Positions 1 through 32,965 of a stretch of 32,965 nucleotides of DNA are shown piece after piece. The stretch lies in the IMG/VR virus record IMGVR_UViG_3300034106_000075, positions 1-32,965 of that record; one strand, given 5' to 3'. Below the pieces are notes generated by a model, which had not been told where the DNA came from, made no database searches, and saw nothing but the letters and a program-made list of their open reading frames with translations. The position numbers were made by a program, and so were the translations under genes. This stretch comes from a virus. The first letter of the stretch is position 1; every line of letters begins with the position of its first letter.

Positions 1-665
1 TCGGTGTGCTTGCTGAAGGTGAAACGCCCTCTGCGGCTACGTCACAAGACGCCTTGATGGCGTTCAATCAAATGATTGATTCGTGGAACACAGAGCGTTT
101 AGCCGTGTTTTGCACACAAGATCAAGTTTTCACATGGCCCGCAGGCTTAATTAGCCGCACCCTTGGCCCATCTGGTGACTTTGTGGGCCTTCGCCCTATT
201 TTGCTTGACGACTCTACATACTTCAGAGCGCCCACCAATGTCTCGTATGGCATTAAATTTATCAATCAACAGCAGTACAACGGTATTGCTGTTAAGACCG
301 TAACGTCTACTTACCCACAAGTGATGTGGGTCAACATGACGTTTCCTAATATTGAGATGTATGTTTACCCACGGCCTACGCAGGACTTGGAATTTCACTT
401 TGTATCGGTCGAAGAACTGAACAACCCTGCCAACTTGTCAACGGTGCTGTACTACCCACCAGGCTATTTGCGTGCGTTTACATACAACTTGGCCATGGAG
501 TTTGCCCCTGAGTTTGGCGTTGAACCAAGCCCACAAGTGCAGCGCATTGCCATGACTTCTAAGCGTGACTTGAAGCGCATCAACAACCCTGATGACGTGA
601 TGGCGCTGCCTTACGCATTGGTGGCCAACCGCCAGCGTTTCAACATCTATGCCGGTAACTACTAA
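1..665 (+). CDS. P22 gp4-like tail accessory factor (head completion), 5' partial
   Basis: The protein resembles the P22 gp4 family, which binds under the portal after packaging, closes the DNA channel and provides the platform for gp10. The frame is open to the left edge. The first visible residues (GVLAEGETPSA, then ...DALMAFNQMIDSW) match the middle of the usual N-terminal helix of this family, so a GTG at base 6 is unlikely to be the real start and a short N-terminal piece is missing. About 219 residues are visible. The C-terminal part has the helix-rich segment with FAPEFGVEP followed by the R-rich end. The stop overlaps the next ATG by one base (TAATG), as expected for the gp4-gp10 pair. 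The family call rests on sequence style and on the gene order coat - gp4 - gp10. Confidence 0.85.
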   Translation, partial: GVLAEGETPSAATSQDALMAFNQMIDSWNTERLAVFCTQDQVFTWPAGLISRTLGPSGDFVGLRPILLDDSTYFRAPTNVSYGIKFINQQQYNGIAVKTVTSTYPQVMWVNMTFPNIEMYVYPRPTQDLEFHFVSVEELNNPANLSTVLYYPPGYLRAFTYNLAMEFAPEFGVEPSPQVQRIAMTSKRDLKRINNPDDVMALPYALVANRQRFNIYAGNY

Positions 666-2203
666 TGAAGACGCCGATTCTTGGCTCTACTTATGTAGCG
701 CGGTCTGTCAATGCGGCAGACGCTCGGATGGTCAATCTGTTTCCAGAGATCGTTCCAGAGGCTGGTAAAGAGCCTGCATTCCTGAACCGCGCCCCAGGTC
801 TGAAACTACTCAACACCGTTGGCACTGGCCCTGTCCGTGGCCTTTGGGCGTTCTCGTCTAGCGACAGCACGGCTTTTGTTGTTTCTGGCACACAACTGTA
901 CAAAATCAACACCTCGTATGTGGCCACGCTAATCGGCACGGTAGCCGGTACTGGGCCAGTAAGCATGGCTGACAACGGCACGCAGTTGTTCATTGCGGCC
1001 AATGGCCCCAGCTACATCTACAACAACACTACAAACGCCTTTGGCCAGATCACCGATCCGGACTTTCCAGGCGCTGTGACTGTCTGCTATCTGGACGGCT
1101 ACTTTGTGTTTAACCAGCCTAACAGCCAGTTGCTGTGGGTGACTCAGCTGCTAGAAGGCACATCCATTGACCCACTTGATTTTGCCAGCACCGAAGGCTC
1201 ACCAGACGGCCTGATTGCCGTGGCGTCCAACTTTCGCGAGGTGTGGGCGTTTGGCACTAACTCAATTGAAGTCTGGTACGACTCTGGCGCAACGGATTAC
1301 CCTCTCCAGCGCATTCAGGGCGCGTTTAACGAGTTGGGTTGTGCTGCCCCTTACTCTGTGGCTAAGATGGACAACGGCTTGTTTTGGCTTGGCCGCGACC
1401 GCCGTGGTCAAGGTATTGTCTATCGCGCCAATGGTTACACCGGCGTTCGCATTTCAACCCACGCTGTTGAGTGGCAAATTCAGCAGTACGCTGACATGTC
1501 GGACGCTATTGCCTACACATACCAGCAAGACGGCCACAGCTTCTATGTACTTGTTTTCCCTAGTGCTAACACCACCTGGGTTTATGACGCCGCAACTCAG
1601 GCGTGGCATGAGCGTGCAGGGTTTTCTGATGGCAACTTTACGCGCCATCGCAGTAACTGCCAGATGTCGTTTAACAACAAGATTGTTGTGGGCGACTTTG
1701 AAAACGGCAACATCTATGCGTTTGATCTGGACGACTTTAGCGACAACGGCGGCATCCAGAAATGGTTGCGCTCATGGCGTGCGCTACCGACTGGCCAAAA
1801 CAACCTTAAACGCACAACTCAACACATGATGCAACTCGATTGTGAGTCTGGTGTGGGGTTAAATGGTTTGGTTGTTAATGAAACAATATATTTACAAACA
1901 GAAAATGGCGATAATTTAATTACTGAAAGCGGCGATTATTTAATTTCTGACGATCAAGCAATTGCTACTCAAGGAAGCAACCCTCAAGTTATGCTTCGTT
2001 GGTCAGACGATGGTGGTCACACATGGTCAAACGAGCATTGGGCATCCATGGGCAAGATTGGCCAGTATTACAAACGTGTAATCTGGCGGCGTCTGGGTAT
2101 GACAACTAAGTTGCGTGACCGAGTTTATGAGGCGTCTGGCACTGATCCTGTGAAGATTGCCATCATGGGCGCAGAACTTATTCTGAGTCCAACGAATGCC
2201 TAG
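665..2203 (+). CDS. P22 gp10-like packaged-DNA stabilisation protein (tail hub)
   Basis: This 512-residue protein looks like the gp10 family, the hexameric hub that joins gp4 to the tailspikes and needle and keeps packaged DNA inside. The beta-rich propeller-like body carries typical features: an early RMVNLFPEIVPEAG segment, a central FGTNSIEVWYDSGA segment, and a late MLRWSDDGGHTWSNEHW segment followed by WRRLGMT. It follows gp4 with a one-base overlap. About 36 residues around positions 398-436 (bases 1857-1974) look inserted between QLDCESGVGL and QGSNPQVML. This stretch is much more AT-rich than its flanks and encodes an imperfect repeat (ENGDNLI, ESGDYLI) that recurs in the 55-residue protein at 27297. 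The end of the gene overlaps the next start by 8 bases. Confidence 0.9.
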   Translation: MKTPILGSTYVARSVNAADARMVNLFPEIVPEAGKEPAFLNRAPGLKLLNTVGTGPVRGLWAFSSSDSTAFVVSGTQLYKINTSYVATLIGTVAGTGPVSMADNGTQLFIAANGPSYIYNNTTNAFGQITDPDFPGAVTVCYLDGYFVFNQPNSQLLWVTQLLEGTSIDPLDFASTEGSPDGLIAVASNFREVWAFGTNSIEVWYDSGATDYPLQRIQGAFNELGCAAPYSVAKMDNGLFWLGRDRRGQGIVYRANGYTGVRISTHAVEWQIQQYADMSDAIAYTYQQDGHSFYVLVFPSANTTWVYDAATQAWHERAGFSDGNFTRHRSNCQMSFNNKIVVGDFENGNIYAFDLDDFSDNGGIQKWLRSWRALPTGQNNLKRTTQHMMQLDCESGVGLNGLVVNETIYLQTENGDNLITESGDYLISDDQAIATQGSNPQVMLRWSDDGGHTWSNEHWASMGKIGQYYKRVIWRRLGMTTKLRDRVYEASGTDPVKIAIMGAELILSPTNA

Positions 2204-3137
2204 CCCTAACGCTACGCCAACGCCAATCACGCCACCACGAGTGCCGCTGATTGACCCTCGCACGGGTTTGATTGACCGCGCCTGGTATTTGTTTTTTCTG
2301 TCGTTACAAGACATTGCAACGGCTGTTGTGGATGATGTTGTTGGCCCAAGCGCCGATGCCTTGCTTGCGTCTTACGATGCGGCTTTGTTGTCAGTCAATC
2401 AAGAGTTGCAGACCCTGCCGCCAACAGTTGATCTGAGTGCTGAGTTGATCAAACAGATTCAAGACGCCAACCTTGTTGATTGCTGCTCGGCCTTGGTATC
2501 TCAAACGGCTGAAATGCAAAAGCAGATTGAGGCGCTTAATCTACTGCCACCGCCCACACAAGGCACAGTCACTGCTGTGACGGCCACAGCGCCCGTGGTG
2601 TCGTCTGGTGGCACTGCACCTGACATCAGTATGCCTGCGGCCAGTACCTCGGTAAACGGTTACCTGACATCAACTGACTGGAATACTTTTAACAACAAAG
2701 CGCCAGCCACCAGTGGCACATCTATTCTGTACGGCAACGGCTCTGGCGGGTTTAGCAACGTCACTATCGGCACTGGCTTGTCTTTTACGGCAGGCACGTT
2801 AGCTTCTACTGCCGCCGCTTCCACCGCACCCCTTACCAAGACTGCTGACTTCACTGTTGGCGTTGGCGAGACTTGGTTCATCAACAATAAGTCTGGCTCG
2901 ACATGTACAGTGACACTGCCTTCCGCAGCCACTTACACGGGCCGAGAACTTACTTTTAAAAACATGCAGGCACAAACCCTAGTGTCTGCGTCCAGCAATG
3001 TTGTGCCAATTGACAGTACGACTGCTGGCACAGCAATCCTCTTGGCAGTTGTAGGAAATTGGGCGACAATGGTGTCTGACGGCACTAATTGGGTCATCAT
3101 GCAACAAGCCGCTAACAATTGCCTCTTATTGGAGTAA
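2196..3137 (+). CDS. Tail needle or fibre-like structural protein
   Basis: This is a 313-residue protein of modular appearance. Residues ~17-36 carry a DPRTGLIDRAWYLFF motif often seen at the N-terminus of virion attachment proteins. Residues ~55-115 are heptad-like and probably coiled coil. Residues ~120-210 are the low-complexity T/S/G/A-rich segment common in phage fibres (ending near LTSTDWNTFNNKAPA). The last ~100 residues form a beta-rich head of the kind found at fibre tips. It occupies the position of the gp26 needle gene in P22 (directly after gp10), so a needle or short central fibre is the best inference. There is no sequence-level proof that it is a gp26 homologue, and it could be an accessory receptor-binding fibre. 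Confidence 0.6.
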   Translation: MPSPNATPTPITPPRVPLIDPRTGLIDRAWYLFFLSLQDIATAVVDDVVGPSADALLASYDAALLSVNQELQTLPPTVDLSAELIKQIQDANLVDCCSALVSQTAEMQKQIEALNLLPPPTQGTVTAVTATAPVVSSGGTAPDISMPAASTSVNGYLTSTDWNTFNNKAPATSGTSILYGNGSGGFSNVTIGTGLSFTAGTLASTAAASTAPLTKTADFTVGVGETWFINNKSGSTCTVTLPSAATYTGRELTFKNMQAQTLVSASSNVVPIDSTTAGTAILLAVVGNWATMVSDGTNWVIMQQAANNCLLLE

Positions 3138-3140
3138 ACC

Positions 3141-3476
3141 ATGACAGTCACCGTCAAAGTCCTCGTACCGGCTAAATTTGCCGAAAACACTCAAGTTACC
3201 CAGTACACCGCGAATGGCGTTACGGCCATCATTGACAAGTTCACAGCAACTAACATCAGCGCGTCTGCCGCCACGATCAGCGTGAACTTGGTTACATCCG
3301 CAGGCTCTGCTGGCAACACCAACTTGATCACCAAGACCAAGACCTTGCAGGCGTCTGAGGTCTACACGTTCCCTGAACTGGTTGGCCAAGTGCTTGGCAT
3401 TGGCGACTTTATAAGTACAATTGCAGGCACAGCCAGCGCTATTAACATTCGCGTTTCTGGACGTGAGGTGACCTAA
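3141..3476 (+). CDS. Small beta-rich virion-associated protein, function unknown
   Basis: This 111-residue protein has alternating hydrophobic/polar residues throughout and conserved-looking blocks such as DKFTATNISASAATISVNL and SEVYTFPELVGQ, which suggest a beta-sandwich. There is no signal peptide or membrane segment. It starts three bases after the preceding fibre gene and its stop overlaps the cupin gene (TAATG), so it is co-translated within the tail block. Proteins of this size and fold in phages are often capsid or tail decoration proteins or fibre caps. That role is inferred only from position and fold style. Confidence 0.55.
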   Translation: MTVTVKVLVPAKFAENTQVTQYTANGVTAIIDKFTATNISASAATISVNLVTSAGSAGNTNLITKTKTLQASEVYTFPELVGQVLGIGDFISTIAGTASAINIRVSGREVT

Positions 3477-4015
3477 TGCGTGTAACCTACGGCAAGGGTT
3501 TTGACGTTGTGCCAAACGCGCCAATTAAGGTGCGTTTTCGTGAAACTGTGCTTGCAGCCCAACAAGAAATGCAACAAATGATTGACAGCGGTGTCGCTCA
3601 ATCTGCGTTGGAAGATTGCACTTTAAAGCACTATTTCACACCCAAAGACGAAAAGTATGGGTGCAGCACATACGCTAGAGAAATCTTTCTGCCAAAAGGT
3701 TCATTTGTTATTGGCAAGATTCATAAACATCCGCATTTGAACTTTATTTCCAAGGGCCGAGTCAAAGTGTTTACTGAGTTTGGCGACAAGCATTTGGTGG
3801 CGCCATGCACTTTTATCTCTGAAGTTGGCTTAAAACGTGCCGTATACGCTGAAGAAGATACTATTTGGACAACAGTCCATCTAACAGAGTTTGAAAACGA
3901 GTCTGATTTAGATAAAATTGAGCAAGAGGTAATTTCCCCAACTTATGATGATATGGGGTTAATTTCTTCAACTAACACACCGCCTAAACTTGCGGAACAA
4001 GGGGAAAAGCCATGA
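3476..4015 (+). CDS. Cupin-fold protein in tail gene block
   Basis: This 179-residue protein has a central cupin-like core at about residues 60-130. It shows STYAREIFLPKGSFVIGKIHKH (a first cupin motif with two histidines), LNFISKGRVKVFTEFGDKHL, a turn APCTFISEVG, and a final TIWTTVHLT strand. Cupins are small beta-barrels that may bind a metal or simply act structurally. The IHKHPH segment has the histidine spacing of a metal site, but the later Glu/His ligands are not clear. It sits between a beta-rich tail protein and the ejection genes, with TAATG and ATGA overlaps on both sides, so it is made with virion proteins. Whether it is a virion component or an enzyme is unknown. The C-terminal third is AT-richer than its neighbours. 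Confidence 0.6.
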   Translation: MRVTYGKGFDVVPNAPIKVRFRETVLAAQQEMQQMIDSGVAQSALEDCTLKHYFTPKDEKYGCSTYAREIFLPKGSFVIGKIHKHPHLNFISKGRVKVFTEFGDKHLVAPCTFISEVGLKRAVYAEEDTIWTTVHLTEFENESDLDKIEQEVISPTYDDMGLISSTNTPPKLAEQGEKP

Positions 4016-4827
4016 CATGGGTAGCAACAGCCATAGTAGGTTCAGCTGTAGTCGGCGCAAGTACAGCTAGAAGCGCAGCAAAAACACAAGCTGGCGCGGC
4101 GGCTCAAGCCGCTGATGTGCAAAAACAAGTTGCTGATCAGCAAGTCGCGTTGCAACGCGAAATGTTTGAGAAAACCCGCGAAGACCAAGCGCCTTATCGC
4201 ACGGCGGGCTATAACGCATTAGCTGAAATGCAACGCACGGCGGGTAATGTGCCTGGCGCATTTAGATTTGGTGCAGGCGATTATCAAGCTGACCCAGGCT
4301 ATGCTTTCCGTTTGGCAGAAGGCCAGAAGGCGCTTGATCGTCAAGCCGCCGCCCGTGGTGGTTTGATCTCTGGCGGTGCTTTAAAAGCCGCACAGCGCTT
4401 TGGTCAAGAGATGGGATCGCAAGAATTTGGTAACGCATACAACCGCGCTTTAACTGGCTACAACACTGATGTGGCGCGTGAGAACCAGTTGTACAACCGT
4501 CAAGCAGCGTTGTCTGGTATTGGTCAAACTGCCACTAATTTAGTTGGTCAAGCTGGTCAAAACTATGCAACTGGTGCTGGTAATATTTTAGGTTCATACG
4601 GCACAAACGTAGGCAATTTAATGACCGGCGCTGGCGCAGCTCAAGCGGCGGGCCAAGTAGGCGCGGCTAACGCTTTAACTGGTGGCTTAGGTACTTACCT
4701 AAACTATACCCAAGGCAATGCGTTGCTTAACGCTTTGCAAAGAAATCAAGCTATGCAAATGGTAAATACTGGTGGTTATTCTAACGTGCCATCATATATG
4801 GTTGTTCAACCACCTGGAGGAATTTGA
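4012..4827 (+). CDS. P22 gp7-like DNA ejection (internal virion) protein
   Basis: This is a 271-residue, Ala/Gly/Gln-rich protein. The N-terminus is hydrophobic and small-residue-rich (ATAIVGSAVVGASTA), followed by a helical Q-rich region (~30-65) with QVALQREMFEKTREDQAPYR, then GDYQADPGYAFRLAEGQKAL and AARGGLISGGALKAAQRFG. This is the signature layout of gp7-type ejection proteins, which leave the capsid with the DNA and help form a channel across the envelope. The C-terminal half is an A/G/N/Q-rich repeat-like region. It is the first of three consecutive ejection-type genes in the order gp7, gp20, gp16, as in P22. The start overlaps the cupin stop (ATGA). Confidence 0.85.
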   Translation: MTWVATAIVGSAVVGASTARSAAKTQAGAAAQAADVQKQVADQQVALQREMFEKTREDQAPYRTAGYNALAEMQRTAGNVPGAFRFGAGDYQADPGYAFRLAEGQKALDRQAAARGGLISGGALKAAQRFGQEMGSQEFGNAYNRALTGYNTDVARENQLYNRQAALSGIGQTATNLVGQAGQNYATGAGNILGSYGTNVGNLMTGAGAAQAAGQVGAANALTGGLGTYLNYTQGNALLNALQRNQAMQMVNTGGYSNVPSYMVVQPPGGI

Positions 4828-4829
4828 TT

Positions 4830-6350
4830 ATGGCGCTCAATCCAAGCATTTCTCTTGGCGTTAGACCACTTGAATTGGCCAATCCATTGGCGCAGTACGG
4901 CCAAGTTGCGGCTATTCAAAGCGCGCAGAATCAAAATCAATTGGCGCAGTATCAACTTGGCGCGGCTCAACGCGCCGAACAAACGCAAAATGTGTTAGCT
5001 GATGCTTATAACCAATCTATTGATCCTGATACTGGCAAAATTAACTACAACAAATTGACTGGTCTTTTGGCAAAAGGTGGTGGCGGGTCACAAATTCCAG
5101 GCATTGAAAAAACACGCCGCGAAATTGAAGCTGCTGCGCTTGCCGCCCAAAAAACTAAAAGTGAAATTGAAAAAAATGAATTTCAATTGACTAAAGACAA
5201 ACTTAAACATGGTTGGACTTCTTTAGGTGATGCACCAACACCACAAGATGCAATTAAAAAACTTAATGAAGGTGTGACTAAAGGTTATTTTGATTTTGCT
5301 ACTGCAAGCGCAGAAACACAGCGACTTCAAAACATGACGCCAGAACAGTACAAACAGTACCGTGTTGAAAAAGTTTTGGGTCTTTTAGATGCCAAAGACA
5401 AACTTAGTTTTATGTTGCCAAAAACTACTCGTCAAGATATTGGCGGCCAGATTGTCAACATTCAAGACAACCCAATGATGCCTGGTTACGGTATGCCAAT
5501 TGCTGGTGGGTCTATAGCTAAAACGCCAACATTTGGAGAAATGGCTAGTCAAGGTCAGCTTAACTTGGCACGACAAAAATTTGCATGGGAACAAGCTAAC
5601 CCAGGCTTTGAACTTAAAGAAGCTGAAGACGGCTCAATTGTTGGCGTCAACAAACGCACATTGCAAGCCTTCCCAGTATCTATTGGCGGTGCTGCACCAG
5701 CAGTTGCGCCAATGGCTGCGCCAGCTACGTCTGGTATGCCAGGCGCTAGAGTTCAAGCAATCCCTGGCATGACTAGCGTGTTGGATCAGCAAGCCCCTGC
5801 AACAGCGCCTATGGCTGGAACGCCATTGCGCGGCAAAGGCACTGCACTGACCGAATCGCAAGGTAACGCCACGGCTTATGGCATGAGAATGAAAGAAGCC
5901 AATGCCATTTTGGAGCCATTAGAAAACGCAGGGAAAACAAATACTGGTTTGATCAAAGGCGCAGTTAGCGGAGCCGTGGGTCTTGTGCCATTTATTGGCG
6001 ACAAACTTGAAGATGTGTCTGGCTCTATCTTTAATGCACTGCCGCGAGTGCTGGGTGGTCTTAGCCCAGAGCAACAACAAGTGGCTCAAGCAAGGATCAA
6101 TTTCATCACGGCCATTTTGCGGAAAGAATCTGGCGCTGCAATTGGTGCAAGTGAATTTGCGACTGCGGAAAAGAATTACTTTCCCAAGCCTGGTGATGAC
6201 GCTGCCACAATTGCCCAAAAGCAAGCGGCTCGGAAGACTGCAATTAAGGCAATGGAAATTCAAGCAGGGCCAAACGCCAAGCAAATGGGCGGTGCTGGCG
6301 TTTTACCAGGCGCAACCGCAAACAATCCTTTGGGCTTACCAGGACTTTAA
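4830..6350 (+). CDS. P22 gp20-like ejection protein
   Basis: The protein has 506 residues. The start at ATG 4830 is chosen over a TTG at 4824 because GGAGG lies at 4816-4820 with a nine-base spacer. The N-terminal ~200 residues are Q/A/K-rich helices. Residues ~280-340 form a P/A/M-rich linker. The C-terminal ~150 residues contain QGNATAYGMRMKEANAIL, a glycine-rich hydrophobic segment, and AILRKESGAAIGASEF followed by FPKPGDDAATI. That C-terminal pattern is widely seen in internal virion proteins of podoviruses. The role is transfer into the host envelope with the DNA. Codon use is AT-rich in the first half (for example 5161-5220 has about 17 G/C in 60 bases) compared with flanking genes. Confidence 0.8.
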   Translation: MALNPSISLGVRPLELANPLAQYGQVAAIQSAQNQNQLAQYQLGAAQRAEQTQNVLADAYNQSIDPDTGKINYNKLTGLLAKGGGGSQIPGIEKTRREIEAAALAAQKTKSEIEKNEFQLTKDKLKHGWTSLGDAPTPQDAIKKLNEGVTKGYFDFATASAETQRLQNMTPEQYKQYRVEKVLGLLDAKDKLSFMLPKTTRQDIGGQIVNIQDNPMMPGYGMPIAGGSIAKTPTFGEMASQGQLNLARQKFAWEQANPGFELKEAEDGSIVGVNKRTLQAFPVSIGGAAPAVAPMAAPATSGMPGARVQAIPGMTSVLDQQAPATAPMAGTPLRGKGTALTESQGNATAYGMRMKEANAILEPLENAGKTNTGLIKGAVSGAVGLVPFIGDKLEDVSGSIFNALPRVLGGLSPEQQQVAQARINFITAILRKESGAAIGASEFATAEKNYFPKPGDDAATIAQKQAARKTAIKAMEIQAGPNAKQMGGAGVLPGATANNPLGLPGL

Positions 6351-6352
6351 TC

Positions 6353-8245
6353 ATGGCAACACTTGCAGAGTTCCGCGCACAGTATCCGCAATACGATGCC
6401 GTGCCAGATGTCAAGCTGGCCGACTCGTTGCATAAAAAGTTTTATAGCCAGATTCCCAAGATGGAGTTTTACAAAACCATTGGGTTGGGTTCGGCTGCGG
6501 CAATACCTGGCGCTGAGAATGTTGTGACTGGTGTTAAGCCACCAGAAGTGTCTATGCGTGACCGCATTATGGGCGTGATTGAAACCCCATTGGCGCTTGG
6601 CGCTACATTGGCCGGCGGTGCAATTGCACCTATTGTCGGTATTGCTGGCACTTTGGCCAGTGGCAAATACGGCACACAAGAAGGCATTCGCGCTGGCCAA
6701 GAAGCCATGAAAGCTGTGCAATATCAGCCACGCACACAAACGGCCAGAGAAGCCTTGGGCGCTGTTGGTGAGTTTTTACAACCAGTTACAAGTGCTTTGC
6801 CCCCAACCCTCGGCTCTGTTGGTACAAGCATTAACGCTTTGGCGCCCGCCGCCATGATGCAGGCTGGTGCTGTTACCCGTCCTATTGCAAGACAAGTAAC
6901 AACGCCAGTGCAAAATGCTTTGGCCAATGTAATGACACGCGAACAACAGCCAGCTATGGTTGGTATGGGCGCGGCCAGTACTGCTGAAGACTTGATGCGC
7001 CAAGAGCGTTTGCAACGCTTGAACATCCCAGCCACAGCTGGTGAACGCACCAAGAACTTAGCACAACAACAGTTTGAATCTGAAGTTCAGCGTGGTGTGG
7101 TAACTGGCATTTCTGAAGAAGCTAAAACTAAATTGGCTGAACAAATGTCTGGTTTTAAAGCAAACCAACAAAAAGCCATTGTGCAAAACTTTGAGCGCAT
7201 GACCAATGAAGTTGGCGCTGAAGTGGCAGACCCAACTCAAATGCGTGCTGTTGGCAAGATCGTTGACAAAGCGCTCAATGATGAGTACACCAAAAAGTAT
7301 GACGCATACAAAGCGTTGTATGCACAAGCAGACAATGCTGGCGAAACTTTGCAACAAGTTCCATACAAAAATTTGCTTGACTTTATTGAAACCAAAACGC
7401 CAACACAGCGCCAAAAATTAGACCCAATTTTGGATTCTGTGGCTGAGTCATTGAGAATGAATGACCCGCAAGGCACTGGCACAATTTCTGTCCGTGCGCT
7501 TGAAGACATCTATCAACAGATTGGCACGGTCAAGGACTCGGCAAATGCCAAGCCTATGAAAAACATCATTACCCAGATGGGTGAAGGCGCTGGCGGTGAG
7601 TTGTACCAAAAAGCACGCGCTGCCAGAGCGCAGTTGGCCAAAGAATTTGAAGATGTATCGCGTGTGGATAAGTTGCTTGGCACAAAGGCCGGCTACGCTG
7701 ACCGCCGTATTGCGCTTGATGATGTCTTTAAGCATGTGGTGCTTGACGGTTCTTTGGAAGAAATGCGCACAGTCACCAAGTTGCTCAAGAAGGCTGGCCC
7801 AGAAGGCCAACAAGCCTACAAAGAACTGCAAGGCCAAACCATACAGCAAATGAAAGATTTGCTGACTAAAAGTGATCAGCCATCTTTTAGAAACCTTAAC
7901 ACTTTTATCAATCAACTTGATGCCGAAGACAAACTGACATACATGTTTGGCAAAACAGGCCGCAATGAGATTATGGATTTGCGTGATGCCATCAAAGATG
8001 TGCTTGTCAAACAGCCTGGTGCGGTGAACTACAGCAACACTTCTGGCGCTGTCTTGCGTGGTCTTGAGGCTTTGCAAACTTTGAGATTCCCAGGCGCAAA
8101 GCCAGCTGCTGAATTTGCCCGTACTCGTGAAGTGACTGGCAAAGTCAAAGAAGCTCTTAAACAACCAAACCAGTTGGCGCCTGCACAACGCAACAAAAAC
8201 GCACTGCGCATTGACTTGACTGGCATGGCCAATGGAAAAGAATGA
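6353..8245 (+). CDS. P22 gp16-like ejection protein
   Basis: This 630-residue protein begins with MATLAEFRAQYPQYDAVPD and ...LADSLHKKFYS, an N-terminal motif common to the largest ejection protein of P22-like phages. Residues ~85-115 form a long small-residue hydrophobic stretch (ALGATLAGGAIAPIVGIAG) that could insert into the inner membrane. The remainder is mainly helical and charged (QQFESEVQRGVV, KKYDAYKALY and similar), consistent with a peripheral inner-membrane protein that delivers DNA to the cytoplasm. It is the third gene of the ejection block. Two bases separate it from the gp20-like gene, and its end overlaps the next start (ATGA). Confidence 0.8.
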   Translation: MATLAEFRAQYPQYDAVPDVKLADSLHKKFYSQIPKMEFYKTIGLGSAAAIPGAENVVTGVKPPEVSMRDRIMGVIETPLALGATLAGGAIAPIVGIAGTLASGKYGTQEGIRAGQEAMKAVQYQPRTQTAREALGAVGEFLQPVTSALPPTLGSVGTSINALAPAAMMQAGAVTRPIARQVTTPVQNALANVMTREQQPAMVGMGAASTAEDLMRQERLQRLNIPATAGERTKNLAQQQFESEVQRGVVTGISEEAKTKLAEQMSGFKANQQKAIVQNFERMTNEVGAEVADPTQMRAVGKIVDKALNDEYTKKYDAYKALYAQADNAGETLQQVPYKNLLDFIETKTPTQRQKLDPILDSVAESLRMNDPQGTGTISVRALEDIYQQIGTVKDSANAKPMKNIITQMGEGAGGELYQKARAARAQLAKEFEDVSRVDKLLGTKAGYADRRIALDDVFKHVVLDGSLEEMRTVTKLLKKAGPEGQQAYKELQGQTIQQMKDLLTKSDQPSFRNLNTFINQLDAEDKLTYMFGKTGRNEIMDLRDAIKDVLVKQPGAVNYSNTSGAVLRGLEALQTLRFPGAKPAAEFARTREVTGKVKEALKQPNQLAPAQRNKNALRIDLTGMANGKE

Positions 8246-8466
8246 TGGATTACCAAGTTTTATTCAACATCTCTGTGGCTGCAGCAGGCTTCTTTGGTGG
8301 TTGGACACTGAACCGCATCTATCAGGCCATTGACCGGCTTGATGGCGATGTGCGCAACATGCCCCTAAACTATGTCACCCGCGATGACTATCGCAACGAC
8401 ATAAAAGACGTTCGGGAAATGCTCGGTAAGATATTTGACAAACTGGATGGCAAAGTTGACAAATGA
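8242..8466 (+). CDS. Small membrane protein with N-terminal helix, lysis region
   Basis: This is a 74-residue protein. Residues ~4-28 (LFNISVAAAGFFGGWTLNRIY) form one predicted membrane helix, followed by a charged helical tail containing NYVTRDDYRNDIKDV and EMLGKIFDKLDGK. Two adjacent ATGs (8242 and 8245) could serve as start. The first gives an ATGA overlap with the upstream stop. Similar short proteins are common beside phage lysis genes, usually without an assigned role. A holin-like, holin-antagonist or spanin-accessory role is possible, but only the topology and position support it. It is the first of five consecutive membrane-associated genes. Confidence 0.65.
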   Translation: MMDYQVLFNISVAAAGFFGGWTLNRIYQAIDRLDGDVRNMPLNYVTRDDYRNDIKDVREMLGKIFDKLDGKVDK

Positions 8467-8960
8467 TCATCGATCCCATTACCGCGCTCGAAGGACTACA
8501 AAGCGCGATTAGTGTAGTCAAGAAAGCCAGCAAAGTCGCAAGTGATTTAGCGGGATTGGCCCCATCCATTTCGCGGCTTTTCGATGCCAAGAGTACCGCT
8601 ACTAAGGCGATGCTACAGGCTAAACGTACAGGTGGTAAATCCAACCTAGGCGCGGCGCTACAGATTGAGATGGCGCTTGATGAGGCCAAGCGATTTGAAG
8701 AACAGTTAAAGATGCTGTTCATGCAGGCGGGACGCATAGACGTTTGGAACGCCACCAAGGCTCGGCAGGCCGAGATGGACAGAGATGACGCTAGAGAAAT
8801 GGCGGCATTGAAAGCGGCAGAAAAGAAACAAAAAGAAGAAGAACAAGAGCAGATGGCGTGGGCAATTGGCGTTGTCGTGATCGTGATGCTCTTGGGCGCA
8901 ATTGGTTGGGGCATTGCTGAGATACAAGATTTGTGCGCCAAGACGCGCTGTGGGCGATGA
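8463..8960 (+). CDS. Coiled-coil protein with C-terminal membrane anchor
   Basis: The protein has 165 residues. The N-terminal half is helical (DPITALEGLQSAISVVKKAS, SISRLFDAKSTATKAML). Residues ~100-130 are extremely charged (the AALKAAEKKQKEEEQEQ region), followed by a hydrophobic helix at ~132-150 (AIGVVVIVMLLGAIGWGIA) and a short Cys-containing tail (LCAKTRC). It looks like a tail-anchored inner-membrane protein with a cytoplasmic coiled coil. The family is seen in many aquatic phages without known function. ATGA overlaps tie it to its neighbours in the lysis cluster. Confidence 0.65.
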   Translation: MIIDPITALEGLQSAISVVKKASKVASDLAGLAPSISRLFDAKSTATKAMLQAKRTGGKSNLGAALQIEMALDEAKRFEEQLKMLFMQAGRIDVWNATKARQAEMDRDDAREMAALKAAEKKQKEEEQEQMAWAIGVVVIVMLLGAIGWGIAEIQDLCAKTRCGR

Positions 8961-9106
8961 ATGAGTACCAGAAACAGTTTGATTTGTTTCTCAAAGTGTT
9001 CGTCAGGCTGTGCGTGGCTTGGTATGTCGTTGGTTTTTTGCGCTTCCTGCCTGATGAGTTAGCCGAAAAAGTCGTGACCAAGATATTAGGGATGTTTGGA
9101 CTATGA
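8957..9106 (+). CDS. 49-residue single-pass membrane protein
   Basis: This short gene fills exactly the space between the tail-anchored protein and the next membrane protein. Its ATG overlaps the upstream stop (ATGA at 8957-8960) and its own stop overlaps the downstream ATG (ATGA at 9103-9106). The product begins MNEYQKQFDLFLKVFVRLC and has a hydrophobic aromatic core (VAWYVVGFLRFL), then an amphipathic tail ending KILGMFGL. Perfect junctions on both sides and the predicted membrane segment make it a likely real gene. Function unknown; position suggests the lysis or host-membrane module. Confidence 0.65.
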   Translation: MNEYQKQFDLFLKVFVRLCVAWYVVGFLRFLPDELAEKVVTKILGMFGL

Positions 9107-9714
9107 GTGACGAAAAGCCATCAGACGTATTAAGCAAAGTGCTGTCCTATGTGGATAGCCCATTCAAGCTGTTTGCGCTGATACTGATGGCGGTGTTTGC
9201 GTTTGCTGGGTACTTTGTTTGGCAAAACCAAGAACTGCTGATGGGCGCGTACAAAGAGTCCAAAAGAATGCCAAGCATTGTTGAAGACAGAGTGGAAGAC
9301 GCAGCTGCTCACTTATTCAAAACCACCAATGCCACTATTGTGGCCGTGTTCAAAGTAAACCCCATGTTTGGAACCAGAGTGCTATACCGCGCTTACACCA
9401 AAGAAGGCCGAGACAAAGCCAACGATGGGCTTGATGTAGGCCTGTTTACCCAGAACGCAGCCAACAATGCTGATGTGGTCAAGCTAATGGCTAGCGAGAT
9501 TCCTTGTGGCGAATACAAGTCAGCGCAATCTGAAATGGGCTTGTGGTATATCGCCAAAGGGGTTGCTTACACTTGCAGAATTAGCATTCCACCTGATCCA
9601 AGCCGATTTGTTGGCCAAATTACTGTGGGTTGGGATAATGAACCCACCGACATTCAAGTGACAAGAACCATGATGGAAATTGCAGCAACCATGCTTTCAA
9701 GGAGCAAACAATGA
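9103..9714 (+). CDS. Membrane-anchored protein with soluble domain, function unknown
   Basis: This is a 203-residue protein. A membrane helix at ~22-41 (LFALILMAVFAFAGYFVW) follows a short charged N-terminus. The remaining ~160 residues form a mixed alpha/beta soluble domain with VEDAAAHLFKTTNATIVAVF and KVNPMFGTRVLYRAY, the general look of a GAF-like sensor domain. I would not call that family from sequence alone. The two cysteines (CGEY, YTCRIS) could pair if the domain is periplasmic. It is translationally coupled on both sides (ATGA), immediately upstream of the holin. Possible roles include a lysis regulator or an accessory envelope protein. Confidence 0.6.
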   Translation: MSDEKPSDVLSKVLSYVDSPFKLFALILMAVFAFAGYFVWQNQELLMGAYKESKRMPSIVEDRVEDAAAHLFKTTNATIVAVFKVNPMFGTRVLYRAYTKEGRDKANDGLDVGLFTQNAANNADVVKLMASEIPCGEYKSAQSEMGLWYIAKGVAYTCRISIPPDPSRFVGQITVGWDNEPTDIQVTRTMMEIAATMLSRSKQ

Positions 9715-10118
9715 TTGGACTAGACGCACTTCTAAACGTGGGCGGCAAGCTCATTGACAAACTAATTCCAGACCCAGAGGCTAAAGCCAAGGCACAATTG
9801 GAACTTTCCAAAATGGCGCAAGACGGTGAGCTGGCCAAGATGGCCAACGAAACCAAGCTATACGAGACTGAGCAAAACAACCTCACACAGCGCGTTCAGG
9901 CCGACATGTCATCTGACTCTTGGTTGTCCAAAAATATACGCCCTATGACGCTTATATTTCTTTTGGTGGCCTATTCTGGCTTTGCCATTGCATCGATTTT
10001 TGAATACGAAACCCGTGGCGCCTATGTTGAGCTGCTTGGCCAGTGGGGAATGCTCGTCATGTCGTTCTATTTCGGTGGCCGCACCATGGAAAAAATTGCA
10101 GACAGGATTAAGAAATGA
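9711..10118 (+). CDS. Holin, GTA_holin_3TM-like
   Basis: The protein has 135 residues. An N-terminal amphipathic segment (GLDALLNVGGKLIDKLIPDP) and a charged helix with KAQLELSKMAQDGELAKM are followed by SWLSKNIRPMTLIFLLVAYS and two hydrophobic helices at about 78-97 and 104-122, ending in a basic tail. NIRPMT followed by two close membrane helices is typical of the holin family named for gene-transfer-agent release. Such holins permeabilise the inner membrane and release the endolysin. The peptidase gene follows with an ATGA overlap, giving a standard holin-endolysin pair. Confidence 0.8.
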   Translation: MIGLDALLNVGGKLIDKLIPDPEAKAKAQLELSKMAQDGELAKMANETKLYETEQNNLTQRVQADMSSDSWLSKNIRPMTLIFLLVAYSGFAIASIFEYETRGAYVELLGQWGMLVMSFYFGGRTMEKIADRIKK

Positions 10119-10543
10119 ACTTGACCGATCACTTTACCCTTGAAGAACTTACGCACACAGACCACCGTGCGCTAGATAACACACCAAACGATGCTGAACT
10201 TGAGAACATTAAACGCCTGGCTGAATTCCTTGAAGAACTTAAAACCGTCTTGGGTGGCAAGCCCATCATGGTTAATTCAGCTTTCCGATCAAAAGCTGTC
10301 AATGACGCTGTGGGCAGTAAAGATACTTCTCAGCATCGGATCGGCTGCGCTGCTGACATTCGTGTACCCGCTATGACGCCAGACCAAGTGGTTAGGGCAA
10401 TCATTGCGTCAGACCTTGGGTTTGACCAAGTGATCCGTGAGTTTGACCGCTGGACGCATGTGAGCATACCCAACACGCCAGAGGCCAAACCACGCAAGCA
10501 AAAGCTGATCATTGACAAGGCTGGCACTAGGGCGTTTGTTTAG
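10115..10543 (+). CDS. Endolysin, peptidase M15A family (L,D or D,D-peptidase)
   Basis: This 142-residue protein is the size of stand-alone M15A phage endolysins. The zinc-site pattern is complete: His74 and Asp81 in SQHRIGCAADI, and His115 in WTHVSI. The conserved strand VNSAFRSKAVND precedes it. It cleaves peptide cross-links in peptidoglycan once the holin lets it out; there is no signal peptide. It is the last rightward gene. Its final 17 bases overlap the end of the convergent early-operon gene at 10527, leaving no room for a terminator between the two transcription units. Confidence 0.9.
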   Translation: MNLTDHFTLEELTHTDHRALDNTPNDAELENIKRLAEFLEELKTVLGGKPIMVNSAFRSKAVNDAVGSKDTSQHRIGCAADIRVPAMTPDQVVRAIIASDLGFDQVIREFDRWTHVSIPNTPEAKPRKQKLIIDKAGTRAFV

Positions 10544-10694
10544 TCACAGCGCGGTAAGCCTCAATGGCCGTCTTCAAGTCGCACTGTAAGTGCTGAATGC
10601 GGTCATCTTGCTCACACAACTTGGCGTAGGCTTCTTCGGCAAACTTGGCTAAGTTAGCCTGGCTCCATGTAGAAAAGTCTGGTTTGTTACTCAC
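10527..10694 (-). CDS. 55-residue conserved small phage protein, GTG start
   Basis: The protein is small, acidic and helical (SNKPDFSTWSQANLAKFAEE, then ...QHLQCDLKTAIEAY). A GTG at 10694 is chosen over an upstream ATG at 10721 because AAGGAG lies just ahead of it with a six- to seven-base spacer, and because the GTG overlaps the stop of the upstream gene (GTGA). This junction matches the ATGA style elsewhere in the operon. It is the last gene of the leftward early operon and its 3' end overlaps the convergent endolysin by 17 bases. Function unknown. Confidence 0.7.
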   Translation of the reverse strand: MSNKPDFSTWSQANLAKFAEEAYAKLCEQDDRIQHLQCDLKTAIEAYRAVTKQTP

Positions 10695-11320
10695 GCTCTC
10701 TCCTTGATGTCGTAAAACCAATCGTCACCGGCAGACCACTTGCGCGTGCCGTCTACTGTCCACAGGCGCTGCGCCGCTTGGAAGTCAGGGAATTTTGTCT
10801 CACTTGGTATCAGGCTTTGGTCATACCACAGGCAACGGTTGTTGGGCTGGCAAGCAAACTGGCCATTGTCCAGCGCAATCCAATTAAATGACTTGTGTTC
10901 TTCGGCCTGCTCGGTAAAGCCCGTGTCCAAATCCATGCCCTCGGCGCAGAAGTCCACCGTGAACAAGTAGCGGCCAAAGTGCCACTCTTTGTCTTTGCCA
11001 AGGAACTTGACGCCAAGGTTGCGTAGGCCGATCTTTTCAATGATCGTAAAACGGTAGCCCATGCAGTCCCACAGCTGTAGCGTGTCAATCGGCAGATTGC
11101 TAGCGTCTTTGTGCCAGACGTAGGCGTGGATCGGCAGCTTGTCGTACAGAGCGCCGTAGTTGGGCAACAGCGACTCGATGCGAAACACTTGGCCACGCAG
11201 GGCTTTGAGGCTGACCCAGATGGCAGGCTCCAGTTCGCCATGGCCTTTGTGATCGTTGTACAAGAACTCGCGCTTAACAAAGCACTTCATGGGCGGCAGT
11301 GATGCCACGATATAACTCAT
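10691..11320 (-). CDS. Conserved phage protein of early operon, function unknown
   Basis: This 209-residue protein is aromatic-rich and mainly beta, with many W/Y/F-containing strands: SLKALRGQVFRIESLLPNYG, LPIHAYVWHK, DTLQLWDCMGYRF, WHFGRYLFTVDF, HKSFNWIALDNGQFACQPNN and a C-terminal KWSAGDDWFYD. The GALYDKLPIHAYVW and LDNGQFA..PNNR blocks recur in many marine and freshwater phages, where the protein is unassigned. I see no catalytic motif. Its stop overlaps the next start, and its own start overlaps the 49-residue gene upstream (ATGA). It probably acts in early host takeover or DNA metabolism by context. Confidence 0.75.
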   Translation of the reverse strand: MSYIVASLPPMKCFVKREFLYNDHKGHGELEPAIWVSLKALRGQVFRIESLLPNYGALYDKLPIHAYVWHKDASNLPIDTLQLWDCMGYRFTIIEKIGLRNLGVKFLGKDKEWHFGRYLFTVDFCAEGMDLDTGFTEQAEEHKSFNWIALDNGQFACQPNNRCLWYDQSLIPSETKFPDFQAAQRLWTVDGTRKWSAGDDWFYDIKERA

Positions 11321-11466
11321 GTGTTCTTCTCCTTTGCTATTGCAATCGCCATTTCAATTGCCATTCGTTTTGTCAACGCCATTTCTTCAATGGTTTTAAT
11401 TTCATCATCCGTCAGTCCAACCCAAGGGCGAACGTAGTCTTGTATGTCATCATCATCTTTAGTCAT
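11317..11466 (-). CDS. 49-residue small acidic protein of early operon
   Basis: ATG at 11466 encodes MTKDDDDIQDYVRPWVGLTD followed by DEIKTIEEMALTKRMAIEMA and a lysine-rich end. The WxGLTDDEI pattern is frequently seen in tiny phage early proteins. The start overlaps the preceding stop by 8 bases and the stop overlaps the following ATG (ATGA), so it fits the operon exactly. It is predicted to be wholly helical. Function unknown. Confidence 0.65.
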   Translation of the reverse strand: MTKDDDDIQDYVRPWVGLTDDEIKTIEEMALTKRMAIEMAIAIAKEKNT

Positions 11467-11650
11467 TAATTTCTTTCTTTGAAGGTGCGTCTAGTTCGAG
11501 TCGGTAATACTTAGCAGGCATCTTGGCGTTTTTGTCTAGCTGTTTACGCAGCCAGTCAATACCGCCAAGTTCTTGGAAGATCATCATGTGACGATCTGTG
11601 AGCCTGATCTGGCGGCCTTTAAGGGGTTCGGGTGGTTTTGGGCGTGGCAT
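11459..11650 (-). CDS. 63-residue basic conserved phage protein
   Basis: The start chosen is ATG 11650, giving MPRPKPPEPLKGRQIRLTDR followed by HMMIFQELGGIDWLRKQLDK. A longer reading from 11791 would run through the glutaredoxin gene in another frame and is not credible. The IRLTDRH..IFQELGG..WLR pattern resembles short DNA-binding or regulator-like proteins seen widely in phages, including a proline/basic N-terminus and a helix pair. It overlaps the glutaredoxin gene by 32 bases at its start and the 49-residue gene by 8 bases at its end. A nucleic-acid-binding role is an inference from charge and helix layout. Confidence 0.65.
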   Translation of the reverse strand: MPRPKPPEPLKGRQIRLTDRHMMIFQELGGIDWLRKQLDKNAKMPAKYYRLELDAPSKKEIND

Positions 11651-11873
11651 GTTTTGTCTTTGTAAGTGCTTCATGTAAGCCGGCCAAGCCACCAACGTGC
11701 TGGCCATCAATAAAGATTTGCGGCATCTGGCGTGAGCTTTCTGGCAGATCACTAAGCAATGCAGGGTTTGACTCGATGTCAATCTCAACATATCTAATGT
11801 TCTCAGCCCTCAAAATCATCTTGGCTGTAATGCAATTAGGGCATTTGCGTTTGGTGTAAATTAGGATTTCCAT
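11619..11873 (-). CDS. Glutaredoxin
   Basis: This is an 84-residue thioredoxin-fold protein, typical for phage glutaredoxins. The redox site is Cys11-Pro-Asn-Cys14 in YTKRKCPNC, the cis-proline is Pro51 in MPQIFIDG, and the GG pair at 61-62 follows. It would reduce disulfides with glutathione, and in phages commonly serves ribonucleotide reductase or host redox balance. No ribonucleotide reductase is encoded here, so it presumably works with the host enzyme. ATG 11873 is preferred over a reading from 11921 because it places the first beta strand at the N-terminus and overlaps the upstream stop (TAATG). The CPNC rather than CPYC site is mildly unusual. Confidence 0.9.
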   Translation of the reverse strand: MEILIYTKRKCPNCITAKMILRAENIRYVEIDIESNPALLSDLPESSRQMPQIFIDGQHVGGLAGLHEALTKTKHATPKTTRTP

Positions 11874-12094
11874 TATGTTTTCATTTCTCTGATAGTTTGG
11901 GCAAACACCGGCAAATCCCATTGATCAGCCAGCTTGGCGCATTCGTCTAACACTTGGTTGCGCTGCGATGGCGACACATACACATCCCAATGGTATGGTT
12001 GCCCCTCAATGTCACGCAGTATTTGCTTACCAAGGTTGCTTTGCTTTTCAACGTCGTTAAAGGCTTCGTCTTCCTCTTTTGTCCATTCAGTCAT
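11873..12094 (-). CDS. 73-residue conserved small protein of early operon
   Basis: The protein is acidic and helical (TEWTKEEDEAFNDVEKQSNL, DECAKLADQWDLPVFAQTI). A ribosome-binding site GGAGAC is immediately upstream with a short spacer. The site is formed at the stop codon of the upstream cysteine-rich gene, so the two are linked. Its stop overlaps the glutaredoxin ATG by one base. The WDVYVSPSQR block in the middle looks like a beta strand pair. No motif indicates function. Confidence 0.65.
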   Translation of the reverse strand: MTEWTKEEDEAFNDVEKQSNLGKQILRDIEGQPYHWDVYVSPSQRNQVLDECAKLADQWDLPVFAQTIREMKT

Positions 12095-12103
12095 GCTTGT
12101 CTC

Positions 12104-12304
12104 CTAAAAAGGTATTTGATCCCATTCCCAATGCTCGCACTCAACCGTGCCGGTGATCCACTCTAGCGGTGGTTTGGCGCCAAACTGCTTACACATTCCA
12201 ACTGCAAAGTTGTTGCACTGTTGGCAATTTACTTGTATCGAATTTACTTGCTTGACCTGGCTGTCCAGATGCCTCTTGATTGCGTTCAGTTCTATCAAAT
12301 TCAT
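12104..12304 (-). CDS. Small cysteine-rich (probable zinc-binding) protein
   Basis: This is a 66-residue protein. The N-terminal helix LIELNAIKRHLDSQVKQV is followed by VNCQQCNNFAVGMCKQFG and then VECEHWEWDQIPF. The CxxC, single C and CxH set could form one zinc site. The IPF ending is common in phage replication proteins and may be an interaction tail. An SD-like GAGG lies about nine bases upstream of the ATG. The first 116 bases overlap the helicase 3' end in a different frame. Both readings look genuine, with the helicase reading forming only its unconserved-looking tail. Confidence 0.7.
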   Translation of the reverse strand: MNLIELNAIKRHLDSQVKQVNSIQVNCQQCNNFAVGMCKQFGAKPPLEWITGTVECEHWEWDQIPF

Positions 12305-13904
12305 AATCTTTTACCTCTGTGTATTTTCCGTTTTTGCGGGTTGCAATTCTGATTGGCTCATTGATTTTTCGTCCTTGCAAGTAGTCAAGCGCCATCTGAG
12401 TGCCAGACGGCATGACCATTTTGTCGCGCTTTAACCACCAGTCCTGTGCCTTTTGCTTGGGGTAGCCAACGTGGTTAAAGCACACCCACTCGCTGGCCAC
12501 GCGCAACAGGCCGCTGTAGTAGTCAACCCTCATGCTGTCTGGCTTGCCTTCTTTCCTGTGCATGGCGTAACCCACCTTAGTGATGTCGTGCCACACCAGC
12601 TCGGCCATGGCCGTCTGGCTTGACAAGAGCGCAGCATAAGAAACCTTGGCATCCATCGGCTTGGCTTCTTCTTCCCTAATCGTGCCGCCGCAATGCACAC
12701 ACACCATGGCTGCTGGCAAGTTGCGCTCACCGCAGTCTGGGCAGATGCTGTAGGGCGCCTCTTGTGTGCCTGACTTTTTCTTGGCCTTGCCTTGGATCGT
12801 GTCCACCGGCCCCAAGCGCTCCACGGTGTCGGTAAAGTCAAGCACCAGGCAATCTGTCTTGCCGTCTGCAATGCGTGTGCCTCGGCCCATCCCCTGCACA
12901 TAAAGCACCGGCGACTTGGTGGGCCTGCACCAGACAATGCAGTCCACATCTGGCACATCAAAGCCAACTGACAGCGCCAGCACGGTGACTAGGCAGTGAA
13001 TCTGGTGACTCTTAAACTGAGCAATCAAATATTCGCGCTCTTGCTTTGGTGTCTCACCGCACACAACAGCGCTCACAATGCCAAGTTCATTTAGCTTGTC
13101 TGCAAGGCTTTCAGCGTTATCGACACTCGGTGTGAAGGCGATCCATTTCTTGCGCTCTGAGGCGATCCTAGTGGTTTCTGTGGCCACTTTGGCAAGGTAT
13201 TTCTCAACCTCGCGGGATAGTTCGCCAACCTTGTAGTCACCGTTTGAAATGCCAACATGGCTGGCATCGATGCGGGTGCTGATTCTCTCAGCTGGTGGAA
13301 CTAACGGCGCAATAAACTTCTGCTCAAGCAGCTCACCCATGGACACACGGCTTGCAATGCCAGTGAACAATGGATCGTCACCGTCAGTTAGCCAGACTTG
13401 ATTGCCCCTAAATGGCGTGGCCGTCATGCCAACTATGCGAAATTTGCATAACTCTCCGAGCTTAGACAAGAAAGTGCGGTACATGCCTGCGTCTCCTGCC
13501 TTCTGGCTCACTAGGTGAGCCTCATCGATCACCACGGCCTTGATGTTGCCAAGCAAGTGCGCGGCCTTGTGGATGCTGCCAATGGTGGCCACAATCACAT
13601 CGGCGTTGTACTTTTTTGTGCCCAGGCTGGCGCTGACAAAGCCCACGCTGATGGTGTGGGGCAGTAAGGCTCTGAGCTTGGCCGCATTCTGCTCGGCCAG
13701 TTCTTTGGATGGAACCAGCACCACAGTGCGCGGGTGATAGTCTGGCCACTGATCCCACATCTGGCGCACAATCTCAGCGCAGATCACCGACTTGCCGGCG
13801 GCGGTGGGCAACACCAAAAGAGGGATGTCGGCCTCCTCGGTATGTTTTGTCCACCAGGCAAATAAGTCAGACACTGCACGGGATTGATACTCACGCAGTT
13901 TCAC
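12189..13904 (-). CDS. SF2 DEAD/DEAH-box helicase
   Basis: The 571-residue protein has the full superfamily 2 motif set: Walker A PTAAGKS at 33-39, DEAH at 127-130, TAT at 161-163 (motif III), and QGMGRGTR at 337-344 (motif VI). A zinc ribbon follows, with Cys388, Cys391, Cys402 and Cys405 (CPDC...CVHC). It would unwind DNA or remodel replication or recombination intermediates using ATP. GTG at 13904 is chosen over a TTG at 13919 because GAGGAG lies seven bases upstream. It overlaps the preceding 52-residue gene by 14 bases. The last ~35 residues are overprinted on the cysteine-rich gene. Confidence 0.92.
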   Translation of the reverse strand: MKLREYQSRAVSDLFAWWTKHTEEADIPLLVLPTAAGKSVICAEIVRQMWDQWPDYHPRTVVLVPSKELAEQNAAKLRALLPHTISVGFVSASLGTKKYNADVIVATIGSIHKAAHLLGNIKAVVIDEAHLVSQKAGDAGMYRTFLSKLGELCKFRIVGMTATPFRGNQVWLTDGDDPLFTGIASRVSMGELLEQKFIAPLVPPAERISTRIDASHVGISNGDYKVGELSREVEKYLAKVATETTRIASERKKWIAFTPSVDNAESLADKLNELGIVSAVVCGETPKQEREYLIAQFKSHQIHCLVTVLALSVGFDVPDVDCIVWCRPTKSPVLYVQGMGRGTRIADGKTDCLVLDFTDTVERLGPVDTIQGKAKKKSGTQEAPYSICPDCGERNLPAAMVCVHCGGTIREEEAKPMDAKVSYAALLSSQTAMAELVWHDITKVGYAMHRKEGKPDSMRVDYYSGLLRVASEWVCFNHVGYPKQKAQDWWLKRDKMVMPSGTQMALDYLQGRKINEPIRIATRKNGKYTEVKDYEFDRTERNQEASGQPGQASKFDTSKLPTVQQLCSWNV

Positions 13905-14049
13905 GGCTGCGCTCCTCAATCATTTTGTCTGCAATAGCGTAGGCATTTTCCACAGCTGTCTTTCTGTCGCCATTGGCCAACAAGCCAGTCAGGGCTGCGG
14001 CGGCCAGATAGTCTCTAAGGGTAATGTCTTGGATTGGGGGCGTGTTCAT
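13891..14049 (-). CDS. 52-residue small conserved phage protein
   Basis: ATG 14049 encodes MNTPPIQDITLRDYLAAAAL followed by TGLLANGDRKTAVENAYAIA and a charged end. The LRDYxAAxALxGLLA...AYxxADxMI pattern is widespread in small phage early proteins, usually annotated as hypothetical. The start overlaps the nuclease stop (ATGA), and its 3' end overlaps the helicase start by 14 bases and contains the helicase ribosome-binding site (GAGGAG). It is predicted to be all-helical. It may act with the helicase or nuclease between which it lies. Confidence 0.7.
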   Translation of the reverse strand: MNTPPIQDITLRDYLAAAALTGLLANGDRKTAVENAYAIADKMIEERSRETA

Positions 14050-15134
14050 ACGAACCTTCCGTTGTGTTGTTTGCGCAGTTCAAGCGCCTGTTGGTCAACC
14101 AACATCACTTTGTCTTTGCAAGCATGAATTTCTTGGCTGCTGATAAAGTCAGGGCGAAACTCTGGGTCACCGTTGACAAACTTTTTGCCATCGGCCATTT
14201 GGTAGACGATGCTGTTGTCGTGGGTTCTGTCAATTGGCGTGGCCGTCTTGGCAAGCAGAATGGGGATGTACCGATGACGGTCGCAACCCTTACGCTGATC
14301 TTCTGCGGCCAAGTCAATCTCATGGCTGTTGCATGACCATCTGCCTTGGCCGTCCATCTCTGGTGTGGCGTGAACGCATGAACGGCAAGTCGGGGCTGGT
14401 ACGTCTGTGCCGTGGCAGATCGCCTGGTAATCACAGAACTTGCACTCAAACCATGTGGGGTCAGTCGATATGCCAACTGGTGGCTCAACGCTGGTTATCA
14501 CCGCCATGGCCTTGTCGATCAGCTTCTGAGCTTCGTCAGCATCAAACTCCAAGCGCTCAGTGTAGATGTCGTCATTGTCTTTGTTGACCACCAGATAGAG
14601 TGCCCTGCGGCATCCGTCCTCGCCAAACTGATCAATGCTCCACTTCATGTATATTTGCATCTGCGCGTAGTGTTCGGGCTTGGCCTTCTTTACGCCAGAT
14701 TTTTGCATTTCCTTGTACATCTTGTCAGATGCTGTCTTTATCTCCAGTATGTGCGGAGACTTAGGCGCCTGCGGCAAGCCAACAATAATGCCGTCAGCGT
14801 TGCCTTGGAAGTGGTGGCCAGTTGTGCTTTCGCTGAATGACCACTGCTTGCCGGTGGTTGGGTTAATCTGGTAGACCGTGCAGCCAATGCTTGCCAAGTC
14901 TTGATAAACCCTTGGCTCTTGTAAGTGGCCAGACTGAAACACTCGGTACAAGCGGCCAGAGAACTCGGCAGGCTTAGCCCATCTAAATGAGTACCAGTGC
15001 TGGCGCAGGCAAGGCTTACCAATGGCAGAGGCGCCAAGGTAAGGGCGCTGCGCTTCCGCGCCATACTTTGCCTTGTAGTAGGCAAAGATGGCATCGGCCA
15101 CAGGATCAGTAACTGATTGTGGTAGCAGGGCCAT
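14046..15134 (-). CDS. PD-(D/E)XK nuclease, Cas4/RecB-like with probable Fe-S cluster
   Basis: The protein has 362 residues. The nuclease core shows FQGNADGIIVG (Asp114), LEIKTASD (Glu131, Lys133) and a Q-motif AQMQIYMKW (~157-165), the order expected for RecB-family exonucleases. Cys42 (GKPCLRQ) and the CKFCDYQAIC cluster (Cys231, 234, 240) reproduce the one-plus-three cysteine layout that holds a 4Fe-4S cluster in Cas4 and AddB. A second set (Cys250, 253, 268, 284) may hold zinc. It likely resects DNA ends for recombination with the Sak4-like ATPase. It starts one base after the DUF669 gene ends and is coupled to the 52-residue gene. Confidence 0.88.
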   Translation of the reverse strand: MALLPQSVTDPVADAIFAYYKAKYGAEAQRPYLGASAIGKPCLRQHWYSFRWAKPAEFSGRLYRVFQSGHLQEPRVYQDLASIGCTVYQINPTTGKQWSFSESTTGHHFQGNADGIIVGLPQAPKSPHILEIKTASDKMYKEMQKSGVKKAKPEHYAQMQIYMKWSIDQFGEDGCRRALYLVVNKDNDDIYTERLEFDADEAQKLIDKAMAVITSVEPPVGISTDPTWFECKFCDYQAICHGTDVPAPTCRSCVHATPEMDGQGRWSCNSHEIDLAAEDQRKGCDRHRYIPILLAKTATPIDRTHDNSIVYQMADGKKFVNGDPEFRPDFISSQEIHACKDKVMLVDQQALELRKQHNGRFV

Positions 15135-15135
15135 G

Positions 15136-15642
15136 TCAGCCTTTCCGTGCCCATGCGGGTGCTTTGGACTTGGCGGCTTCTTGCTCGGCTGTTGGCCATG
15201 CAGGCGTGTCGGCTACTGGTGCTGGTGCAGCAGCTGGTGCGCTGAAACCACCGGCAGACTCATAGCCCTTGATGTTGTTGCTAGCCTTGTACTGGCCTTG
15301 TGCCTCGCGCACAGTCACGCTGATGCGAACTGGCTTGAAGTGCAGGGCGGCAGTGTCCATCAACTTGATCACGTTTACAGCGTGGCAAAGCGCAGACAAC
15401 TGGCTCTGTGCAATGCGCTGGGTGTCTTCGTTGCTGTGGCGAATGTTAAGGTTCTCCCAAACCTTACGGCCTTTGAACTGGCCATCCATGATTTCAAAAG
15501 TCAGCTTCAAGCCCTCACCGTTGCCAGACTTTAGTGGCTGCACATCGGACTCGGTGATGTGTGCCAGGTATGTGCCGGCAGGCAGTGGGCCTGTAGATGC
15601 TTGGGGAGCGACTTGGGATGCGTCAAAATTAAACTGAGCCAT
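15136..15642 (-). CDS. DUF669 family protein (probable single-strand DNA-binding or recombination accessory)
   Basis: The protein has 168 residues. A beta-rich core at ~18-120 (LPAGTYLAHITESDVQPLKS, LKLTFEIMDGQFKGRKVWEN, LNIRHSNEDTQRIAQSQLSA) is characteristic of DUF669. The C-terminal ~45 residues are A/P-rich with a basic tip (SKAPAWARKG), similar in layout to an OB-type SSB with a flexible tail. In many phages DUF669 genes lie between a RecA-like ATPase and a nuclease, as here. That context supports a single-strand-binding role but does not prove it. An AGGA ribosome-binding site precedes the ATG. Confidence 0.82.
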   Translation of the reverse strand: MAQFNFDASQVAPQASTGPLPAGTYLAHITESDVQPLKSGNGEGLKLTFEIMDGQFKGRKVWENLNIRHSNEDTQRIAQSQLSALCHAVNVIKLMDTAALHFKPVRISVTVREAQGQYKASNNIKGYESAGGFSAPAAAPAPVADTPAWPTAEQEAAKSKAPAWARKG

Positions 15643-15680
15643 GATAATTTCCTAAAAAGTTAAGTTACGAACTGGGGTGA

Positions 15681-16427
15681 TCAAGACTGCGCCTGAGTAA
15701 GCGCTGCTTGGAATGCCGTCCAGTCAAGCGGCATATTCTGAAGGCCAAAGCGGTTGCCACCGCAGTGAGCCGGATGTGGTTCAACGTGCAAGATGCGCTC
15801 ACCAGTGGTGGTGGCCTTGGTTTCCTTTTTAGAGAACCCTGCGTCTGTCTTGCTCGTAAAGATGCGGTAGCCTGCGTAGCCAATAACGTCAGCCCATTCT
15901 TGCACCAAGCCAGCGGCCTTGTCGTGCAGTTTAAGGACATGGCTGTCATAGCCCTCGGTCAGCGGGTCTTCAATGCGCTTGATCTTGTCGTGCGCAATCA
16001 AGATGATGCCCATGCCCTTGGCAGAGCGCAAGACCTCAAGGCCAGAGAGCAAGTTGCGCCATTCCTCGGCAGCGGCCACATAACCCTTACCAAAGCCTGG
16101 CTGCTCGATGTTCTTCCAGTTGTTCTGCTTGCACACATATTCTTGGATCATTGGCTCAAGCCAGTCGAGCGAGTCAATGAACAGGGTCTGGAAATCATGT
16201 TGTTGGTTGATCAGCGTGTCAATGGCCGCATAGACTTCTGGCAGACTGGATGCCAGTGGGAAAGCGTTTGCGTCTACAGCGTCAGCGCCGTCTTCGGTCA
16301 GGATGCCAATGGCGTTGGGCGCCATGGCCGCGAAAGTTGTCTTGCCAATCTTGCCTTGGCCAACCACAACAATCTTGGGTGAGCGTACACGTTTGGTTTT
16401 GGAAATGGAGGATAGATCGAATGCCAT
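15681..16427 (-). CDS. Sak4-like RecA-fold ATPase (AAA_24)
   Basis: The protein has 248 residues. Walker A GQGKIGKTT at 23-31 and Walker B TLFIDSLD near 81-88 sit in a RecA-like core. IILIAHDKIKRIEDP in the middle matches the conserved strand of this family. It resembles phage Sak4-type single-strand annealing ATPases, which work with an SSB. The DUF669 gene and a RecB-like nuclease immediately downstream complete a plausible recombination module. It lacks the long N- and C-terminal domains of true RecA. The start is one base after the stop of the preceding gene (TAA-C-ATG), with only a weak ribosome-binding site, suggesting coupled translation. Confidence 0.87.
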   Translation of the reverse strand: MAFDLSSISKTKRVRSPKIVVVGQGKIGKTTFAAMAPNAIGILTEDGADAVDANAFPLASSLPEVYAAIDTLINQQHDFQTLFIDSLDWLEPMIQEYVCKQNNWKNIEQPGFGKGYVAAAEEWRNLLSGLEVLRSAKGMGIILIAHDKIKRIEDPLTEGYDSHVLKLHDKAAGLVQEWADVIGYAGYRIFTSKTDAGFSKKETKATTTGERILHVEPHPAHCGGNRFGLQNMPLDWTAFQAALTQAQS

Positions 16428-16428
16428 G

Positions 16429-16797
16429 TTAGTCTTTCAGTTCAATGGATGGTTTTGCGGGTTTGCTAGTGATGAACACGGCAGCCTTGTTATAAGCGGC
16501 AGGGTCAATTTCGGAGAGTGAGCGAAGGTAAGCCAAGTTGACTTCGGCCTTCCATCTAAATGCACGCTGGGCGTTGTCAGGCAGATCGTCATAGTCGGCT
16601 GCCAAGCGGTCAGTATCAACTGAACGGTTGAGTTTCCAAGTGATGCTGAAGTCTTCGTCATTGTGCGTGCCTTCATTGCTCTCAGGCTTGGCAAACTGCT
16701 CGGTGATCAAGCCCTCGATGCGCAGGCGCTCATTCTTGGCATCTGTCTCGGCCTGTTTGGCTTGTCGCAGTTGCGCCACCAAATTAGATATCGTCAT
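16429..16797 (-). CDS. 122-residue conserved phage protein upstream of Sak4
   Basis: The start is taken at ATG 16797, preceded by AAGGAA with a seven-base spacer. A TTG at 16821 would add eight lysine-rich residues that are better read as the end of the upstream gene. The N-terminus is a coiled coil (ISNLVAQLRQAKQAETDAKN). A compact domain with DFSITWKLNRSVDTDRLAAD, RAFRWKAEVNLAYL and a strand-rich end (FITSKPAKPSIELKD) follows. Homologous-looking proteins sit beside Sak4-type genes in many phages and are unassigned. Coiled coil plus position suggest a recombination accessory or nuclease inhibitor; this is speculative. Confidence 0.72.
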   Translation of the reverse strand: MTISNLVAQLRQAKQAETDAKNERLRIEGLITEQFAKPESNEGTHNDEDFSITWKLNRSVDTDRLAADYDDLPDNAQRAFRWKAEVNLAYLRSLSEIDPAAYNKAAVFITSKPAKPSIELKD

Positions 16798-17398
16798 TTT
16801 TTGTTTCCTTTTCTTTGTCAACTAAAATTGCTCGGTATTGCTGCATTTGTTTACCTCGATGAAATCCAGTCACAATGCCTGTAGTTTTATTTTTACGCCA
16901 GACAGTTGCATTTGTTTTTCCAATTGCTGGTTCAAGTGCAATATTTTCAAAAAGTTCAGGGGTTAATTGTTTTCGCCAAATGTTGATTGTTCTCATACGC
17001 CTTACACCACCTTGCTGGTGCATGATCACTTCATAACCCATGTCTTTCCAAAACTTATTTGCGTCAAGATCAAATCCACAACGCAAAGTAATACTTGATG
17101 ATCTACCTTCAAGAGCATAATTTTCCATAACAGAAACAATTTGTGCCCCATAAAGCCTGCGTCTGGCATCGTATTCAATGCACACTTGATGGCATTTAAC
17201 GTCTTTGCCTGTTGCACCAACATACAAGTAGCCACAGGGTTCACCATTAAGCAATCCTAAAAACAATCGTCCATTTTCAGCTTCACGTTCAAAAACTTGT
17301 TTTGGATAAAAAGACAATGCCTCTGCATTTTTCTTTTGCAACATGTCAATGTACAAAAGCATGTTTGGATGTGTTTTAACAACGACAAAATCATTCAT
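16784..17398 (-). CDS. GNAT-like acetyltransferase
   Basis: The protein has 204 residues. A GNAT-like fold is suggested by a strand FLGLLNGEPCGYLYVGATG, a motif-A-like IEYDARRRLYGAQIVSVMEN, ITLRCGFDLDANKFWKDMGY (the classic FW..xGY end of motif B), and a following strand with RRMRTINIW. The acetyl-CoA loop is degenerate compared with the usual R/QxxGxG/A. The C-terminal ~55 residues form an extra basic domain (TVWRKNKTTGIVTGFHRGKQ). The gene is AT-rich (22 G/C in 16861-16920, against 32 in 15961-16020), hinting at separate origin. It lies in the early operon with an ATGA start overlap. The substrate is unknown; host protein or anti-defence targets are possible. Confidence 0.75.
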   Translation of the reverse strand: MNDFVVVKTHPNMLLYIDMLQKKNAEALSFYPKQVFEREAENGRLFLGLLNGEPCGYLYVGATGKDVKCHQVCIEYDARRRLYGAQIVSVMENYALEGRSSSITLRCGFDLDANKFWKDMGYEVIMHQQGGVRRMRTINIWRKQLTPELFENIALEPAIGKTNATVWRKNKTTGIVTGFHRGKQMQQYRAILVDKEKETKNDDI

Positions 17399-17670
17399 AA
17401 ACTGTCGTCCTTAAAGTCCTCAAGTGCTGTGGTTGTGATGTGGTCTACAAGGTACTGCAAAAGCAAGTGGCCAATGTCAACGTCAGTGCCTCTAACGTAT
17501 GCGTTGACCAGTTCAATATTCTCAGATGTGCCAGGCTCATTGAGTAAGCCATAGCTGTCGCGTGAGCCTTCTTCGTCTGGCGTGTACTCTAAGAAGCAAA
17601 CCAGATCAACACCTTCAAGTTCGCACTCGTACTGGGTCAGCCCTTGGGGGCAGGCGGGTGTGGGGTTCAT
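17395..17670 (-). CDS. 91-residue conserved acidic early protein
   Basis: The start at ATG 17670 is preferred over 17682 because it gives an ATGA overlap with the membrane-protein gene upstream, matching neighbouring junctions. The product begins MNPTPACPQGLTQYECELEG and continues with a strand VDLVCFLEYTPDEEGSRDSY, then NAYVRGTDVDIGHLLLQYLV. It is strongly acidic, with alpha/beta character. The pattern YECEL.GV.LVC.LEY is seen in many phage early proteins without assigned function. A DNA-mimic or host-protein inhibitor is conceivable from charge alone, but not shown. Confidence 0.7.
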   Translation of the reverse strand: MNPTPACPQGLTQYECELEGVDLVCFLEYTPDEEGSRDSYGLLNEPGTSENIELVNAYVRGTDVDIGHLLLQYLVDHITTTALEDFKDDSL

Positions 17671-17810
17671 GCTGACCACCATGCAACAAGTAGGACGGCC
17701 ATGCCAACACCGATGGCGATGGCGAGAATGAAGTCAATGACTGCTTCGCCACGGGCGTTGAGCTTGGCGTTCTTAACTTCGGGGTAGTGAAAGTATTTGC
17801 TGTGTTTCAT
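17667..17810 (-). CDS. 47-residue single-pass membrane protein, early operon
   Basis: ATG 17810 encodes MKHSKYFHYPEVKNAKLNAR followed by a hydrophobic helix (IDFILAIAIGVGMAVLLVAW) and a short end WSA. One membrane segment covers about residues 24-45. Its stop overlaps the next ATG (ATGA). It is the second gene of the leftward operon, so it is made very early; small early membrane proteins in phages often modify the host envelope or block superinfection. No sequence motif identifies which. A cUUCGg-type hairpin lies just upstream. Confidence 0.65.
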   Translation of the reverse strand: MKHSKYFHYPEVKNAKLNARGEAVIDFILAIAIGVGMAVLLVAWWSA

Positions 17811-17825
17811 GTTGTGCTTTCTATG

Positions 17826-17839
17826 GGGGCCGAAGCCCC
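17826..17839 (-). other. UUCG-tetraloop RNA hairpin between early genes
   Basis: On the transcribed (minus) strand the sequence reads GGGGC-TTCG-GCCCC, a perfect five-pair stem closed by the very stable UUCG tetraloop. It lies in the 36-base gap between the first and second leftward genes. No T-tract follows, so it is not a standard intrinsic terminator. It may protect the upstream mRNA end, partially attenuate, or set relative expression of the first gene. Confidence 0.6.
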
Positions 17840-17846
17840 GTTTGGT

Positions 17847-18110
17847 TTAAGAGCGTGTTGTGCGTGTACCGATCAAGTCGCCATCCATGATCTGGAACAT
17901 AATGGTCTTGGCAATATTGAGGGTCTTGCGTGCGCCTTCTGTGTTGCCGTAACCCATTTGCTCTTGTGCGTCAGACATCAAGCCTGCGACTACCATGTGG
18001 CCACCATGAAATTGGTAAGTGATGGATTCTTTAACTTGGTCAATGTAGCCCTCAATGTCATTGAAGCCATACATTGATTCGTTGCGGCTGATTTGTGTTG
18101 CGTTTGTCAT
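17847..18110 (-). CDS. 87-residue first gene of leftward operon, function unknown
   Basis: The protein has 87 residues, a mix of helix and strand: NESMYGFNDIEGYIDQVKES, FHGGHMVVAGLMSDAQEQMG, then KTLNIAKTIMFQIMDG. The MVVAGLMSDAQE..G helix pair is typical of small phage early proteins that I cannot assign. A clear ribosome-binding site (AAAGGA) precedes the ATG. Being the first gene behind the strong leftward promoter and separated from the rest by a stable hairpin, it may be the most highly expressed early protein. Confidence 0.72.
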   Translation of the reverse strand: MTNATQISRNESMYGFNDIEGYIDQVKESITYQFHGGHMVVAGLMSDAQEQMGYGNTEGARKTLNIAKTIMFQIMDGDLIGTRTTRS

Positions 18111-18140
18111 TTCGTTTTTCCTTTAAGGCCTTTCGGCGTG

Positions 18141-18165
18141 ATGCCAAGAACAATTTCGTTGGCAT
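18141..18165. repeat. Inverted repeat in leftward leader
   Basis: ATGCCAA at 18141-18147 is the exact reverse complement of TTGGCAT at 18159-18165, with an 11-base spacer. It lies at about +1 to +25 of the predicted leftward transcript. As DNA it could be a second operator of a dimeric regulator. As RNA it could form a 5' hairpin that stabilises the mRNA. Confidence 0.5.
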
Positions 18166-18172
18166 GGAAAGA

Positions 18173-18202
18173 ATTATCTAGCATATCGCTAGATGTCGTC
18201 AA
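18173..18202 (-). promoter_or_regulatory. Leftward early promoter overlapping operator
   Basis: Read leftward, TTGACG (18202-18197) is a good -35. It is followed by TGC-TAGATA (-10 at 18180-18175, 16-base spacer, extended TGn) or GATAAT (18178-18173, 18-base spacer). Both match sigma70 signals well. Transcription would start near 18168 and give a leader of about 58 bases before the first leftward gene. The promoter contains a 7-base inverted repeat (18176-18194), so binding there would block it. Confidence 0.72.
18176..18194. promoter_or_regulatory. Operator: ATCTAGC / GCTAGAT inverted repeat
   Basis: ATCTAGC (18176-18182) and GCTAGAT (18188-18194) are perfect reverse complements separated by five bases, the geometry of a dimer-binding operator. 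The half-site core GCTAGA recurs at 18210-18215 and 18273-18278. The last copy overlaps the candidate rightward -10. The most likely binder is the HTH protein encoded at 18290. This is an inference from position. Confidence 0.6.
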
Positions 18203-18271
18203 GCGTTTTGCTAGAAATATTTAAATTATTTGTGTAGGTGCTTTCCCTAATACGGATTTTCTCAAGCAATC

Positions 18272-18280
18272 TGCTAGACT
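18272..18280 (+). promoter_or_regulatory. Rightward promoter (extended -10) for regulator gene
   Basis: TGC-TAGACT gives an extended -10 element with no convincing -35. It would start transcription around 18286-18288, only a few bases before the ATG at 18290. No Shine-Dalgarno sequence precedes that ATG (TTGCGTCCT), so the message appears nearly leaderless. A GCTAGA half-site lies inside the -10, which would let the regulator repress its own gene. Confidence 0.5.
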
Positions 18281-18289
18281 TTGCGTCCT

Positions 18290-18508
18290 ATGAACACACA
18301 AATACCCCCAGATGAGCGCCGACAACTGGCAGAAAAAGTTGGCATAAACGAGCAATATCTTTACCAGTGCCTTACTGGCCGGCGTGAGATGTCAGCATGG
18401 GAGGCCGTCAGAGTGGAGCAGCAAAGCGAAGGCAGGCTCACTCGAAAGATGGTGTGCCAGGGCAGCTGGCAGTCTATTTGGCCAGAGCTGGTGGAGGCAA
18501 AAGCATGA
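18290..18508 (+). CDS. Cro/YdaS-like helix-turn-helix regulator
   Basis: This is a 72-residue DNA-binding protein. DERRQLAEKVGINEQYLYQC followed by LTGRREMSAWEAVRVEQ forms the helix-turn-helix typical of the YdaS/Cro group. The C-terminal TRKMVCQGSWQSIWPEL is also characteristic. The ATG at 18290 is used; a TTG nine bases upstream would only add MRP. It is the first rightward gene and shares a 180-base divergent region with the leftward operon, where repeated GCTAGA half-sites overlap both candidate promoters. It is therefore the probable switch protein controlling early versus replication transcription. Its stop overlaps the primase-helicase start (ATGA). No partner CI repressor is present. 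Confidence 0.85.
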   Translation: MNTQIPPDERRQLAEKVGINEQYLYQCLTGRREMSAWEAVRVEQQSEGRLTRKMVCQGSWQSIWPELVEAKA

Positions 18509-20565
18509 GCAATTTAACTTCTATTTTTCCCAACGGCTTTGCGGCTGCCACAGAGAGCCAAGACCTGATTAACCCAGAGGAAGGGTTTCGCCGTCATTGC
18601 GAGGCAGCTGGCCTACTGATCAAAGACCAGATCATTGCTGACGGTGAGATTCACCGTGTGGCGCATGTGTCGAGCAAGAAGGGTGCGCTTGATGGTTGGT
18701 ACATCTTGCACACTAGTGGCAAAGTGCCAGTGGGCATTGCAGGGTGCTGGAAAGAGCCAGTGTTTGAAGCCAAGTGGGTGGCAGATACTGGCCGTGCAAT
18801 GTCGTTCACTGAGCGCTTTGAGCATGACAAGTGGGTGGCAGAGGTTAAAGCCAAGAAAGATGCAGACAGACTGGCTTCGCAGGCGGTGGCTGCCGAGCGT
18901 GCAGAGGATGAGGTGGGAACGTATGCGGATGCAAGCAATGACCATCCATACCTTGTGCGCAAGCATGTTGGCGCTAACGGTATCAAGATTGACCGTGCAG
19001 GCAGGCTGGTTGTGCCAGTGATCAATCAGGCTGGCGAGATACTGAGCTACCAAACCATTGATGCAGATGGCAATAAGCGATTTCTCAAAGGCGGCAAGAT
19101 CGAGGGCGGGTTCTATGAGTTGCGTGGTAACCGCAAGATCGTGTTCATTGGTGAAGGGTTTGCCACATGCGCATCGATCCATGAGGCGACTGGCTACACC
19201 GTGTTGGTGGCATTCGACTGCGGCAATCTGGCCAAGGTGGCCAAGAGCGCCAAGGAGATGTTCCCAGGCTCCAAGATCGTGATCGGTGCAGACAATGACC
19301 AGTTCACCGAGGGCAACCCTGGCGTCACTAAGGGCCGTGCAGCTGCGGCGCTTGTGTTTGGTGAGATTGTGTACCCATCGTTTTCTGATTCGGACATGGT
19401 GGACAACAAACCTACAGACTTCAATGACCTTCACTGCTTGCAAGGCTTGGATGCCGTCAAAGAGCAGATCGAGCGCGTGGCAGGGCCAATGAAAGACAAA
19501 CTGGCGTTTGAGTTCAGTCGGGCAGATAGCCTGCAACTGACCCAAATCAAATGGATCGTTGACGACTACATCGAGGCAGATTCCCTTGCGCAAGTGTTCG
19601 GTGATCCAGGCGGCGGTAAGTCTTTCGTCAGCATCGACATTGCCTGCTGTGTGGCCACAGGCCGTGCCTGGCATGGCCATGAGGTTAAGCAAGGTAGCGT
19701 GTTCTACATTGCCGGCGAAGGCCACAATGGTTTGGCCAGACGGTTTAAGGCATGGCAGATTGGCAACGGCACGAGCTTGGACGGTGCGCCACTGTACAAG
19801 AGCCACCGTGCGGCGCAGTTGTATGACGCGACTGAGGCTGCGGTGGTGGCTGAGTCAATTAAGGAATTGTCTGCGCAGGCGGGAACTGTGCCTAGCCTGA
19901 TCATCATTGACACCCTAGCGCGTAACCATGGGGGGGATGAGAACAGCACCCAAGACATGAATGCGTTCATTCAGCACTTGGATACCTACTTGCGCCAACC
20001 ATGGAACTGCTGCGTTCTGGTGGTGCATCACTCTGGCGTGGCTGATAAGGATAGGTCTAGGGGTAGCACAGCACTGAAGGGCGCACTGGATGCGGAATAC
20101 CGATGCCAGCTGGATTCAGGAACCAAGACCATAGCGTTTGAGTCCAAGAAGATGAAGGACGCAGAGATGCCTGCGCCTAAGAACTTTCAGATCACGCAAG
20201 TGGACTTGCCAATCCAAGACAAGCACGGTTTGGCGGTCAAGGGTGCGTACCTGACGGCGGTGGACATTAGCGGCCTGATGGGCAACATCCAAAAGCGGGT
20301 GATCCTGTCAGGCAACCAGCGCATTGCGCTGAACTGTCTGGTGGCCATTGAGGTTAAGAGAGCAGCAGACGGCATTGAGGGTTTTGCGGCCATGGTGGAC
20401 TATGACGAGTGGCGTGATTCGGCCAAAGAGCATGGTTTGAATGCTCGCCGGTTCAAAGAATCCATGGAGGCATTGGTTAAGAAAAACATGGTTTTGGAGA
20501 ATGCGGAGATGTACCGAACTGTACCGAAATGTACCGAAATCGGTACAGAACGTACAGAGGGTTGA
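18505..20565 (+). CDS. Bifunctional primase-helicase (Toprim + RecA-like ATPase)
   Basis: The protein has 686 residues from ATG 18505 (ATGA overlap). The Toprim domain spans about residues 205-300: GEGFAT with the catalytic Glu near 217, and GADND at 261-265. A RecA-type helicase/RepA-like ATPase follows: Walker A GDPGGGKS at 366-373, AGEGH, Walker B LIIIDTLAR near 465-472, and HHSG near 507. Residues 1-130 look like a primase-associated DNA-binding domain without a clear zinc finger. It would prime and unwind at the phage origin. The last ~18 residues (starting YRTVPKCTE) are encoded by the GTACCGAA iterons, much as lambda iterons lie within the initiator gene O. Confidence 0.9.
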   Translation: MSNLTSIFPNGFAAATESQDLINPEEGFRRHCEAAGLLIKDQIIADGEIHRVAHVSSKKGALDGWYILHTSGKVPVGIAGCWKEPVFEAKWVADTGRAMSFTERFEHDKWVAEVKAKKDADRLASQAVAAERAEDEVGTYADASNDHPYLVRKHVGANGIKIDRAGRLVVPVINQAGEILSYQTIDADGNKRFLKGGKIEGGFYELRGNRKIVFIGEGFATCASIHEATGYTVLVAFDCGNLAKVAKSAKEMFPGSKIVIGADNDQFTEGNPGVTKGRAAAALVFGEIVYPSFSDSDMVDNKPTDFNDLHCLQGLDAVKEQIERVAGPMKDKLAFEFSRADSLQLTQIKWIVDDYIEADSLAQVFGDPGGGKSFVSIDIACCVATGRAWHGHEVKQGSVFYIAGEGHNGLARRFKAWQIGNGTSLDGAPLYKSHRAAQLYDATEAAVVAESIKELSAQAGTVPSLIIIDTLARNHGGDENSTQDMNAFIQHLDTYLRQPWNCCVLVVHHSGVADKDRSRGSTALKGALDAEYRCQLDSGTKTIAFESKKMKDAEMPAPKNFQITQVDLPIQDKHGLAVKGAYLTAVDISGLMGNIQKRVILSGNQRIALNCLVAIEVKRAADGIEGFAAMVDYDEWRDSAKEHGLNARRFKESMEALVKKNMVLENAEMYRTVPKCTEIGTERTEG

Positions 20566-20697
20566 TGTACCGAAGCATGTACCGAAATGTACCGAAACGT
20601 ACCGAAATGTACCGAAGCAAACCCCCCTTGGTGTACCGAAACGTACCGAAAGGGTATATAAACCCTTCGGGTTTCGGTACAAAAAAGGTTTCGGTAC
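20511..20697. repeat. GTACCGAA iteron array, candidate replication origin
   Basis: Ten direct GTACCGAA copies start at 20511, 20521, 20531, 20567, 20579, 20589, 20599, 20609, 20633 and 20643. Degenerate GTACAGA copies lie at 20543 and 20552, and inverted copies (TTCGGTAC) at 20673 and 20690. Many are spaced exactly 10 bases, one helical turn. GTACCGAAA at 20643-20651 and TTTCGGTAC at 20672-20680 form the arms of a larger inverted repeat. It encloses an AT-rich TATATAAA and an inner AAACCC-TTC-GGGTTT hairpin (20660-20674). The array begins inside the primase-helicase gene and fills the following 171-base gap. Initiator-binding iterons are the best explanation. Confidence 0.72.
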
Positions 20698-20736
20698 ATA
20701 CCGGCGGGTTTTTGAGTGTTTTTAAGGAGAATTGAG

Positions 20737-21042
20737 ATGAGATCAAAAAAGGTAAAAATGTGGTGCGGAAATCCACCAGATGATCAAATGTGGAGCAAGG
20801 TTTGTGATCTTGGAAAGTTTGATGGGATCGGTTGGATGATGTATTCCAAAGTGCCTGATGCTGACAGTCCGTGGCAAAGTTTAAAGTTGGTGGCGGATGG
20901 GGTAGTGCCAGGCAAGGCGAACTACAGACTTGCATGGAACGGGGAAAGGTTTGCCCTGCATCCAGACTTTGTGTCGCTTCAAGAGTTTAGGCCGGCATTG
21001 GCCAGAGCAGTTAACAGAGCGCTTGATAAGGCCGTTGCATGA
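20737..21042 (+). CDS. 101-residue protein following the iteron array, function unknown
   Basis: ATG 20737 is preceded by AAGGAG at a seven-base spacing, which decides it over a GTG at 20716. The product begins MRSKKVKMWCGNPPDDQMWS and has FDGIGWMMYSKVPDADSPWQ, a strand-rich middle with YRLAWNGERFALHPDF, and a C-terminal helix (EFRPALARAVNRALDKAVA). It is basic at both ends. It is the first gene after the candidate origin and is coupled to the RusA-like gene (ATGA). A replication accessory role fits the position, with no motif evidence. Confidence 0.65.
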   Translation: MRSKKVKMWCGNPPDDQMWSKVCDLGKFDGIGWMMYSKVPDADSPWQSLKLVADGVVPGKANYRLAWNGERFALHPDFVSLQEFRPALARAVNRALDKAVA

Positions 21043-21386
21043 TCGAAGTCGAGATGGACATGAAGATCGTGTCCGTGGCCAACATGCGGTTGCATTGGGC
21101 GGCCAAGGCCAGACTGGTGAAGTCGCAAAGGCAGAAGACCAGAATGGCACTGGCAGCTGTTGCACAGTCCTATGGCGTTGAGATACTGCCAGTCACCGTG
21201 GTGTTGACTAGGGTGGCTCCAAGGAAGCTGGACGGCGACAACTTGCAGTCGGGGTTCAAAGCGGTCAGGGATGGTGTGGCTGACTGGCTTGGCGTGGATG
21301 ACGGGAGCAGCATGATCGAGTGGCAATATTGTCAGCGCTCTGGTGGCCCGAAAGTTTACAGGGTTGAGATCGAGGTGATAACATGA
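21039..21386 (+). CDS. RusA-like Holliday junction resolvase
   Basis: This 115-residue protein is the size of RusA. The signature RKLDGDNLQSGFKAVRDGVA supplies Asp65, Asp67 and Lys74, with Asp87 or Asp88 in LGVDDGS giving the third acid, the expected DxDN...K...D layout. It would cut branched recombination or replication intermediates before packaging. It follows the replication genes and precedes terminase, a usual place for phage resolvases. The beginning (IEVEMDMKIVSVANMRLHWA) is the first strand and substrate-binding helix of the fold. Confidence 0.82.
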   Translation: MIEVEMDMKIVSVANMRLHWAAKARLVKSQRQKTRMALAAVAQSYGVEILPVTVVLTRVAPRKLDGDNLQSGFKAVRDGVADWLGVDDGSSMIEWQYCQRSGGPKVYRVEIEVIT

Positions 21387-21457
21387 CGGTGTGCGCAGTT
21401 GCCATTGCCGCACCTTCGGGGAAAGCGCCAGTTGGTGTGAGTACCTTCTTTTTTTAA
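21383..21457 (+). CDS. Possible 24-residue leader peptide before TerS
   Basis: ATG 21383 overlaps the resolvase stop (ATGA) and opens a 24-codon reading (MTVCAVAIAAPSGKAPVGVS, then TFFF) whose TAA is followed by the AAGGAG of the small terminase gene. Its junctions look designed, but its composition is ordinary and the length is tiny. It may only couple ribosomes across the gap. Low confidence as a functional peptide. Confidence 0.25.
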   Translation: MTVCAVAIAAPSGKAPVGVSTFFF

Positions 21458-21468
21458 GGAGTTTACAA

Positions 21469-21981
21469 GTGACTGATAACTTGGCGTCAGAAATGACAGT
21501 GCAAAGAGAAGGCCCAGGCCGTCCAGCTTTGTTTCCGGCAGAACATGAGGCTTGGCAAAATATCCTGCGTGGCATCTCAGAAGGCAAAAGTCTGACTAGC
21601 ACCCTTAGAACCGAGGGAATGCCCAGTTACTCGCTGGCGCGTCAAATGATCAAGAACAACCCAGAGTTCAGGGCGGCTTACGAAAAGGCCGTAGAAGACC
21701 GCGCAGACCGTTTGGCAGAGGAAATCATTGAGTTGTCAGACAAAGAGCTTCCAGACGGTTTAGAAGGCTCTATGGCTAGTGCTTGGGTTCAACAGAAACG
21801 TCTGCAAGTTGAAGCACGCAAATGGGTTGCTGCAAAACTTAAACCGAAAACCTACGGTGACCGCATTGATGTTGCCGTGACCGATCACAGGATTAGCGTC
21901 ATGGATGCGCTGACACAAGCCAAACAGCGCGTGTTGATGGATAACAGTAACGTGGTAGATGTGGAAGCAAAGCAGGCGTAA
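21469..21981 (+). CDS. Terminase small subunit (TerS)
   Basis: The protein has 170 residues from GTG 21469, chosen because AAGGAG lies at 21456-21461 with a seven-base spacer and because upstream residues look unlike protein. The N-terminal helix-turn-helix includes NILRGISEGKSLTSTLRTEG and MPSYSLARQMIKNNPEFRAAYEKA, followed by a long helical oligomerisation domain (DRADRLAEEIIELSDKEL) and the RKWVAAKLKPKTYGDRI motif common to Sf6/P22-like small terminases. It recognises the packaging site and regulates TerL. The pac site in this group often lies in or near the gene itself. Confidence 0.87.
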   Translation: MTDNLASEMTVQREGPGRPALFPAEHEAWQNILRGISEGKSLTSTLRTEGMPSYSLARQMIKNNPEFRAAYEKAVEDRADRLAEEIIELSDKELPDGLEGSMASAWVQQKRLQVEARKWVAAKLKPKTYGDRIDVAVTDHRISVMDALTQAKQRVLMDNSNVVDVEAKQA

Positions 21982-22122
21982 TCGGGAAGGTTATGCGCTT
22001 TTTGCATAAAAATTGTACGGTTACGCGCACGCGCGCGTGTTGCGCAGATGCAACAAAAAGAAAGCCAAACAACAAGAAAAGCATCGTTCACTTTATACAA
22101 TGACCATTATGTTAAGTTGACC

Positions 22123-22216
22123 CTGAGTTATCCACAGAAAAAATAATACTCAGGCATTACAGTCTGAGTTATCCACAGGCAATTGTGGACAACTGTGGAA
22201 AAGTACCTGTGGACAA
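22123..22216. other. DnaA-box cluster, oriC-like
   Basis: Perfect boxes TTATCCACA lie at 22128-22136 and 22169-22177, each inside the repeated 15-mer CTGAGTTATCCACAG. On the other strand are TTGTCCACA (22192-22184), TTTTCCACA (22202-22194) and TTGTCCACA (22216-22208). The TTATCCACA sequence is the high-affinity E. coli R1/R4 type. The TTGTCCACA boxes differ from the TTWTNCACA consensus at one position. ACTCAG at 22148-22153 can pair with either CTGAGT flank. The cluster plus the downstream AT tract suggests DnaA-dependent opening or a DnaA-titrating site. Confidence 0.7.
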
Positions 22217-22223
22217 GCGCCCA

Positions 22224-22253
22224 GCCGGCCATGGGGAGGGGGGTAGGGCCGGC
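22224..22253. repeat. GC-rich inverted repeat with G-run loop
   Basis: GCCGGCC (22224-22230) and GGCCGGC (22247-22253) are perfect reverse complements around a 16-base G-rich centre (ATGGGGAGGGGGGTAG). It could form a cruciform or RNA hairpin, and the G-runs might form a quadruplex on the + strand. It separates the DnaA boxes from the AT-only tract. Confidence 0.45.
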
Positions 22254-22287
22254 GCAAAAGGGCCGCAGTAACGGTAGCCCCGCGAAC

Positions 22288-22319
22288 ATTTTTTAAAATA
22301 TTTTTAATTTTTATTTTTT
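22288..22319. other. AT-only tract, candidate unwinding element
   Basis: These are 32 consecutive A/T bases (beginning ATTTTTTAAAATATTTTTAA) directly after a GC-rich stretch and 17 bases before the TerL ATG. No canonical Shine-Dalgarno sequence is visible before that ATG. The position relative to the DnaA boxes resembles a DNA unwinding element. Confidence 0.55.
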
Positions 22320-22336
22320 CGTTTAACATCGCGCAA

Positions 22337-23863
22337 ATGCAAACCACGATCTACAAGCCCGAAGACGAACAAGAGTTGATGGCCACTCTGTGGACGCCGG
22401 CCATTGCCGATGACCCAGAGGCGTTTGTGCTGTTTGCCTTCCCTTGGGGTCAGGAAAATACACCCCTTCAAAACTTCAAAGGCCCCCGCAAGTGGCAGCG
22501 CGAAGTTTTGCGTGAGATCACTCAGCACATTAAAAACAACCAGGGCAAAGTAGACTTCAACACCCTGCGCAGTGCGGTGTCTTCTGGCCGTGGTATTGGC
22601 AAATCAGCCTTAGTCAGCTGGCTCACCATCTGGATGTTGTCTACCCGCATTGGCTCGACAACGATCATTTCGGCCAACTCAGAAGCGCAGCTCAGAGCAG
22701 TCACATGGGCCGAGATCACAAAGTGGTTGGCTATGAGTATTAACAGCCACTGGTTTGAGGTTGCGGCCACCAAGATCACGCCGGCAGCGTGGTTGACTGA
22801 ACTGGTTGAGAAAGACCTGAAAAAAGGCACAAGGTATTGGGCTGTTGAGGGCCGCCTGTGGTCAGCAGAGAACCCAGATGCTTACGCTGGTGTCCACAAC
22901 TTTGATGGTGTGATGGTGATTTTTGACGAGGCATCAGGTATTGATGACTCGATTTGGGCTGTGACGGCTGGTTTTTTTACCGAGAACACACCGAACCGCC
23001 TTTGGCTGGCTTTTTCCAATCCACGCCGAAACACTGGTTATTTTTATGAGTGCTTTAACTCCAAGCGCGATTTCTGGAGTAACAAGGTGGTGGACGCCAG
23101 AACGGTAGAAGGCACTGACAAGGCGGTATATCAGAACATCATTGACGAATACGGCCCAGACAGCTCACAAGCACACGTTGAGGTCTATGGCATGTTCCCA
23201 TCTGAGGGTGATGACCAGTTTATTCCGGCTGACATTGTGGATGAGGCCATGGCACGGCCCAAATACAAAGACCAAAGCGCCCCAATCATCATTGGAGTTG
23301 ACCCAGCGCGCTTTGGCGCTGATGCTACGGTGATTGCGGTGCGCCAAGGCCGAGACATTGTGAGGATTGACCGCCACAGGGGTGATGACACCATGACTGT
23401 GGTTGGCCACATCATTGAGGCCATTGAGGAATTCAGCCCAGCCCTGGTGGTCATTGACGAAGGTGGGCTTGGCGCTGGCATTGTTGACCGTTTGAAGGAG
23501 CAGAGGTACAAAATCAAAGGTGTCAACTTTGGCAATAAATCGGCAAATCCGATCATGTATGGCAATAAAAGGGCCGAAATGTGGGGAAAAATGAAAGAAT
23601 GGCTGCGCAGTGCATCAATTCCTAAAGATAGGTTCTTGAAAACTGATTTGGTTTCGCCTATGATCAAGCCAGATTCGAGGGGCACTATATTTTTGGAGTC
23701 AAAGAAGGACATGAAGGCCAGAGGTCTGGCTAGTCCTGACGCAGCTGATGCAATATGCGTGACGTTTGCGTTTCCTGTGGCTCATAGGGAATATACTGCG
23801 AAGGAAAGAACCCGCGCATATTCTGACCGCACGGCTGTAGCAACTTCTTGGATGGGATCATAA
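22337..23863 (+). CDS. Terminase large subunit (TerL)
   Basis: The protein has 508 residues. The packaging ATPase has Walker A SGRGIGKS at 83-90 and Walker B VMVIFDEAS with Asp197/Glu198, followed by the coupling-type region FSNPRRNTGYF. The RNase-H-like nuclease follows with Asp322 in GVDPARFG, Asp374 in VVIDEGG and Asp468/Asp471 in SPDAADAI, the expected metal-binding set. The length is normal for headful-packaging podoviruses. It pumps DNA through the portal and cuts the concatemer. The start lacks an obvious ribosome-binding site and comes directly after the AT-only tract. The gene ends two bases before the next ATG. Confidence 0.95.
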   Translation: MQTTIYKPEDEQELMATLWTPAIADDPEAFVLFAFPWGQENTPLQNFKGPRKWQREVLREITQHIKNNQGKVDFNTLRSAVSSGRGIGKSALVSWLTIWMLSTRIGSTTIISANSEAQLRAVTWAEITKWLAMSINSHWFEVAATKITPAAWLTELVEKDLKKGTRYWAVEGRLWSAENPDAYAGVHNFDGVMVIFDEASGIDDSIWAVTAGFFTENTPNRLWLAFSNPRRNTGYFYECFNSKRDFWSNKVVDARTVEGTDKAVYQNIIDEYGPDSSQAHVEVYGMFPSEGDDQFIPADIVDEAMARPKYKDQSAPIIIGVDPARFGADATVIAVRQGRDIVRIDRHRGDDTMTVVGHIIEAIEEFSPALVVIDEGGLGAGIVDRLKEQRYKIKGVNFGNKSANPIMYGNKRAEMWGKMKEWLRSASIPKDRFLKTDLVSPMIKPDSRGTIFLESKKDMKARGLASPDAADAICVTFAFPVAHREYTAKERTRAYSDRTAVATSWMGS

Positions 23864-23865
23864 CT

Positions 23866-24126
23866 ATGGCTACAAAGAAAAATGTCTCTTTAAGCGTTGG
23901 CCGTGGCGAAAAACTGCCGGTGTCCAAGGGTGCTGGCTTGACCGCCAAAGGGCGCGAGAAGTACAATCGAGAAACTGGCAGCAATCTTAAGGCGCCAGCG
24001 CCTAATCCCAAAACAAAAGCAGATCAGGGGCGCAAGGATTCATTTTGTGCAAGAATGGGCGCCGTAGCGGCCAACGCCAAAGATGGCGAACGCGCTAAAG
24101 CAGCTCTTAAACGATGGAAGTGTTGA
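23866..24126 (+). CDS. 86-residue small basic protein, DUF6321-like
   Basis: ATG 23866 gives MATKKNVSLSVGRGEKLPVS, then KGAGLTAKGREKYNRETGSN and a C-terminal GRKDSFCARMGAV...ALKRWKC. The LTAKGREKYNRETGSNLKAP block is widely conserved in phages and close to the DUF6321 pattern. It is strongly basic, low in hydrophobics and probably partly disordered. It is the first of three basic small proteins between terminase and portal. A DNA-binding or packaging-associated role is possible from charge and position, but unproven. An alternative start at 23848 lacks support. Confidence 0.75.
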   Translation: MATKKNVSLSVGRGEKLPVSKGAGLTAKGREKYNRETGSNLKAPAPNPKTKADQGRKDSFCARMGAVAANAKDGERAKAALKRWKC

Positions 24127-24127
24127 T

Positions 24128-24280
24128 ATGGCTACCAAACCTGGACTCTACGCAAACATTCATGCCAAACGCGAACGCATTAAAGCTGGCTCTGGCGAAA
24201 AGATGAACAAGCCTGGCAGCAAGGCAGCGCCTTCGGCCAAAGACTTTAAAGAATCTGCCAAAACTGCGAAGAAGAAATAA
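24128..24280 (+). CDS. 50-residue very basic protein
   Basis: ATG 24128 begins [20 protein letters not shown], followed by [20 protein letters not shown] and a lysine-rich end. [25 protein letters not shown] is a conserved small-protein signature in many environmental phages. It follows the 86-residue gene with one base between stop and start, and precedes the next gene by two bases. A longer in-frame reading from 24083 overlaps the upstream gene and is unlikely. Function unknown. Confidence 0.72.
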
Positions 24281-24282
24281 TC

Positions 24283-24420
24283 ATGCCACTGGTTAAATCA
24301 AAATCACCCGAAGCCTTTCGCAAGAACGTCAAAGCTGAAGTCAAAGCTGGCAAGCCCGTCAAGCAGGCCGTGGCCATCGCGTATTCAGTCAAACGTGAAG
24401 CAGAAAAGAAGAAAAAATAA
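24283..24420 (+). CDS. 45-residue very basic protein
   Basis: ATG 24283 encodes [20 protein letters not shown] followed by [20 protein letters not shown] and a lysine run. The layout (AFxxNVxxE...[16 protein letters not shown]) is a recurrent phage/plasmid micro-protein signature. It has a high positive charge and a single amphipathic helix. Its TAA overlaps the portal ATG by one base, so it is co-translated with portal. It may bind nucleic acid. Confidence 0.72.
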
Positions 24421-26630
24421 TGGCTGATCCAACTGGAATGGTCGCGGCGGCTAATGTAGCTGCTGGCGGCAAACCACCAAAGTCTGACTCAGACATTCTG
24501 ACAACTGCCCGCGCACGGTTGGACATGGCCGTTGCTGCACTGGCTGAAAGCCGCGAAGACGAAATTGACGATCTGCGCTTTTATGCAGGCTCACCCGACA
24601 ACCACTGGCAGTGGCCTGCTGACGTATTGGCCACTCGCGGTGCGGTGCAGGGTCAGACAATCAACGCACGCCCAACACTGACAATCAACAAACTGCCGCA
24701 GCACGTTCGTCAAGTGACGAATGACATGCGTCAGAATCGCCCAGGCGCGAAGGTCATCCCAGTCGATGACAACGCCGACGTGGAAGTCGCTGAGGTTTTC
24801 AACGGCATGATCCGTCACATTGAGTACATCTCTGACGCTGATGTGGCCTACGACACCGCCTGCGAGAACCAAGTGTCCTACGGCGAGGGCTACATCACCC
24901 TGATGACCGAGTACTGCGACGAAAACACATTCGATCAGGACATCAAGATTGGCCGTATTCGTAACTCGTTCAGCGTCTACATGGATCCTTTGATGCAAGA
25001 CCCAACGGGTGCGGATGCCAAGTATTGTTTCATTACCGAAGACCTCACAAAAGCAGAATATGAGCGCCAGTACCCAGATGCTGCGCCTATCTCTACGCTT
25101 CAGTCCCTCGGTGTAGGCGATCAGTCGATCAGCAACTGGCTCAATGAAGACACAGTGCGTATCGCTAGCTATTACTACATTGACTACGACAAAACCAAGC
25201 TGAATTTGTACCCTGGCAACCAGTCGGCCTTTGAAGGCACGCCTGAAGACAAGATGCTCAGAGACATGTTTGGCAAGCCTGTCAAATCACGCATGTCTGA
25301 GCGCCCACGGGTGATGTACTGCAAGATTAACGGTTACGAAATTCTTGAACAAAAAGAGTGGGCTGGCAAGTGGATTCCTGTGATCCGTGTTGTTGGCAAC
25401 GAGTTTGAGGTTGATGGCCGTATTTACATTTCTGGCCTTGTCAGAAACGCCAAAGATGCCCAGCGCATGTATAACTACTGGGTCAGCCAAGAAGCTGAGA
25501 TGCTGGCTCTGGCGCCCAAGGCCCCGTTCATTGGCTATGGTGGCCAGTTTGAGGGCTATGAGGACAAGTGGAAGACAGCCAACACAAACAACTGGCCTTA
25601 CCTCGAAGTAAATCCAGACGTTACAGACGGCCAAGGCGCAGTCTTGCCACTACCCCAGCGGGCGCAGCCGCCAATGGCTTCCACGGGCTTGTTACAGGCC
25701 AAAGCAGGCGCCTCTGAGGACATTAAGTCCACAACCGGACAATACAATGCTTCTCTTGGCATTGGCGGCAACGAGCGCTCTGGCAGAGCCATTTTGGCTC
25801 GCCAGCGTGAGGGTGATGTTGGCACATACCACTATGGTGACAACCTAACACGCGCCGTGCGCCATGTGGCCCGTCAGTTGGTGGACTTGATCCCCAAGAT
25901 TTACGACACTCAGCGCATTGCTCGCATCATTGGTGAAGACGGCGAGACTAAGATGGTCAAGATCAACCCTGACCAGCCGCAACCCGTCAACAAAATTGTC
26001 AATGAGCAAGGCATTGTGATCGAGAAGATTTACAACCCTGGTGTTGGCAAGTACGATGTGGTGGCCACAACTGGCCCAGGCTATGCAACCAAGCGCCAAG
26101 CGGCTCTGGAAGCCATGGCGCAGCTACTGCAAGGAAACCCACAATTGTGGTCTGTGGCTGGCGACTTGTTTGTCAAGAACATGGATTGGCCTGGCGCACA
26201 GGAGATGGCCAAGCGGTTCCAGAAGACCATTGATCCTAAGTTCTTGTCGGACGGCGAGGACGATCCAGCATTGCAGGCAGCCCAGCAACAGATTCAGGCC
26301 ATGGGCGCTGAGATGGAGCAGATGTACCAGATGATCCAGAATGTCGGCAAATCAATTGAAATGCAAGACTTGGAGCGCAAGGACTTTGAGGCTCAGATCA
26401 AGGCTTATGACGCCGAGACTAAGCGAATTGCTGCGGTGCAGGCCGGTATGACTGAAGAACAAATCCAAGACATCGCCATGGGTGTTGTTGCTGCGGCCAT
26501 GGAGTCGCAGAGCATGATGAACCAGATGCCTGAGATGCGCGAGGAATCTATGCCCATGGAGATGATGCCTCCGCAACAAGAGATGATGCCTCCAGAACAA
26601 ATGATGCCTCCACAAGGAATGCCACAATGA
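24420..26630 (+). CDS. Portal protein, P22 gp1-like
   Basis: This 736-residue protein is about the length of the P22 portal. Typical segments include RFYAGSPDNHWQWPADVLAT near the N-terminus, RPTLTINKLPQHVRQVTNDM followed by RQNRPG, the VSYGEGYITLMTEY region, FSVYMDPLMQDPTGADAKYC, and a later NASLGIGGNERSGRAILARQ. The dodecameric ring sits at one capsid vertex and forms the DNA channel. The tail end is unusual: a Met/Pro/Gln-rich segment (about 702-736) built on an 11-base ATGATGCCTCC repeat. The start overlaps the preceding stop (TAATG) and its end overlaps the DUF5856 gene (ATGA). Confidence 0.93.
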   Translation: MADPTGMVAAANVAAGGKPPKSDSDILTTARARLDMAVAALAESREDEIDDLRFYAGSPDNHWQWPADVLATRGAVQGQTINARPTLTINKLPQHVRQVTNDMRQNRPGAKVIPVDDNADVEVAEVFNGMIRHIEYISDADVAYDTACENQVSYGEGYITLMTEYCDENTFDQDIKIGRIRNSFSVYMDPLMQDPTGADAKYCFITEDLTKAEYERQYPDAAPISTLQSLGVGDQSISNWLNEDTVRIASYYYIDYDKTKLNLYPGNQSAFEGTPEDKMLRDMFGKPVKSRMSERPRVMYCKINGYEILEQKEWAGKWIPVIRVVGNEFEVDGRIYISGLVRNAKDAQRMYNYWVSQEAEMLALAPKAPFIGYGGQFEGYEDKWKTANTNNWPYLEVNPDVTDGQGAVLPLPQRAQPPMASTGLLQAKAGASEDIKSTTGQYNASLGIGGNERSGRAILARQREGDVGTYHYGDNLTRAVRHVARQLVDLIPKIYDTQRIARIIGEDGETKMVKINPDQPQPVNKIVNEQGIVIEKIYNPGVGKYDVVATTGPGYATKRQAALEAMAQLLQGNPQLWSVAGDLFVKNMDWPGAQEMAKRFQKTIDPKFLSDGEDDPALQAAQQQIQAMGAEMEQMYQMIQNVGKSIEMQDLERKDFEAQIKAYDAETKRIAAVQAGMTEEQIQDIAMGVVAAAMESQSMMNQMPEMREESMPMEMMPPQQEMMPPEQMMPPQGMPQ
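26562..26611 (+). repeat. ATGATGCCTCC tandem-type repeat in portal 3' end
   Basis: The 11-mer ATGATGCCTCC occurs exactly at 26562-26572, 26583-26593 and 26601-26611, encoding three MMPP units separated by QQE and EQ residues. This looks like slippage-driven growth of a disordered Met-rich tail. The spacing is 21 and 18 bases, in frame. Confidence 0.8.
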
Positions 26631-26989
26631 AAGCAAATGAATTTTTAGGCTTGCTGTTCTTGGCGCGGGATGTTGCACATTCCGTACACCTGAACACACG
26701 CAGTTTTAGCAAGCACGAAGCGCTCAATATCTTCTACAACCGCATCATTGGCGCGGCTGATGACTTTGCTGAAGCCTACCAAGGCCGCTACGGCCTAATT
26801 GGCCCAATTACCTTGCATTCGGCCAAGAAGACAGCCAATATCATTGAGTTTTTGCAAGATTCGCTTGCCGAAATTGAAGCCGCAAGATACGATGTGTGTG
26901 ATAAATCTGACTCATCGCTCCAACAATTGATAGATAATATTGTTGAGATATATCTTCGGACTTTGTACAAATTGAAATTCTTGGCGTAA
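26627..26989 (+). CDS. DUF5856 family protein
   Basis: The protein has 120 residues, all helical: MKANEFLGLLFLARDVAHSV, HLNTRSFSKHEALNIFYNRI, DFAEAYQGRYGLIGPI and a final helix ending LYKLKFLA. The LARDxxHxxHL..xSFxxHxAL..FY pattern matches DUF5856, a Dps/ferritin-like four-helix family common in phages. His and Glu/Asp positions could bind metal, but no function is established. It is coupled to portal by an ATGA overlap. Confidence 0.78.
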   Translation: MKANEFLGLLFLARDVAHSVHLNTRSFSKHEALNIFYNRIIGAADDFAEAYQGRYGLIGPITLHSAKKTANIIEFLQDSLAEIEAARYDVCDKSDSSLQQLIDNIVEIYLRTLYKLKFLA

Positions 26990-26997
26990 GGATCATC

Positions 26998-27300
26998 ATG
27001 GAACTTCTCAACCCACTATCACAAGCCGACTTCCCTGGTCGCACCGTTGCGTACACTGCCTCTGCTGGCAACACGACTGACTGGAACCCCGGCCCTGAAG
27101 GCGTGGTGATCTGGTCTACAACCCCTTGCTATGTGGAAGTTGGCCCAGCTGCTGTGGCCACAACTGCAAGCACCCCGATCCCTGCGTACACACCAATCCC
27201 GTTTTATGTGGGTATGGGCAACGGCGCTCCTTTCCGAGTGAGTGCCATCCGCATCTCCGATGACGGTGTGGTGTACTGCAAACCGATTAACAAGCAATGA
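26998..27300 (+). CDS. 100-residue beta-rich small virion protein candidate
   Basis: MELLNPLSQADFPGRTVAYT is followed by strand-rich segments (GVVIWSTTPCYVEVGPAAVA, TPIPFYVGMGNGAPFRVSAI), suggesting a small beta-sandwich. Position after portal and before the fibre cassette suggests a minor head or adaptor component. The stop overlaps the 55-residue gene (ATGA). No definite family recognised. Confidence 0.6.
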   Translation: MELLNPLSQADFPGRTVAYTASAGNTTDWNPGPEGVVIWSTTPCYVEVGPAAVATTASTPIPAYTPIPFYVGMGNGAPFRVSAIRISDDGVVYCKPINKQ

Positions 27301-27464
27301 GCTTTGGTGTTGCCCTTCGCAATGCTCTGGGCCTTGGCCTTGGGGGTATTGCCACGCTGTTTACAGGCACACGCGACAGTGGTGCTTCAGTGGGCAATCT
27401 ATTAACCGAATCTGGCGACAATCTTGTCCAAGAAGACGGTGGCTTGATTCTTTTGGAGCCTTAA
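27297..27464 (+). CDS. 55-residue protein with TESGDNL motif
   Basis: ATG 27297 overlaps the preceding stop and the TAA is one base before the next ATG. The product has a hydrophobic Gly/Leu-rich N-terminus (SFGVALRNALGLGLGGIATL) and a C-terminus with NLLTESGDNLVQEDGGLILL. The same motif, as ENGDNLITESGDYLIS, is found in the AT-rich insert of the gp10-like protein. The N-terminus could associate with a membrane or a coat surface. A structural micro-protein is likely from context. Function unknown. Confidence 0.65.
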   Translation: MSFGVALRNALGLGLGGIATLFTGTRDSGASVGNLLTESGDNLVQEDGGLILLEP

Positions 27465-27465
27465 C

Positions 27466-27966
27466 ATGGCCGTATTTCTCTCCCCAGTGGGCGGTGTTGC
27501 GGCCCAGTTTTTTACCAACACTGGCGCAGTTTTGACTGGCGGCAAGCTGTACACTTATGCGGCGGGTACAACATCACCGTTACCCAGTTATACAACCGGC
27601 GTTGGAAATGTCGCCCGTACAAATCCAATTGTTTTAGATGCAGCAGGCCGTGTGCCTGATAGTGGTGAAATATGGATTACACCCGTATCTTATAAATTTG
27701 TTCTTACTGATTCAAATGATGTATTGATTGCAACATACGATAATGTTTATGGTATTGGTGCAGCATCGTATCAAATACAAAATTTTACAGGCACTGGATC
27801 GCAAACTGTATTTACGTTAAGTTTTGCATCTTTTGGTGAAAACTACACTTTTGTTTATATCAATGGTGTATACCAAAATAAAAATACATACGCTGTTAAT
27901 GGCACAACACTTACATTTTCTGTAGCACCCCCGTTCACTTCTTTAATTGAAGTGATGTACAACTAA
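27466..27966 (+). CDS. Tail fibre/head-binding domain protein
   Basis: The protein has 166 residues. The N-terminal ~100 residues resemble the head-binding domain of podoviral tailspikes: NTGAVLTGGKLYTYAAGTTS, NPIVLDAAGRVPDSGEIWI, YKFVLTDSNDVLIATYDNV. The C-terminal ~60 residues form a short beta repeat (FTGTGSQTVFTLSF, ENYTFVYINGVYQNKNTY) seen in several fibre proteins. It is therefore a separate adaptor carrying no enzymatic domain, possibly the anchor onto which the next two proteins attach. The second half is AT-rich (15 G/C in 27841-27900). Confidence 0.75.
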   Translation: MAVFLSPVGGVAAQFFTNTGAVLTGGKLYTYAAGTTSPLPSYTTGVGNVARTNPIVLDAAGRVPDSGEIWITPVSYKFVLTDSNDVLIATYDNVYGIGAASYQIQNFTGTGSQTVFTLSFASFGENYTFVYINGVYQNKNTYAVNGTTLTFSVAPPFTSLIEVMYN

Positions 27967-27979
27967 CTGGATAAACATC

Positions 27980-29029
27980 ATGGCAGATAAAAAAATCTCG
28001 GCACTGACTGGCGCAACAACCCCCCTAGCTGGCACGGAAGTTTTGCCTATTGTTCAAAGCGGCGCAACAGTTAAAGTTGCAGTCAGCGATCTTACGGCTG
28101 GTCGTTCTGTTAGTGCTTTGGGTATGACCTTAACATCAACCGATGCTGGTGCAACAGCCGCACCATTACTTGATCTGTACCGAGATTCAGCAAGTCCAGC
28201 CGCCGCTGATACGCTTGGTGAGATTGAATTTAATGGTGAAGATTCAGCAGGCAATAAACAAGCCTATGCTTTATTTCACGGTTCTATTCTTAGCCCAACC
28301 TCTGGTGCTGAACAAGGCCAGCTTCATTTTGAAACTGCTACTGCTGGTGCATTGACCGAAAAGATGATTATTGGCACAAGCAATCTTGTGATTAACGATA
28401 TTGGCGCTATTTACAACGTAAGAATTGAAGGCGACACAGATGCAAACTTGTTTTATACAGATGCAACTAATGATCGAATTGGTGTTGGTACTGCATCACC
28501 ATCAGCAAAATTAGATGTGAATGGGCCTGTTGTTGTTCAAGGAAATTATGTATGGCAACAAGCTGATGGTTCTGGCAAAGGATTTTTGTTGGGTTCATCA
28601 GGTTCTGCAAATGGATTAATTTCACAAACTTCTGGTGGTTCTGGTTCTACTGCAACTTACATTGGTAATGCTCAAATCACAACATCATCTGATGTTAGGT
28701 TAAAAGAAAATATTGTTGATTCACAGCGCAACGCACTTGAAATTATTGACAAGATACGGATTGTTGATTTCACATGGAATGACCCAACCGATCAATCTTT
28801 AAACAACAAAGCATCTCGTGGTGTTTGGACAGGTCTGATTGCTCAAGAAGCGGTTGCACATATTCCTTGGTTAATTAACAAACCTACTGAAGACACCGAA
28901 GACGGGCGCCCCGTGTATTGGAATGCTGACTATGGTCATGCCGTTCCATTTCTTATGAAAGCAATCCAAGAACTTAAAGCTGAACTTGACTCGGTAAAAA
29001 CCGAACTTGCAACTTTAAGAGGAAACTAA
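27980..29029 (+). CDS. Tail fibre with C-terminal S74 self-cleaving chaperone
   Basis: The protein has 349 residues. It starts with a short adaptor (MADKKISALTGATTPLAGTE, a common fibre N-terminus) and a long beta-rich shaft. The intramolecular chaperone (Peptidase_S74) begins near residue 235: the TTSSDVRLKENI motif gives Ser236 or Ser237 before Asp238 and Lys242. Downstream is LEIIDKIRIVDFTWNDP, and a coiled-coil end (AIQELKAELDSVKTELATL) completes the domain. The domain trimerises the fibre and then cleaves itself off. It lies between the head-binding adaptor and the tailspike. Confidence 0.87.
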   Translation: MADKKISALTGATTPLAGTEVLPIVQSGATVKVAVSDLTAGRSVSALGMTLTSTDAGATAAPLLDLYRDSASPAAADTLGEIEFNGEDSAGNKQAYALFHGSILSPTSGAEQGQLHFETATAGALTEKMIIGTSNLVINDIGAIYNVRIEGDTDANLFYTDATNDRIGVGTASPSAKLDVNGPVVVQGNYVWQQADGSGKGFLLGSSGSANGLISQTSGGSGSTATYIGNAQITTSSDVRLKENIVDSQRNALEIIDKIRIVDFTWNDPTDQSLNNKASRGVWTGLIAQEAVAHIPWLINKPTEDTEDGRPVYWNADYGHAVPFLMKAIQELKAELDSVKTELATLRGN

Positions 29030-29030
29030 A

Positions 29031-30686
29031 ATGGCTTTGACTAAAGTCTCTTATTCCATGATAAATGGGCCAGTAGTCTCTGTAACAGACTACGGTGCGG
29101 TTTGTGATGGCGTAACTAATGACTATGCTGCAATCATGGCAGCGCATGACAATGCGCCAGATGGCGCAATGGTTTTGATTAAGGGTGCTTGTTACTACAC
29201 ATCACCCCTAGTTTTTACCCGCAGACTGAATTGGACTTGCCCAGGCTCCGGCGACTATTTCAAGCCCAATGTTGGCGCTGGAAACATTGCATTGAAAATT
29301 GTTGGTGGAATATTTGCGGCAAATGTTCAAAATAAAATAAATATGTATTCGACAAGTACTTGTTCAGATGCTCTTGTACTTGATACATATTTCATGTCAA
29401 CAATTGAATCTAGAGTTGCTGTTAACGCTACTGGATTTGCATTTAGAGTTATTGGTGCGCTTGAAAGTCAATTTTATTTAAAACAATCTGTTAACTTTAC
29501 AACCCCAGGCGGTGCAAGTGGTCTTTCCACAAACCATTTAAAAATTGAAGTTAACACAACAACTCCAGGCGGCCCGTATTACACAAACGCCAATCAGTTT
29601 TATGTCAATTTTGCTGGTGCAGTTAACGGCATTATTCACGATGACATGGCTTCACAAGGTGACAACACTTTCCGTGGAACTATTCAAGGACTAAGCGGAA
29701 CGCCATTTTCAGCAGTTGGTTGCAACAACATGAAAGTGACAGAAATGCACTTTGAAGGCAACCCAATTGGATCGCAATTAGATGGTTGCACAAACTCTAG
29801 TATTGAAAATGTTATTTCTGCGGCAGCGGCTAATTTTTCGCTTTATAGTTGCATTGGCACTACCATAAAAAACTATGCAGGCGGTTTATTTATTGCCTCT
29901 AGTTCTAGGCATACAAAAATTATTGATTGCCGAGTTGATGGCGATACTTACACAGATGAAAGCCAAACAACTGAGATGATTGGTGGGGGTGTTACATCAT
30001 CATCATCTGCAACGACTTTAAATGGCGGTGGCGGTGCAAGCCCAATAGAAAATTTCTTTCAGAATCCATATATTGATATTTGGACTGCTGGAACGGCTGC
30101 TGCCCCTGATGGTTTTGCTGCGGGGGCGGCTACTTTTGCACAAGCAACTGGTGCATTTTATGGGCTTGGTTTTGGTGGCAAATCAGCGGCTGTTACATCT
30201 ACCGCAACAGCACTTGCTAACATGACTACCGCTACTCCATCAGGGCCATTTGCAAATACGCCTGACGCAAGATGGGTATCAATTTTGACTGCCGTATATG
30301 TGGCAACTGGTCAGCCCAACGTTGATGTTTATATGTTTAATGGAACATCTTACGAAGGTGTAGGAAGCATCACTACTAAAAATGCGTGGGTTACAGTTAG
30401 AGGTTCTGTTTTACTTGCTGCTGGTGCAACTCCCACAGTTGTTTTCGCACCAAATAGTAGTGGAAGTTTTGTTGCTGGTAACTTTTATGTTGGTGGGCTT
30501 TCAATGGTCAATGGCACAACATCACCAAAATTTCTAATTGATTCTGGTCGCAGACTTGAGTATGTTGTCACCAGCGTAAGCAATGCGCCAGGCTTTGTTG
30601 GTCAACGTGCATATCTTTCAGGTACTGGTAAATGGTACATGGCTGCTGGAACTGCATCGAGCGCCGACTGGATTATTTTGAATTAA
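29031..30686 (+). CDS. Tailspike, right-handed beta-helix (pectate-lyase-like fold)
   Basis: The protein has 551 residues. Residues ~14-35 contain SVTDYGAVCDGVTNDYAAIM, the classical DYGAxxDGxTxD start of the pectate-lyase-3 beta-helix domain in phage depolymerases. Repetitive strand-turn segments continue to ~330. A GGGGASPIENFF linker follows at ~338-352, and a C-terminal beta-sandwich ends in the trimerising-type segment LIDSGRRLEYVVTS...YLSGTGKWYMAAGT. It likely binds or cleaves host surface polysaccharide. Catalytic residues cannot be assigned by eye. It is AT-rich relative to portal and coat genes. Confidence 0.85.
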   Translation: MALTKVSYSMINGPVVSVTDYGAVCDGVTNDYAAIMAAHDNAPDGAMVLIKGACYYTSPLVFTRRLNWTCPGSGDYFKPNVGAGNIALKIVGGIFAANVQNKINMYSTSTCSDALVLDTYFMSTIESRVAVNATGFAFRVIGALESQFYLKQSVNFTTPGGASGLSTNHLKIEVNTTTPGGPYYTNANQFYVNFAGAVNGIIHDDMASQGDNTFRGTIQGLSGTPFSAVGCNNMKVTEMHFEGNPIGSQLDGCTNSSIENVISAAAANFSLYSCIGTTIKNYAGGLFIASSSRHTKIIDCRVDGDTYTDESQTTEMIGGGVTSSSSATTLNGGGGASPIENFFQNPYIDIWTAGTAAAPDGFAAGAATFAQATGAFYGLGFGGKSAAVTSTATALANMTTATPSGPFANTPDARWVSILTAVYVATGQPNVDVYMFNGTSYEGVGSITTKNAWVTVRGSVLLAAGATPTVVFAPNSSGSFVAGNFYVGGLSMVNGTTSPKFLIDSGRRLEYVVTSVSNAPGFVGQRAYLSGTGKWYMAAGTASSADWIILN

Positions 30687-30701
30687 ACATAAGGAACAAT
30701 C

Positions 30702-30995
30702 ATGGCTTTGCGAAAAATTATTGAAGTTGAAGGCACGTCTACAATTCAAACTTCTATGGGCGCTATTAAAAATGGCACTCAAAAAGTTTCTTTTTCTGCC
30801 TACGTTAAAGTTGCAAGTATTAGCGGCGATAAAAAAAATCTCTTTGTTTCTGTTAACTTTAAAGGCGATACGCAAGAATTTAATAAACAGTACCAAGTTC
30901 CTGTGTCGGTTGAATCTGGCGCGCCAAATTTTATTGCCCAAACATACGCATACTTAAAAACATTGCCAGAATTTGCTAACGCTGTTGATTGCTAA
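30702..30995 (+). CDS. 97-residue small beta-rich protein after tailspike
   Basis: ATG 30702 follows AAGGA at good spacing. MALRKIIEVEGTSTIQTSMG is followed by strands KVSFSAYVKVASISGDKKNL, FVSVNFKGDTQEFNKQYQVP and a C-terminal helix. It has the look of a small beta-barrel structural or chaperone protein. It closes the fibre cassette and a promoter-like sequence starts inside its last codons. Function unknown. Confidence 0.62.
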   Translation: MALRKIIEVEGTSTIQTSMGAIKNGTQKVSFSAYVKVASISGDKKNLFVSVNFKGDTQEFNKQYQVPVSVESGAPNFIAQTYAYLKTLPEFANAVDC

Positions 30996-31017
30996 CTGAA
31001 AAGAATTCCAGCATAAT
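30989..31017 (+). promoter_or_regulatory. Candidate promoter for scaffold-coat genes
   Basis: TTGCTA (30989-30994) and CATAAT (31012-31017) are separated by 17 bases, matching sigma70 -35/-10 at four and five positions. A start near 31024 would give a leader of about 50 bases with two small potential hairpins (TCGG/CCGA and GAATC/GATTC at 31053-31066). It would supply extra transcription to the abundant scaffold and coat proteins. Confidence 0.45.
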
Positions 31018-31072
31018 GTGCTGACAAACTGTATCGGCCCAGTAGACCGAGGAATCTTAGGATTCAGAAAAC

Positions 31073-31864
31073 ATGACTGAAGAAGTCCAAGCCCTAGCGG
31101 AAGTAGACTCCGCGCCAACCACGGATGTGACGGCCACACCTGAAGTTGCTGAAAGTACGCCGGAAGTCGCTGAGAACCAAGTTGATCAGGCCATAGAGGA
31201 AAAGAAGTACTCCCAGGCTGAAATTGACGCGATGATCGGCAAACGCCTTGCAAGAGAGCAACGTAAGTGGGAAAGAGAGCAAGCAAATCGGTCTGCGGAA
31301 TCGCAAATCGTGAGCGCTGCACCAACTGCGTCCGTTGACCAGTTTGAAAGCCCTGAAGCCTATGCGGAAGCAATGGCCTATCAGAAAGCTGAAGAACTAT
31401 TGGCCAAACGTGAAGCAGCCAAACAGCAATCAGCCGTTCTCGAAAGCTATCAAGAGCGTGAAGAGCAAGCACGGGACAAGTATGATGACTTTGAACAAGT
31501 CGCCTACAACCCCAAGCTACCGATCACAAACGTGATGGCCGAAACGATCCAGTCTTCGGACATTGGGCCTGAGTTAGCGTACTACCTTGGCTCAAATCCA
31601 AAAGAAGCAGATCGTATCTCACGCATGACGCCACTCAGTCAGGCGAAAGAGATTGGGAAAATTGAAGCCAAATTGGCATCAGCGCCCCCAATCAAGAAAA
31701 CAACATCTGCGCCTGCGCCGATTTCTCCTGTTACTGCACGCTCCGCTGGAGCAGCAACTTTGGACACTACAGACCCTCGCTCTATCAAGAGCATGACGGC
31801 CTCGCAGTGGATTGAAGCTGAACGTGCAAGGCAGATTAAGAAGCTACAAGCACAGACCCGCTAA
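31073..31864 (+). CDS. Scaffolding protein, P22 gp8-like
   Basis: This 263-residue protein is acidic at the N-terminus and strongly helical and charged, without cysteine. KKYSQAEIDAMIGKRLAREQ followed by RKWEREQ is a characteristic scaffold motif. FESPEAYAEAMAYQKAEELL, a D/E-rich middle and a basic helical C-terminus (ASQWIEAERARQIKKLQAQT) complete the layout; the basic C-terminal helix binds coat in P22. It directs procapsid assembly and then leaves. It lies immediately before the coat gene. The Shine-Dalgarno sequence is weak (AGGA about ten bases upstream). Confidence 0.85.
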   Translation: MTEEVQALAEVDSAPTTDVTATPEVAESTPEVAENQVDQAIEEKKYSQAEIDAMIGKRLAREQRKWEREQANRSAESQIVSAAPTASVDQFESPEAYAEAMAYQKAEELLAKREAAKQQSAVLESYQEREEQARDKYDDFEQVAYNPKLPITNVMAETIQSSDIGPELAYYLGSNPKEADRISRMTPLSQAKEIGKIEAKLASAPPIKKTTSAPAPISPVTARSAGAATLDTTDPRSIKSMTASQWIEAERARQIKKLQAQTR

Positions 31865-31884
31865 TTTTTTAAAGGATTTTTAAA

Positions 31885-32965
31885 ATGTCTAATAGTATTC
31901 TGACGATTGACATGATCACAAGGAAAGCCTTGGAGATCTTGGAAAACAACCTCGTTCTTACCCGTAACGTGAACCGCCAGTACGACGACAGCTTCGCTGT
32001 TGAAGGTGCTAAGATTGGTTCTACACTGCGTATCCGTTTACCTGACCGCGCTCTGGTAACTGACGGCGCTGCCTTGCAAGTGCAAGACGACAACGAGCAG
32101 TTCACCACTTTGACCGTTGCCAGCCAAAAGCACATCGGCGTCAACTTCACATCTGCTGAATTGACCATGCAATTGGATGACTTCGCAGAGCGTGTTCTGA
32201 AGCCTCGTATCAGCCAGTTGGCATCTTCTATTGATGCAGACGTGGCCAATGCGTACAAAACCATCGGTAACACCGTTGGCACACCTGGCACAACTCCTTC
32301 TACTTCTTTGGTCTTGCTCCAAGCCCAGCAGAAGCTGAACGAAAACGCTGCTGTGATGTCCCCACGTTACGCTACCGTGAACCCAGCAGCCAACGCTGGC
32401 TTGGTTGAAGGCATGAAAGGTTTGTTCAATCCTACAGACACTATCAGCAAGCAATTCAAGAACGGCATGATGGGCACTGGCGTGTTGGGCTTTGACGAGA
32501 TCAACATGTCTCAGTCTATCAAGCAACACACAACTGGCTCTCGCGTTGCCACCGGCAACACCGTGACCACCACTGTGACTTCTCAAGGTGCTTCAAGCAT
32601 TGCTTTGACTATCGGCTCTGGCCTGACAGTTAAAGCCGGTGACGTGTTCACTGTTGCTGATTGCTTCGCTGTGAACCCACAGACTCGTGAATCCACTGGT
32701 TCGTTGTTCCAGTTCGTTGCTTTGGCTGACGCCACTGCCAGCGGCACTGCAATTGTCGTGTCTGTTGCTCCTATCTACACCGCCGCCAATGCTTTGGCTA
32801 CCGTTGACAGTTTCCCTGTCTCTGGTAAGGCTGTTGTTTTCGTAGGCGCTGCTTCTAGCCAGTACGCACAGAACTTGGTCTATCACAAGGACGCCATCAC
32901 CTTCGCAACTGCTGACTTGCTGTTGCCACAAGGTGTTGACATGGCTGCTCGCGCAGTCCACAACG
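31885..32965 (+). CDS. Major capsid (coat) protein, P22 gp5-like, 3' partial
   Basis: ATG 31885 follows AAAGGA at suitable spacing, and the frame stays open to the right edge (about 360 codons). MSNSILTIDMITRKALEILE, then NNLVLTRNVNRQYDDSFAVE and GAKIGSTLRIRLPDRA mark the N-arm and the start of the HK97-type core of P22 coat proteins. The LTMQLDDFAERVLKPRISQL and ATVNPAANAGLVEGMKGLFN helices follow, and the late GKAVVFVGAAS...LVYHKDAI region is also typical. The C-terminal ~50-70 residues are probably missing. This gene is in the late order scaffold - coat - gp4, linking to the gene at the left edge of the window. Confidence 0.93.
   Translation, partial: MSNSILTIDMITRKALEILENNLVLTRNVNRQYDDSFAVEGAKIGSTLRIRLPDRALVTDGAALQVQDDNEQFTTLTVASQKHIGVNFTSAELTMQLDDFAERVLKPRISQLASSIDADVANAYKTIGNTVGTPGTTPSTSLVLLQAQQKLNENAAVMSPRYATVNPAANAGLVEGMKGLFNPTDTISKQFKNGMMGTGVLGFDEINMSQSIKQHTTGSRVATGNTVTTTVTSQGASSIALTIGSGLTVKAGDVFTVADCFAVNPQTRESTGSLFQFVALADATASGTAIVVSVAPIYTAANALATVDSFPVSGKAVVFVGAASSQYAQNLVYHKDAITFATADLLLPQGVDMAARAVHN

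Follow-up and report, generated by a model that had tools for sequence, protein, structure and literature searches.

Why should the gap between the two terminase genes of a tailed phage resemble a bacterial origin of replication? The locus that raises this question lies in a 32,965-base IMG/VR contig from freshwater, referred to in its entirety as the window, that derives from a podovirus-like phage. Its virion and packaging genes include a P22-like portal, an Sf6-like terminase small subunit (TerS), the terminase large subunit (TerL), scaffold and coat, and its replication and recombination genes comprise a primase-helicase and a Sak4/SSB/exonuclease set. The primase-helicase (Toprim + AAA_25; 18397..20565, + strand), which co-occurs with the cassette described below, lies ahead of a conserved 115-aa protein (21039..21386, +), of TerS (21391..21981, +; PF20901 with E=1e-29, phrog_1482) and of TerL (22337..23863, +; phrog_2). 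The 115-aa protein is putatively a RusA-like Holliday-junction resolvase, as judged from an invariant LDGDNL...DD motif only; a Pfam search gave no match, there is no PDB relative and the structure model is of low confidence, too poor for a fold search. Repeats of 127 and 55 bp at the ends of circular assemblies fit circular or circularly permuted genomes. Elsewhere in the window (10691-11921, - strand) a glutaredoxin gene (PF00462) is found close to a ferredoxin-family host-takeover gene (phrog_3704).

Anatomy of the terminase gap

The original prediction placed in this gap two perfect DnaA boxes within a 15-base direct repeat, three inverted boxes and a 32-base AT-only tract, and all of these elements are indeed present between TerS and TerL. 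Boxes 1 (22128..22136) and 2 (22169..22177) are perfect copies of TTATCCACA on the + strand, each inside an exact 15-bp direct repeat, CTGAGTTATCCACAG, and boxes 3 (TTGTCCACA, 22184..22192), 4 (TTTTCCACA, 22194..22202) and 5 (TTGTCCACA, 22208..22216) follow on the - strand. Five boxes in 89 bp exceed chance expectation: in 300 first-order shuffles of the window the maximum number of boxes per 120 bp was one in 274 cases and two in 26, as compared with five in the window itself. The strong predicted fold of the region 22123-22220 (z -4) arises because the boxes are inverted. One extra perfect TTATCCACA occurs at 7663-7671 (-), in a tail-region gene and outside any cluster. DnaA-box arrays seem, by their sequences, to be common among phages; dense TTATCCACA arrays with up to 22 copies in 550 bp, and no Xer site, are found in L355, L366, L384, L401, L408 and L415.

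The interval originally singled out, 22123-22319, does enclose the boxes and the AT tract but leaves out the most conserved part of the locus, a 28-bp putative XerC/XerD (dif/psi-type) site, ACTTTATACAA-TGACCA-TTATGTTAAGT (22090..22117, +), that begins 108 bp after the TerS stop codon and ends ten bases before box 1. It consists of an XerC arm ACTTTATACAA (22090-22100), a center TGACCA (22101-22106) and an XerD arm TTATGTTAAGT (22107-22117), and so has the pattern of 11-bp arm, 6-8 bp center and 11-bp arm seen in dif, cer and psi. Compared with the dif sequences of E. coli (XerD arm TTATGTTAAAT) and B. subtilis as printed in PMC3025954, the XerD arm is identical at 10/11 and 9/11 positions, respectively; the XerC arm matches B. 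subtilis at 8/11 positions and E. coli at 4/11, the latter match being poor in the outer half. The exact XerD arm also occurs in cellular sites, with at least 118 matches to TTCGNATAA-N6-TTATGTTAAGT in species genomes, for example of Gemmatimonadota and Acinetobacter. Judged by its sequence, 22090-22117 is a candidate XerC/XerD recombination site.

On the other side of the boxes, and separated from them in the window by a largely GC-rich stretch of about 70 bp, is the 32-bp AT-only tract (22288..22319, no strand assigned), a candidate unwinding element. AT-only runs in 100 shuffles did not exceed 21 bases. By base-stacking sums, no other 40-bp segment of the contig is as unstable as this tract in the window and in G001-G004 and G012, where the cassette is ∼200 bp away. 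The earlier account of the gap, correct as to boxes and AT tract, did not mention a conserved G-run, GGGGAGGGGGGTAGGGCCGGCGCAAAAGGG (22233..22262, +), which contains a G-quadruplex motif and has a variable offset from the XerD arm. Neither G-run nor AT tract keeps a fixed distance to the boxes, and both are replaced in distant lineages. The G-run is strongly conserved upstream of TerL or TerS in clades with and without DnaA boxes alike, and may serve packaging, replication or transcription. A transcription terminator or structured RNA was considered and rejected, the G-run/AT stretch folding no better than shuffled sequence, and a promoter scan of the region gave a weak result.

Conservation and rigid spacing

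The original prediction called for a comparison of the boxes in relatives with conserved flanking genes, loss of the boxes from such relatives being the refuting outcome, and the boxes withstood this check. In order to have an unbiased set, loci were fetched only by TerL similarity, and 29 of these had a readable TerS. Wherever TerS is ≥62% identical, which is the case in 26 loci, the Xer-type site is kept together with two or more boxes, 104-181 bp past the terS stop or, in two of the loci (L008 and L014), as the inverted block; neither site nor boxes are found in the three loci where TerS is ≤40% identical. Column entropies over 17 non-redundant members are lowest in the XerD arm (0.09 bits), followed by box 1 (0.42) and box 2 (0.58), with values of 1.29 and 1.46 bits in the upstream flank and between the boxes. 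Among 37 representatives the main variation in box 2, which is not fixed by the search pattern, is at the fifth base (C/G/T/A). This position of the DnaA consensus is degenerate and tolerated by E. coli DnaA.

The coupling of Xer site to boxes holds in searches that start from either element. When viral contigs were searched with the Xer pattern alone, ACTTNNNACAA-N6-TTATGTTAAGT, the matches listed included 41 distinct new hits long enough for analysis. On the XerD side, the adjoining 130 nt contain one or more DnaA boxes in 41/41 of these hits and two or more in 36/41; on the XerC side, any box is present in only 9/38. Such collections of related contigs share ancestry, so that the counts are not independent events. 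As controls, and again among the matches listed, cellular sites that share this XerD arm have no box in 98/116 cases and two in 2/116, and other viral Xer sites have two or more boxes in 1/112, with no box on the XerD side in 105/112 sites of proteobacterial type and 13/15 of actinobacterial type. In the reverse direction, 22 of 80 listed contigs that had been fetched only by the spaced box pair carry a general dif match ≤400 bp away, and no dif match occurs elsewhere in the 687 kb of these contigs. The offsets of boxes 1 to 5 from the XerD arm are rigid, at +21, +62, +77, +87 and +101, across as many as about 140 distinct members; box 4 is present in only part of the relatives, and in a few members the layout is reduced or differs. 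The 10-bp spacer between Xer site and box 1 is fixed in length and is found with 37 different sequences.

The usual order is primase-helicase, RusA-like gene, TerS, Xer site and boxes, G-run, AT tract and TerL; in many relatives other genes, occupying 1.3-2 kb, separate TerL from the cassette. Proteins of 474-516 aa with no PHROG match lie in this interval in L321 (4358-5782, -) and L324 (5354-6904, -). Xer site and boxes are inverted together, as one block, in L126, L139, L157, L168, L196, L008 and L014, with the AT tract and flanking genes keeping their direction, which argues against a role as promoter or terminator for TerL. The original suggestion of a DnaA-regulated switch for the packaging genes is disfavored by these inversions and by the distance from TerL. 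More generally, a DnaA-regulated promoter or packaging (pac) control region acting on either terminase gene appears unlikely: such a role would suit the location between the two genes, the P22-type portal, which suggests headful packaging, and the other tandem iterons upstream of TerS in sister clades, but the cassette is inverted in several relatives, stands apart from TerL in many and is missing altogether from a genome (G007) with a 96% identical portal and an 84% identical TerL.

Association with replication genes

The cassette is also found beside TerS in phages where TerL is only about 30% identical, and its presence follows the replication genes. DNA polymerase A is encoded in G005, G007, G008, G013 and G015, five genomes in which the cassette was not found. 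No box cluster is present in G005, G007 and G013, the polymerase A genomes checked over their whole length; the exact XerD arm is absent from G005 and G007, and G013 keeps an XerD-type half-site. DNA polymerase A is absent, and the cassette present, in the primase-helicase genomes G000-G004, G009, G011, G012, G016, G021 and G022, the last of these with a TerL that is only 31% identical. Polymerase families B and III-alpha were sought in most primase-helicase genomes and not found, the PF03175 search having been run without a positive control. There is one exception, G006, with primase-helicase, G-run and AT tract but neither box cluster nor Xer site. In G007 a portal 96% and a TerL 84% identical to those of the window are combined with a different replication set and no cassette, so that the cassette tracks replication genes and not virion genes. 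Two named phages with their own polymerases, MW202483 and OR003940, are also without it.

A phage-encoded DnaA-like protein was looked for and rejected, as 16 related contigs contain no PF08299; MW202483 does have a small protein annotated as a DnaA helix-turn-helix, yet lacks the cassette. In the contigs searched there are no phage-plasmid genes of the ParA (PF13614), Rep_3 (PF01051) or DnaA-C (PF08299) families. Relatives of the polymerase A genomes have other tandem iterons before TerS (ATGACCCAA, ATGACYCACA and others). Iterons of 9-10 bp (ATGACCCAA, ATGACYCACA, ATTGCCTACA and TTGTCCACA) are repeated in tandem upstream of TerS in the sister clades L036, L039, L050, L056, L068 and L076, which have the same G-run, and in L038, L047, L054, L061, L062 and L069 the XerD arm TTATGTTAAGT is kept upstream of TerS, the XerC arm is degenerate and TGACYCACA iterons replace the DnaA boxes. 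By these sequence comparisons the iteron sequence turns over very fast.

A probable host-dependent origin and its alternatives

On balance we think that the cassette is probably a host-DnaA-dependent origin with a built-in Xer site for multimer resolution or circularization. We infer a series of events in which host DnaA would bind all five boxes, two of them direct and three inverted, and open the AT tract, as easily melted DNA, so that replication of the phage circle would start; the phage primase-helicase would then enter and host polymerase would copy the circle, taking over because the phage has no recognized polymerase or initiator. Multimers would arise by theta replication and through the recombination genes of the phage, and host XerCD, acting at the adjoining site, would resolve them into single circles; alternatively, XerCD would circularize the terminally redundant DNA once it has entered the cell. 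Packaging by headful phages often begins near the position just past terS. A site located there would fall in the terminal redundancy, as does loxP near pac in P1.

An origin-like reading of the layout that had been predicted finds support in the constant box geometry, the instability of the AT tract and the co-variation with replication genes, but not in GC skew: cumulative skew has no minimum at the cassette in G001-G004, and in the circular G003 a maximum, which is terminus-like, lies near it. With oriC the cassette shares consensus DnaA boxes in both orientations, clustered beyond chance, and an adjacent AT-rich stretch that is the least stable by stacking sums; it differs in being viral, in the GC-rich gap of about 70 bp, the missing skew minimum, the attached Xer site and the lack of a dnaA gene. 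The further proposal that this would be a second origin is without support, no other origin being known here.

The strongest rival, which we regard as possible but doubtful, is that the element is a DnaA-controlled Xer site and not an origin, the array serving as an accessory nucleoprotein structure that would set the timing of XerCD recombination or select the copies involved. DnaA would in that case be an architectural or timing factor, and a DnaA-XerCD complex might, again tentatively, couple the state of the origin to multimer resolution or circularization. Such a role would account for the spacing between Xer site and box 1 being fixed at 10 bp while the spacer sequence is not, and for the joint inversion of Xer site and boxes in seven loci where G-run and AT tract, with their variable offsets, stay in place; cer and psi likewise require accessory proteins beside the core site (PMC5357621). 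Against it, the presence of the cassette tracks replication genes, an extremely unstable AT tract stays nearby in the main lineage, and an accessory role of DnaA in Xer recombination was not found in the literature searched. The clustered, high-affinity consensus boxes are also what would be expected of a datA-like sponge, as originally suggested, in which the many copies of the phage genome would soak up host DnaA on their boxes and so block initiation in the host; the rigid linkage to an Xer site, the fixed strand pattern and the co-variation with polymerase-less genomes are not predicted by such a sponge, which we hold to be very unlikely.

Least likely of all is an attachment site for integration at host dif in an IMEX-like prophage. 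Two Xer arms with six central bases and the lack of any encoded tyrosine integrase would fit, and filamentous and tailless phages do use host dif (PMC11630473). However, a search of 84,980 species genomes of bacteria and archaea found no copy of the module, which together with the missing integrase led us to reject a prophage state; no module-bearing contig found is above about 38 kb, so that no host flanks were seen, and integration at host dif as in IMEX phages was observed neither as an integrated copy nor as a host-flanked contig. The IMEX phages (CTXphi, VGJphi, TLCphi and tailless vibriophages) resemble the present case in their phage-borne dif-like sequence, use of host XerCD and lack of their own integrase, but are filamentous or tailless and integrate at host dif, whereas here both arms are present and no integrated copy was found. 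Naming of the host from the dif arm was attempted and is not decisive, TTCGNATAA-N6-TTATGTTAAGT occurring in Gemmatimonadota, Acinetobacter and others.

The proposed origin with a resolution site has partial counterparts among small replicons. Like cer (ColE1), psi (pSC101) and Acinetobacter pdif, the cassette is carried by a small circular replicon and combines an XerC/XerD site of 11-6-11 layout with adjoining protein-binding DNA, and cellular and pdif-type sites share its XerD arm. In cer and psi it is PepA/ArgR or PepA/ArcA that occupy the DNA beside the core site, unlike the DnaA boxes on the XerD side here, and the carrier here is a tailed phage. Dif-like sites are known in filamentous and tailless phages and in plasmids (PMC5357621, PMC11630473). 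In the open-access literature searched, the closest case is a single Pseudomonas phage with an Ori-Finder prediction; a tailed-phage cassette with an Xer site at fixed spacing to DnaA boxes was not found there, and earlier reports may exist. DnaA boxes are known at some plasmid and phage origins, and P1 has loxP near pac and an oriR with DnaA boxes. The likeness to P1 thus extends to a circularization or resolution site near the packaging start and to host DnaA boxes at the origin, with the differences that a site for a host recombinase replaces Cre/lox, no Rep protein was found and both elements are in one 130-bp block.

If the favored reading of a host-DnaA-dependent origin with an Xer site is correct, widespread uncultured freshwater phages would borrow both the start of replication and genome monomerization from the host cell-cycle machinery, with the two functions in one 130-bp element that is small enough for plasmid testing. 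The cassette would provide a signature for finding such phages, and the dif arm a possible means of host pairing. In an unrelated phage (L378, 3731-3852, and L499) an actinobacterial-type dif (AACGCCGATAATGTACGTTATGTCAAGT) lies beside seven DnaA boxes and a G-run near a terminase gene, in what looks, from the sequence, like the same arrangement arrived at independently.
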